Shown in pieces: positions 1 to 44,392 of a DNA stretch of 44,392 nt. This DNA comes from Acidobacteriaceae bacterium (GTDB lineage: Bacteria; Acidobacteriota; Terriglobia; Terriglobales; Acidobacteriaceae). A program made the position numbers and the translations under genes. How positions within the stretch are numbered: the stretch's first letter is position 1; the number at the start of each line of letters is the position of its first letter. Under the pieces are notes generated by a model, which saw only the letters and a list, made by a program, of their open reading frames with translations, searched no databases and was not told where the DNA came from. The stretch is taken from NCBI GenBank assembly GCA_003165795.1, contig PMWW01000155.1, forward strand, positions 23,364-67,755, written 5' to 3'.

Positions 1-147
1 TCCGTAAATGCCCGTTATAAAGGGTGGGCTTTAACCTCTGAGGCACTCCCACCTGGCTTAGTCAGACCGTCCTTAGCATTGAGTGAGGAAATGTGTGTCC
101 ATCACCTGGAAATCATTAAGAGGCCAACAAATTATTTCCACTCCTCC

Positions 148-180
148 CCAAAAAAAGGAAGGGCGAATCTCCCTTCCTTA
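148..180 (-). terminator. Rho-independent terminator after the PEP-CTERM gene
   Basis: Reading the minus strand, a 9-bp perfect stem (positions 171-179 pairing with 155-163, core GGAAGGG/CCCTTCC) with a 7-nt loop is followed at once by seven T residues (150-156 on the plus strand are A). It lies about 60 nt past the stop of the PEP-CTERM gene at 238, as expected for the end of the long minus-strand cluster. Positions 1-147 beyond it hold nothing I can recognise. Confidence 0.85.
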
Positions 181-237
181 GAGTCGTTCTGGAAGTCAAA
201 CCTGAGTTGCCTGTTTCAGCCACCCCGATCGACCTAA

Positions 238-981
238 TTAGCCGCGAAGCAGTTTCTTACGCAGTCCAGTCCCCAATGCCAGAAGCCCAGCGCCCAGTAC
301 CGACAAAGTTGCCGGTTCGGGAACGGTCGTCTGCATAGAAATGGACCCTTGGTCTACTAAGCCTTGGCATACGCCGCCCTGGCTGCAGTTGCTGTTAAGC
401 GAGATTGTAATCGCGTCGCCGCTACCACCAACGAAAGTGTAGCTTCCGAAAGCGCCCCCTCCGGTGTTGGTGCAGAAACCTGCGGGGCACAGCTTAATGC
501 TACTAATAAGCAGACCTCCGGAAAAGGTACCGACGGTTCCCGAGGCAGAAAAGGAACCGGTGGTGAATGTCGCCGTAAAAAGCTCCCCAGTAGACGTGCC
601 ATGGCTGCTAGTGACAGTGCCGAAGACGTCGATCGTACCTCCGGCCGCAAAGTTGTACAAGCAGTTCCCTCCACTGCAACTGCCACCCGTCTCCAAGCCA
701 CTCGATAAGGTCATGTACCCACCGGTTCCACCGCTTATCGTGCAACCCGCACCACAACCGAGTCCGACCGTGTCGAAGAGGCTTTGGATCAACGCGCCGC
801 TTCCTCCGCCTCCCGCTCCGACGGTCAATGCATCGCCAACCCCGGGGGTAAAGTTCAGAGTTCCTTGTCCGTTGACATCAGTACCCGTGAATTGAATGGT
901 TCCGGCTCGTGCCGTAAGAGGCGCTACTAGCAAACCGACTGCTAACAGCGCCAGAAAGACTACTTGATACTTCCCTCTCAT
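238..981 (-). CDS. PEP-CTERM sorting-domain protein (exosortase substrate)
   Basis: A secreted protein of 247 aa. The N-terminus has a signal peptide (basic MRGKY, hydrophobic stretch, cleavage near ARA-G at about residue 26). The C-terminus is a classical PEP-CTERM signal: VPEPATL near residue 220, a hydrophobic helix of about 15 residues, then RKKLLRG. The middle is rich in Gly, Ser and Thr with several Cys, and I recognise no enzymatic domain. The start at 981 is chosen because GGAGGAGG lies 6-8 nt upstream; the open frame extends further upstream but without support. It is the only PEP-CTERM protein in the window and lies directly downstream of the exosortase gene, so it is a likely XrtA substrate. 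The role in the matrix is unknown; structural or adhesive is a guess. Confidence 0.9.
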   Translation of the reverse strand: MRGKYQVVFLALLAVGLLVAPLTARAGTIQFTGTDVNGQGTLNFTPGVGDALTVGAGGGGSGALIQSLFDTVGLGCGAGCTISGGTGGYMTLSSGLETGGSCSGGNCLYNFAAGGTIDVFGTVTSSHGTSTGELFTATFTTGSFSASGTVGTFSGGLLISSIKLCPAGFCTNTGGGAFGSYTFVGGSGDAITISLNSNCSQGGVCQGLVDQGSISMQTTVPEPATLSVLGAGLLALGTGLRKKLLRG

Positions 982-1252
982 TCCGTGACCTCCTCCAGTA
1001 CCTAGGTTTCTGGTTTGGTTTTCTTCGAAAAGCGCCGTCGCGCCTCCACCCGTATCAAATACATCTCTGCAGTTCTGATTCCAAAGTCTCCGGGTCTCCA
1101 TGTTAGGCAGAATGAACGGGAATACTCCTTGCACATATCCGATTCCTGTCTCGACACGCAAGAAAGTACCTAACAAAAATGAATACACTTGCCAAACTAT
1201 GGGACATGTAACAGCTCGATCAAAGCAAGCATTTGCCAAACACGGAAACAAT
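982..1252 (-). promoter_or_regulatory. Leader/promoter region of the PEP-CTERM gene
   Basis: A 271-bp gap separates the exosortase stop from the PEP-CTERM start, much longer than the other gaps in this cluster. That suggests a separate promoter and a long leader. It contains two direct copies of TTGCCAAAC (1189-1197 and 1233-1241), 44 bp apart. One copy forms a near sigma-54 element on the minus strand, but with a GG-GC spacing one base too short. No riboswitch could be recognised. Confidence 0.4.
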
Positions 1253-2773
1253 TTATTTCAAGAAATCGGCGAGAATGCTGGACGCTTCCGAGGGATCAGA
1301 CTGGAATGGTGCAGACACTGCGTATAGAACAGTATTCTGGGGATGGCCAAAAAGTCGATTGCGGGCCTCGATGGCTCGAAGCTGATAGGGATCGGACGTG
1401 AATTGATCGCCGATAGAATACCAAGTCCATACCAGGCGATGCCGGGACCCTCGAGCAATCGTGTATTCGGCAACCATGAGCGGTCTCCCGGCAATGGTCG
1501 CTGCCTGGGCGCTGCTGCCTAGTAACGTCCATGCTCCCGATCTTCCCACTGCATTAGATGAATTAATCAGCTCGACCCCACGCCGGTCTCCCGAATAGGA
1601 GGCGAAACAAACCGATACTTCGCGCGGTCCTGAAAGGAAGGTCTCTATAGTCCTTGCTCGGATTGAGGTAGGTTCGGGCGCCCACTCCTGGTCCAGATTG
1701 TCGACCGCTATCCAGCCTGGGGGCGCAGCTAACCCATTGGCTGCCATGGGAATCGCCGGAGTGCGCGACCACAGGAATCCAGTCAGTGCCGTCGCCGAAA
1801 CGGCGATTATAACTATCATCGCTAGATTAGCAACCAACCTGACAGGTCGCGCGGAAGGTTCATTCGATGCCGCGCCAGGAAGGGTTGCGGCGGTCACTGG
1901 TTCAGACCACCTGAACGCAACCGTGAGCAGAATCGCGGTCAGCAGAGAAAAGAACACAAAGCCGTAGATTACATGGTCCACCCCGGTTGCGATCGCGTTA
2001 CCGGAAAGATACGCCAGCACAACAATCCCATACGCCCTGACCGCATTTGCGATGATGGGTAACAATGCCGAGAGCAGCAGGAAAGTGATGCGGCGTTTCC
2101 AGCTGCGGTATGCTACCCCCGCGACTAGAACACCAATGACAATCGAAGCGATCAGATAGCGAATGCCGCTGCACGCCTCGGCAACTTGCCAGTTGCCGGA
2201 CGGAGTTGACAATATCAGACCATCTTGCACTGCAGGAATGCCAGAGAGCCGGAGAGCGTTCACCGTAAAGGCGGCTGTCCATTGCTGAAGCAGCGGCACC
2301 AGGCTGTCTCCGACCGGGACCGCAAAGAAAAGAAAAAGTAAGGCGAACCGCAAGACGCGGACCGATGCATTTCCCAGAAATGTCCAGACCAATGCATCCA
2401 GCATGGTGATGAGCGCGATGTGCTGGATTACCTGCACATCCGCCACGTTGCCGGCAACCCACAACCCTGCCGAAAAGAAAAACAATGTCAGACCGAGAAG
2501 CGACGTTGTGGGATGAAGTGTTCTTAGATCGTCCCGGCGGCGCCACACCAGGAGTGCACAGAGGGGGACGATGACGAACCCGTAGGAATACGTGCTACTG
2601 CCATTCCAGATCGTAACCATGGAAGCCATGGTCTGGCGGAATGCAAAGAGCGTGACCATCCCCGCAGTCGCCAAGGCTATCAGCGGCCCGAGCCAGGCTG
2701 TCGTAACCGCCTCGCGGTCATTCAGCTGGGGCTCAACAAGAAGAATCGGAGCCGAAGAACTGGAAACGGACAT
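1253..2773 (-). CDS. xrtA: Exosortase A with C-terminal EpsI domain
   Basis: Membrane cysteine transpeptidase-like enzyme that recognises and cleaves PEP-CTERM proteins. The 506-aa protein has about eight hydrophobic segments in the first 340 residues. The exosortase catalytic signature is complete: Cys201 in EACSGIRYL, Arg246 in NAVRAYG and His267 in DHVIYGF. After a linker and another membrane segment near 315-335, residues of about 345-506 form a soluble domain of the EpsI (DUF3485) type. XrtA proteins of EPS loci often carry this domain as a fusion, while other loci encode EpsI separately. The ATG is preceded by AGGGGAGAG. The gene sits at the end of the EPS cluster, just upstream of a PEP-CTERM substrate. 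Assignment to the A class rests on the EpsI fusion and on the many XrtA-associated neighbours. Confidence 0.93.
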   Translation of the reverse strand: MSVSSSSAPILLVEPQLNDREAVTTAWLGPLIALATAGMVTLFAFRQTMASMVTIWNGSSTYSYGFVIVPLCALLVWRRRDDLRTLHPTTSLLGLTLFFFSAGLWVAGNVADVQVIQHIALITMLDALVWTFLGNASVRVLRFALLFLFFAVPVGDSLVPLLQQWTAAFTVNALRLSGIPAVQDGLILSTPSGNWQVAEACSGIRYLIASIVIGVLVAGVAYRSWKRRITFLLLSALLPIIANAVRAYGIVVLAYLSGNAIATGVDHVIYGFVFFSLLTAILLTVAFRWSEPVTAATLPGAASNEPSARPVRLVANLAMIVIIAVSATALTGFLWSRTPAIPMAANGLAAPPGWIAVDNLDQEWAPEPTSIRARTIETFLSGPREVSVCFASYSGDRRGVELINSSNAVGRSGAWTLLGSSAQAATIAGRPLMVAEYTIARGSRHRLVWTWYSIGDQFTSDPYQLRAIEARNRLFGHPQNTVLYAVSAPFQSDPSEASSILADFLK

Positions 2774-2890
2774 CTCTCCCCTGGTCTAAAGCAATTATTT
2801 ACGAGCACTTACCAGACCATTCACGGCATTTTAATGGGGCCTGTGAAAAATTTGTGAATATATCGTCGTAATTGTCAACCCCTGTCCGGC

Positions 2891-3493
2891 TCATGGTTTC
2901 GAATCATCAGGCAACAGGAGGAGCGGGTATAGCAGTACCTTTACCAGCTCCAGAAGCACTAACTTCCGCGGCAACGCATTCTGCCACCAATGGTCACGGT
3001 TAAAGTTCGGGTTCTCCGCCGGAACGGCCACAAATCTCACCTCGGTTCGCGGCGGTATTAAAGCGCGGCAGCACCACCGTACTCGTCGCAAATGAAAACC
3101 GCTGCTGACTATGATCGCACTGCGCACGAACTCTCGCTCGTGTAGCCACCGTGAAAACGCCACCATCTCGCTCCACGTTCCGAATCGCTGAAGCCGGACC
3201 TGCTGTGCCTGCGCGGCGCCCTTGCGCAGTGAAACAAAGTAGTGCCGGCATTCGGGTGCCACGCCGGCGGCCAGGGTAAGAAGGTCGGTCGGCAGGGGCA
3301 ACTTGAACTCGGAAAACCGGCGGATCTCGAAGCGCCCCACACTGAGCAGCACGGTGTCGGCCCAGCCCTCGTCGAACAGTTGCAGTGCGAAATGCTTGCG
3401 GCACTCGCGGCCGGCAAGGACGAAGATCACATCCGCCACTTGCGGAGCATCAGACGCCGCCAGCCAATCGTAAACTCTGTTAAAAATCGGCAC
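2891..3493 (-). CDS. DUF218 / YdcF-ElyC-SanA-like protein
   Basis: A 200-aa protein of the DUF218 family, whose members (ElyC, SanA, YdcF) influence envelope or peptidoglycan and EPS metabolism without a settled biochemical activity. Visible family features are the N-terminal ADVIFVLAG strand (about residues 20-28), then the central TWSEMVAFSRWL helix and the IIVSSGFHLRRV motif near residues 127-138. A hydrophobic segment lies at the C-terminus (LLYPLLLL). There is no N-terminal signal. The start is a GTG with GGAG 6 nt upstream. It follows the preceding glycosyltransferase by 11 nt and is therefore probably in the same operon. The 117-nt gap to xrtA holds no convincing promoter. Confidence 0.75.
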   Translation of the reverse strand: MPIFNRVYDWLAASDAPQVADVIFVLAGRECRKHFALQLFDEGWADTVLLSVGRFEIRRFSEFKLPLPTDLLTLAAGVAPECRHYFVSLRKGAAQAQQVRLQRFGTWSEMVAFSRWLHEREFVRSAIIVSSGFHLRRVRWCCRALIPPRTEVRFVAVPAENPNFNRDHWWQNALPRKLVLLELVKVLLYPLLLLPDDSKP

Positions 3494-3504
3494 CGCTTCT
3501 CCGC

Positions 3505-4800
3505 TCAGGACCCAACCGCCGATTGGGGGACCAGCTTGGCCGCGTCGCCGCGATTGCTGGAAACAAACTCATAAACACCCTGATATTTCCGCGCCAACAC
3601 CTTCCAGTCCTTGTCACGCAGTATCATTTCGCGACCGCGCTCTCCCAATTGTTCACGAAGCGCCGGGGAAGCGATCAGCCGCTCTGCCTGAGAGCAGAAG
3701 TCCGCGACATCTTCGGGGCGAAACAGTAAGCCGGTGACTTCGTGCTGTACCAGCTCGCGGTGTCCTCCAACGCCGCTCGCCAAGACTGCCTTCTTGAGCG
3801 ACATTGCCTCCAGCGGCTTCAGCGGCGTCACCAGTTCCGTCAAGCGGACGCTGAGTCGGGGAAACACCAGGACATCTACAACTGAGTAGTAGCGCGTTAT
3901 CTGCTCATGGGGAACGTGGTCGATAAACCGCACCTGGTCGGCCAAGTTGTAATCGCGAATAGCGGCGCGGATTGCCAACTCTTCTTCGCCCCGGCCAATG
4001 ATCAGCAAGCTGAATCGGTTTCCCCGAGCACGCAGCTCGGCGGCCGCTCGCATCAGCCAGGTGATGCCTTCATAGCGATACAACGAACCAAAAAAGCCAA
4101 AAACTGCTCCCGGCGACAAACCCAGCTCAGCGGCAAGCTTGGTATCGCGCGGCACGGGAGTAAAGCGCTCGGCATCCACACCGTTGGGTACATGGAATAG
4201 TTTTTCGGACGCGATGCCCCGGGAGCGAAGGTCGTCCAGAATGTGTTGCGCAATTCCGGTAATTGCGTCGGCGTGTCGCGCTACGTAAGTTTCCAACCCT
4301 CGCGTCAGCCGGTACCTTAGCGACGTGGTTCGCGTCCGTTCCTGATCGACTGCGGCATCTTCCCAGAAAGCGCGGATTTCGTAAATGAAGGGCAGGTTTC
4401 GCCGCCGCGCCGCCTGCAAAGCTGCCAGCCCGCACAATGCCGGAGAATGCGCACAGATAGTATCAATACCGTAAGTGTCGATCACTTGCAGAATGCGATT
4501 CCGCAGTAGCCGGACAATCTGCCACTCTCGCACCAACGGCCAGCGGCGATGCAAAGCGGCCTTTGCGATGGCACCACGCACCGGGGTCCGAGCATACGAA
4601 ACACCGTCGACCGTGACGTCTGCCGCCGACGGATCATCCAGTTGCTGGAGCGGGCTGGTCACCACCATGATCGGCTGACCGAGGCGATGCTGTGCCGTAA
4701 CCAAGTCCCGGCTACGTACACTGTAGCCGCTGAGAATCGGCCACGAGTGATCGAGCACGTGAAGTACGGAACCACCCGCCATCCGGCCAATACCTGTCAT
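3505..4800 (-). CDS. GT4 glycosyltransferase, exosortase A-associated
   Basis: A cytoplasmic retaining glycosyltransferase of family GT4, 432 aa. The N-terminus (VLHVLDHSWPILSGYSVRSRD) matches the opening of the PEP-CTERM/exosortase-A-associated glycosyltransferase family (TIGR04063 type). The C-terminal Rossmann half carries VPNGVD, FFGSLYRYEG, an IIGRGEEE strand and the nucleotide-sugar binding PLKPLEAMSLKK segment, whose Glu is the usual GT4 glutamate. The start at 4800 is preferred because GAGGAG lies immediately upstream; the open frame continues 69 codons upstream into the preceding gene with no sign of homology. The sugar donor cannot be read from the sequence. Confidence 0.88.
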   Translation of the reverse strand: MTGIGRMAGGSVLHVLDHSWPILSGYSVRSRDLVTAQHRLGQPIMVVTSPLQQLDDPSAADVTVDGVSYARTPVRGAIAKAALHRRWPLVREWQIVRLLRNRILQVIDTYGIDTICAHSPALCGLAALQAARRRNLPFIYEIRAFWEDAAVDQERTRTTSLRYRLTRGLETYVARHADAITGIAQHILDDLRSRGIASEKLFHVPNGVDAERFTPVPRDTKLAAELGLSPGAVFGFFGSLYRYEGITWLMRAAAELRARGNRFSLLIIGRGEEELAIRAAIRDYNLADQVRFIDHVPHEQITRYYSVVDVLVFPRLSVRLTELVTPLKPLEAMSLKKAVLASGVGGHRELVQHEVTGLLFRPEDVADFCSQAERLIASPALREQLGERGREMILRDKDWKVLARKYQGVYEFVSSNRGDAAKLVPQSAVGS

Positions 4801-4838
4801 ATCTCCTCGTTTAACATCCCATTGCTTCAAAACTGTAG

Positions 4839-5978
4839 TCACTTCTTCGCGGCTTGCGTGGTCAGTGTAGCTTTGCCCGTCAGGACCTTGACAAACCCAT
4901 CTTCCGGGTCCGGATAGCTGACATACAACGTATCGTCTGGTCCGATCGCTGCATCCACATTGGAATATTGTTCCATTGCACCGGAGACAATAACTTGTAT
5001 TTGCCACTGTTTGCCATCCCAGAATGCATGCTTCACCCCGCCTACATCACCAAATATAATGTGGGGGACGCCGTGTGTATCTAAGAGCAACGCTGTACTG
5101 CCCCGATAAAAGTCAAATCCGCCTGCAACTTCCCCCACCTTTTCGATGGTCCATTTGCCGTCTTTCCGGTATGCATACTTCAAGGTTGTGTCGTCGAAGT
5201 AGCTAATATGGGGCGACCCGTCCGCCGCTAATACCAGGCTATTGTCATAACCTCTGTAAGTGCCCGCATTACTCGACGAATCGACGCTGTCAACGTTCCA
5301 GAGTTTACCGTCCCACGCCGCATATCTCAGATCGCCCCCGGCAGTCCACTGACTGTAGGCCAGATGTGCAAAGCCCTTGGAATCGACTACCATTGAGTTC
5401 CACTTACCTGAGACACCTCCGTCCACCGAGCGTACGACCCACGCGCCGTTCTCGAGGCTGGCATGCCTCAAATGGGTGAATTGCTTCCCCCCGGGCAAGA
5501 ATTCGTGATACCAGCTCAAGTGCGGTGTCCCAGCCGAATCCACAGCCACCGAGCAATGATAGGAGATGGTGCCTGACCCAGGATCAATCTCCTGCGTGAC
5601 CCATCGGTGGTTGTCAAGCGTAACGTACTCCAGAACTCCGAATGCCACACACACATGGGGCCGATCGCCCTTGTCAACCGCGACCCGCGGAAACACATTC
5701 TGCGAATAATGCGTCGAATCAATCACTCGCGTGGTAAACCATTTATCGGATGTTGCCGGCCGAAACGCGTAGTACACCTTGTCATCTTCGGTGATAAACG
5801 TAAGATGAAGGTTTCCGCTGCCGTCAATTGCAACAGACGACGTGATGCCCCGTCCTACATTTTGAGAGCTCCAGCTCCAAACCTGTGCCCAACTTCTTCC
5901 GGCCAGCAGCACCGCCCCTACGACCACCAGGAACGATAACCGCCATACCTGGTTACGACCCACATACTTCGTCGCCAT
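4839..5978 (-). CDS. Secreted seven-repeat beta-propeller-like protein
   Basis: A 379-aa exported protein. A basic N-terminus and hydrophobic stretch (LSFLVVVGAVLLAG) end in a likely cleavage site SWA-Q near residue 32. The rest is built of seven degenerate repeats, each with a D/G-rich turn then a His and a beta strand: GNLHLTF, DRPHVCV, GTPHLSW, GFAHLAY, GSPHISY, GVPHIIF and DTLYVSY. Seven repeats of about 45-50 residues suggest a seven-bladed beta-propeller of the sialidase/BNR-like fold class. No catalytic set for a sialidase could be assigned. TGGAGG sits 4 nt before ATG 5978; a TTG 24 nt upstream is the alternative. It lies inside the EPS operon between the ligase and a glycosyltransferase, so glycan binding in the periplasm or outside is an inference. 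Confidence 0.7.
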   Translation of the reverse strand: MATKYVGRNQVWRLSFLVVVGAVLLAGRSWAQVWSWSSQNVGRGITSSVAIDGSGNLHLTFITEDDKVYYAFRPATSDKWFTTRVIDSTHYSQNVFPRVAVDKGDRPHVCVAFGVLEYVTLDNHRWVTQEIDPGSGTISYHCSVAVDSAGTPHLSWYHEFLPGGKQFTHLRHASLENGAWVVRSVDGGVSGKWNSMVVDSKGFAHLAYSQWTAGGDLRYAAWDGKLWNVDSVDSSSNAGTYRGYDNSLVLAADGSPHISYFDDTTLKYAYRKDGKWTIEKVGEVAGGFDFYRGSTALLLDTHGVPHIIFGDVGGVKHAFWDGKQWQIQVIVSGAMEQYSNVDAAIGPDDTLYVSYPDPEDGFVKVLTGKATLTTQAAKK

Positions 5979-5998
5979 AAACCTCCAATACTTCTCCG

Positions 5999-7342
5999 TC
6001 AAGCAATCGCCGCCCCTGCCAGGAAGCTCTCTTCATATACCTCTGGAGTTCCGCTCGCGTCCTCAGTTCCCAACATATGATATTCGCGCTCAAACAAGAT
6101 CTTCAAAACAATCACGCAGGCAATGATCTGATACATGAAATCAAAATAGGCCCGCCCTAGTGTTGCGCCACTCACTGTATAGGCCAGCAAACTCACCTCG
6201 AACATTTGGGTATATGGAACAGCCCACTTCAGGGCGTCATAACGCCTGGCCGCCCTCCGGATCTTTCGCAGCGCCGCAAAACAGGAGATCAGTAACGCTA
6301 GAAACAGTCCCAGTCCGACGAAGCCTTGTTCTCCGAGCATCTGCAAATAGATACTATGTGGACCCTTAAAGGCAGTATCAAGCCTTGATCCAGGAATATA
6401 TCTGACCATCAAATTGCCGTCGGGATAGGCGTCAAACCCTCCGCCTGTAAGTGGGTAATCCAGCGCCAACCGCCACCCTCCGTGCCAGGTTGCCAGCCTG
6501 GATTCTGCCGATTGGTCCATCTTGCCATGCATAAAATCATCCATCCTGCCCTTCCATTCGTTCGAGCTCATACCGACTACCAGGAAGAGTCCCGCAGCAA
6601 CCACAAAAACACTCAGCACCTTGTGACGGGACTTCATCAGGAGTGCGCCGATAACTACCGCCAACCCTAGCGCGCCCCCCCGGGAATAGGTACCGATCAC
6701 CGAAATAATCGTGCCCACCGTCAAAACGCGCAAACATACTCGTATCCATTTCCGAGGCTCGTCTTGGGCCAAGAAAAAGAGCAAAGGAATGCTCATATTT
6801 AGGGCGAGGCCAAAGTCATTGTTATCGGCAATAAAAGTCCCATCTGGCCCCCAAATTCGGTATTGCCCTGCGGTTTGGATGAAAAATATCGTCGCGATCA
6901 ATGCCCGGAAGCCGAAACTTCCCGCGATCACCATCACCATAATGTGCAGTTTATCTCTATTAGTGACCAGCAGGATTGTGGCAATGGTCATCAGAAGTAT
7001 TTTGCTGATTTCTCGCAAGTGAAACTGCGCATCTACCACATGACCGGCAAATACCGGCACATAGCTAATATAGATCGTCGTAAAGACAAACCATGCCCAC
7101 AACAAAAGTAGCAAACTGCTTTCCCGCGTGACAGTGTGTTTGTTCTTCTTGGCAAACAACATGCCGACTATAGTTGGTATCGCAATGACCAGGGCGACGG
7201 GAAAGTCCCTCGCAATCCCCCATCCATACCGATGAGGATTAAAGTAGGCCAGCCATGACCAAACGAGAAGTCCATAGTATGGACTGAGCACCGCCAAGGG
7301 TACCGACAAAAATACAATCGCCAATACAATGTAATCTCTCAC
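5999..7342 (-). CDS. O-antigen-ligase/Wzy-like membrane protein, exosortase A-associated
   Basis: An integral membrane protein of 447 aa with roughly eleven hydrophobic segments and a large periplasmic loop around residues 255-330. The N-terminus (MRDYIVLAIVF, then LLVWSWLAYFNPHRYGWG) is the hallmark of the putative O-glycosylation ligase associated with exosortase A (TIGR03097 type), which carries the O-antigen ligase/Wzy_C domain. It probably polymerises repeat units or transfers lipid-linked glycan to an acceptor; which of these is not known. It starts at a GTG overlapping the stop of the upstream deacetylase (GTGA), so translation is coupled. Confidence 0.88.
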   Translation of the reverse strand: MRDYIVLAIVFLSVPLAVLSPYYGLLVWSWLAYFNPHRYGWGIARDFPVALVIAIPTIVGMLFAKKNKHTVTRESSLLLLLWAWFVFTTIYISYVPVFAGHVVDAQFHLREISKILLMTIATILLVTNRDKLHIMVMVIAGSFGFRALIATIFFIQTAGQYRIWGPDGTFIADNNDFGLALNMSIPLLFFLAQDEPRKWIRVCLRVLTVGTIISVIGTYSRGGALGLAVVIGALLMKSRHKVLSVFVVAAGLFLVVGMSSNEWKGRMDDFMHGKMDQSAESRLATWHGGWRLALDYPLTGGGFDAYPDGNLMVRYIPGSRLDTAFKGPHSIYLQMLGEQGFVGLGLFLALLISCFAALRKIRRAARRYDALKWAVPYTQMFEVSLLAYTVSGATLGRAYFDFMYQIIACVIVLKILFEREYHMLGTEDASGTPEVYEESFLAGAAIA

Positions 7343-8469
7343 TTAGTTTCCTGCGCTAGACCACTCCCTGGCGAACTTTGCTGCAGCTCAAGCTCTTCAT
7401 CCACGGGATGAAAAAACAACCAGTGCAAGCGGAGCGCAAACTTTGCTATCGACGTATCATTGCTGACCAGAAGCCGGCGTAAGCGGAATAGGTCCGCACC
7501 TGGCGCATTTACGCCGATGATGGCGGTGAGTGCGGTCCGAAAGCCTAGGTCGCCGAGCATCGGAGCAGCACCCGTGTCACACTCGCCCAGTTTACCGAAA
7601 GGAAAGGCAAAATCTTCTACTTGCGATCCGAGCCTCTGCTCGATCAGCCGCTTCGAGTCAGCTACCTCACGGGTGAGCGCTTCTGGCCGAAGACGACTGG
7701 CGACGGGATGTGTCATGGTGTGAGCTCCGAAGGAAACTCCGGCTCGCTGCATCGAACGTACTTGGTTCCAGCTCATCATGGCACCGCGTACCTCCTCTGT
7801 CCCCAGCGGGATCCTTCGTTCGAGCTCCCTACACCAGACTTGGCGTTCTTCATCCGAGATAGATCGCAAGTAGGTAATAGCTTCCGTCGCCGCCGCCAGG
7901 CGAGCCGCATAGCTGTTTAACCTGTAGGTCCGAGGTGTACCTAGCGTCAGCTCCAGCTCGGAATCAGCCCTCTGGAAACGGAGGAATATTCGGTCATACC
8001 AGGAAATTTCTCCACTCTCTATCGCTCCAGCGGTCAGGTAGACCGTCACCGGGATATTGTATTTCTGTAGCACCGGCAACGCTTCTGTGAACGTCCCCAA
8101 ATAACCGTCATCGAACGTGACTACAATGCCTTGACCCTGAGCGTCCGGGTCTCTTAGTTCCGCAGCCATTTGTTCAACCGAGAGTACCCGGTAGTATTGG
8201 GCAATGTACTGCATTTGTTTGGCAAATACTTCTTGCGCCAGGGTGCAATAAAGAGGAACACCCTCGGTCCCAACCCGGTGGTATCCCAGCACCACATATT
8301 TGGCTTTGCGTACTCGGCGGAGGCGTCCCTGGCGCCTGCCGTCGGCGGCCAGCTCATAGCGGCCCGAAAAGCTATGAAAGGCCCGCAACAATCCAGTTTG
8401 ATATGCGCTGTTAGCGATCACTTGTTCCCAGCTCCCGGACTTCGGCTGAAGTCGCGCCTTAGAAGGCAT
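7339..8469 (-). CDS. Polysaccharide deacetylase (NodB/CE4 family)
   Basis: A 376-aa enzyme with a NodB-homology domain. It would remove N- or O-acetyl groups from the exopolysaccharide or its lipid-linked precursor. Motifs are HRVG near residue 64, the metal/catalytic TFDDGY (Asp120, Asp121) and the second metal motif GAHTMTHP (His250, His254). FAFPFGK follows at about 279-285. There is no clear signal peptide, so it may act in the cytoplasm or on the inner membrane face, unlike many secreted CE4 enzymes. The ATG overlaps the stop of the upstream amidotransferase by 11 nt. Confidence 0.85.
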   Translation of the reverse strand: MPSKARLQPKSGSWEQVIANSAYQTGLLRAFHSFSGRYELAADGRRQGRLRRVRKAKYVVLGYHRVGTEGVPLYCTLAQEVFAKQMQYIAQYYRVLSVEQMAAELRDPDAQGQGIVVTFDDGYLGTFTEALPVLQKYNIPVTVYLTAGAIESGEISWYDRIFLRFQRADSELELTLGTPRTYRLNSYAARLAAATEAITYLRSISDEERQVWCRELERRIPLGTEEVRGAMMSWNQVRSMQRAGVSFGAHTMTHPVASRLRPEALTREVADSKRLIEQRLGSQVEDFAFPFGKLGECDTGAAPMLGDLGFRTALTAIIGVNAPGADLFRLRRLLVSNDTSIAKFALRLHWLFFHPVDEELELQQSSPGSGLAQETK

Positions 8470-10354
8470 GGGCTGCTCCTAGCTCCCGGGCGCCGGCCGC
8501 GGCCCCATCAAAGTGCCGCCGATGCCACAGCTCCAGCATGATCAGCACCCACATTACCTCTCCGTAGTATGCCGGGTAGCTGGCGTTCATATGTTTAATG
8601 TGGGCCAGAAAATCTGGCTGGAAGTAGCCGCGCTGGCGGGTTTGCGGCTCATCCAAGACCGCCGCAATCGACCGCATTTCGGGGTCACTAAGCGCCCAGT
8701 AGCCAACCGGAACACCGAAGCCATGCTTCTTTTTGTGGAGTATGCTGCTAGGCAGAATTCCCTTCATCGCTTCTTTGAATATGAACCTCTTCTCGAAGCC
8801 CTTTAGCTTCAACCGGGATGGAATACGTCCGGAGAACTCAGCCAGATTGCGGTCCATGAATGGAAAGCGTACTTTAACGCCAGCCATCTCGGCAGTCCCT
8901 CGGACTTTTCTTACGTCGTTGTCCGCCAAAGTCATTTTCACGTCGAGGTAAAGCAAGCGGTTGAGCTCAGAACTCGCCTGCGGCGCCGCGTGAAAATGCG
9001 AATCAGGAATATTCAGCCAGCTAGCGGCAGGTACCTGCTTTAGCAAATCGCGATCGAAAACCTGTTCGGCAACCTGCGATAGGAAAAATGAGTAGGAAAA
9101 CATCCGTTGGGGATTGGGAAGTTCCGCGCGGCGTATATACCGCGCTGGCAACGACAAGAATCCTTCCGAGGGGAGAAGGTGCGCCAGTGGCTTGAGCAAG
9201 CGGTTGCGCAAGAATCCGGGAAGGGAATGGTACAGGGCGAATCTTTTGTCGCTGGCATAGCGTTCGTTGCCGGCGAATAGTTCGTCGCCACCATCGCCCG
9301 CCAGGAGGGTCTCAACGCCATTTTCCCGGGCCATGCGAGCACAATAGTAAGCTCCGATGGCCGAAGAATTTGCAAACGGTTCATCAAAGTAGTCGACGAT
9401 CTTAGGTATAGCCTCGGCTGCGTCGCCCGCTTGTAAACATTTTTCGTGATGGTTGGCGTGAAAGCCTTCGGCCGCCGTCCTGGCAAATCCTATCTCGTCG
9501 TACCGCGGATTTTCAAAATAGATGGAAAAGGTATTGACCGGGCTCTGCAATTCGCTCGAAAAGGCCAGAATACTGGTACTGTCAGTTCCGCCGCTTAAGT
9601 AGGCGCCGGTTCGTTCGGGCTCGCAGTCGTTCCAATGCGAGTGCACCGCTTCCCTCATCTTCGCCCGCAGTTGCTCCGCCCAATATGCCGTGCTCTCGTC
9701 TGCAGACTCCTGGTAATTCAGGTCCCAGTATTTTCTCTTGACTATCTCGCCTCGAGTGAACAGCAGCATTGTTCCAGGCTCAAGACGGTCGACATCGTTG
9801 TAAATAGTCAAGGGCGCAGGCACCACGGCGTGCAGCAAGAACTGCACCAGAGCGGCCGGATTGATATCAACCTGAGCTTTCCCGGCGACGACTGCACTCA
9901 GACGCGAGCCAAACAGCAGCCGTCCACGGTCACGCGTCCAGAAAAGCGTTTCCAGTCCCAGGCGATCGATTGCCAGCGCGAGTTGCTGCTGGCCAGCATC
10001 CCAAAGAGCCACAGAGAAACTGCCTTCCAGTTTCTCCACGAAGCTCAAGCCATAGAGCCCATAGAGCTCGACTATGAGTTCCGCGACCGAGTCTCCACTC
10101 CAGTTGCACCTGGCTCTGACGTCAGCCACAAGGTTGTTAAGGTTGCACAAATCGGCCGAGGTGGCCACCAGCACGCCGTTCCGGCTAGCTATGCTTTGAA
10201 ACTTCCAGCGCGGCGAAACCCCGAAGAGCGCGCCCCGGTCTGCCAGCGCGTGGGGCCGGTGGTCGTCCGCCAAGCCAGAGGCACACAACATGGGTTCCAG
10301 TTCACTCGGCCGGAGTTGCGCGCCGGCCTCAACGATCCCGCAGATACCACTCAT
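8459..10354 (-). CDS. Asparagine-synthase-like amidotransferase with degenerate glutaminase domain
   Basis: A 631-aa protein with the two-domain asparagine synthase plan. The C-terminal ATP pyrophosphatase domain is intact: SGGTDS at 254-259, GDGGDELFAG further on. The N-terminal class II glutaminase domain is not. The frame begins MSGICGIV, so the only nearby Cys is residue 5 rather than the Cys2 nucleophile. The RGPD, HRRLSI and NGEIYN motifs seen in the neighbouring paralogue are absent. It therefore probably cannot use glutamine as nitrogen donor and may work with ammonia, a partner glutaminase or another ligation chemistry. Its ATG overlaps the stop of the upstream paralogue (ATGA). The open frame could extend 11 codons upstream, but the overlap start fits best. 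Confidence 0.85.
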   Translation of the reverse strand: MSGICGIVEAGAQLRPSELEPMLCASGLADDHRPHALADRGALFGVSPRWKFQSIASRNGVLVATSADLCNLNNLVADVRARCNWSGDSVAELIVELYGLYGLSFVEKLEGSFSVALWDAGQQQLALAIDRLGLETLFWTRDRGRLLFGSRLSAVVAGKAQVDINPAALVQFLLHAVVPAPLTIYNDVDRLEPGTMLLFTRGEIVKRKYWDLNYQESADESTAYWAEQLRAKMREAVHSHWNDCEPERTGAYLSGGTDSTSILAFSSELQSPVNTFSIYFENPRYDEIGFARTAAEGFHANHHEKCLQAGDAAEAIPKIVDYFDEPFANSSAIGAYYCARMARENGVETLLAGDGGDELFAGNERYASDKRFALYHSLPGFLRNRLLKPLAHLLPSEGFLSLPARYIRRAELPNPQRMFSYSFFLSQVAEQVFDRDLLKQVPAASWLNIPDSHFHAAPQASSELNRLLYLDVKMTLADNDVRKVRGTAEMAGVKVRFPFMDRNLAEFSGRIPSRLKLKGFEKRFIFKEAMKGILPSSILHKKKHGFGVPVGYWALSDPEMRSIAAVLDEPQTRQRGYFQPDFLAHIKHMNASYPAYYGEVMWVLIMLELWHRRHFDGAAAGARELGAAHAF

Positions 10355-12237
10355 GCGATTCCTTGTACTCGAAAGGTTTCCTGCCACTTGCGAAACATCA
10401 ATACGGACCAGAGATACGCCGAACGATCAAAGCTTCCCGACTGGTGCTGTTTCCATATCTTGCAGAGGTAAGCTCGATTCAGGATCCCGTCGTCGGATTT
10501 CATGATTGCAGAGTAGGCGACATCTTTTATTTCCTTGCGGAACCAACGGTCCAGGGGGACTGCGAACCCCTGCTTGCGACGGTAAAGAATGTCGGCAGGC
10601 AGAAGCGGCTCCAGTGACTTCTTGAATATGTACTTACCGGTCGTTCCACGGAGTTTCAAGTCCGAAGGCATCGCGGCCACCGTCTCCATCAACTTGTGGT
10701 CGAGAAGGGGAGCGCGCAGCTCCAGCGACACCGCCATACTGGCTCGGTCCACCTTGGTGAGAATGTCGTCAGGCAGATAAGTCTTGATATCGACATACTG
10801 GATACGAGAGAGAGGATCGGTAGTGTCGGCTTCATCGTAGTACTTACGAAAGACATCCATTGAATCGTAGTCTGCTAGCGAGCGCTGAAACTCCGGCGTA
10901 AATAGACTGGATTTTTCGTCCGGTCTGAAAATCGAGATGGAATTGAAGTATCCCTCCAAGGGGGAGCGCGCCAGCGACTGGAAAGTGGCCTTGGCTCGAA
11001 GAACACGCGGCGCCCAGGCCAGCCCCGGATACCATCTGCCCAACGGTCCAAAGACCGCGCTGCGTACGGGCGCGGGCACCAGGTTACGCAGCTGGTTTTC
11101 GCGGCGATCGAAAAGATAGCGCCGGTAGCCGGCAAAATTTTCGTCGCCACCATCGCCGCCCAGAGCGACGGTCACATGCTGCCGGGCCATTTTGGAAACA
11201 TAATAGGTCGGAATAGCGCTGGAATCCGCGAAGGGCTCATCGTAGTGCCAAACCAGCTTGTCGATGATTTCCAGTGCCCGCGGTTCGACCGTGTCCTCGT
11301 GGTGGTCAGTCCCGAACTGCGTGGCTACCTGGCGAGCAAAAGCCGATTCGTCGTATTCCTGCTGCGGAAAGGCAATCGAGCAAGTCGTCACCGGGCGGTC
11401 CATCTCGCGGCTCATCATGGCGACGACGGACGATGAGTCCACGCCGCCGCTTAGAAACGCGCCCAGCGGCACTTCACTCATCAAGCGAATTCGGGTGGCT
11501 TCGCTAAGTCGTTCTCGAACTATTTCCGACCATTCTTCTTCCGCATGGTCTTCAATGCTAGCGAAGGAAAGCTTCCAATACTGTACTTCCCTTACTCCTG
11601 CCGCGTTTGCCACCAGATAGTGGGCGGGCAGCAGTTTTCGCGCACCTCGGTAGATCGTCCGGGGCGCCGGTATATAGCCGAGCGAGAAGTAGTCGCACAC
11701 TGCCAACGGATCCATGGTGCGCGGCGAACCATCCGCCGCCAGGATCGCTTTTAGCTCAGAACCGAAGATGACGCGGTTGTGGTCCACCGAATAGTAAAGC
11801 GGCTTCTTGCCAACGCGATCACGGGCCAGCAATAAGCGGCGGCGCTTGCTGTCCCAAATCGCAATTGCAAACATGCCGCGCAGTTGCGAAAAGCAATCCT
11901 CTCCACATTCTTCATAGAGGTGGACGATAGCTTCAGTGTCCGAATTCGTAGCAAAGCGATGTCCGCGGGCGCGCAAGTCCTGGGAAAGAGCCGGATAGTT
12001 GTAGATCTCGCCGTTGAGCAGGACCCACACCGTACCATCCTCGTTGCTAATCGGTTGATGGCCTCCGGCAACGTCAATAATGCTCAGCCGCCGGTGCCCC
12101 AAACCAATGCCGCGGTCGACATAAATTCCTTCATCATCCGGACCGCGGTGGCGCAGGGACTCGTTCATGCGATGCACCACTTCGCGATCGACGGTCCGGG
12201 CCTGATCGAATTCGAAAATACCGCTAATTCCGCACAT
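10351..12237 (-). CDS. Glutamine-dependent asparagine-synthase-family amidotransferase, exosortase A-associated
   Basis: A 628-aa enzyme matching the exosortase A-associated amidotransferase 1 group (TIGR03108 type) of the asparagine synthase family. All glutaminase motifs are present: Cys2 in MCGISG, RGPDDEG at 31-37, HRRLSIID at 48-55 and NGEIYN at 75-80. The synthetase half carries SGGVDSS at 263-269 and GGDGGDENFAG. It would amidate a carboxylated sugar or similar group of the EPS using ATP and glutamine; the true acceptor is unknown. It overlaps the GT gene upstream by 14 nt and the degenerate paralogue downstream by 4 nt, so the two are probably made together. Confidence 0.92.
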   Translation of the reverse strand: MCGISGIFEFDQARTVDREVVHRMNESLRHRGPDDEGIYVDRGIGLGHRRLSIIDVAGGHQPISNEDGTVWVLLNGEIYNYPALSQDLRARGHRFATNSDTEAIVHLYEECGEDCFSQLRGMFAIAIWDSKRRRLLLARDRVGKKPLYYSVDHNRVIFGSELKAILAADGSPRTMDPLAVCDYFSLGYIPAPRTIYRGARKLLPAHYLVANAAGVREVQYWKLSFASIEDHAEEEWSEIVRERLSEATRIRLMSEVPLGAFLSGGVDSSSVVAMMSREMDRPVTTCSIAFPQQEYDESAFARQVATQFGTDHHEDTVEPRALEIIDKLVWHYDEPFADSSAIPTYYVSKMARQHVTVALGGDGGDENFAGYRRYLFDRRENQLRNLVPAPVRSAVFGPLGRWYPGLAWAPRVLRAKATFQSLARSPLEGYFNSISIFRPDEKSSLFTPEFQRSLADYDSMDVFRKYYDEADTTDPLSRIQYVDIKTYLPDDILTKVDRASMAVSLELRAPLLDHKLMETVAAMPSDLKLRGTTGKYIFKKSLEPLLPADILYRRKQGFAVPLDRWFRKEIKDVAYSAIMKSDDGILNRAYLCKIWKQHQSGSFDRSAYLWSVLMFRKWQETFRVQGIA

Positions 12238-13489
12238 AGGTTTCCGCGCCCGGGATGGCTCCCTTTAGTTTTGCCAAGCCTACATACAACTCACAATAAC
12301 GGTGCAACATACCCTCTAAACTGAAATGCCTGAGCGCCCGGGCGCGCGCTGCTTGGCCAAATTGGGCCCGCAGCCGGTGGTCCTGAAGCAGGGTCCGCAG
12401 CCTGGTGCTTAGCTCGGTCGCGTCTCCCGGTTGGAAAAGATGGCCGCATACTGACTCGGCGACCACTTCGGGATTTCCGCCCACTCGAGTGGCCAGTACC
12501 GGCAGCCCTGTGGCCAGCGCTTCCAGAAGAGTGTTCGACATACCTTCCATAAGCGAGGGCAGCACGAAAACATCGAGCGCGTTGAGCAGGTCGGCCACAT
12601 TGTCACAGGCCCCCGGAAACAGGACATGACCATGCAAGAGCGGGGAACGAGCGACGTACTCCTGCAGTCGCGCCAGCTCCGGCCCGGAACCCACGAGCAA
12701 AACGTAAATATTGGACATGGCAGGCAGGAGCACTTCCGCGGCCCGCAACAAAGTCATGGCATCTTTCAGCGGAACCATGCGGCCCACGGAGCCGACAACC
12801 AACCCATCCGCGGGAATCCCGAGGTGACGGCGCATTGTGCAGCGCACCTCAACCCGCGACTTGAACTTTTCCCCGTCCACGCCGTTGTACAGGACATGGA
12901 TTGTCTCGGGTTTACACCAGGCTTGCGCAGCATGATAGCTGCGCAACTCCTGGCTAACCGTGAAAACGGCAGAAGCCCAGCGGTACGCCAGGTGACGCAA
13001 CGTGCGCTGCCGCATGGGCAAGCCAGCCAGCATCTCGAGCTGATAACCGTGTTCGCTGTGGATGATGACGGGGACGCGCGCCATTCGCGCCGCCAAGATG
13101 GCCTCGATCCCGCCCCAATTTCGCGAGTGAACAATGGCAGGACGAACTCGCTTCATGAGTTTGGCGAGCCGCAACACGTTGAACTGGAAGGCTGCTCCCT
13201 CGGTACCGGCGTCCATAATCTCCACGCCCGTGGCCCACGACCTTGCCGCGGGCGCGGTGCCGCGCAGAGTACAGATCGAGTGTTGAAACCGTCCGGCTTC
13301 GAGTCCGTTTACCAGCTTCATGATGACTTTCTCGGTACCGCCAACGTCCAGCCGGTCGAACACATGCATGATTCGCAGCGGAAACCCTTTTCGGCGCGAC
13401 ATCTGTTCGCCGCGTAGGAAAGAAAGCGAAGCCGGGCTGGCCGGCGAGGCGGCATCATCTATCCGGATTGGAGCAGCAGATCGAGTCAT
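12224..13489 (-). CDS. GT4 glycosyltransferase, PEP-CTERM/EpsH1-associated (stp2 type)
   Basis: A 421-aa GT4 glycosyltransferase. The segment IMHVFDRLDVGGTEKV followed by VHSRNWGGIEA and HSEHGYQ matches the PEP-CTERM/EpsH1-associated sugar transferase family 2 (TIGR03088 type). The C-terminal donor-binding part has VGSVGRMVPLKD, VGSGPEL and SLMEGMSNTLLEALA, with the GT4 Glu. The first 35 or so residues are poorly conserved in style, and a start at 13402 (MSRRKGF) is possible; neither start has a strong ribosome binding site. I keep 13489 because it lies 4 nt after the stop of the preceding gene. Confidence 0.88.
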   Translation of the reverse strand: MTRSAAPIRIDDAASPASPASLSFLRGEQMSRRKGFPLRIMHVFDRLDVGGTEKVIMKLVNGLEAGRFQHSICTLRGTAPAARSWATGVEIMDAGTEGAAFQFNVLRLAKLMKRVRPAIVHSRNWGGIEAILAARMARVPVIIHSEHGYQLEMLAGLPMRQRTLRHLAYRWASAVFTVSQELRSYHAAQAWCKPETIHVLYNGVDGEKFKSRVEVRCTMRRHLGIPADGLVVGSVGRMVPLKDAMTLLRAAEVLLPAMSNIYVLLVGSGPELARLQEYVARSPLLHGHVLFPGACDNVADLLNALDVFVLPSLMEGMSNTLLEALATGLPVLATRVGGNPEVVAESVCGHLFQPGDATELSTRLRTLLQDHRLRAQFGQAARARALRHFSLEGMLHRYCELYVGLAKLKGAIPGAETYVRN

Positions 13490-13493
13490 GGTG

Positions 13494-14726
13494 TCACTTC
13501 GTCGCCAATATTGTGGGCGACAAATCTGCCGGCCTACTCACTACTTCGCTCATCAGTTCTTCCAGACGGCGCAAACGCGATTCCCAGCTAAGCTGCTTTC
13601 TCACTGCGGGAGCAGACTCGCGGAACTTGCGGCGTAACAAGAAATTAGCGAGCACGAAGTTGACGGTCTCGGCAAATTGTTGGGGATTATCGGCGGCGAA
13701 CAATCCCTCATGCTCCGACAAACCTATTCCCGCAACCGCACGGCTGCTGGTCACCACCGGAGTTCCCACCGCCAAAGATTCGGCGATCTTGTTATGGAAC
13801 CCCTGGGAGATTCGAAACGGAGCGACAGAAATCTCGGCGTGGCGAAAATACTGATAGACGTCAGGGACCGTCCCGGTGACGGTGACTCCCGGAAGCTTAG
13901 CCAGTCGTTGTACTTTGCGATCGGGATTGCGGCCGACGACCACAAAATTCAACTCGGGACGTTGCCGGCGAAGCAGCGGAAAGATGTCGCGTGCGAAGTG
14001 CTCGGCAGCATCGGAATTGGGTCGGTAATTCATGGTGCCGACGAAGACAGCAAACGGTTGTAGCCGGCGAAGGCCGGTGTCGGCTACCTCAGCAATGGCG
14101 GTTGGAACTTCGACCCCGTTCGCCATCACTTCCACCGGAAACTGGTTTCGCGCGGCACCGCAGAGTTCCCGCGCGTCATGCTGGGTGACCGCCAGCGAGA
14201 GGGCGGCTCGAGAACCCAACGTTCGCTCGCAGGCCGCAACGGCGCGGGCTTCACGGGCATAGAGCCAGGAGCGCGGCGGGCGGCAAGAGCCGGCATATTG
14301 CTGCCACTTCGCAGAGTCGGCATCGACAAAGTCCACTACTAAGCGAGCCGGCGACGGCGACGGAACGTACTGACCCATGGAGGAGCAATAGACAAAGATC
14401 AGATCATGGCGGTGCTGCCGCAACGCCTGGCGCACGGCCTCGGCAAAAACCGGCGAATAAAAGAAAGCTGCCGACATTGACCGGTCGCAAAGACCAGCCC
14501 AGGCGGCTCGCAGAAATCTGCCCGGCTGGCGTAAGGTTTCCACGTGAACACTGCGGCAGATTTCCCGGCAAGCCTTCTGGTGTACGGCATCGGCTTGCGA
14601 ATCGGCAAAGCAGAACAGATCGACTTCATGCCGTCCAGCCAGATACTTCAATTCATGGAACGCACGGATTCGCTCTCCTTTGTCAGGAGGGTAGGGCAGC
14701 CGATGAGTAAGGAACAATATCTGCAT
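13494..14726 (-). CDS. GT4-type glycosyltransferase, PEP-CTERM/EpsH1-associated (stp1 type)
   Basis: A 410-aa glycosyltransferase. The opening ILFLTHRLPYPPDKGERIRAFH is the signature of PEP-CTERM/EpsH1-associated sugar transferase family 1 (TIGR03087 type). Further motifs are DFVDADSAKW near residue 125, FVGTMNYRPN near 230 and APFRISQGFHNKIAESLAVG, which carries the GT4 Glu. It stands 31 nt after the FemAB-like gene and 4 nt before the stp2-type gene. The pair stp1/stp2 is a standard component of XrtA-type EPS loci. Donor and linkage cannot be derived. Confidence 0.9.
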   Translation of the reverse strand: MQILFLTHRLPYPPDKGERIRAFHELKYLAGRHEVDLFCFADSQADAVHQKACREICRSVHVETLRQPGRFLRAAWAGLCDRSMSAAFFYSPVFAEAVRQALRQHRHDLIFVYCSSMGQYVPSPSPARLVVDFVDADSAKWQQYAGSCRPPRSWLYAREARAVAACERTLGSRAALSLAVTQHDARELCGAARNQFPVEVMANGVEVPTAIAEVADTGLRRLQPFAVFVGTMNYRPNSDAAEHFARDIFPLLRRQRPELNFVVVGRNPDRKVQRLAKLPGVTVTGTVPDVYQYFRHAEISVAPFRISQGFHNKIAESLAVGTPVVTSSRAVAGIGLSEHEGLFAADNPQQFAETVNFVLANFLLRRKFRESAPAVRKQLSWESRLRRLEELMSEVVSRPADLSPTILATK

Positions 14727-14757
14727 TTCGTAAATCCGGGGGTGACGATGGGCCTAA

Positions 14758-15816
14758 CTAAGGGAACCAGCGAACGACTTTGGGACCTAGCCACGTCGTG
14801 GCCCGGAGAGGCATTTGACTCCACAGCCGAGTGGCGATCTCAAACTTAGGGTTGGTAGGAGAAAAGTTGGGTGCCTCTTTCCGCCTTACCAGAAATGTCT
14901 GGTAGTCGAGGGTCTCGATTTGCATGTTCCACGAAGACTTGAACTGGTAAGCACCGGTACCTCGTTTACTCCGGCCAAAGTCAAAGCGACGCAGTCCCTT
15001 GCTGGCCGCATCCTTCATGAGTTCCCAGTAAATGAAGTTATTGGCAGCGAGATGGTTCGCGTCGCCAGAAGCTCCGGCATAGTGAGGAAACAAGGTGTCC
15101 CCGGAGAACAAGGACAGCACTCCGGCGACTGGCCGACCGTGATAATAGGCCAGCTTAAGGTCGATGCGGTCGCTGAATTCTTCGGCCAAGATTTTCAACC
15201 AGCGCTGGGAAAATACCGGTGTCCCAAAGCGGCGCCAGTTGGTGGCAAACAATTGGTAGAACGAAGCTAGTTGCTCTTCTACTCCTGAACGCAGCTCCAG
15301 GCCGGCCTTCTCTCCCTTGCGAATCATGTACCGGGTATCGCGCGGCAACTTCTTCAGGCTGGCTTCAGGGTCGGAGCCCAATTCGCAACTGAATCCCACG
15401 TACAAGGTTTTGGGTATGAATCCCGGATATGGCTTGCATCGCCTATGGCGCAGTTCTAGAAAATCCACGTTCTCGGCCCGCGCAATCTCTTTTGCGCGCT
15501 CGACCAGGGCGTCCCCGGATTCCTCATCCTGGGCGCAGACGCCCCCGTAGTCGGCGAAGGGCGAGGACATCAGGCAGCGACCCACGATCCAGTTCGCCAC
15601 CAGGAACAGCGGCAGGACGCCGGTGATTTCGCCATTACGTTGGGCATAGATAGACCGTGGCTCATAGTCAAACGACTTCTCGATGGCCCTCATCCACGCG
15701 GTGGCATGAAAGGGGGTCGCTCCCGGCTGAGAGTGGAGCCATCGGTCCCACGCCGGGGCAATTCCGGGACAGAACTCCCGCACCGTTACTGCGACCGGCT
15801 CCGTCTGCTCGACCAT
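14758..15816 (-). CDS. FemAB-like transferase, PEP-CTERM system-associated
   Basis: A 352-aa GNAT-fold protein of the FemAB family as found in PEP-CTERM/EPS loci (TIGR03019 type). FemAB relatives transfer aminoacyl or acyl groups. Supporting segments are ATPFHATAWMRAIEKSF (about 30-46), DFLELRHRR, KLPRDTRYMIRKGEKAGL, the GNAT-like KLAYYHGRPVAGVLSLF and FDFGRSKRGTGAYQFKSSW. The start at 15816 was chosen because it follows the stop of the XRE gene by 10 nt. The open frame continues another 55 codons upstream across that gene, which is very unlikely to be coding. The ribosome binding site is weak. Confidence 0.87.
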   Translation of the reverse strand: MVEQTEPVAVTVREFCPGIAPAWDRWLHSQPGATPFHATAWMRAIEKSFDYEPRSIYAQRNGEITGVLPLFLVANWIVGRCLMSSPFADYGGVCAQDEESGDALVERAKEIARAENVDFLELRHRRCKPYPGFIPKTLYVGFSCELGSDPEASLKKLPRDTRYMIRKGEKAGLELRSGVEEQLASFYQLFATNWRRFGTPVFSQRWLKILAEEFSDRIDLKLAYYHGRPVAGVLSLFSGDTLFPHYAGASGDANHLAANNFIYWELMKDAASKGLRRFDFGRSKRGTGAYQFKSSWNMQIETLDYQTFLVRRKEAPNFSPTNPKFEIATRLWSQMPLRATTWLGPKVVRWFP

Positions 15817-15826
15817 GAGCTGCGCT

Positions 15827-16084
15827 TTAGTCGCTATCACTCTTGGCCCCACGCAGATTCGAAAAGAACACCGACTGCGGAGTAGGGATATTGTCGTGTT
15901 GTTCGAACAGCCATCCTTCTTCCACATTGAGGTAGTCGGCGAGCAATTTCCGTTCACCTTCGGAAGGTTCACGGTACCCATTGATGATTTTGCTAAGCTG
16001 GCTTTCGCAAAACTTCAGTTCCCTAGCGATTTGGTTTTGTCGAATGCCGAGTTTGAAGATCTGCAATTTGAGGTTCGGATACAT
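15827..16084 (-). CDS. Small XRE-family helix-turn-helix regulator
   Basis: An 85-aa protein consisting almost only of a Cro/C1-type HTH: KLGIRQNQIARELKF, then CESQLSKIINGYREP, which is the recognition helix region, then EGERKLLADYLNV. It would bind DNA as a dimer. It sits inside the EPS operon, 75 nt after the tyrosine kinase and 10 nt before the FemAB-like gene. It might therefore autoregulate or tune the downstream half. The ATG is preceded by an AAAAAGG-like sequence. Target sites are not known. Confidence 0.82.
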   Translation of the reverse strand: MYPNLKLQIFKLGIRQNQIARELKFCESQLSKIINGYREPSEGERKLLADYLNVEEGWLFEQHDNIPTPQSVFFSNLRGAKSDSD

Positions 16085-16159
16085 AGGCCTTTTTCCGCTT
16101 AAAGTCAGGTTGCAGTATGGGTGTGCGTAACCATACGTTGCACTCCCGGTGGACTACGG

Positions 16160-17020
16160 CTATGGTTTTCCTTTCCCGCGCGAATAGCGGTAATAACCGT
16201 AGTAATTTGACCGTCGCCGCTCCTGCCCGTTCAAAACGATACCCAGCACCTTCTTGCCTTGAAGATGCTGTCCAATCTCGGTGAGGGTCTCACGCTTGGT
16301 CTTGCGCGCCCGTACAACGATCAAGACGCCGTCACAGGCGGCGCTAATAAGATCGAAATCGGCCAGGCCGAGAATAGGCGGACAATCCACGATCACCTGA
16401 TCAAAGAGCTCGTTGCAGTGACCGATAAATTCTTTCCATTTGGCGCCGGCGAACAAGTCTGAGGCCGCCGTTAGGAGCTCTCCCGCACCCACCGCGTAGA
16501 GCCGGGGAACGCTGGTGGAGAAGACCGCGTCTTGAAACGTGGTCCGTCCGGCGAGCACTTCCGCCAAGCCGGGCTTGTCAGCATTACCCAGCAGGCCACT
16601 AAGGCCGGCAGTGCGTAGGTCGCCGTCGATGAGCAGTACACGCTGAGTTTCGAGCTGGGCCAGCGATAGGGCCAGGTTCAGTGCAGACACCGTCTTTCCC
16701 TCACCGGAAACCGCGCTGCTTACCACGACAGAGCGAATTCCCTGGGTGATTTGAAAGCGGGTCAGCTTGGTACGCAGCGCGCGATAAGATTCAAAGGCCG
16801 CATGGGTCGAGGTTTCTTCGTCTTCGGTCCGCAAAACCGGACGCCGCATGGGCGCCAGCTCGATCCTCTGGCAGTTCAGCAGCGGGGCTGCGGTTACGCG
16901 GCGAGCGGTCTGGGCCTCGGCTTCAACCGCGGTAAGCAGTTCCGCCAAGGCCGCACTATTGGCCGGCTGCTCGACAGAAAGCCTTTCTGCCTCCTGCATT
17001 TCACGGAACAGCTTACTCAT
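16160..17020 (-). CDS. BY-kinase (tyrosine autokinase) of the EPS/PEP-CTERM locus
   Basis: A 286-aa CpsD/Wzc-C-terminal type protein tyrosine kinase that controls chain length and export by autophosphorylation cycles with the Wzz-like partner. Residues 101-110 form the deviant Walker A (SSAVSGEGKT), 128-135 Walker A' (VLLIDGDLR) and 209-214 Walker B (VIVDCPP). A tyrosine cluster lies at the extreme C-terminus (Tyr 273, 274, 276, 277, 279), as expected for autophosphorylation. The membrane part is a separate gene (the Wzz-like protein two genes upstream), as in the TIGR03018 group. The ATG overlaps the stop of the ATPase gene by 4 nt. Confidence 0.92.
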   Translation of the reverse strand: MSKLFREMQEAERLSVEQPANSAALAELLTAVEAEAQTARRVTAAPLLNCQRIELAPMRRPVLRTEDEETSTHAAFESYRALRTKLTRFQITQGIRSVVVSSAVSGEGKTVSALNLALSLAQLETQRVLLIDGDLRTAGLSGLLGNADKPGLAEVLAGRTTFQDAVFSTSVPRLYAVGAGELLTAASDLFAGAKWKEFIGHCNELFDQVIVDCPPILGLADFDLISAACDGVLIVVRARKTKRETLTEIGQHLQGKKVLGIVLNGQERRRSNYYGYYRYSRGKGKP

Positions 17021-17931
17021 AGTTCGCTCCGGTTTGGCGTCTTGGCCGACGGCGAAGCACCATAGGTGGGAAGTATTGATAGGTTGGCCTTCTTGCCGGC
17101 CACCGCAGTAGATTCGAGTTCGTGGCGCATAGCAGCTTCCTCGACGATGTCCTCCCCAATTTGTGTCCGTCCGGTTTCACATCCGACGGCAAGGCAGGTG
17201 TCAGAAACCAGGTTGATCAGCCGCGGCACTCCGCCCGTGTATTCATAGAGCTTGTCGAACGCCGAGGAGGTGAAGGGCACGGCTTTTTCCAGCCCGGCAA
17301 TGCGAAGCCGCTCGGTGATGTACATGCGGGCTTCGCTGGGACTCAGTTCACGCAGCGTTGCCCGGACGGCAACGCGTTGCCTGACCGCTCGCAGCGCCGG
17401 ATGGCGCAGCAGATCGGTCAACTCCGGCTGGCCGCACAGAACGACCTGAAGAAGTTTTTCGCGGTAGCTGTCCGCATTCATCAACAACCGGACCTCCTCG
17501 AGCACGTCGACCGTCAGCAGGTGGGCTTCATCCACAATAATCAGGCAGGTCCCACCATCCTTGGAGGCGGCAAACATTAAGCCTTGCAGAGCGGCAATCC
17601 GGCAGGGCTTCGAGTTGAAGGTGCGGGGGACCTCGAATTCAAACAGGAGCGTCTCCAGCAATTCCTCCGGGCTGAGCCGCGGATTGACAATCAGCGCCGT
17701 GGGCAGAGTTCTTTGCGGGTAGCTGCGCGCCAGCACACTCAAGAGCCCGTTGAGGACGGTGGTCTTCCCCGTCCCAATGGGTCCGCTGAAGAGCATTAGA
17801 CCTTTGCGGCCGATGACGCCCTGGGCCAGCAGCATCAGCGCATTGCGATGCGGCTCGGCCAGCTGTAAGAACTTCGGGTCGGGGGTAAGCCGGAACGGTT
17901 CTTCCTTGAGATGGTAAAAGTTTAGGTACAT
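17017..17931 (-). CDS. ExeA-like AAA ATPase, XrtA-associated
   Basis: A 304-aa AAA ATPase of the type seen in exosortase A loci (TIGR03015) and related to secretion ATPase ExeA/GspA. It opens MYLNFYHLKEEPFRLTPDP, typical of the family, then carries Walker A GPIGTGKT (50-57), Walker B LIIVDEAH (130-137) and a sensor/arginine region with GVPRLINLVSD. Presumably it supports export or assembly, but the exact role in these loci is not established. The start at 17931 lies one base after the stop of the Wzz-like gene; the 12 further upstream codons overlap that gene and lack homology. Confidence 0.9.
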   Translation of the reverse strand: MYLNFYHLKEEPFRLTPDPKFLQLAEPHRNALMLLAQGVIGRKGLMLFSGPIGTGKTTVLNGLLSVLARSYPQRTLPTALIVNPRLSPEELLETLLFEFEVPRTFNSKPCRIAALQGLMFAASKDGGTCLIIVDEAHLLTVDVLEEVRLLMNADSYREKLLQVVLCGQPELTDLLRHPALRAVRQRVAVRATLRELSPSEARMYITERLRIAGLEKAVPFTSSAFDKLYEYTGGVPRLINLVSDTCLAVGCETGRTQIGEDIVEEAAMRHELESTAVAGKKANLSILPTYGASPSAKTPNRSEL

Positions 17932-17932
17932 A

Positions 17933-19492
17933 TCAAAAGAACCGCACACTAAAATGGGCAATGCCAAGTCCGAGAATTACCGCTGTTACCACCGTGGTCA
18001 AGCTGGCGGCGCACAAACGGACTCGCCCATTCCACTGCTGCTGGCTGGTCAGTATTTCCGGAATACCAGTGAGCACCGGCTTGCCAAGAATCCGTTCCGC
18101 TTGCCGGCCGTCGCGCACCGACTCGTCCATGATCTCCATCACCACAACCACGCCGATCCCTATAAGAACGCCTCCGATCAGCCCCCCCAGGAACAGCAAA
18201 GGCCGATTTGGCGAGTACGGTTTTTCCGGGACCTGCGCGGGATCGAGGATCACGAAGCGTTCGCTCTTTTGCCGGCTCTCCATTGCACTAGCGGTGTCGG
18301 CCGCCAGCTTCTTGTCCAACAAGGAAGTGTAGCGAGCACGCAGGGTGTCATAGTCCCGCGTGACCCCGGCGGTTTTCTCCCAAAAGATCGGTTCCCGCTG
18401 GATCTTGGATATGTGGAAATCAATGTCGTTCTGGACCTTGGCTGCGCTTGCCTTTTGCTTCGCGATGTCCTCATCGAGTTTCTCTAGCTGCGCTTCCACC
18501 ACCGGGTTATGGCTCTGGCGGGCAACTGGGCTTGCCGTAGCGCTGTTATCCGGTGCGGGAACTATCTTTGCTTTTAGCTGCTGGAGTTGTGCCTCCAGGC
18601 GGCGCACATCGGGATGGGCCGGCCCATAGCGGCTGCGGAGTGTGTTCAGTTTGGTCTGTAAGTTCTCCACTTGCGACTGGTAGGGCGAGGTGCCCGCTCC
18701 CAGGTCCATATCGACGGTGGGTGAGGCACTGGCCATGACCGATTGCAGATAAACCTTTTCCTGTTCGTCGCGGCTGACTTGCTCGTCGATACTGCGCACT
18801 TGCATGCGCAAACTTTCGGCCTGTTGCACATGATATTGTTCGGACTCGGGAAGGTCTTCCATGTATTGAGAACGAAGTGCTCCCAACTCACCCTCTTTTT
18901 GTTGCAGCTGCTGGGAGGTCTTTTGCAGCTCGCTTTCCAGGAAATCGGCGGTCCCATACGACTGCTGCTCACGGGCTTTTAGATTTTCCGCAATGAACAT
19001 GGCGGCGATCTGATTAGCCACCTGGGCCGCTTCCACCGGATTCTTGCCTCTAAATGTAATCCGGAAAGCGTTGAACTGTGATCCCAGGGAGCTCACCGGC
19101 TCCACGCCGATCGATTGCTGCATGACACGAATGATTTCCTGCTCCCCTATCCGCTTCCTGAGCTCGGGATAAAGGCCCATAGTATCGATCAGCTTTTTCA
19201 GTTCGGCAGGAGATGTAACCTGCTCCTGGATGGTAGAAAGCCGGTCTGCAATACCTGACGTCACGCTAGACTTGATGTAGCTCTCCGGGACTTTTTGTGG
19301 ATCGACCAGAATAGTCGTCTCGCAACGATAGACATCGGGTAGGCGCCAAGCGACAATGGCGGTGGCAATCAGCACCCCTATCGCGGGAAGGACAATCCAG
19401 AACAGCCGGCGCTTGGCAATGGCGAGATAGTCATGGAAGTTGAGGTCCCCGAATAACTGGCTGGATACCGGAGTGGTTGGCGGGTTTGCCAT
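17933..19492 (-). CDS. Wzz/GumC-like polysaccharide chain-length determinant, XrtA-associated
   Basis: A 519-aa inner-membrane polysaccharide co-polymerase. A first membrane helix lies at about 31-51 and a second at about 425-447, flanking a long periplasmic domain rich in coiled coil (about 165-370). The Wzz motif is at the start (NFHDYLAIAKRRLFWIVLP) and the proline-rich motif before the second helix (VPEKPYSPNRP). A third hydrophobic segment ends the protein. The features match the PEP-CTERM chain-length family (TIGR03007). The kinase partner is encoded separately two genes downstream. It has its own upstream region of 215 nt. AGGA about 10 nt upstream supports the ATG. Confidence 0.92.
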   Translation of the reverse strand: MANPPTTPVSSQLFGDLNFHDYLAIAKRRLFWIVLPAIGVLIATAIVAWRLPDVYRCETTILVDPQKVPESYIKSSVTSGIADRLSTIQEQVTSPAELKKLIDTMGLYPELRKRIGEQEIIRVMQQSIGVEPVSSLGSQFNAFRITFRGKNPVEAAQVANQIAAMFIAENLKAREQQSYGTADFLESELQKTSQQLQQKEGELGALRSQYMEDLPESEQYHVQQAESLRMQVRSIDEQVSRDEQEKVYLQSVMASASPTVDMDLGAGTSPYQSQVENLQTKLNTLRSRYGPAHPDVRRLEAQLQQLKAKIVPAPDNSATASPVARQSHNPVVEAQLEKLDEDIAKQKASAAKVQNDIDFHISKIQREPIFWEKTAGVTRDYDTLRARYTSLLDKKLAADTASAMESRQKSERFVILDPAQVPEKPYSPNRPLLFLGGLIGGVLIGIGVVVVMEIMDESVRDGRQAERILGKPVLTGIPEILTSQQQWNGRVRLCAASLTTVVTAVILGLGIAHFSVRFF

Positions 19493-19707
19493 AGTTTAGA
19501 TTCCTACAGATCTGCCGGGCGCAAAAAATATATGTTTCTTCTATATACAAGCAGCTTCACTTCCAAACTCACGGCCCGGTTAAATATCTCAGCCGCCTGG
19601 AAATAACAGCTATTTGTCGCGGGTTCTTCGGGGATAAGTCCGATTGGGAAATTGTTTTCTCACGTCTTAGGAAGTCAGGTGTCCACAAGAAAGAAGAGAG
19701 ACTGGAA
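19493..19707 (-). promoter_or_regulatory. Upstream region of the wzz-to-xrtA gene block, with a weak sigma-54 candidate
   Basis: The 215-nt gap contains a possible -24/-12 element on the minus strand (19551-19566, TTGGAAGTGAAGCTGC). The GG-N10-GC spacing is right, but the -24 box lacks the usual TGGCA. A dyad GGAAATTGTTTTCT lies at 19647-19660, about 95 bp upstream. Between the element and the ATG there is an AT-rich tract. A housekeeping promoter may exist instead, and read-through from the barrel gene is also possible. Confidence 0.35.
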
Positions 19708-21075
19708 CTAAAGTCCCGACGGTCGCCCCAGTGTCCATGACAACCCGAAGGTGACGGAAGTTGTATTTCCGTTGTACAGGCTGGCTTCGTCTGTGCGCTG
19801 GCGCACAAAGTTGTAGCCGGTGGTTAGGGCCACATTGCGCAACCATTGATAAGAAAAATTTGCGCCCGCACGTTCTCCACTCTCGCGACTGCCGGTCAGA
19901 ACGCCACGGAATGCACCACCACCGACAAAGACCGTCATCTTGCGTCCCAGATGACGGCTATAGGAGACGTCGGCCTGGTCAAAATACCCACTCGATACAA
20001 ACACACGACTGGCCTCGGTACGGCTGTAGGCAGCGCTCATGTAGCCGCTGTGCAACATCTTGGAAACCGCAATGTTCCCGCTCGGCGTCCACTGCGAGGA
20101 AGCGGTATGTTGGTAGCTGGCGGCGAGGTTGGCCGAGATTGACCAATCGCGTCCTAGCTTCTGTTGAATGCCGGCGCCGATGCTCTGGCCATTCCAACTG
20201 GAGACGCCCGATGAAAACTCATTGGAGGTGCTGGTCAGGTGCGAGAAGTTATAGAAAACCGACACGCTCCGGTTGGGATTGATGGTGTGCGCCACCGAGA
20301 TTCCGAATCCCAGGTTACGCACCAATTCCAAGTTGCCCAACTGGTCCAGCATTGTGACCCCCAACTCAGGATTGAACGAGACTTGGGTCCGTCCACTGAG
20401 TTGGTAGCTTCCGGAAAAATTTGTTGCGTTATAGAGCGATGAACCGCGGGCTTGAGCGTAGACGGCTTGCGCAACGATTCCGCCGTTCACGTAGTACAAG
20501 AGATATTGCGGATTTTGCAGCAAAGCATCGTTTTGGTAGTAGCTGAACCCATCGCTGGCCTGGAAGCTCCAGCGCTGGAACTGATAGCTGAAGGTGGCAC
20601 CGGTGTTGACATTTACAAAGGGTTGGCCGCCGATGAACGACAATTCTGGTTTGGCCAAGATCGCCAGTGAACCTTTGCCTATGTGCTTGTTCAGAAAGAG
20701 GTCAGAGGTGATCATGGAGCCCCAGATATCCTGGGGAGGACCAGTTAAGCCGCTGGCCGCCTCAAAAAATCCGGAGGTCGAAACATCGAGGAGATGAAAG
20801 GGGCCAAGCTTCAATCCACCAGGTTGCAGGGTGAACGGGTTCGCCAAGTTAAAATGGCTTAGGGTGCTGGGTGCAATCATGGTCGGGTCGACTTGAGGAT
20901 TGGTTACATCTGAAGGTGGCAGCTCTATGGGGGCGGAGCTGGGACCGGTTGTGCTGTCGCTAGTGACTGCCGAATCGGATGATGGAGCGGCATTTTCTTG
21001 GGCGACGGCAACTTGCGGCAAGCAAAGTAGCAGTATGGCCCAGCAAAACATACCGGCGGAGCAGAGATTGCGCAT
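19708..21075 (-). CDS. Outer-membrane beta-barrel protein, PEP-CTERM/EPS-associated
   Basis: A 455-aa exported protein with a signal peptide (MRNLCSAGMFCWAILLLCLPQVAVA-QE). A Ser/Thr/Pro-rich linker follows to about residue 70, then a long run of alternating hydrophobic/polar beta strands with many aromatic residues, ending TSVTFGLSWTLGRPSGL. This is the pattern of an outer-membrane barrel, and proteins of this kind (TIGR03016-like) lie next to wza in XrtA loci. The strong GGAGGA upstream of ATG 21075 fixes the start; the in-frame TTG at 21093 is less likely. It may form the outer-membrane exit path or a barrel partner of the Wza-like protein; function is inferred. Confidence 0.78.
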   Translation of the reverse strand: MRNLCSAGMFCWAILLLCLPQVAVAQENAAPSSDSAVTSDSTTGPSSAPIELPPSDVTNPQVDPTMIAPSTLSHFNLANPFTLQPGGLKLGPFHLLDVSTSGFFEAASGLTGPPQDIWGSMITSDLFLNKHIGKGSLAILAKPELSFIGGQPFVNVNTGATFSYQFQRWSFQASDGFSYYQNDALLQNPQYLLYYVNGGIVAQAVYAQARGSSLYNATNFSGSYQLSGRTQVSFNPELGVTMLDQLGNLELVRNLGFGISVAHTINPNRSVSVFYNFSHLTSTSNEFSSGVSSWNGQSIGAGIQQKLGRDWSISANLAASYQHTASSQWTPSGNIAVSKMLHSGYMSAAYSRTEASRVFVSSGYFDQADVSYSRHLGRKMTVFVGGGAFRGVLTGSRESGERAGANFSYQWLRNVALTTGYNFVRQRTDEASLYNGNTTSVTFGLSWTLGRPSGL

Positions 21076-21095
21076 ATTGACTTCCTCCGGCAACC

Positions 21096-21860
21096 TTATG
21101 GCACCACGATTACGTCGCCATTCGAAAGCTCAAAATCGGATTTAGGATCGGCACCCTTGATGGCCTTTTTGTAGTCGAAGTGGAGTTTTTCCTGGTGGTC
21201 GCCGACCTTGCGCAGGATGTAAATCTTGTCGGACTTAGCGAAAGCCCCTGGTCCACCGGATTCGGCCAGGATCTGCAGGACGGTCTCGTGTCCAGTCAAG
21301 GAAACCGCTCCGGGATGACCAACTTGGCCGACGAGGTAGACGCGGCGGCTGCGAATGGTACGCACGATCACCGTAACCTGCGGCTCATCCACCACCGGTT
21401 TCAATTTTTCGGTCAGTATGTCCTGCACCTGCTTGGTAGTTAAGCCGACCACATAGACATCGTTGATCACCGGCACCGTGATCATGCCGTCGGGGCGTAC
21501 CACCACCGGCCCAGAAAGGTCGGGCTCCTTCCACACCGAGATCTGCAGATCGTCAGCAATCCCGACAATATAGGACTCATCCGGCTTGCCCGCGGGGGCT
21601 GATTTCGGGGTCATCCCCGCTTTGACCTTGGTGTCAGGGGAGGGTTCCGGTACGGGAGCCGGGGTTGAACTGGCAGACGAAGCGATCTCCGTAGAAGGGG
21701 CCAACGCCGGGGACGTATTCCCGGCAGGGGTTCCGGCTTTCGGAAGCGCCACAGCATTGGCCGGTAAGGCCGGAGCCTGGGCCGAGATCTGGCAGATCGA
21801 AGCGGCTAGAACAGCGATCAAGATCAATGCTCCGGCAGGAGTGCCGAACGGTTTCCTCAT
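21096..21860 (-). CDS. Wza-like polysaccharide export protein, PEP-CTERM-associated
   Basis: A 254-aa periplasmic/outer-membrane export protein. Residues 1-28 form a signal peptide ending SAQ-A, followed by an Ala/Pro/Ser linker to about 90. Then comes the polysaccharide export domain (YIVGIADDLQISVWKEPDLSG, RPDGMITVPVINDVYVVGLT) and an SLBB-type domain (RVYLVGQVGHPGAVSL). No typical lipobox is present, so unlike Wza it may not be lipidated. It matches the XrtA-associated export family (TIGR03027). GGGAGG lies 5 nt before the ATG, and a sigma-54 promoter predicted at 21893-21909 would start transcription about 22 nt upstream of the ATG. Confidence 0.92.
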   Translation of the reverse strand: MRKPFGTPAGALILIAVLAASICQISAQAPALPANAVALPKAGTPAGNTSPALAPSTEIASSASSTPAPVPEPSPDTKVKAGMTPKSAPAGKPDESYIVGIADDLQISVWKEPDLSGPVVVRPDGMITVPVINDVYVVGLTTKQVQDILTEKLKPVVDEPQVTVIVRTIRSRRVYLVGQVGHPGAVSLTGHETVLQILAESGGPGAFAKSDKIYILRKVGDHQEKLHFDYKKAIKGADPKSDFELSNGDVIVVP

Positions 21861-21892
21861 ATTGCCTCCCTCAGGCTGGGCATTGTATTACA

Positions 21893-21909
21893 GGCAAATA
21901 GGCTGCCAT
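21893..21909 (-). promoter_or_regulatory. Sigma-54 promoter for the wza-like gene
   Basis: On the minus strand the sequence reads ATGGCAGCCTATTTGCC. It has TGGCA at -24 and TTGC at -12 with exactly 10 nt between GG and GC. The expected start is about 21882, only 22 nt before the ATG at 21860. Positions after TGGCA deviate from the best consensus (GC instead of CG). Confidence 0.65.
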
Positions 21910-21972
21910 TCGCCGGATTTCGGCACATTCCCCGCGCTGCAGGCCTCGACGCCAAGCCCAGGCCAACACTTT

Positions 21973-21986
21973 GGAAAATAATTTCC
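21973..21986. promoter_or_regulatory. GGAA-N6-TTCC dyad, candidate activator site
   Basis: GGAAAATAATTTCC is a near-palindrome, itself set within a wider imperfect dyad at 21969-21991 (CTTTGG...CCAAAG). It lies about 80 bp upstream of the minus-strand sigma-54 promoter and about 115 bp upstream of the plus-strand one. That is the normal distance for an enhancer-binding protein site. A similar dyad is found at 34082-34095. Confidence 0.4.
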
Positions 21987-22087
21987 CAAAGCCGCTGAAG
22001 GCAAGTTCTCAACAGGACCGGTTGGGGACCACTGAGGACCTGAGGGATTGTCCGCGAATGGAGTCGAAGCCGGAACCGGGCCCTCAA

Positions 22088-22104
22088 TTGGCACGCAATA
22101 TGCT
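22088..22104 (+). promoter_or_regulatory. Sigma-54 promoter for the GT2/methyltransferase operon
   Basis: TTGGCACGCAATATGCT matches the -24/-12 consensus TTGGCACG-N4-TTGCT with one mismatch and with the required 10 nt between GG and GC. The predicted transcription start is near 22115, giving a leader of about 35 nt before ATG 22150. Confidence 0.75.
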
Positions 22105-22149
22105 AGTCACATTTATGCTCCAAGAACCACAGCGCGGCGGCTGTTTGTT

Positions 22150-23010
22150 ATGAGTGACGAAACCCGATTTTCCTGCTACATCATGACCCTCAACAGCGAA
22201 AGACGTCTGGTCGCGCTGTTGGAGTCTGTGCGGGAGGTTGCGGACGAAATCGTGATTGTCGACTCCGGCAGTAACGACCGGACGCGAGAGATCGCTTTGG
22301 AATACGGAGCCCGCTTTCTTTACCATGAGTTTGTCAACTTCAAACGGCAGCGGACGTTTGCCATTGAGCAGTGCAGAAATTCTTGGGTGCTGGAGTTAGA
22401 TTCGGACGAGGTGTTGTCGAACGGGCTCCGCGACCGGCTGCTCGCCCTGAAAGCAAACGGCTGTCGCGATGGGGCAGCGGTACCCGATGCCTTTGGGATC
22501 AGGCGCCGCTGGTTTCTCCTGGGCCGGGAGGTCCATTGCTTTTACCCTTCACGATGTCCGGACCTGCCGATACGGCTATTCCGCAAAGATAGGGTGAACT
22601 ATGAGAGGAGCCGCGGGATACACGAAGCTTTGAGCGGCTTTCATTCTTCCGTCCGCATTGAAGAGCCGATCCTCCATTTCACCTGCGACAGCATAGAGCA
22701 GATGTACGCCAAGATGGATTTGTACACGACCTTGGCCGCTCGCGAGATGGCTGCCAACGGCGAGCGGGCAACTGCGCTGCAATTGCTTTTCTACCCTTGG
22801 GCTTTGTGGTTCCGTTGGTACATCATGCTTGGCGGGTGGAGGGACGGACAGCTCGGCTTAGTGCACGGCCGCTATGTTCGCGATACGGTCTACCAAAAAT
22901 ATCTAAAGCTCAAGTTTGATCATCAAGGGCCGGTAGAAGCCGGAAAAGCTGAACGAGACCTATCTTCCAAGCAACTGCTGGGGACGACCCAAGTCAAGGG
23001 AAAAAGCTGA
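22150..23010 (+). CDS. GT2 family glycosyltransferase (WaaE/KdtX-like)
   Basis: A 287-aa inverting GT-A glycosyltransferase. Residues 8-16 are CYIMTLNSE, followed by the acceptor loop and DEIVIVDSGSNDRT (about 39-52), WVLELDSDEVLS with the DxD-like metal motif near 79-90, and RGIHEAL. This order is that of LPS-core type beta-glucosyltransferases (WaaE/KdtX group). A hydrophobic segment (LLFYPWALWFRWYIML) near 217-232 may associate with the membrane. The start at 22150 keeps the protein in line with the family. The open frame runs 34 codons further upstream through the sigma-54 promoter and cannot be translated from it. The sugar is not deducible. Confidence 0.88.
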   Translation: MSDETRFSCYIMTLNSERRLVALLESVREVADEIVIVDSGSNDRTREIALEYGARFLYHEFVNFKRQRTFAIEQCRNSWVLELDSDEVLSNGLRDRLLALKANGCRDGAAVPDAFGIRRRWFLLGREVHCFYPSRCPDLPIRLFRKDRVNYERSRGIHEALSGFHSSVRIEEPILHFTCDSIEQMYAKMDLYTTLAAREMAANGERATALQLLFYPWALWFRWYIMLGGWRDGQLGLVHGRYVRDTVYQKYLKLKFDHQGPVEAGKAERDLSSKQLLGTTQVKGKS

Positions 23011-23055
23011 AATGCTGCCGTCACGAATTCTAAGTCCGCTTTCCTTACTGATACC

Positions 23056-23826
23056 ATGACCATGAACGGTTACACCACCATGATTTCCTCCTCGCTAAAA
23101 CGCACACTTCGGGAGCTCTATAGCTTTCATCGAAGAGATAGCGAATACCAGGACCGTCGTGATTTTTTCCACAAGGTCTTCCGCGCACTTTCATTCAATG
23201 GGATCGACGGGGATTACGCCGAGTTCGGCTGCTGGACCGGCAAGACCTTCCATATGGCCTATCGCGAATCTCGGAAGTTTGAGAAAAGTTGTCACCTGTG
23301 GGCGTTCGATTCTTTTTGTGGCCTGCCGCCGCAATCGCTGCCCGAGGACCAGCATCCGGTGTGGATCGAAGGGCACATGAAGACTTCGCTGGAGGAATTC
23401 ACCGCGATCTGCAGACGGAACGGTATTCCCGGATCAGAATACTCCGTCGTCCCGGGATTCTATGCAGATACGCTAGGGGGCCACGCACCCACTCCGCTGT
23501 GTCTTCCCGAGAACATCTGCCTGGCCTATGTCGACTGCGATTTGTATACTTCGACCCGCACCGTGATGGAGTTCTTGGGCGCACGGATGAAGCATGGCAT
23601 GGTCTTGGCCTTCGACGACTACTACAACTGGTCTGCCAACGCCTTAGCTGGGGAGAGACGCGCGCTGCTGGATTTTATGGCCCGACAGGACCGCTTTCGG
23701 CTGCTGCCCTACATACAGTTTGGTTGGCATGGCATGTCATTCGTAGTAGAAGACGCTGCGTTAGCGAAACGATCAGAGAAGGCCCCCGATGCCGCAGAAG
23801 AGTGGAGTTCGGCGATCGGGTATTGA
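23056..23826 (+). CDS. TylF/MycF-like SAM-dependent O-methyltransferase
   Basis: A 256-aa class I methyltransferase of the macrocin O-methyltransferase (TylF/MycF) family, which methylates sugar hydroxyls using SAM and a divalent metal. Motifs are DYAEFGCWTGKTF (SAM-binding loop, about residues 52-64), WAFDSFCGLP (about 82-91), YVDCDLYTSTRTVMEFL and AFDDYYNW (metal-binding aspartates). It lies 45 nt after the GT2 gene in the same direction, so a methylated sugar in the exopolysaccharide is likely. Alternative starts a few codons in (MNGY, MISS) are possible. Confidence 0.85.
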   Translation: MTMNGYTTMISSSLKRTLRELYSFHRRDSEYQDRRDFFHKVFRALSFNGIDGDYAEFGCWTGKTFHMAYRESRKFEKSCHLWAFDSFCGLPPQSLPEDQHPVWIEGHMKTSLEEFTAICRRNGIPGSEYSVVPGFYADTLGGHAPTPLCLPENICLAYVDCDLYTSTRTVMEFLGARMKHGMVLAFDDYYNWSANALAGERRALLDFMARQDRFRLLPYIQFGWHGMSFVVEDAALAKRSEKAPDAAEEWSSAIGY

Positions 23827-23881
23827 GCGTTGGCGCCGTGCCACTGGCCAGAGAGGGCTGCGAACATTCCAACCGCTAAGA

Positions 23882-23930
23882 AAGCTGCCGCCCAGTCGCG
23901 TGGCTTACCGGCTGTTGGCTACGGCAGCTT
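23882..23930. terminator. Hairpin between convergent genes, candidate terminator
   Basis: A perfect 9-bp inverted repeat (AAGCTGCCG at 23882-23890, CGGCAGCTT at 23922-23930) encloses a loop of 31 nt. It lies in the 139-nt gap between the convergent methyltransferase gene and the giant secreted protein. No T-run follows on either strand, so intrinsic termination would be weak. Confidence 0.4.
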
Positions 23931-23965
23931 CTGGCAAGTTTACTATGCCCTCCCGTCTTACGCTC

Positions 23966-26900
23966 CTACTGAAGCGGAATCATGCTCCAGCGAGGATCAT
24001 TCGGATATATGCTGGACTGGCAACTGAAGTTACTCTTCAACCAACTCCACGCCGATTGCCCGCTGTATCCATTGACCGTGTTGTGGGTCATGTAGCTCAG
24101 GATTCCCAGCTGCATAGCCGAACGTCCAGAATCTGAAGTGCCGCACTCCCATCCGGTGGGTAAGACCAGATAATTATTTTGCAGTGTGGGCCAGTCCGCG
24201 ATCCAACCCTGCGGTCCAAGACCACCGGTGATCAGGGTGGATGGATAGACATACTGACCAACTAGATAGTGATTCAAGACTGGGTTCAGTACTTCGTTAA
24301 CCGGCCGGATGGCCATGAATCCCAGCAGGGAAGTGGTATCTGCCTGGCCGAATTGGCGAATCATGCCAAAGCTTGCAGCCAGGAACGCTTCTTGCCAGGG
24401 TGCGCCGGCATTGCTGAGAGTGTTGGGGTTGACGTTGTTCTCGCTGCCGTTCTGCGCGTAGGACTGCGAAGCGCTATCGATCTGCCATGCGCCCAGCGGC
24501 GAAGGATTCGCAGCCTGGCTCTGTACCAGCACATTCTGACCGAAGCTGTAAGCGGCTGAACTGGCGGTTGTGACCGGAACCGTCATGGCCAGCCCGTGGG
24601 CACCTTGCTGCATGGCAAGGTTGTTCATCAGCTTGTCCTGCAGGTAGGCTTGTTCCGGGGTACCGTCTGGGGAGATGAACGCGCCATAGGCCAGGGTACG
24701 CAAGGTCCATGCGTCATCGCGCACCAGATTTGTCTTTAGTCCCAGATAGCCTTGTCTCCAGCCCATGTTGCCTAACGAGAGGTTGTAGCATCCTTCGAGA
24801 CCGGAAATGAGGTAACCTGCCTCGAGTTGCTCCTGTTCCAAGTAATAGTATTGACCGGTGAGACTATAAGGGACATAGCCGAAGTCGGGCAGGTGGCTCG
24901 ACCCCATCGCCGGCCAACCGCCGTGGCTGGGAGCGGAAGTCGTATAAACTGTGTCCTCGCCTTCGGTCCCACCACATCCTTGAAAAGAGCTATTACCATT
25001 CCAATTGCCCAGATAAAGGGTCACCTGCTGGCGAGCGTTCACCGAAACAACGTGCCCGTAGGGATCAATCGAACCATTGCCCGGTTCGTCGAAGTAATGG
25101 CCCGACCCGGCATTGTGGTCCGCCTCGCGGAACCACATGGGGAATCGGGCTGCGAAATCAGCATTATCGGTGGCCATCTTCTGTAAATTGGGATCACCGG
25201 TCAGCAGATAGATGGTGTCCCAACTAGTCGTCATACCAATCCAATCTCCATGAGTCGATTCGCCACCGGCATCGATGGCCTCGTTGTAATTGACAACGCC
25301 TCCGTTGTTGGGATCGTCGAAGCCGGGAAGGGTGAACCGCGCGGGAAATTGGGTCTGCAGACTGGTGTAGGTAGCGTACTCGGCCGCGATCGAACTGGCA
25401 GGCGGCATGTAAGTTAGATCCCAGTTTGGATAGGCACCGGTGGTAAGCAGGTACTGCGGGTTCCAATTGTATTGCACAGGTGGCGGGTCGGAATCGACCC
25501 AGAAGGCACGATGCCAACGAGTAAAACCCCATTGAGTAAAGCTGGGCTGCGATAGCCTCGTGGTAGGTGAGTTATACCCCGTCTGCAGAGTCAGAGCGAA
25601 CGTCTGATTGCGGGCGCTCTGGGTACTGGTCGAAGACGCCCAGGCATTTTCCAGGGTGAATCCCACCTGGACCTTGCTCCCCTGCGGATAGAACCAGGCC
25701 TCGAAGATGGGGTGCAGTGGATCGCCGGTACCTCCGTCAGTATTTACGTCTGCGCTGCGAGCGTTGCGGTCCTCGATGATCACGGCGGTGACGATGGGGC
25801 CCTGCAACCAATAGCGGTAGAGGCCGGCCTGCAACATTGCCCGCGCGCTGATCGACGGGCTCACGGTGCCCGTGAGTTGCATCGCCGCTTCGAAATCGTA
25901 GGGCGTATTCAACATATCGCCTTGCTGTAGGAAGCCGGTGTTATTGCCGGTCCCCTGGTTCTGGAAGCTGACAGCCGTACCGGCGGTGGAGACGCTGGGC
26001 AACACGAAGCTGATGATGGCGAACTTCAAGGAGCCGTCCGGCCAGCGGTTCTTCACGTCGCACTGCGTGAGTATGGGTACCCCGCCAACGACAGCCTGGG
26101 CGAAGTTTGGAATGTCGCCGTCTTTGAAGAACCGGCCAACCGAGATGAAGCGGTTAGTCTGTCCCGACCCGGTCAGGTCGGAAACGGTTATACCGTTCCC
26201 GGTTCCTCCTCCGCCGCCGGAGGAAGTTACCGTCAGACTGACAGTAGTGGTCGGCGCTAAGCCTCCGCCCGTCGCCTTTACCGTGATCGAATACGTTCCC
26301 GTGGGCGTGCTTGCGCCCACCGTGACCGTCATCGCCGAGCTGCCCGAACCGGGCGCCGGAATCGTGCTGGGATTGAAGCTCACCGTCGTGCCCGAAGGCG
26401 CGCCCGATGCCGTCAAACTCACCGCACTGTTGAACCCACCGCCGATAGCGGTGGTGATCGTCGACGTCGCTTGCGTGCCTTGCACGATCGTCAACGAAGC
26501 GGGTGACGCCGATACCGTTAGACTCGGCTGATTTGCCGTAACCGTGAGGCTCACCGTGGTGGTCTGCCGGATACCGCCTCCGGAAGCGGTTACTGTGATC
26601 GGGTAGGTTCCCACCGGCGTGCTCGATCCCACTGTCATGGTCATCGTCGAATTGCCCGAACCGGGCGCCGGAATCGTGCTGGGATTGAAGCTGACCGTCG
26701 TGCCCGAAGGCGCTCCCGTCGCGGTCAGACTGATGGCGCTGTTGAACCCACCGCTGATGGCAGTGGTAATCGTGGAACTCCCCTGGGTGCCTTGCACCAC
26801 GCTGAGCGAAGCCGGCGTGGCCGATACCGTGAAGCTCGGGGATCCGCCGCCGTTACCTTGGCTCAAACCAAGGTAAGCAATCGGGGTAACGTCGCTGCTG

Positions 26901-29329
26901 GGGTTGTTCGTTCCCACGATCACCGTCAATCGCGTGCCCGACAGCGTTACCGGCAATGCCACATTGCTCCCTGGCCACGCCGCCGCTGTCCAGTTGTTCC
27001 CTTTTGCATCGTCAAAATTCGCTATCAACGGGTTGCCCGTCACCGTGCCCAGCACCGTACTGCCGTCCAAGAACTGCACCTGGCACAGCGTCCAGCATTG
27101 GGTATAGCCTTCGTCCCCCAGCGCCAGCGACACATTGTAGGTGCCGGCTGACGGCAGATTTACATAAAACGTCCCCGGCGATCCATTGCGCACGTAATTG
27201 ATTCCCGCCAGACGGGGATCGACCGTCGTACTTCGATCGCGCGATTGAATCAATCCGGTATTCACCCAACCAAAGGTCACTCCCCCAACCGTGGTCGGAT
27301 ACGCCGTCGTTGCCAATACGTGGGTGGTATTGGCAGGATCGGTTACAAAGCCAGCCGTCGCCCGGAAGTCGAACCCTTGCTGCCATCCCGAGGACCCAGC
27401 CGTTACGGTCAGGGTGACGATCGTGGTCGGCGCTAAGCCTCCGCCCGTCGCCTTTACCGTGATCGAATACGTTCCCGTGGGCGTACTCGCGCCCACCGTG
27501 ATCGTCATTGCCGAGCTGCCCGCACCGGGCGCCGGAATCGTGCTGGGATTGAAGCTCACCGTCGTGCCCGAAGGCGCGCCCGATGCCGTCAAACTCACCG
27601 CACTGTTGAACCCGCCGCCGATAGCGGTGGTGACCGTCGACGTCGCTTGCGTGCCTTGCACGGTCGTCAACGAAGCGGGTGACGCCGATACCGTTAGGCT
27701 CGGCTGGTTCGCCGTAACCGTGAGGCTCACCGTGGTGGTCTGCCGGATACTGCCTCCGGAAGCGGTTACTGTGATCGGATAGGTCCCCACCGGCGTGCTC
27801 GAACCCACCGTCATGGTCATCGTCGAATTGCCCGAACCGGGGGCGGGAATCGTGCTGGGATTGAAGCTGACCGTCGTGCCCGAAGGCGCGCCCGATGCGG
27901 TCAGACTGATGGCGCTGTTGAACCCGCCGCTGATGGCAGTGGTAATCGTGGAGCTCCCCTGGGTGCCTTGCACCACGCTGAGCGAAGCCGGCGTGGCCGA
28001 TACCGTGAAGCTCGGTGAAGACACATCATTGAGACGAAGAATCCAAGCGTTGTTGCTGGCATCATTGACGTTGACAAAGATGTCGAGCGAAGGGAAATAG
28101 CGAAAGCGTCCGAAGCCGCCAGTGTAGTTGCTCGGATTCGTAGAGTCTGGCGGATAATCGGTTCCCTTTGTGCTGCCAATGGTTACCTGCAAACACTTGT
28201 GCGAGGGTACCGTACCGTAATTGGTGACGACCGCATTGGGCTGGGAATTCAGCAGAATAATTTGATTGCCGAAGCTGGGATAACCAACCATCAATCCCAA
28301 AGCAGAATCCCACTCCAGCCCCATTGCCTGGTATACGGGAGCTCCATTACAACTGGGATCATCCCAAATAATCGAGGCACGAGTACTCAGATTGTAGCCG
28401 CGTATGTATCCCTTGCTGGCGGGCCCGTTGTTGTACTGGTATTCAGGCGGATATTGATCCCCGGTGATGAAGATAAAGAGATTGTCGATGGGATCTACGG
28501 CTGCGGCCCAGTTTTGTCCGACACTTGCCGGGATGCTGGTGGAAAGCGTTGTACGAGTATGAGCTACCGGATCGTAATCGTAGATGTTGTATTGGCCATC
28601 ATAGCCGACGAAGTGGCCAGTGTTGGGATTCAGGGCCACTGCTCCCATGTATCCGTTTCCGTAGGGCGCCAGCAGTTGCCAAGTTCGAGTTGAGGCGCTG
28701 ATAGCCCAAGCTTCAGGTGAGTTGTCTCCTAGATGGTAAACAGCGCCACTGAAGGCATACAGCGAATTCTGCGCCGGGGCAAACGCGAGTCCAAAATAGG
28801 TGTGCCTTGAGGACGGAGAGCCGCCCGACGCAGGGTAGTGCTGGGTGTCGCCGCTCTCTACATATGGGTTATAAGACTCCCAGTTGGGGACCAGTCCCTG
28901 TTGGTCGGTCGGATAGGCAACCTTATCCGGCGCATAAAAAATCTCCCAGGATGGCGTGCCCCGAAGGTCAAGGGCCATGAGTTGGTTGCCGCCGTAATCC
29001 GTATGCCCTCCCCCGAAAACGTACAACCGCTGATTGACGTCGTCACCAGCTCCTCCCGACCAGGGCAGTATGATGTAGTTACACGAGTCGTGATAGCTGA
29101 ATTCCTGATAGGTGGTGCATGCTGCGTTGCCACACGCTCCCTGAGGATTATTCGCCGGGCACGAATTGATCATCTGGGTATTGGGGAGGGGATACCAACC
29201 GTAGCCGGTTGGAAGCTGTGCGAACAGGAGAGCGGGACAACAGATTATGAGTGCTACTAGAAGACTAAATCGCGTCCCTGTTCGCCCTTCAACGTTTCCA
29301 GAGAAGGTGGAAGTAAACCAATTGTCCAT
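23966..29329 (-). CDS. Giant secreted multidomain protein (kelch-like, Ig-like repeats, malectin-like, C-terminal glycan-active-like region)
   Basis: About 1787 aa with a signal peptide (FSLLVALIICCPALLFA-Q near residue 36). The domains in order are: a kelch/galactose-oxidase-like propeller (about 40-435, with YVFGGGHTDYGGN); two Ig-like modules (about 438-615); a malectin-like carbohydrate-binding module (about 645-815, GFDFRATAGFVTDP...LPSAGTYNVSLALGDEGY); two more Ig-like modules (about 830-1030); and a C-terminal region of about 750 residues. That last region begins ISVGRFFKDGDIPNFAQAVV and contains HGDWIGMTTSWDTIYLLTGDPN, which recalls beta-barrel plus alpha/alpha-barrel polysaccharide lyases. 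This last comparison is low-confidence. There is no PEP-CTERM signal. The ATG at 29329 precedes the signal peptide; a GTG 57 nt upstream is an alternative. It probably binds or remodels extracellular glycan. Confidence 0.8.
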   Translation of the reverse strand: MDNWFTSTFSGNVEGRTGTRFSLLVALIICCPALLFAQLPTGYGWYPLPNTQMINSCPANNPQGACGNAACTTYQEFSYHDSCNYIILPWSGGAGDDVNQRLYVFGGGHTDYGGNQLMALDLRGTPSWEIFYAPDKVAYPTDQQGLVPNWESYNPYVESGDTQHYPASGGSPSSRHTYFGLAFAPAQNSLYAFSGAVYHLGDNSPEAWAISASTRTWQLLAPYGNGYMGAVALNPNTGHFVGYDGQYNIYDYDPVAHTRTTLSTSIPASVGQNWAAAVDPIDNLFIFITGDQYPPEYQYNNGPASKGYIRGYNLSTRASIIWDDPSCNGAPVYQAMGLEWDSALGLMVGYPSFGNQIILLNSQPNAVVTNYGTVPSHKCLQVTIGSTKGTDYPPDSTNPSNYTGGFGRFRYFPSLDIFVNVNDASNNAWILRLNDVSSPSFTVSATPASLSVVQGTQGSSTITTAISGGFNSAISLTASGAPSGTTVSFNPSTIPAPGSGNSTMTMTVGSSTPVGTYPITVTASGGSIRQTTTVSLTVTANQPSLTVSASPASLTTVQGTQATSTVTTAIGGGFNSAVSLTASGAPSGTTVSFNPSTIPAPGAGSSAMTITVGASTPTGTYSITVKATGGGLAPTTIVTLTVTAGSSGWQQGFDFRATAGFVTDPANTTHVLATTAYPTTVGGVTFGWVNTGLIQSRDRSTTVDPRLAGINYVRNGSPGTFYVNLPSAGTYNVSLALGDEGYTQCWTLCQVQFLDGSTVLGTVTGNPLIANFDDAKGNNWTAAAWPGSNVALPVTLSGTRLTVIVGTNNPSSDVTPIAYLGLSQGNGGGSPSFTVSATPASLSVVQGTQGSSTITTAISGGFNSAISLTATGAPSGTTVSFNPSTIPAPGSGNSTMTMTVGSSTPVGTYPITVTASGGGIRQTTTVSLTVTANQPSLTVSASPASLTIVQGTQATSTITTAIGGGFNSAVSLTASGAPSGTTVSFNPSTIPAPGSGSSAMTVTVGASTPTGTYSITVKATGGGLAPTTTVSLTVTSSGGGGGTGNGITVSDLTGSGQTNRFISVGRFFKDGDIPNFAQAVVGGVPILTQCDVKNRWPDGSLKFAIISFVLPSVSTAGTAVSFQNQGTGNNTGFLQQGDMLNTPYDFEAAMQLTGTVSPSISARAMLQAGLYRYWLQGPIVTAVIIEDRNARSADVNTDGGTGDPLHPIFEAWFYPQGSKVQVGFTLENAWASSTSTQSARNQTFALTLQTGYNSPTTRLSQPSFTQWGFTRWHRAFWVDSDPPPVQYNWNPQYLLTTGAYPNWDLTYMPPASSIAAEYATYTSLQTQFPARFTLPGFDDPNNGGVVNYNEAIDAGGESTHGDWIGMTTSWDTIYLLTGDPNLQKMATDNADFAARFPMWFREADHNAGSGHYFDEPGNGSIDPYGHVVSVNARQQVTLYLGNWNGNSSFQGCGGTEGEDTVYTTSAPSHGGWPAMGSSHLPDFGYVPYSLTGQYYYLEQEQLEAGYLISGLEGCYNLSLGNMGWRQGYLGLKTNLVRDDAWTLRTLAYGAFISPDGTPEQAYLQDKLMNNLAMQQGAHGLAMTVPVTTASSAAYSFGQNVLVQSQAANPSPLGAWQIDSASQSYAQNGSENNVNPNTLSNAGAPWQEAFLAASFGMIRQFGQADTTSLLGFMAIRPVNEVLNPVLNHYLVGQYVYPSTLITGGLGPQGWIADWPTLQNNYLVLPTGWECGTSDSGRSAMQLGILSYMTHNTVNGYSGQSAWSWLKSNFSCQSSIYPNDPRWSMIPLQ
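26226..26839. repeat. 614-bp intragenic direct repeat, copy 1
   Basis: This copy encodes the second pair of Ig-like modules of the giant secreted protein. It aligns without gaps to 27402-28015 at very high identity, with only scattered substitutions (a few dozen by eye). Within it, the two modules are themselves diverged tandem copies, sharing the segment that encodes FNPSTIPAPG. Confidence 0.9.
27402..28015. repeat. 614-bp intragenic direct repeat, copy 2
   Basis: Gap-free partner of 26226-26839, offset by 1176 bp, which is a multiple of three. It encodes the first pair of Ig-like modules. The 562 bp between the copies encodes the malectin-like module, so recombination between the copies would delete that module and one Ig pair in frame. 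Confidence 0.9.
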
Positions 29330-29858
29330 GGCTGCGATTCTAACTGAGGTACTCGTATTGCCGTATCGCCGGAATGAGGGCCGCACAAACGTAGGTAACC
29401 ATCAATGAGTTACTAAAATGGTAGCAACAGTAGCACTTTACGGCTAATAAACTGGGTAGCATGCTAAACATTTAGTGGCACTTACACGCCTGGCAAGGCA
29501 TTCGGCTGGCAGACAGAGCAGGCGCTGTGGTGATGATGCCAAAGTCTGGCTCTTCTGCAAGGAAATAGGGCAAGACCAATTTGCCGAAGAATTCGAAAAG
29601 GCAGGTCCCGAAACCGACTTTGAGATCGGCTCGGGATGACAAGAATGTAGAGATATGCGAAGGCAGGCTGCAGCTGCGACCATTTCAAGAGCACCCTAGC
29701 AGGCCGTGGTGCAAGGCCCGTCTTCTCAATATCGCAACATGCGGCCCTGCTGTTGAATGAGTTACGACGCGGTTGGCGAGTTTTGCACTTCTGCCACGGG
29801 CTGTTAGGCCGAGTTTTCCAGCAAACTGAGAAGCCACGCCGATCGCCGCCTGGGGCGC
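29330..29858. other. Gene-free stretch between the giant protein gene and prsT
   Basis: 529 bp with no convincing gene; short open frames here show no start context or recognisable product. It should contain the promoter of the giant protein (minus strand), but I could not find a clear -10/-35 or a sigma-54 element. The only structured element seen is the inverted repeat at 29606-29636. Confidence 0.5.
29606..29636. repeat. Hairpin-forming intergenic inverted repeat
   Basis: TCCCGA (29606-29611) pairs with TCGGGA (29631-29636), and inside it CCGA (29614-29617) pairs with TCGG (29626-29629). The minus-strand context CATCCCGAGCC...GGGACCTGC resembles the short intergenic repeats (CATCCTGAGC...GGGACCTGC type) that I associate with acidobacterial genomes. 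That family assignment is from memory. Confidence 0.4.
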
Positions 29859-32234
29859 CTATTTTGCCGGCATTTCCGCCAGGATTTTCCTGGCATCGGC
29901 AGCATCGCCAAAATTGGGCATCTTCAGGGCCGCTTCCAGTTCTTTCCGCGCCTCATCGTTGCGTCCCAGCTTGTAATAGGCAGTTCCCAGATGATACAGG
30001 TACGAAGCGTTGGTGGGATCTTTGGCGGCTGAATCTTTGAGATTTTCGACGGCCGCTTCGTAAGAGCCTTTCTTGACGTAAATCCAGCCCAGCGTATCGG
30101 CAATGCCAGGGTCGTTGGGGGCCTTTTCTTTCGCTTCCTCGGCCAGCTTGAGGGCCATGTCGACATTGCCGCCGTGCTCGGCGTACAGCCAGGCTAAATT
30201 ATTCTTGGCGACTACGTTGTCAGGATTCGCATTCAGTGAACTCTCATAGTAAGTCCTGGCTTTGGTGAAATCGCCCTTTCTTTCGGCCATCTGACCCAGG
30301 CGAAACAACGCGTACGAGCGGCTTGAGTCCTGCTGGGCCGCGGCCTTCTCATACGATTGCTGCGCCAAGTCAAATTGTTTATTCAGAAAATAGGTGTCGG
30401 CCAGGCCCAAGGACGCCTGCGTAAGGTTCGGGTTGATGGTCAAGGCCTTGTTGAAGGCGTCCAGCGCGGCCTGAAGGCGTCCCGTTCGCTGCGCCACTCG
30501 GCCCAGAATTTCAAAACCTTCTGCCCAATTGGGGGTCTTGTTCAACCGTGCCTTTATTGCTTCGATCCCCTGATCGGCCTGTTTTTGGGCGACATAACTG
30601 GCACCCAATACATTGAGCGCAACCACCGACTCTGGTGTCATGTCCAGGGAATCGCCAGCCAGTTTTGCGGCTTGAGCAAACTGTCTTTGCGCCAGCTTGA
30701 CGGATGCCTGCGCCTGAAGAACGGCCCCCTTTTCCTTTGCTGTGGTGGCCATACCAAGGCTGGCGTTCAAGTCCGTCTCCGCCGCCTGAAAGTCACCCTT
30801 CGCCATGTAGGCCTGGGCCAGAAGCAATCGCGTGCCCAGGGCCCTAGGTTTTGCCGCTACTTCCTTGGTCAGGTCTTGGATCACTTGGTCCGCATGGCCC
30901 TGGCTCAACTGGATGGCGGCCAAAGTGTCGGTCGCTGCCGGATAGTCCGGGTTGATCTTCAGCACGTCCTGCAGCGCGGTTTGTGCTTCGTCAAGTTTCC
31001 CCACGGCTATGTAGGCACGAGCCAGACTAAAGATCGTCTCGGCCGCGGCGGGATTACCTTTACGACTCTTCTGCAGCTCGGTGATGGCGTCGGCCGGCTT
31101 TCCGCCTTCGAGCAGCACCCTCCCTTTCAAGGCGAGAGCTTGCCAATCTTTAGGATTGTTCTTCAGCAGACGCTCGATGGCGTCGCCGGCTTCTGGATAA
31201 CGGCCATCGACGATATCGGCGGCCGCCAGTCCGCGCCAACTCTGCCAATCCTTCTTGTTCGTCTCCACCAGGCGCTTATATTCGGCTTCCGCATCTTGGG
31301 GACGGTTCGACATCATGTAAAACTCAGCCAGAATGTCGCGATATTCGGCCTGGTCCTTGCCCTTTTGCTGAACTTGCCGGTAGAGCGGCTCGGCCTCAGC
31401 CATTCTTTGATGCCGCATGTAGAAGTTCGCCAGCAACATGGCGAAGGGAATGTCGCCATTGTTCTGCTGCTGGGCTTGTTTCAAAACGGCCTCGGCGTTT
31501 TGCAGGTCGCCCTTTAATTCGTAGATGTTGCTGAGCGCCCCGAGCGCGGCCGTGGACTTCGGGTCCAACTGCCACGCCCGGCGCAGGGTCGCTTCCGCTT
31601 CCTCGGCTTTGTTGTCGTGCAGTTGCAGATAAGCGAGGTCCGACAAAGCTCGGGTGTTGTTGGGCTCGGCGGCCAGCACTTGGTCGACCAGGCTGCGGGC
31701 CTGCTTGTAGTCTTGCAGACCAAAATCGCTCTCCGCCAGCAATAAGGTCCCGACCTTGTCGTCGGGCCAGTTACTGAGAATCAGCTGCGCCTGTCCTTTC
31801 GCTTCGGCAAAGTTGCCCGCCCGGGCCAGCATCTCACCAATCATGATCTGCGCCTGACGATGCTTGGGATCAGCTTTGACCGTAGCGACAAATTCCTGAA
31901 AGGCGATCTGGGGGGTGCCGCGCTGCAGTTCGATATTGGCCAGCTCGAAGCGGGCCTTGGCCAGCTTGGGATTGAGCTGAATGGCCGATCGCAACTCGAT
32001 GATGGCCGCATCCGTGTCGTTCTCTTTCAGCAACTTTTCGGCCCGCGCGTAGTGCTTTTCTGCCTTCACTTTGGGGTCGCGGGTGCAGCCGGTTAGCGCC
32101 GGCAGCAGCAGGCAGGACAGCAGCAGGGCCGCCATCTGAAAGTAGTTTGGCAAATTGCGACGATTCCAGCCCCGGCGCGAGAAATTGTTTATCAGTTGTC
32201 TCATGACCGACCCCTTTGCTAAAGACGCATTCAT
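29859..32234 (-). CDS. prsT: PEP-CTERM system TPR-repeat lipoprotein PrsT
   Basis: A 791-aa exported protein matching PrsT (TIGR02917 type), a large TPR protein conserved with exosortase A. A lipoprotein signal (MAALLLSCLLLPALTGC, lipobox Cys50) is followed by about twenty TPR units filling the rest (for example AEKLLKENDTDAAIIELRSAIQLNP and NLAWLYAEHGGNVDMALKLAEEA). It probably scaffolds the envelope-spanning assembly machinery. The ATG at 32234 overlaps the epsB stop (ATGA), implying coupling. An in-frame ATG at 32204 with AAGGGG upstream would shorten the N-terminus by 10 residues and is nearly as plausible. Confidence 0.92.
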   Translation of the reverse strand: MNASLAKGSVMRQLINNFSRRGWNRRNLPNYFQMAALLLSCLLLPALTGCTRDPKVKAEKHYARAEKLLKENDTDAAIIELRSAIQLNPKLAKARFELANIELQRGTPQIAFQEFVATVKADPKHRQAQIMIGEMLARAGNFAEAKGQAQLILSNWPDDKVGTLLLAESDFGLQDYKQARSLVDQVLAAEPNNTRALSDLAYLQLHDNKAEEAEATLRRAWQLDPKSTAALGALSNIYELKGDLQNAEAVLKQAQQQNNGDIPFAMLLANFYMRHQRMAEAEPLYRQVQQKGKDQAEYRDILAEFYMMSNRPQDAEAEYKRLVETNKKDWQSWRGLAAADIVDGRYPEAGDAIERLLKNNPKDWQALALKGRVLLEGGKPADAITELQKSRKGNPAAAETIFSLARAYIAVGKLDEAQTALQDVLKINPDYPAATDTLAAIQLSQGHADQVIQDLTKEVAAKPRALGTRLLLAQAYMAKGDFQAAETDLNASLGMATTAKEKGAVLQAQASVKLAQRQFAQAAKLAGDSLDMTPESVVALNVLGASYVAQKQADQGIEAIKARLNKTPNWAEGFEILGRVAQRTGRLQAALDAFNKALTINPNLTQASLGLADTYFLNKQFDLAQQSYEKAAAQQDSSRSYALFRLGQMAERKGDFTKARTYYESSLNANPDNVVAKNNLAWLYAEHGGNVDMALKLAEEAKEKAPNDPGIADTLGWIYVKKGSYEAAVENLKDSAAKDPTNASYLYHLGTAYYKLGRNDEARKELEAALKMPNFGDAADARKILAEMPAK

Positions 32235-33817
32235 TTGGCGCCGCGTCCCGATAAAAGAACTTTGGCGGTTTCAAAGATTATGGCGAGATCTAACGGCATC
32301 GACAGGTGCTTGATGTAGAACAGGTCGTGCTCCAGCTTTATCTTGGTTTGTTCAACCGTCGCGCCATAACCGTACTTAACTTGTGCCCAGCCCGTGATCC
32401 CCGGACGCAGCGAGTGACGCTGCCCGTAATAGGGGATTTGCTCCTCCAGCATCTCCGCCAGGGAAGGCTGTTCCGGGCGCGGACCGACCAGACTCATGTC
32501 GCCGCGCAGGACGCTAATAAGTTGCGGCAGCTCGTCCAGCCGGAACTTGCGAATGAATCGTCCCACCCGGGTAATACGCGGGTCACTGTCAGAAGTCCAC
32601 GAGGCGGCTTTGGGCACCGGCTCGTTTCGCATGGAACGAAATTTCAAGATTTCGAAGTGCCGCCCGTTGAGCCCGATTCGCCCCTGCCGGAACAGCACGG
32701 GAGCGCCGCTCTCCAGGAATACGGCAAGCGCGATCACCGCCATTAAGGGCAGTGCCAGGACCAGACCAATGGTGGAGACGACAATGTCGGTCAGGCGCTT
32801 GGCGGCCAGGACCAGGCGCGATTGGCGAAATCCGTCAGCCAAGATCAACCAACTCGGGGAAAGGTGGTCCAACAGGATTCGTCCCGTGGTGCGCTCGTAC
32901 ATGTCATGGGCCTCTTCAATCTTCATGCCCACAAACTTCAGGCGGAGCAACTGCTTGATCGGCGTGCCGCCGCGCCGCTCGGACAAGGAAAGCACGACCC
33001 GATCCACCCGTTCCGCAAGAGCGCAGCGCTCCACATCCTTGGGGGTTCCGATTACCGAAGGAAAAATCACTTCGCGGCTTTCCGTGGCATGGTCGGCAAC
33101 CGCCGTGGCCGCACCGCCGAGCAGCCCTTCCGCCCCGGCAGCTTCCATCATGAGCGCGCCGGACCCACGGCTCCGCAGCGCCGGAGATGGGCTATATCGC
33201 AAGGAGTAGTGGAGCGGAAACGGCGAGACCCGAGCGCCGTACTCCCGTTCCCCGATGGCAGCGCTACCCGTGCCCAGGCTGTCGCTCTCCCGCAGCAGGC
33301 CAACGATGTCGATGTTCAGCTCCGGCCGGCGCAGAATCTCCTCCGCTAGATAGCATCCGGCCGGACCGTCACCCACGATGAGGATGCGCTCATTGCGCCG
33401 GAGAAACGGCGCGCTGGCATCCACCAGCAGGCGCCAGCCAGACACCGTAGCAATGATGAGAGGTGTGGCAACTGCGGCAATGCCACGCCCCAGACTCAAG
33501 TCCGGGTAGCAGTAATAGAGGAGTGCCAGAACCAGGCAGGCCGAACCCAGTGCCTGCAGCAAACGTACGAACAGCACCGACCGCCGGCTCACGATCTGGA
33601 GATCATAGAGATCGTAGTAATACAGCGCCAGTTCGCACACCACAATCACGATGCCGTAACGCAGCAGAACTCCGGGCTGCCTTATCTGCTGCCGGAAGGC
33701 CTCGATGTCCATCAGTCGCAAGGCGGTGGCGAACAGCAGCCCGCAGGCGATCAAAGCGCCTTCCGATGCAATCAGCACCAGAGTCTTGCCGGGAATTCTT
33801 TGCCCACCGATTTTCAT
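32231..33817 (-). CDS. epsB: Initiating sugar-phosphate transferase EpsB-type (polyprenyl glycosylphosphotransferase), PEP-CTERM-associated
   Basis: A 528-aa enzyme that transfers a sugar-1-phosphate to undecaprenyl phosphate to start EPS repeat-unit synthesis. Four or so N-terminal membrane helices lie in 13-115, a CoA-binding/Rossmann-like middle part includes RILIVGDGPAGCYLAEEI, and one helix precedes the bacterial sugar transferase domain. That domain carries FEILKFRSM, FRLDELPQL, RGDMSLVGPRPE and GITGWAQV, and ends FYIKHLSMPLDLAIIFETAKVLL. It fits TIGR03013. The ATG at 33817 fits the family start. It is only 9 nt past the CCA of the tRNA-like gene, and those 9 nt (AAAGTTCAC) hold no Shine-Dalgarno sequence. 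The open frame upstream to 33934 begins inside the sigma-54 promoter and cannot be used. Confidence 0.92.
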   Translation of the reverse strand: MKIGGQRIPGKTLVLIASEGALIACGLLFATALRLMDIEAFRQQIRQPGVLLRYGIVIVVCELALYYYDLYDLQIVSRRSVLFVRLLQALGSACLVLALLYYCYPDLSLGRGIAAVATPLIIATVSGWRLLVDASAPFLRRNERILIVGDGPAGCYLAEEILRRPELNIDIVGLLRESDSLGTGSAAIGEREYGARVSPFPLHYSLRYSPSPALRSRGSGALMMEAAGAEGLLGGAATAVADHATESREVIFPSVIGTPKDVERCALAERVDRVVLSLSERRGGTPIKQLLRLKFVGMKIEEAHDMYERTTGRILLDHLSPSWLILADGFRQSRLVLAAKRLTDIVVSTIGLVLALPLMAVIALAVFLESGAPVLFRQGRIGLNGRHFEILKFRSMRNEPVPKAASWTSDSDPRITRVGRFIRKFRLDELPQLISVLRGDMSLVGPRPEQPSLAEMLEEQIPYYGQRHSLRPGITGWAQVKYGYGATVEQTKIKLEHDLFYIKHLSMPLDLAIIFETAKVLLSGRGAK

Positions 33818-33826
33818 GTGAACTTT

Positions 33827-33901
33827 TGGTAGGCGGAGCCGGAATTGAACCTGCGACCTCCCCGATGTAATCGGGGCGCTCTGCAACTGAGCTATCCGCC
33901 T
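33827..33901 (-). tRNA. tRNA-Val(UAC)-like gene, structurally atypical
   Basis: A 75-nt cloverleaf on the minus strand. The acceptor stem is perfect (AGGCGGA/TCCGCCT), the discriminator is A and the CCA is encoded. The D-stem is GCTC/GAGC, the anticodon stem CCCCG/CGGGG, the loop ATTACAT (anticodon UAC, valine), and the T-loop TTCAATT. Deviations from a normal tRNA are a D-loop AGTTGCA that lacks the GG pair (one of G18/G19 missing), an A-G mismatch in the middle of the T-stem (GCAGG/CCGGC), and A32 facing U38. It may be a functional minor tRNA, a decaying copy or a tRNA mimic in the epsB leader. A sigma-54 promoter would start about 6 nt upstream, and epsB begins 9 nt downstream. Confidence 0.65.
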
Positions 33902-33916
33902 ATGCAGAAGTTGCAA

Positions 33917-33934
33917 TCGCAAGTTACGTGCCAA
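33917..33934 (-). promoter_or_regulatory. Sigma-54 promoter for the tRNA-like/epsB/prsT unit
   Basis: On the minus strand the sequence is TTGGCACGTAACTTGCGA. The -24 box TTGGCACG is perfect and the -12 box is TTGC, with exactly 10 nt between GG and GC. The predicted start is near 33907, about 6 nt before the 5' end of the tRNA-like gene. Confidence 0.78.
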
Positions 33935-34169
33935 AGCCCTGAAGCGCCCCAGCCGGCCCCGATTCCAGGAAAACGCCCATCTTAAGAAGCCATGGTTCGG
34001 GAAGGTACCGGTTCCGGTGTCGCAGTTGGCTTAGGTTTTAGCTGAATTTGGGCCGGGAGGTAGGTTTCCGGCCAAAAAATAGGAAGAATTTTTCCGCAAA
34101 AACACGAAAGGTTTTTTCCGAATGGCTTCCGCCAGGCCATTTGCGGTCGAAAATGAAGCTTCTTGAAGT
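33935..34169. promoter_or_regulatory. Divergent control region between the epsB and acyltransferase operons
   Basis: This 235-bp gene-free stretch lies between two outward-facing sigma-54 promoters and should hold activator (enhancer-binding protein) sites. It contains the dyad GGAAGAATTTTTCC at 34082-34095, a second looser one near 34106, and a GGCCGG/CCGGCC inverted repeat at 34051-34073. The A-rich run beside the inverted repeat is on the wrong side for a terminator of either operon. Confidence 0.5.
34082..34095. promoter_or_regulatory. GGAA-N6-TTCC dyad, candidate activator site
   Basis: GGAAGAATTTTTCC lies about 90 bp upstream of the plus-strand sigma-54 promoter and about 160 bp upstream of the minus-strand one. 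It has the same half-sites and spacing as 21973-21986. Confidence 0.4.
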
Positions 34170-34186
34170 CTGGCATGTCGCTTGCT
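34170..34186 (+). promoter_or_regulatory. Sigma-54 promoter for the acyltransferase/ACP/ligase operon
   Basis: CTGGCATGTCGCTTGCT fits -24/-12 (TGGCAtG, N4, TTGCT) with the required 10 nt between GG and GC. The predicted start is near 34197, giving a leader of about 50 nt before ATG 34248. Confidence 0.7.
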
Positions 34187-34247
34187 TCACTGGTTGTAGG
34201 TTTAAGGATTACAAAGCAGTTATGAAAGCCAGACTGAGCGAAACGTA

Positions 34248-35267
34248 ATGGCCGTGCACCTCCGCGAAGCAGATCTCATGCAAGACGAACCTGCGCTGAT
34301 CGCGTTGGCCCGTACCTATTTGGGAGCGACGGATGCCCACCGGTTTCGTTGGCTCTATCACGACAATCCGTTTGGCCAGGCTCGAGCCTGGCTGGCCTTT
34401 GACGGGCAGACCGAAGGTCCCATTGGGATGGCGGCACTGTTCCCCCGGCGAGGCTATGTGGGCGGGGCCGAAGTCCTGGGCTGCGTACTGGGAGACTTTT
34501 GTGTTAGCGAAGGCTATCGCAGCCTCGGACCGGCCGTCCAACTCCAGCGGGCTTGCCTGTCTTTGATCGAGTTGGGCCAGTTCGCCTTCTGCTACGACTT
34601 TCCCAGCACCGCGATGGTCAGCATCTACCGCTATTTGGGCCTGCAGCCAACCCACACCTCGGTGCGGATGGCTAAGCTCCTGCGAACGGAAAAAACGATA
34701 AGGGAAATGGTGCCGGCGCGGGCGCTTTCCCGGGTTATCTCGAAAGCGGCAGACTTTGTGCTGGCACTGAAGGACAGGCAGGCCGCGGACCCCGAGGGCA
34801 TGGAATACCGGCTGGACGAACAACCCTGTTCCGCCCAATACGCCCGGTTGGCGCAGCAGGTGGGATCGTCGCTAGGCAGCTGCACCGTGCGCAGCCCGGA
34901 ATACTTGAACTGGCGGTATCGGCAGCATCCCACGCAGCACTACGAATTCCTTGCCGGGTATCGCGGTGGCGAACTGCAGACCTATTGTGTCTTCACCCTT
35001 TCCGAAGGCCGGGCCCAAATCGTTGACCTGTTTGGCAGTCCGGATGAGAAAAAAATTACCGGTCTGCTCAAGCGCCTGGTGCGATTGCTGCGCAGCCGCG
35101 GAGCGTCGGCAATAAGCATATCGGTGCTGGCGGGCGATGTACGCACTCGCTTACTGCGCACCCTGGGATTTCGGGGCCGCGAGTCGGTACCGGTCATCGG
35201 TTGCAGCGGCAAATTATCTAACTTCGGGCCACGGCTTTTGTTAATGCATGGCGACCGGGAAAGCTGA
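34248..35267 (+). CDS. GNAT-like acyltransferase family protein (copy 1)
   Basis: A 339-aa soluble protein with the look of a double GNAT-fold acyltransferase. It is clearly paralogous to the protein at 35564-36604; shared landmarks are WLYxDNPxGxAxxW (about 35-48), GDFxVxxxxRSLGPAVxLQRA (about 83-103), FCYDxP and LNWRxRQxP, then a DLFG strand. I cannot name a substrate. It is the first gene of an operon with an acyl carrier protein, an acyl-CoA ligase and a decarboxylase, so acyl or aminoacyl transfer from the carrier protein to an EPS sugar is a reasonable inference. Confidence 0.7.
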   Translation: MAVHLREADLMQDEPALIALARTYLGATDAHRFRWLYHDNPFGQARAWLAFDGQTEGPIGMAALFPRRGYVGGAEVLGCVLGDFCVSEGYRSLGPAVQLQRACLSLIELGQFAFCYDFPSTAMVSIYRYLGLQPTHTSVRMAKLLRTEKTIREMVPARALSRVISKAADFVLALKDRQAADPEGMEYRLDEQPCSAQYARLAQQVGSSLGSCTVRSPEYLNWRYRQHPTQHYEFLAGYRGGELQTYCVFTLSEGRAQIVDLFGSPDEKKITGLLKRLVRLLRSRGASAISISVLAGDVRTRLLRTLGFRGRESVPVIGCSGKLSNFGPRLLLMHGDRES

Positions 35268-35270
35268 GAC

Positions 35271-35567
35271 ATGGTGAACAGCGTGGCAAGCAACGTGAAC
35301 GGCAAGGAAACCCTGCTCCGAATTCGAAACTTCGTTGCGCAAAACTTCTCTCTGGCGCGTCGCCGGGTTGTGACCGATAGCGACAATCTTCTGGAGAGCG
35401 GAGTTATCGACTCCCTCGGCGTCCTCGAACTCGTAACTTTCCTGCAGCAGGAGTTCTCGCTCCAGGTGGACGATGACGAACTGACGCCGGAGAACTTCCA
35501 GAGTATTCAGTCGATTGCGCAGTTTGTTGAGCAGCGCCGGCAGCTACCCCAGGAACTGGCAAAATGA
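35271..35567 (+). CDS. Acyl carrier protein
   Basis: A 98-aa acyl/peptidyl carrier protein. The phosphopantetheine attachment serine is Ser48 in the motif GVIDSLGVLELV. Helix I is KETLLRIRNFVAQNF, and the acidic loop-helix region is DDDELTPENFQSIQSIAQFV. It starts 3 nt after the first GNAT-like gene and its stop overlaps the ATG of the second (ATGA). The flanking ligase probably loads it, and the flanking GNAT-like proteins may unload it. Confidence 0.9.
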   Translation: MVNSVASNVNGKETLLRIRNFVAQNFSLARRRVVTDSDNLLESGVIDSLGVLELVTFLQQEFSLQVDDDELTPENFQSIQSIAQFVEQRRQLPQELAK

Positions 35568-36604
35568 GTTTGAGCATCAGGCCGGTGGATTTCGTCGCAG
35601 ACCACCAGGAGCTACTGTGCGTACTGCAACGCAACCTGCAGGACATTCCCCATGAGGCCAGGCTGGCATGGCTTTATCGGGACAATCCGGCCGGTCCAGC
35701 TTCCACCTGGTTTCTGTGCGACGACAATGGCTTGGCGGTCGGCGTCACCTCGCTGTTTCCGCGGGCGGTTTGGCTGGATGGCACGGCCGCACTGTGCGGC
35801 CAGGTGGGTGACTTCGGCGTGGACTTGCGATTTCGCAGTCTGGGGCCGGCCGTCATGCTGCAGCGCGCCACTTTCGCGCCCGTGGTGCAGGGATGTCTGG
35901 CCTTTTGTTATGACTGCCCTCCGCATCAGAGGGGAATGGCCATGTTTCACCGCATCGGGTTACGAGAGAACTGCCTGATGCAGTGGTATGTAAAGCCGCT
36001 GCGCACCGAGCGGCAACTGCAAAGGCTGCTGGGCCGCACTACCGGGCGCATCACAGCGCGGGCCGCCAATCCCATTCTGCGGTTGGCTTCCAAGCGCGCT
36101 AAGCAGCGCCCGGGGACAGACTTCACCTTGCAGACCGACGCCTTCGGTCCCGAGTTCTCTGCCTTGGACAAGGCGGTACACGCCCCCAGCGCGGTGCGCA
36201 ATCGGCGCAGCGCGGAAGATCTGAATTGGCGTTTCCGGCAGAACCCTCTCCGCCAGTTCGAAGTTCTTACGGCGCGGCGCGACACCGAGTTGCTGGCCTA
36301 TCTCATCTTTTCTGTAGTCGATGAAGACGCCCTGGTCTTCGATTTGTTTGGCCGTGAGTTGGACCAAGTCGGTCCGCTGCTGCTGCAGAAGCTGACGGAA
36401 CTCCTGCAGGAGCGACCGGTGCAAACCTTAAGAGCAATGCTGGCCGGCGATGGCTCATACTCTTCGGTTTTTCGCCGTGCCGGTTTTTCATTGCGCGGGG
36501 CCGCCGCCCACGTGGTGGCGTTTGCCGGATCCGAAGGCGCTGTTCACGATGCCCTGGAACGTCCGCTGCAATGGCAGTTCCAACATTCCGACGTGATGGC
36601 CTAG
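35564..36604 (+). CDS. GNAT-like acyltransferase family protein (copy 2)
   Basis: A 346-aa paralogue of the protein at 34248-35267 with the same landmarks: WLYRDNPAGPASTW, VGDFGVDLRFRSLGPAVMLQRA, FCYDCPP, LNWRFRQNPLRQFE and VFDLFG. The degree of divergence suggests an old duplication with separate substrates or steps. It is translationally coupled to the acyl carrier protein gene and ends 32 nt before the acyl-CoA ligase. Function is inferred from context. Confidence 0.7.
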   Translation: MSLSIRPVDFVADHQELLCVLQRNLQDIPHEARLAWLYRDNPAGPASTWFLCDDNGLAVGVTSLFPRAVWLDGTAALCGQVGDFGVDLRFRSLGPAVMLQRATFAPVVQGCLAFCYDCPPHQRGMAMFHRIGLRENCLMQWYVKPLRTERQLQRLLGRTTGRITARAANPILRLASKRAKQRPGTDFTLQTDAFGPEFSALDKAVHAPSAVRNRRSAEDLNWRFRQNPLRQFEVLTARRDTELLAYLIFSVVDEDALVFDLFGRELDQVGPLLLQKLTELLQERPVQTLRAMLAGDGSYSSVFRRAGFSLRGAAAHVVAFAGSEGAVHDALERPLQWQFQHSDVMA

Positions 36605-36636
36605 CCGCCATTCAGCTAAATTTGGAGAAACGATTC

Positions 36637-38220
36637 ATGGACTACTTGATACATCACATGTTGCACGGCAGTGCCCGCCGCTGGCCCGACAAAGAAGCTA
36701 TGGTTCACGGACCCCGGCGGCTCTCGTACGGCGAAGTGGCCAGTCGCTGCACCTCAGCCGCCATGGGACTTCGCCATGCCGGAATGCGGCGCGGCGACCG
36801 CGTCGGCATTTATCTCGATCCCAGCATCGACCAAGTCCTCTCCATCTTCTCCATCGCGCAAGCCGGCGGCGTCTATGTGCCAATCAATACCGTGCTGTTC
36901 CCGGAGCAGGTGGCCCACATTGTCCGCGATTGCGGGATGAAGGCGCTGATCACTACGCCGGAAAAGCTGAAAACCTTGCTTCCTGTCTTGCACGAAATTC
37001 CATCGCTGGAATTCTTCGTAGTCACGGGAGAGGCCAATGGCTGGGGCCACGGCGAGGCAGGGCAGCAAGCCAAGCCAGTGCATCGCCTGCAGGAGATGCT
37101 GCATTTGGCGGCGCCGGCCACGTGGACGGATTGGGGCATTTCCAAAGATCTGGCCGCCATTCTTTACACCTCAGGTTCAACCGGAAAACCCAAGGGCGTG
37201 ATGTTGAGCCACGCCAACATTATGGCCGGCAGCACCATCGTTTCAACCTATCTGGAGATCACGGACCAGGAAAGAATATTGGCGGTGCTGCCGTTCAGCT
37301 TCGACGCCGGCATGAACCAGTTGATGACCGCCTTTCAACAAGGCGGGACGATCGTCCTCATCAAGTTTGTCTTCGCTAAAGAAATTATCGCCGCTCTGAT
37401 TGACGAACGCATCACTGGCTTGGCCGGCGTTCCCACCGTGTGGTCTCTGTTGACCAATGGAGCACTGCAGAAGCACCAATTTCCGGATCTGCGATACATC
37501 ACCAACACCGGCGGAGCCATGCCCCAGCCGGTGCTCAAGATCCTGCGCCAAGCGTTGCCCACGACGAAGATTTTCCTGATGTACGGTCTCACCGAGGCCT
37601 TTCGGTCCACCTACCTGCCGCCGGAAGAACTCGATCGCCGGCCAACCTCGATGGGCAAAGCCATCCCCGATAACGAGATTCTGGTGCTCAACGAGCAGGG
37701 CCGGCAATGTGCGCCGGGCGAAGTAGGCGAGTTGGTGCACCGCGGATCGACCGTCTCCATGGGCTATTGGGGTAATCCGGAAGCGACCGACCGCGTCCTG
37801 AAGCCGAATCCTCTGCTGCCGCCGGAGTTGGGTGACTGCGAACGCGTCTGCTATTCCGGCGACTTGGTGAAAAAGGATGAAGATGGCTTCCTCTACTACG
37901 TTGGCCGCCGCGATACCATGATCAAGTCGTCGGGATACCGGATCAGCCCGACCGAAGTTGAAGAGGTGCTCTTCCAAACCGGCAAAGTGCGGCAGGCGGC
38001 CGTCATCGGCGTGCCCGACGACCTGCTTGGCCAGACCATCAAGGCGTTCCTGGTGCCGAAGGACGGTGAGGAGGTCGAGTCCGAAGCTCTGCTCGACTTC
38101 TGTGCCGAGAAGATGCCGCGGCACATGGTCCCGAAATATTTCGAACTTCTGTCCGAACTTCCCAAGACCTCTAGCGGGAAGGTTGACTACCCGGCCCTGC
38201 GTCGCCGTGAGGGTCTGTAA
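36637..38220 (+). CDS. Acyl-CoA ligase (AMP-forming), exosortase A-associated
   Basis: A 527-aa member of the ANL adenylate-forming superfamily of the type found in exosortase A loci (TIGR03098). It would adenylate a carboxylic or amino acid and pass it to CoA or to the ACP encoded two genes upstream. Motifs are YTSGSTGKPKGVMLSH (P-loop, about 177-192), LMYGLTEAFR (about 313-322), YSGDLVKKDEDGFLYYVGRRD (about 407-427) and the C-terminal catalytic lysine in TSSGKVDY (about 512-519). The ATG at 36637 has GGAG 10 nt upstream. The open frame extends upstream over the stop of the previous gene but has no homology there. Confidence 0.92.
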   Translation: MDYLIHHMLHGSARRWPDKEAMVHGPRRLSYGEVASRCTSAAMGLRHAGMRRGDRVGIYLDPSIDQVLSIFSIAQAGGVYVPINTVLFPEQVAHIVRDCGMKALITTPEKLKTLLPVLHEIPSLEFFVVTGEANGWGHGEAGQQAKPVHRLQEMLHLAAPATWTDWGISKDLAAILYTSGSTGKPKGVMLSHANIMAGSTIVSTYLEITDQERILAVLPFSFDAGMNQLMTAFQQGGTIVLIKFVFAKEIIAALIDERITGLAGVPTVWSLLTNGALQKHQFPDLRYITNTGGAMPQPVLKILRQALPTTKIFLMYGLTEAFRSTYLPPEELDRRPTSMGKAIPDNEILVLNEQGRQCAPGEVGELVHRGSTVSMGYWGNPEATDRVLKPNPLLPPELGDCERVCYSGDLVKKDEDGFLYYVGRRDTMIKSSGYRISPTEVEEVLFQTGKVRQAAVIGVPDDLLGQTIKAFLVPKDGEEVESEALLDFCAEKMPRHMVPKYFELLSELPKTSSGKVDYPALRRREGL

Positions 38221-38223
38221 GCG

Positions 38224-39561
38224 ATGCAAGTACAACAGCTCATCGGCGAGATGTTCCCGGCTTCGAACCATCAGCTACACATCGGCGGAGTTGGCGTGCA
38301 GAAGCTTGCCGAGCAGTTCGGCACGCCGCTCTTCGTTTATGACGAATCTGTCCTGCGGCGCAAATGGGAGCTGTTGCGTTCGACTTTTCCGCCACGCTTC
38401 CACATCTACTACTCCGTCAAGGCCAATCCCAATCCCAACCTGCTGGCGGTTTTTCTGGCGCAAGGCGCCGGACTTGAAATCGCCTCCGCCGGCGAACTGC
38501 ACCTGGCGCAGGAGGCTGGTTGCCCGCGCAGTCGCATCCTGTTCGCCGGGCCGGGAAAAACGCCGGCGGAAATCGAGATCGCGCTGCAGGCCAGGATAGG
38601 CGAGATCCATGCCGAGTCGCTGACTGAGTTGGAGCGCATCGCAACCATCGCCGGGCGGTTGAACCAGACCGCCCCGGTGGCCCTGCGAGTGAATCCCAAC
38701 GGCGACGCCCAAGGCGGCGCCATGCGAATGGGCGGGAAGGCAACTCCGTTCGGCATCGACGAAGAAACCCTGGACGGTGCCCTGGACTATGCGCTCTCTT
38801 GTTCGTCTATCGAATTGCGCGGCATCCACCTGTTTGCCGGCACGCAATTATTGGACTGTGAAATCCTGATGAGTCAATACCGCAAGGGCCTGCAGATTGC
38901 GCGTCGCGTGGCCGAGCGCATCGGACGGCCCCTGCACAGCGTGGACTTCGGCGGTGGTCTTGGGGTTCCTTATTTTCCCAACGACCAGCCGCTGGACATG
39001 GTATTGCTCAAAGCCTGCCTGAGTGAATTCGTTCAGCAGATCGACGCCGACCCGCATTTCACCGGCACGCGATTCGTCATCGAGCCTGGTCGTTTTCTGG
39101 CCGCGGAAGCGGGCGTGTATTTAGCCCGCGTGCTTGACGTAAAAGTTTCGCGCGGAAAAATCTTCGCCATTGTGGATGGCGGCATGAACCACCACCTGGC
39201 GGCATCCGGCAATCTGGGCCAGACCATCAAACGCAATTTCCCCGTTGCCGTTGCCACCAAGCTGCTCCAACCGGAAGCCGACACCGTTGATATCGTGGGA
39301 CCGCTGTGCACGCCTCTGGATGTACTCGCCCGTTCCCTTGCCGTGCCGCCCATTGAAGTGGGCGATCTGATCGCCGTTTTCCAATCCGGCGCCTACGCTC
39401 GCAGCGCTAGCCCGCTCGGCTTCCTCAGCCACCCGGCGCCGCCGGAAGTATTAGCTGCCGATGGCGAAGCGCGGCTGATCCGCAGACGAGGCGAAGTTGC
39501 CGACTATCTCCGCGATGTCGAGTTTGCCTGCCCGGCAATCGCGGCCAACAGCCAGGAGTGA
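38224..39561 (+). CDS. PLP-dependent decarboxylase, exosortase A-associated
   Basis: A 445-aa fold-III PLP enzyme of the diaminopimelate/ornithine decarboxylase family, exosortase A-associated group (TIGR03099). Lys66 in YYSVKANPN would bind PLP. Other motifs are HLFAGTQ, the glycine-rich DFGGGLGVPY, VIEPGRFL and the dimer-partner GPLCTPLDVL containing the catalytic-site Cys. It follows the ligase by 3 nt. The product amine or decarboxylated amino acid may be the group carried on the ACP, or the ligase product may be its substrate; the true substrate is unknown. Confidence 0.92.
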   Translation: MQVQQLIGEMFPASNHQLHIGGVGVQKLAEQFGTPLFVYDESVLRRKWELLRSTFPPRFHIYYSVKANPNPNLLAVFLAQGAGLEIASAGELHLAQEAGCPRSRILFAGPGKTPAEIEIALQARIGEIHAESLTELERIATIAGRLNQTAPVALRVNPNGDAQGGAMRMGGKATPFGIDEETLDGALDYALSCSSIELRGIHLFAGTQLLDCEILMSQYRKGLQIARRVAERIGRPLHSVDFGGGLGVPYFPNDQPLDMVLLKACLSEFVQQIDADPHFTGTRFVIEPGRFLAAEAGVYLARVLDVKVSRGKIFAIVDGGMNHHLAASGNLGQTIKRNFPVAVATKLLQPEADTVDIVGPLCTPLDVLARSLAVPPIEVGDLIAVFQSGAYARSASPLGFLSHPAPPEVLAADGEARLIRRRGEVADYLRDVEFACPAIAANSQE

Positions 39562-39571
39562 TTCACAACTC

Positions 39572-40936
39572 GTGACTGCCCCCTGCCAAGTCGTCGGACC
39601 CCAAACCGGCACGCAATCTCCTGGGACTGATGCTGTCCCTCAATCCGATGGCCGCAGCCCGGCGCAGCCTCGGCGTCTGCCCGTGCCCGGACGCGTGCTG
39701 GTGGTGGCTTATCACTTCCCGCCTCAGGCAGGCAGCAGCGGGTTGTTGCGGTCGCTGAAGTTTTGCCGATATCTGCCTGAATTTGGCTGGACCCCCACAG
39801 TGCTCACCATCCATCCGCGGGCATACGACCAAGTGAACGATTCCCAGCTAACAGAGATTTCCGCAGAGGTGGAAGTGGTCCGGGCGTTCGGCTTGGATGC
39901 GCGACGGCATCTATCGATCCGCGGAGCTTACCCTCCTGCACTCGCGCTGCCCGATCGCTGGGCCAGTTGGCTCCTGGGCGCAGTGCCCGCTGGACTTCAC
40001 CGGATCAAGAAGCACGACATCGACGTGATCTTTACTACCTTCCCCATCGCCAGTGCGGTGCTGATTGGTTATCTGCTCCACCAGTTGACCGGCAAGCCCT
40101 GGGTGGTGGACCTTCGCGATTCCATGACCGAGGACGAATACCCCAAAGATATTCGCACTCGCCGGGTCTATCGTTGGATCGAAGGCAAAGTTATTCGGCA
40201 CGCATCGAAGATTTTGTTCACCGCGCCGGGCGCCATTCGCATGTACCGCCAACGCTATCCCCAGCTGAACGCCGAACGATGCTTGCTACTGCCTAATGGT
40301 TACGATGAAGCCGATTTTGCCGGCATCGCAGCCCAGTGCGAGCCTGGGCGGAAAATACGATTGTTGCACTCGGGATTGATTTACCCGTGGGAGCGCGATC
40401 CGCGTCCGTTTTTTCGTGCGCTGGCAAGGCTGAAGGCGGAAGGTCAGATATCGCAGGAAACGCTTTCCGTCGAGCTGCGAGCGTGTGGCTCGGAGGCGGA
40501 GTTCCAGAAAGACGTCGCCGCCCTCGGCATCGGTGACCTCGTCCACTTCTTGCCCGCCCTGCCCTATCGCGCAGCGTTGCAGGATGCGGCCAATGCCGAT
40601 GCTCTGCTTCTCTTACAAGCGGAATGTTGTGATCATCAAGTCCCCGCCAAGGCATACGAATACTTGCGCTTGCAAAAACCCGTCCTGGCACTAATCACCG
40701 CAGCCGGGGACACGGCCAGTTTGCTGAACCAGGCGGGAGGAGGGACCATCGTGGACTTGGCCGATGAAGATGCCATCTGCCAGGCGCTGCCCAATTTTGT
40801 ACGACAAGTCCGCGAGGGCACGCATCCGCTCCCCTCGATTGCGGAATGCCGCGTCTTCAGCCGCCGCAATCAGGCCGAACGGCTCGCCCATTGCCTTCGT
40901 GATGTCGTGGAATCCTTGCGGCCGGCGGCGAGATGA
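39572..40936 (+). CDS. GT4-like glycosyltransferase
   Basis: About 455 aa. The first 40 residues are Pro/Gln-rich and probably disordered; then RVLVVAYHFPPQAGSSGLLRSLKF marks the GT-B acceptor domain. PWVVDLRDSMTEDEYP, LLPNGYDEADF and a C-terminal donor domain (LLHSGLIYPWERDPRPF, VPAKAYEYLRLQKPVLAL) follow. The E of KAYEYLRL would be the usual GT4 glutamate. The start is uncertain: GTG 39572 just past the decarboxylase stop is preferred. An in-frame ATG at 39497 would overlap that gene by 65 nt. It belongs to the ligase/decarboxylase operon. Confidence 0.8.
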   Translation: MTAPCQVVGPQTGTQSPGTDAVPQSDGRSPAQPRRLPVPGRVLVVAYHFPPQAGSSGLLRSLKFCRYLPEFGWTPTVLTIHPRAYDQVNDSQLTEISAEVEVVRAFGLDARRHLSIRGAYPPALALPDRWASWLLGAVPAGLHRIKKHDIDVIFTTFPIASAVLIGYLLHQLTGKPWVVDLRDSMTEDEYPKDIRTRRVYRWIEGKVIRHASKILFTAPGAIRMYRQRYPQLNAERCLLLPNGYDEADFAGIAAQCEPGRKIRLLHSGLIYPWERDPRPFFRALARLKAEGQISQETLSVELRACGSEAEFQKDVAALGIGDLVHFLPALPYRAALQDAANADALLLLQAECCDHQVPAKAYEYLRLQKPVLALITAAGDTASLLNQAGGGTIVDLADEDAICQALPNFVRQVREGTHPLPSIAECRVFSRRNQAERLAHCLRDVVESLRPAAR

Positions 40937-40959
40937 GCCGCTGACCCGCCCACTTTTTC

Positions 40960-41865
40960 TCAGGGAAGCACCTGGACTGGAACAATCTCGCTGACGCTTT
41001 TGAAGGTCACCGTGGGCGGCCCGTCGGGGGAAAATTTCCTGCGATAAACCACTTCGGCGGTGACCATCAAGTGTTTCTCCCCGGGCTCTGCAGCCTTGAC
41101 CTGCCATTTCCATTCCGTATGACCACCCGCAAGGATGTGGTGAATGGGTTGGGGAAGCGGCGATCGGTCTGGCTGGATCTCGGTCGATTCGGCCTCTTTA
41201 GAAGACAAGACCACCTGCATCTCATCGTCGACCTTTAGAAGATCTGCGGCGTGTGATTTCGCGTCCTTGGCCAATGAGGCGGGAAGAAAACCATCTGCTC
41301 CTTCGGGCGGTCGAAGCACCACCACCTTCACCACAACCGTTTCATTTGTTTTCCAGGTTTCCGGCAAAAATATTTCTATCATTCCCTTTCGGGCTGCCTT
41401 GAAGCGAGCTTCCACCCTGCGCTTGAACTCCGGCAGATCGCCATGATTGGCCGTCGCCGGCGACTGCTCAGCGGTTGCCGAAACCGCAGCGTTGCTGGAC
41501 GTAGCAACCGGTTGTAGAGAGAAGACTTCGGAGCGCCGGTTGTGGACGGAAAAGGATTCACCTGGAAGAAGGCCCGTCGCCGCTATCGTTTCCTGTCCTG
41601 GGTCATTGCCAGAGCTGCTCCTAACGCAATTCGCGAGCGGCATCCGCGCCGCTGCAATAATTCCACATTCGCCGTTCGCAAAAGAAGCACGTGGCGATTG
41701 GAAGGGTAAGACTTGTCCTGCTGCCACTCCTACCAAGAATAATGCCAGTGCCGCGGCCCCAAACCGTTGGTGAGCGGAAACGAACTTTCCCGGCCAGGCG
41801 CCGCGCAGGCCCGCCTTCCCGATGCCGGGCCCCGTGCAGACGCCAATTAAACTCGCCCCGACCAT
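40960..41865 (-). CDS. Hypothetical exported protein with C-terminal beta-rich domain
   Basis: A 301-aa protein I do not recognise. From ATG 41865 (8 nt after the stop of the upstream giant protein, with GGAG in range) it has a hydrophobic helix at about 34-49 (FGAAALALFLVGVAAG). This would act as a signal or anchor; a low-complexity Ser/Ala region follows. The last 130 residues look like a compact beta domain (MIEIFLPETWKTNETVVVKVVV, HTEWKWQVKAAEPGEKHLMVTAEVVY). It converges with the glycosyltransferase gene at 40936. The open frame extends 37 codons further upstream but overlaps the neighbouring gene. Confidence 0.6.
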   Translation of the reverse strand: MVGASLIGVCTGPGIGKAGLRGAWPGKFVSAHQRFGAAALALFLVGVAAGQVLPFQSPRASFANGECGIIAAARMPLANCVRSSSGNDPGQETIAATGLLPGESFSVHNRRSEVFSLQPVATSSNAAVSATAEQSPATANHGDLPEFKRRVEARFKAARKGMIEIFLPETWKTNETVVVKVVVLRPPEGADGFLPASLAKDAKSHAADLLKVDDEMQVVLSSKEAESTEIQPDRSPLPQPIHHILAGGHTEWKWQVKAAEPGEKHLMVTAEVVYRRKFSPDGPPTVTFKSVSEIVPVQVLP

Positions 41866-41872
41866 TTCGCGA

Positions 41873-44392
41873 TTACTCCAGCCGCAATATCCAGGCGGGT
41901 TCATTGGGATGCTGTACAAAAAAGTAAATATCTTCATTGGGGAAATACTTGAAGCGGCTGTATACTCCGGGACCAACTGACATGGGTGGGTAGTTCACGC
42001 CCAGAGTCGAGCCGTAGCTCGCCGCAAAGCACTGCAGCGGCTGGATTGTCCGTTGCATTCCCTGGTAGGTAATAGTAACCGGATTGTTAGGATCGGTATT
42101 CAGTAAATATGCGGTGTTAAACGGGGCTGTGCATGCCGCCCCGGTGCAGTTTGTCGACGAAGGAAAGATAGTCATGACGCTGCGCTTGGAATCCCACGCA
42201 ATGCCGGCCCAATATCCTAGCGCGCCTTGACAGGATATTTGTTGGTCTAGGTTGGCGATGGTGCAGGACGTGCCGTTGCAGCTATCTATGTTGACGATCT
42301 TCAGATGGTATCCGCCATAATTATCGCCATTTTCCATTACCAGCGAATGATGGAGCGGATCTATCTCCATATTTAAGTTATAACCCACATAAGGAAGTGC
42401 ATTCGCAAGCGTTACATAGGTATCGGTGGTCGCATTATAAGCGTAAAGACTGGCGTCTTCGTCGAAGATCAAGTCATAGCCGCTGGTCGGATGACCGGTA
42501 GTGTAGTCATAGGTGGCGGCCGTGTACCAGGCATAACTCGAGTTGGCCAGGCGTGTCCAATAAGGCGGGTCCTGGTTCAAGTTTAGGCTCCAGTTACTGT
42601 AAGCCCCGCCGGCGGCAGGATTAGCGGCAACTACGCCGCCCCACGAGTAGAGCCGGTTGGTTGCGGGATGATACGCCAGGCCTGCGTAGGTTTCTCGAGC
42701 ATTGGGCTGAAAACTAGACCCATAGCCGCACGAAGGCTGGCCGTCGGTCCCATCGGGAGCGGGCGTCGACTCAAAGTGCACACCGTTATATGCCGACTCC
42801 CCATATGGGGTATTCACGGGATTTCCGGCTCCGTCATGCCACATTCCTTGTCCGCAATTGTTAGTGCCTTTGCAGGCGCAGTTAGGAGGTACGTCTGTGT
42901 TGTCAACCGTCCACGTGGGACCGGTGATGCGGGAGACGGTTAGACTCGGGCCACTGAAATTAAATTCATACATCTCATTTCCCTGATAATTGTTATGGCC
43001 GGATGTCCACAAGAAATATCTGTCATTGAACCTGTCCGCTGCGCCGCCGCCATAGGCCACCAGACTTCCTTCCTGACACAAGGTCAAAAAGTCGAGTGCG
43101 TCAAAGGCCCCAACTTCGGCATTGTAGTAAGTTGTTCCGGGACTCACGCTACAGACTATCGTTTGGTTGCCGAGCGGTAGCCAGCCCGTTCCTGGGGGAA
43201 GATTTACCCCGCCGTTGGTAGAGATGGTGAGTGTAATCAAAGTATTGTTGCTTACGCCGCCGCCAACGCCAGTCACTACGATGGGGTAGCTTCCTAACCC
43301 GGCATTCGCCGGGACCGTGATCGTCACCGTCGAACTGCCGCTGCCGGGCGCGGGTATGGTGCTGGGATTGAATGTGACCGTCGTACCCGGCGGTGCACCC
43401 GTGGCGGACAGACTGATTGCGCTATTGAAGCTACCGGTGAGCCGGGTCGACAAAATTGCATTTCCCGCGGACCCCGGCGCCTCGCCGAGCACGCTAGGCG
43501 AGGTCGTAATCGTGAAACCGGGCTGCACCGGAGCAGTTACAGTAAGACCGACTGTAAAGTTCTGGATGGACGCCCCTGCCGTCCCGGTGAGGGTCAAAGA
43601 ATAGTTTCCCAGCGGTGCTCCACTGGGCACCCCCATGGTCATTATCGAGGTTCCCGCACCCGGGGCGGGTATGGGATTGGGCTGAAAGCTTACGCTGCTG
43701 CCTATGGGCCCACCGGAAGCGGACAGAGTAATAGCACCGCTGAAGCTACCAATCAGCACGGTCGAAACGTCTGCGGTTGTGTATTCGCCCTGCCCCACCG
43801 TCATAGTGTTCGGTGCAACTAACGCGAAGGTTGGTCCCGTCGAAACTTGAGTTATGCCTAGATAGGCAATCGGCGTGATGTCCCCCGTGGCGTGGTTCGT
43901 CCCCACCGCCACCGTCAGTTGTGTCCCCGTCATGGTTACCTGGATCGGCATATTGTTCGCCGGCCACGCCGCCGCTGACCAGTTACGACCCACCGCATCC
44001 CAAAAGTATCCTATCAGCGTTTGTCCCTCGATTACCGTGCCTACTACCCGGCTACCATCCAGAAACTGCACTTCACACTGCGTCCAGCACTGGGTATATC
44101 CCTCATCGCCCATGGCCAGCGACAGGTTATAGGTGCCCGCCGACGGCAAGTTAACGTAAAAGCTTGCCGGATTTCCATTCTCCGCATAGTTGATTCCTGC
44201 CAGTCGGGGATCTACCGTCGTACTGCGATCGATGGCGCTGACAGTTGACAGGTAATACCAACCGTACGTCGTAAGCACGCCCGTGGTCGGATACAGTGTG
44301 CTAGAAAGTACGTACGTCGCTCCGGGCGGGTCGGTCACGAAGCCTGCTGTATTGCGGAAGTCAAACCCTTGCTGCCACACCGCCGAGGTCAC
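41873..44392 (-). CDS. Second giant secreted Ig-like/malectin/kelch-like protein (5' end outside the window)
   Basis: The visible 839 residues are the C-terminal part; the gene continues past the right edge and its true start is not seen. In order they hold: a malectin-like carbohydrate-binding module (about 5-180, GFDFRNTAGFVTDP, LPSAGTYNLSLAMGDEGY); two Ig-like modules (about 190-395, both with the PAPGxGxS motif); and a kelch/galactose-oxidase-like domain (about 400-839, starting PPGTGWLPL and ending YFPNEDIYFFV...AWILRLE). Each domain has a clear counterpart in the giant protein at 23966-29329, but in a different order. No C-terminal sorting signal is present. Confidence 0.8.
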   Translation of the reverse strand: MTSAVWQQGFDFRNTAGFVTDPPGATYVLSSTLYPTTGVLTTYGWYYLSTVSAIDRSTTVDPRLAGINYAENGNPASFYVNLPSAGTYNLSLAMGDEGYTQCWTQCEVQFLDGSRVVGTVIEGQTLIGYFWDAVGRNWSAAAWPANNMPIQVTMTGTQLTVAVGTNHATGDITPIAYLGITQVSTGPTFALVAPNTMTVGQGEYTTADVSTVLIGSFSGAITLSASGGPIGSSVSFQPNPIPAPGAGTSIMTMGVPSGAPLGNYSLTLTGTAGASIQNFTVGLTVTAPVQPGFTITTSPSVLGEAPGSAGNAILSTRLTGSFNSAISLSATGAPPGTTVTFNPSTIPAPGSGSSTVTITVPANAGLGSYPIVVTGVGGGVSNNTLITLTISTNGGVNLPPGTGWLPLGNQTIVCSVSPGTTYYNAEVGAFDALDFLTLCQEGSLVAYGGGAADRFNDRYFLWTSGHNNYQGNEMYEFNFSGPSLTVSRITGPTWTVDNTDVPPNCACKGTNNCGQGMWHDGAGNPVNTPYGESAYNGVHFESTPAPDGTDGQPSCGYGSSFQPNARETYAGLAYHPATNRLYSWGGVVAANPAAGGAYSNWSLNLNQDPPYWTRLANSSYAWYTAATYDYTTGHPTSGYDLIFDEDASLYAYNATTDTYVTLANALPYVGYNLNMEIDPLHHSLVMENGDNYGGYHLKIVNIDSCNGTSCTIANLDQQISCQGALGYWAGIAWDSKRSVMTIFPSSTNCTGAACTAPFNTAYLLNTDPNNPVTITYQGMQRTIQPLQCFAASYGSTLGVNYPPMSVGPGVYSRFKYFPNEDIYFFVQHPNEPAWILRLE

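Follow-up and report, generated by a model that had tools for sequence, protein, structure and literature searches.

A family of valine-type tRNA genes linked to femAB in XrtA/PEP-CTERM loci, probably set aside for cell-surface material

The locus analysed here raises the question of why a tRNA gene is encoded inside an exopolysaccharide cluster, between a sigma-54-type motif and the start codon of a glycosyltransferase. The window, that is the whole stretch of 44,392 nucleotides from an Acidobacteriaceae bacterium, belongs to the PEP-CTERM/EpsH (XrtA) system with PrsK/PrsR sigma-54 control. The following features are concerned.

33827-33901, minus strand: tRNA-Val(UAC)-like gene of the XrtA locus with an encoded CCA (ARAGORN, Rfam RF00005, covariance model R1).
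33919-33934, minus strand: sigma-54 -24/-12 motif TTGGCACG-N4-TTGC, the sole zero-mismatch match in the window.
34171-34185, plus strand: second sigma-54-like site (1 mismatch), before the divergent GNAT gene.
21894-21908, minus strand: sigma-54-like site (1 mismatch), before the XrtA polysaccharide export gene (21096-21860).
32231-33817, minus strand: epsB, XrtA/PEP-CTERM glycosyltransferase (TIGR03013), downstream of the tRNA.
29859-32234, minus strand: prsT, XrtA/PEP-CTERM TPR protein (TIGR02917, profile match).
14758-15981, minus strand: femAB (TIGR03019; 315.2 bits, cut-off 260.35), the proposed user of the charged tRNA.
13494-14726, minus strand: stp1 glycosyltransferase (TIGR03087), with a homologue 3' of the tRNA in 9 relatives.
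1253-2773, minus strand: xrtA exosortase (TIGR03109), with a homologue 3' of the tRNA in 4 relatives.
34248-35267, plus strand: GNAT-domain protein gene, divergent from the tRNA (Pfam Acetyltransf_1, 23.0 bits, cut-off 20.7; no NCBIfam match).

The only tRNA called by ARAGORN in the window is a tRNA-Val with the anticodon tac at 33827-33901 on the minus strand. RF00005 recognizes it with 57.6 bits (gathering score 29), which confirms the tRNA-Val(UAC)-like gene proposed in the initial annotation, and is the only Rfam match: no T-box or other leader RNA family was detected in the window at gathering scores. Judged by this respectable score, taken alone, the window tRNA is unlike a decaying copy. 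With the covariance model R1, for which it served as a seed, it scores 92.6 bits. The defects of the D-loop and T-stem that had been noticed are nevertheless real. The D-loop comprises 7 nt (AGTTGCA) and the T-stem is not a regular 5-bp stem because of an A51-G63 mismatch. The anticodon loop has 7 nt with U33, and with such a loop this copy could still decode. The minimum-energy fold differs from the cloverleaf for the window tRNA, the window leader and the copies of genomes G414 and G012 (8 RNAs folded by energy); ordinary tRNAs often fail to fold as a cloverleaf at minimum energy too. The initial annotation had asked for another normal tRNA-Val(UAC); one is present on contig C157 of the same genome (71.2 bits) and the window copy is thus not the sole isoacceptor. 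Downstream, the CCA and the ATG of epsB (33817) are separated by 9 nt with no visible Shine-Dalgarno sequence, as originally described, and the protein read from this ATG belongs to TIGR03013 (407.2 bits, cut-off 393.35).

Upstream of the tRNA, the predicted sigma-54 motif was found again as a perfect -24/-12 match reading TTGGCACG-TAAC-TTGC at 33934-33919, with the GG-N10-GC core, consensus flanks and an RpoN gene in the source genome. The predicted transcription start lies at about 33907, 6 nt ahead of the tRNA. Matches with up to three mismatches are at chance level in the window (50 observed, 54.5 expected), and for this reason we attach significance only to the perfect match and to where it lies. 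This motif is the best among 116 tRNA upstream regions. In genome G012, the sequence upstream of the related tRNA displays a sigma-54-like motif with 2 mismatches, a value shared with two other regions of the 116, and its predicted start is 4 nt before the tRNA. The location of both predicted starts, only a few nucleotides from the tRNA, supports the proposal that the tRNA is tied to the induction of exopolysaccharide. The best match to PrsR in the source genome reaches 443.4 bits, below the curated cut-off of 502.6, and a cognate activator was not found by this search.

Relatives of the window tRNA were searched by BLASTN and then with R1. Sixteen were found in related genomes, giving 17 members with the window. 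Among 399 genomes of the class, nine R1 matches score 85.9 bits or more, and each of them is accompanied by genes of the XrtA system (only femAB in the case of G414, which lies on a short contig). Five lower matches were inspected (G073, 83.5 bits; G403, 81.0 bits; G081, G254 and G244) and correspond to ordinary-looking tRNAs with no XrtA genes nearby. The R1 scans scored 12-20 candidates per genome under stricter filters, so members may have been missed. Twelve of the 15 members outside f1, the family of the window and G012, are not seeds of R1; three seeds from family f6 were aligned after their neighbour genes had been seen. R1 was also run on 24 stretches (447 kb) from G012 and from twelve genomes in which femAB has no such tRNA next to it. 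It recovered the known copy of G012, and its other matches were one tRNA-Arg, two tRNA-Pro (ARAGORN) and two weak hits (20.6 and 18.1 bits). The search beyond the phylum covered nine genomes reached through named loci (several of them Acidobacteria or Bryobacteraceae, the rest from other groups) and 71 genomes from the class of one of them; it yielded two TIGR03019 matches, neither locus having a tRNA by ARAGORN or R1.

The genomic context of the members points to femAB. All 15 members outside f1, one of which comes from another class, are located 8-228 nt 3' of the femAB (TIGR03019) stop codon on the same strand, with a gap of at most 86 nt in 14 of them. In the window and in G012, the tRNA also lies in an XrtA locus, with femAB on the same locus or contig at a distance of about 18-20 kb (18 kb in the window). 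TIGR03019 is detected (E <= 1e-40) in 9/9 tRNA-bearing genomes versus 46/390 others (Fisher p ~1e-8, kinship ignored), and femAB was found at none of 84 control loci around other tRNAs, some of these loci overlapping. The reverse association is looser. An adjacent tRNA occurs at 7 of the 52 femAB matches scanned (57 in total; in two of the 52, G331 and G196, the contig ends at femAB and the downstream side is out of view), and in the main family, f6, no such tRNA is seen in 16 of the 23 femAB-bearing genomes. FemAB therefore does not obligatorily require the tRNA. The distribution on the FemAB tree needs 6 changes, which indicates that the tRNA has been lost, gained or moved repeatedly.

The gene located 3' of the tRNA is variable: stp1 in 9 members, xrtA in 4, another glycosyltransferase in G214, epsB in the window, a gene judged by eye to be lipoprotein-like in G012 (120 nt downstream) and a gene without assignment in G414. 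The arrangement of tRNA and epsB, whose absence in relatives the initial annotation had named as counter-evidence, was indeed absent by ARAGORN from 29 epsB-like loci, one from each of 29 relative genomes (38 had a match), many of these loci not being true XrtA epsB and ARAGORN missing some members of the family; it was also absent from 58 named loci (ARAGORN). In this narrow sense the counter-evidence exists. On gene order, then, the association of the tRNA is with femAB and the XrtA locus and not with epsB. These data bear directly on the suggestion that the tRNA-like fold is a cis leader at the 5' end of an XrtA mRNA, which would set this end or regulate the next gene by processing, charging sensing or ribosome blocking. 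The short distance to epsB is in its favour. So is the stp1 gene, which in 4 members has an ATG 5-6 nt past the CCA; four others offer none of the usual start codons from the tRNA to the conserved N-terminus, and their stp1 frame continues without a stop across the tRNA itself. This last configuration is hard to reconcile with the conversion of all transcripts into tRNA. However, the downstream gene varies while the upstream one is femAB in all 15 members outside f1; moreover, the acceptor stem, A73 and the CCA are kept, for which a cis leader has no obvious need. We thus regard a leader as unlikely, and a main function in setting the 5' terminus of the epsB transcript is not upheld.

The sequences of the members bear on decoding. 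The -AC end of the anticodon, A73, the encoded CCA and the acceptor stem are kept in 17/17 members, and the 5' strand GGCGG of the acceptor stem is the same as in the ordinary tRNA-Val(UAC). In every member, nonetheless, the anticodon loop is oversized, the T-stem is irregular, or both defects are present. An extra base in the T-stem or a 51-63 mismatch is present in 15 of the 16 aligned members, and the member from another class (G628) has a T-stem extra base read by eye, which brings the irregular T-stems to 16/17. The anticodon loop is enlarged to 8-10 nt in 9 members; among the 8 others U33 is absent in 4, and only 4/17 combine a 7-nt loop with U33. An ordinary additional tRNA-Val, co-induced with the locus to aid its translation, would account for the conserved valine anticodon end and for the 11/17 members that reach the RF00005 gathering score (6/17 miss it, with the Rfam fast filters). 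The loops and T-stems described above argue against it, as does the ordinary tRNA-Val(UAC) already found in 12 of the 16 member genomes searched, and we consider this explanation improbable as well.

Decay into a functionless copy hitch-hiking in the locus was suggested by the T-stem and D-loop of the window copy. It is contradicted by the 16 aligned members, in which the acceptor stem, the -AC end, A73 and the CCA are conserved, 97.6% of stem cells are paired and compensating changes occur (15 double-change cells versus 4.5 in shuffles). The 17th member shares these conserved elements and shows a like T-stem extra base in another class (by eye), and the adjacency to femAB recurs; decay is accordingly very unlikely. 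Finally, a remnant of the attachment site of an integrated island can practically be dismissed: tRNA genes are common integration sites (PMC3399842) and none of the eight congeners searched contains a close relative of the window epsB (at most 44% identity), but the last 16 bases of the tRNA have no second copy in the window (up to 3 mismatches) and in the relatives the tRNA follows femAB at a short distance, among other XrtA genes.

The femAB product of the window matches Pfam FemAB with 53.9 bits (cut-off 24). A profile of the 17 FemABs, window included, detects Staphylococcus aureus FemX (6snr, 2.6e-16), the 'aminoacyl-tRNA-dependent peptide synthase' 9wqy (5.5e-11) and W. viridescens FemX (about 1e-6). 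FemX residue 305, described as the catalytic lysine (PMC12945691), aligns with a lysine invariant in 17/17 FemABs (K348 in the window protein). At the level of profiles, the XrtA-locus FemAB is thus a significant homologue of the FemX-type aminoacyl-tRNA-dependent transferases that keeps the catalytic lysine. It takes its place beside the FemABX/GNAT-fold transferases FemX, VlmA, DhpH-C and PacB (PMC12945691). The structure of the window FemAB predicted from its single sequence has a mean pLDDT of 32.6, too low to judge a double-GNAT fold.

Taken together, we consider it reasonably probable that the window encodes a dedicated, largely non-decoding valine-type tRNA feeding FemAB, comparable to the cell-wall tRNA-Gly of S. 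aureus; the tRNA would probably be set aside for cell-surface material and not for proteins. The family would consist of specialised valine-type tRNAs whose genes lie in exopolysaccharide loci of the XrtA/PEP-CTERM (exosortase A) type. They may be transcribed with the locus, in the window and in G012 from a sigma-54 promoter of their own, and probably within the femAB operon elsewhere. The transcript would be matured as a tRNA and then probably charged with valine by ValRS, since A35-C36, A73 and the acceptor 5' strand GGCGG are kept. The irregular T-stem and/or anticodon loop would largely prevent its use by EF-Tu and the ribosome, and the charged tRNA would serve as donor for the FemAB of the locus, acting as a FemX-type aminoacyl transferase. 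The amino acid would be attached to a component of the cell envelope that belongs to the XrtA system and may be a polysaccharide precursor, a lipid-linked sugar or a PEP-CTERM protein. A bolder version, which we put forward as a speculation, is that XrtA loci encode their own amino acid donor, a valine-type tRNA which is excluded from translation and shares a transcript with the transferase consuming it. The secreted polysaccharide or sorted protein would then be aminoacylated from a private tRNA pool; in some genomes the same stretch would begin the frame of the next glycosyltransferase, each transcript becoming either tRNA or mRNA and the supply of donor being coupled to glycan synthesis.

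A precedent is provided by the cell-wall tRNA-Gly isoacceptors of S. aureus, which differ at 49-65, 51-63 and 18-19 (PMC4052509); the departures of the window tRNA concern 51-63 and the D-loop. As with these non-proteinogenic substrates of FemX/A/B, there are extra isoacceptors in addition to normal ones, departures at T-stem 51-63 and at 18-19, and a transferase of the FemABX family (PMC4052509, PMC8007984). The source genome thus has a second isoacceptor, the window copy, altered at positions (T-stem 51-63, D-loop) where changes are known to lower the affinity for EF-Tu. Contrary to the tRNA-Gly, the tRNAs described here are of valine type, belong to other bacteria and have genes linked to femAB in XrtA loci; they also have enlarged anticodon loops, an extra T-stem base in many members and, in two genomes, sigma-54-type motifs. 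The genomic association with a FemABX-family gene, present here, is not a defining feature in S. aureus, where we know of no linkage of such tRNA genes to the transferase. The pseudo-tRNA tRNA-Other of Bacillus cereus is likewise a tRNA-like RNA that acts outside translation and has a phenotype in the cell envelope, but it is poorly charged and flanks an island, with no transferase operon mentioned in the account consulted (PMC3399842).

To our knowledge, FemAB-family proteins occur in XrtA/PEP-CTERM loci, the chemistry of which is largely unknown. Sigma-54 motifs have been reported upstream of PEP-CTERM genes of Proteobacteria (PMC1569441); the main text of that report contains neither 'tRNA' nor 'FemAB', and the system presented there does not include such a motif in front of a tRNA gene. 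In the main text of the 2026 review (PMC12945691), the terms 'tRNA gene', 'dedicated' and 'isoacceptor' are absent and a private tRNA gene is not described in those words. In the one open-access library searched, we found no description combining PEP-CTERM, FemAB and a tRNA, and no XrtA-linked tRNA by title or start of abstract among the matches listed.

The presence of a tRNA beside femAB indicates that the FemAB of XrtA loci probably uses aminoacyl-tRNA, and suggests valine as the amino acid. Since 6 of the 17 members fall below the RF00005 gathering score with the fast filters, annotation pipelines may miss or misname such genes. If the proposed role is true, it would extend the tRNAs reserved for non-ribosomal work from the peptidoglycan of S. 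aureus to the exopolysaccharide or protein-sorting systems of unrelated bacteria.

The tRNA-like gene that the initial annotation had placed between a sigma-54 motif and the epsB start codon was confirmed by the sequence, by ARAGORN and by Rfam (57.6 bits, for a gathering score of 29). The Rfam scan of the whole window at gathering scores revealed no match besides this tRNA. The elements concerned are:

33934-33919, minus strand: sigma-54 motif TTGGCACG-TAAC-TTGC (window sequence)
33901-33827, minus strand: tRNA-Val(UAC)-like gene with encoded CCA (sequence, ARAGORN)
33817, minus strand: ATG of epsB, nine bases after the tRNA
34171-34185: sigma-54-like site with one mismatch, before a divergent GNAT gene
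21894: sigma-54-like site with one mismatch, before an export gene

The surrounding genes constitute an XrtA/PEP-CTERM exopolysaccharide locus according to profile matches, some of them under the curated cut-offs: epsB, prsT, acyl-CoA ligase, decarboxylase, xrtA, stp1, stp2-like, stp3-like, amidotransferases, O-ligase, femAB, chain-length, ATPase, kinase and export. A second, ordinary tRNA-Val(UAC) (71.2 bits) is present elsewhere in the genome and is identical to the window tRNA at 55 positions (global alignment, 75 versus 77 bases); the latter is thus an extra, divergent copy. No close relative of epsB was found in the eight congeners searched (at most 44% identity, the level also of a second epsB-like gene in the window's own genome), which may mean that the XrtA locus was acquired here or lost in the congeners. 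The same genome contains a tRNA-Leu-like gene (G000:C86:3037-3152, L028) with, by eye, a long hairpin in the anticodon region, either an assembly error or a real insertion.

BLASTN against 399 genomes of the class gave, besides the window, three best matches with the same acceptor stem (genomes G012, G128 and G050); the next matches inspected were ordinary tRNAs, G115 excepted. The covariance model R1 was built from these four and the window (five seeds), aligned after the neighbours had been seen. Applied to the same 399 genomes, it detected nine matches of at least 85.9 bits, all near XrtA-system genes (the short contig of G414 shows femAB only). The matches of G073 (83.5 bits) and G403 (81.0 bits), and the lower ones of G081, G244 and G254, begin with GGGC and resemble ordinary tRNAs; no XrtA genes lie near any of them, the contigs of G073 and G081 being 3.5 kb long. 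Among 237 genomes of the family of G128, 14 members were recovered, of which seven were new. Among 297 genomes from the phylum, 13 matches exceeded the cut used, and three are members by sequence and neighbourhood, namely the window, G050 and, from another class, G628. The other ten are tRNA-Val according to ARAGORN, and none is near any match to the window's XrtA proteins. The family totals 17 members, five seeds and 12 found with R1.

Fifteen members are outside f1, the taxonomic family of the window. In all 15, the tRNA starts 8 to 228 nt past the femAB stop codon on the same strand (within 86 nt in 14), and 12 of these are non-seeds. The gene located 3' of the tRNA is a stp1 homologue in nine cases, xrtA in four and another glycosyltransferase-like gene in G214. 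As a control, other tRNAs were examined with their surroundings, 84 loci with some overlap, and none contained femAB; this set leaves out two further loci which are members found twice, and it contains one prsT-like and one epsB-like match. Within the 399 class genomes, the femAB profile TIGR03019 matches in 9/9 tRNA-bearing genomes versus 46/390 others (Fisher p about 1e-8, kinship ignored).

Viewed from femAB, support for the linkage is weaker. TIGR03019 has 57 matches in 55 genomes, and the surroundings of 52 were scanned (all 47 over the cut-off, five of the ten under). A tRNA of this kind is adjacent in seven of these 52, all in f6, the main family of the tRNA members; 16 of the 23 femAB-bearing f6 genomes show no such tRNA, the contig of G331 (f6) stopping at femAB, as does that of G196. 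In the FemAB tree (59 rows, midpoint root, built before G628 was found), the rows with a tRNA, 16 in total, all belong to a single clade of 35 (support 96/94), but the tRNA label requires 6 changes versus a shuffled mean of 14.4. On several occasions the tRNA was lost, acquired or relocated, and FemAB can therefore work without a dedicated tRNA, perhaps with ordinary aminoacyl-tRNAs.

All 16 aligned members start with AGGCGG, end with ACCA and keep every acceptor-stem pair. Pairing is kept in 97.6% of cells, a value inflated by the fitting of the alignment to the model, and 15 cells show double changes versus 4.5 in shuffles. The anticodon loop ends with A-C, then A (15) or G (1), then one more base; it has 7 nt in seven aligned members, 8 in five, 9 in three and 10 in one. 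The loop of G628, read from the sequence, has 7 nt, and nine of the 17 exceed this size; a 7-nt loop with U33 occurs in four (window, G267, G538 and G628). Thirteen of the 16 carry an extra base in the T-stem, as does G628 judging by eye. Positions 51 and 63 are mismatched in three members, the window tRNA, G525 and G414 (which has the extra base too), and only G012, bearer of the 10-nt loop, has a regular T-stem. Six of the 17 score below the Rfam tRNA gathering score (fast filters), and ARAGORN misses some members and labels others tRNA-Phe. The search for an ordinary tRNA-Val(UAC) covered the genomes of all members but G628, and 12 of these 16 showed one; the genes retrieved for G115, G312 and G525 were all other tRNAs, and G424 gave a partial match. 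In three genomes of one genus (G535, G267 and G538; L296, L297 and L298), the ordinary tRNA-Val(UAC) itself has an unusual T-arm.

The motif at 33934-33919 is the sole zero-mismatch sigma-54 match in the window, where looser matches (up to three mismatches) are at chance level (50 versus 54.5 expected). Taking its last C as -12, the predicted transcription start falls near 33907, six bases ahead of the tRNA. It is the best match among 116 distinct tRNAs scanned over 70 bases upstream. G012 has a two-mismatch version 15 nt before its tRNA (predicted start four bases before it), tied with a tRNA-Ala (36 nt upstream) and the G424 member (41 nt upstream). This G012 motif draws its weight from position alone, since such sites are not rare in its 18-kb stretch (3 versus 2.65 expected). 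In G424 (L248), where the gap between femAB and the tRNA reaches its maximum of 228 nt, the site spans 41-56 nt upstream of the tRNA and may be due to chance. An RpoN gene is present in the window's genome, and PEP-CTERM genes under sigma-54 control are described for Proteobacteria in PMC1569441. The GNAT-domain protein (34248-35267), divergent from the tRNA and preceded by a sigma-54-like site of its own, may likewise draw on acyl or aminoacyl donors. A T run (G012:C26:6640-6648) directly follows the G012 tRNA, as if this tRNA ended there as a single-gene transcript.

In G485, G050, G442 and G455 (L247, L159, L249 and L250, inspected from -100 to +60 around the tRNA 3' end), the stp1 frame is open across the entire tRNA, and the stretch from there to the conserved N-terminus holds no ATG, GTG or TTG. 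A GTG lies within the T-arm in G485 and G442, and all four have an ATG in frame upstream of the tRNA. Either stp1 would be translated through the tRNA sequence, in which case one transcript would end up as tRNA or as mRNA, or its translation would start some other way.

The window FemAB matches Pfam FemAB with 53.9 bits (cut-off 24), and two relatives score 27.9 (above) and 16.8 (below). Against the PDB, a profile of 17 FemAB sequences matches S. aureus FemX (6snr, 2.6e-16), an 'aminoacyl-tRNA-dependent peptide synthase' (9wqy, 5.5e-11) and W. viridescens FemX (about 1e-6). Residue 305 of FemX, the catalytic lysine according to PMC12945691, aligns with a lysine that is invariant among the 17 (K348 in the window FemAB). 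FemX requires G2-C71 of the tRNA, as stated in PMC4052509. This pair is present in 16/16 aligned members, and equally in the ordinary tRNA-Val genes inspected.

The tRNA family, its shape, its linkage and the homology of the enzyme are established. The reading as an epsB leader or a decaying tRNA gives way to that of a tRNA dedicated to the XrtA system. Such a tRNA would be transcribed from the sigma-54 motif, matured and charged by ValRS, whose identity elements are A35, C36 and A73. The irregular T-stem and loop would exclude it from translation, and FemAB would transfer from the charged tRNA to an acceptor that belongs to the glycans or proteins of the XrtA system. The nearest known parallel, described in PMC4052509 and PMC8007984, is that of the S. 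aureus tRNA-Gly isoacceptors feeding FemX/A/B. Non-proteinogenic tRNAs for Fem enzymes are a known type; the amino acid type, the system and the gene linkage appear to be new here, and no description of such an XrtA-linked tRNA was found in the open-access literature of one library. Most likely, the XrtA locus makes its own valine-type tRNA along with the enzyme that spends it.
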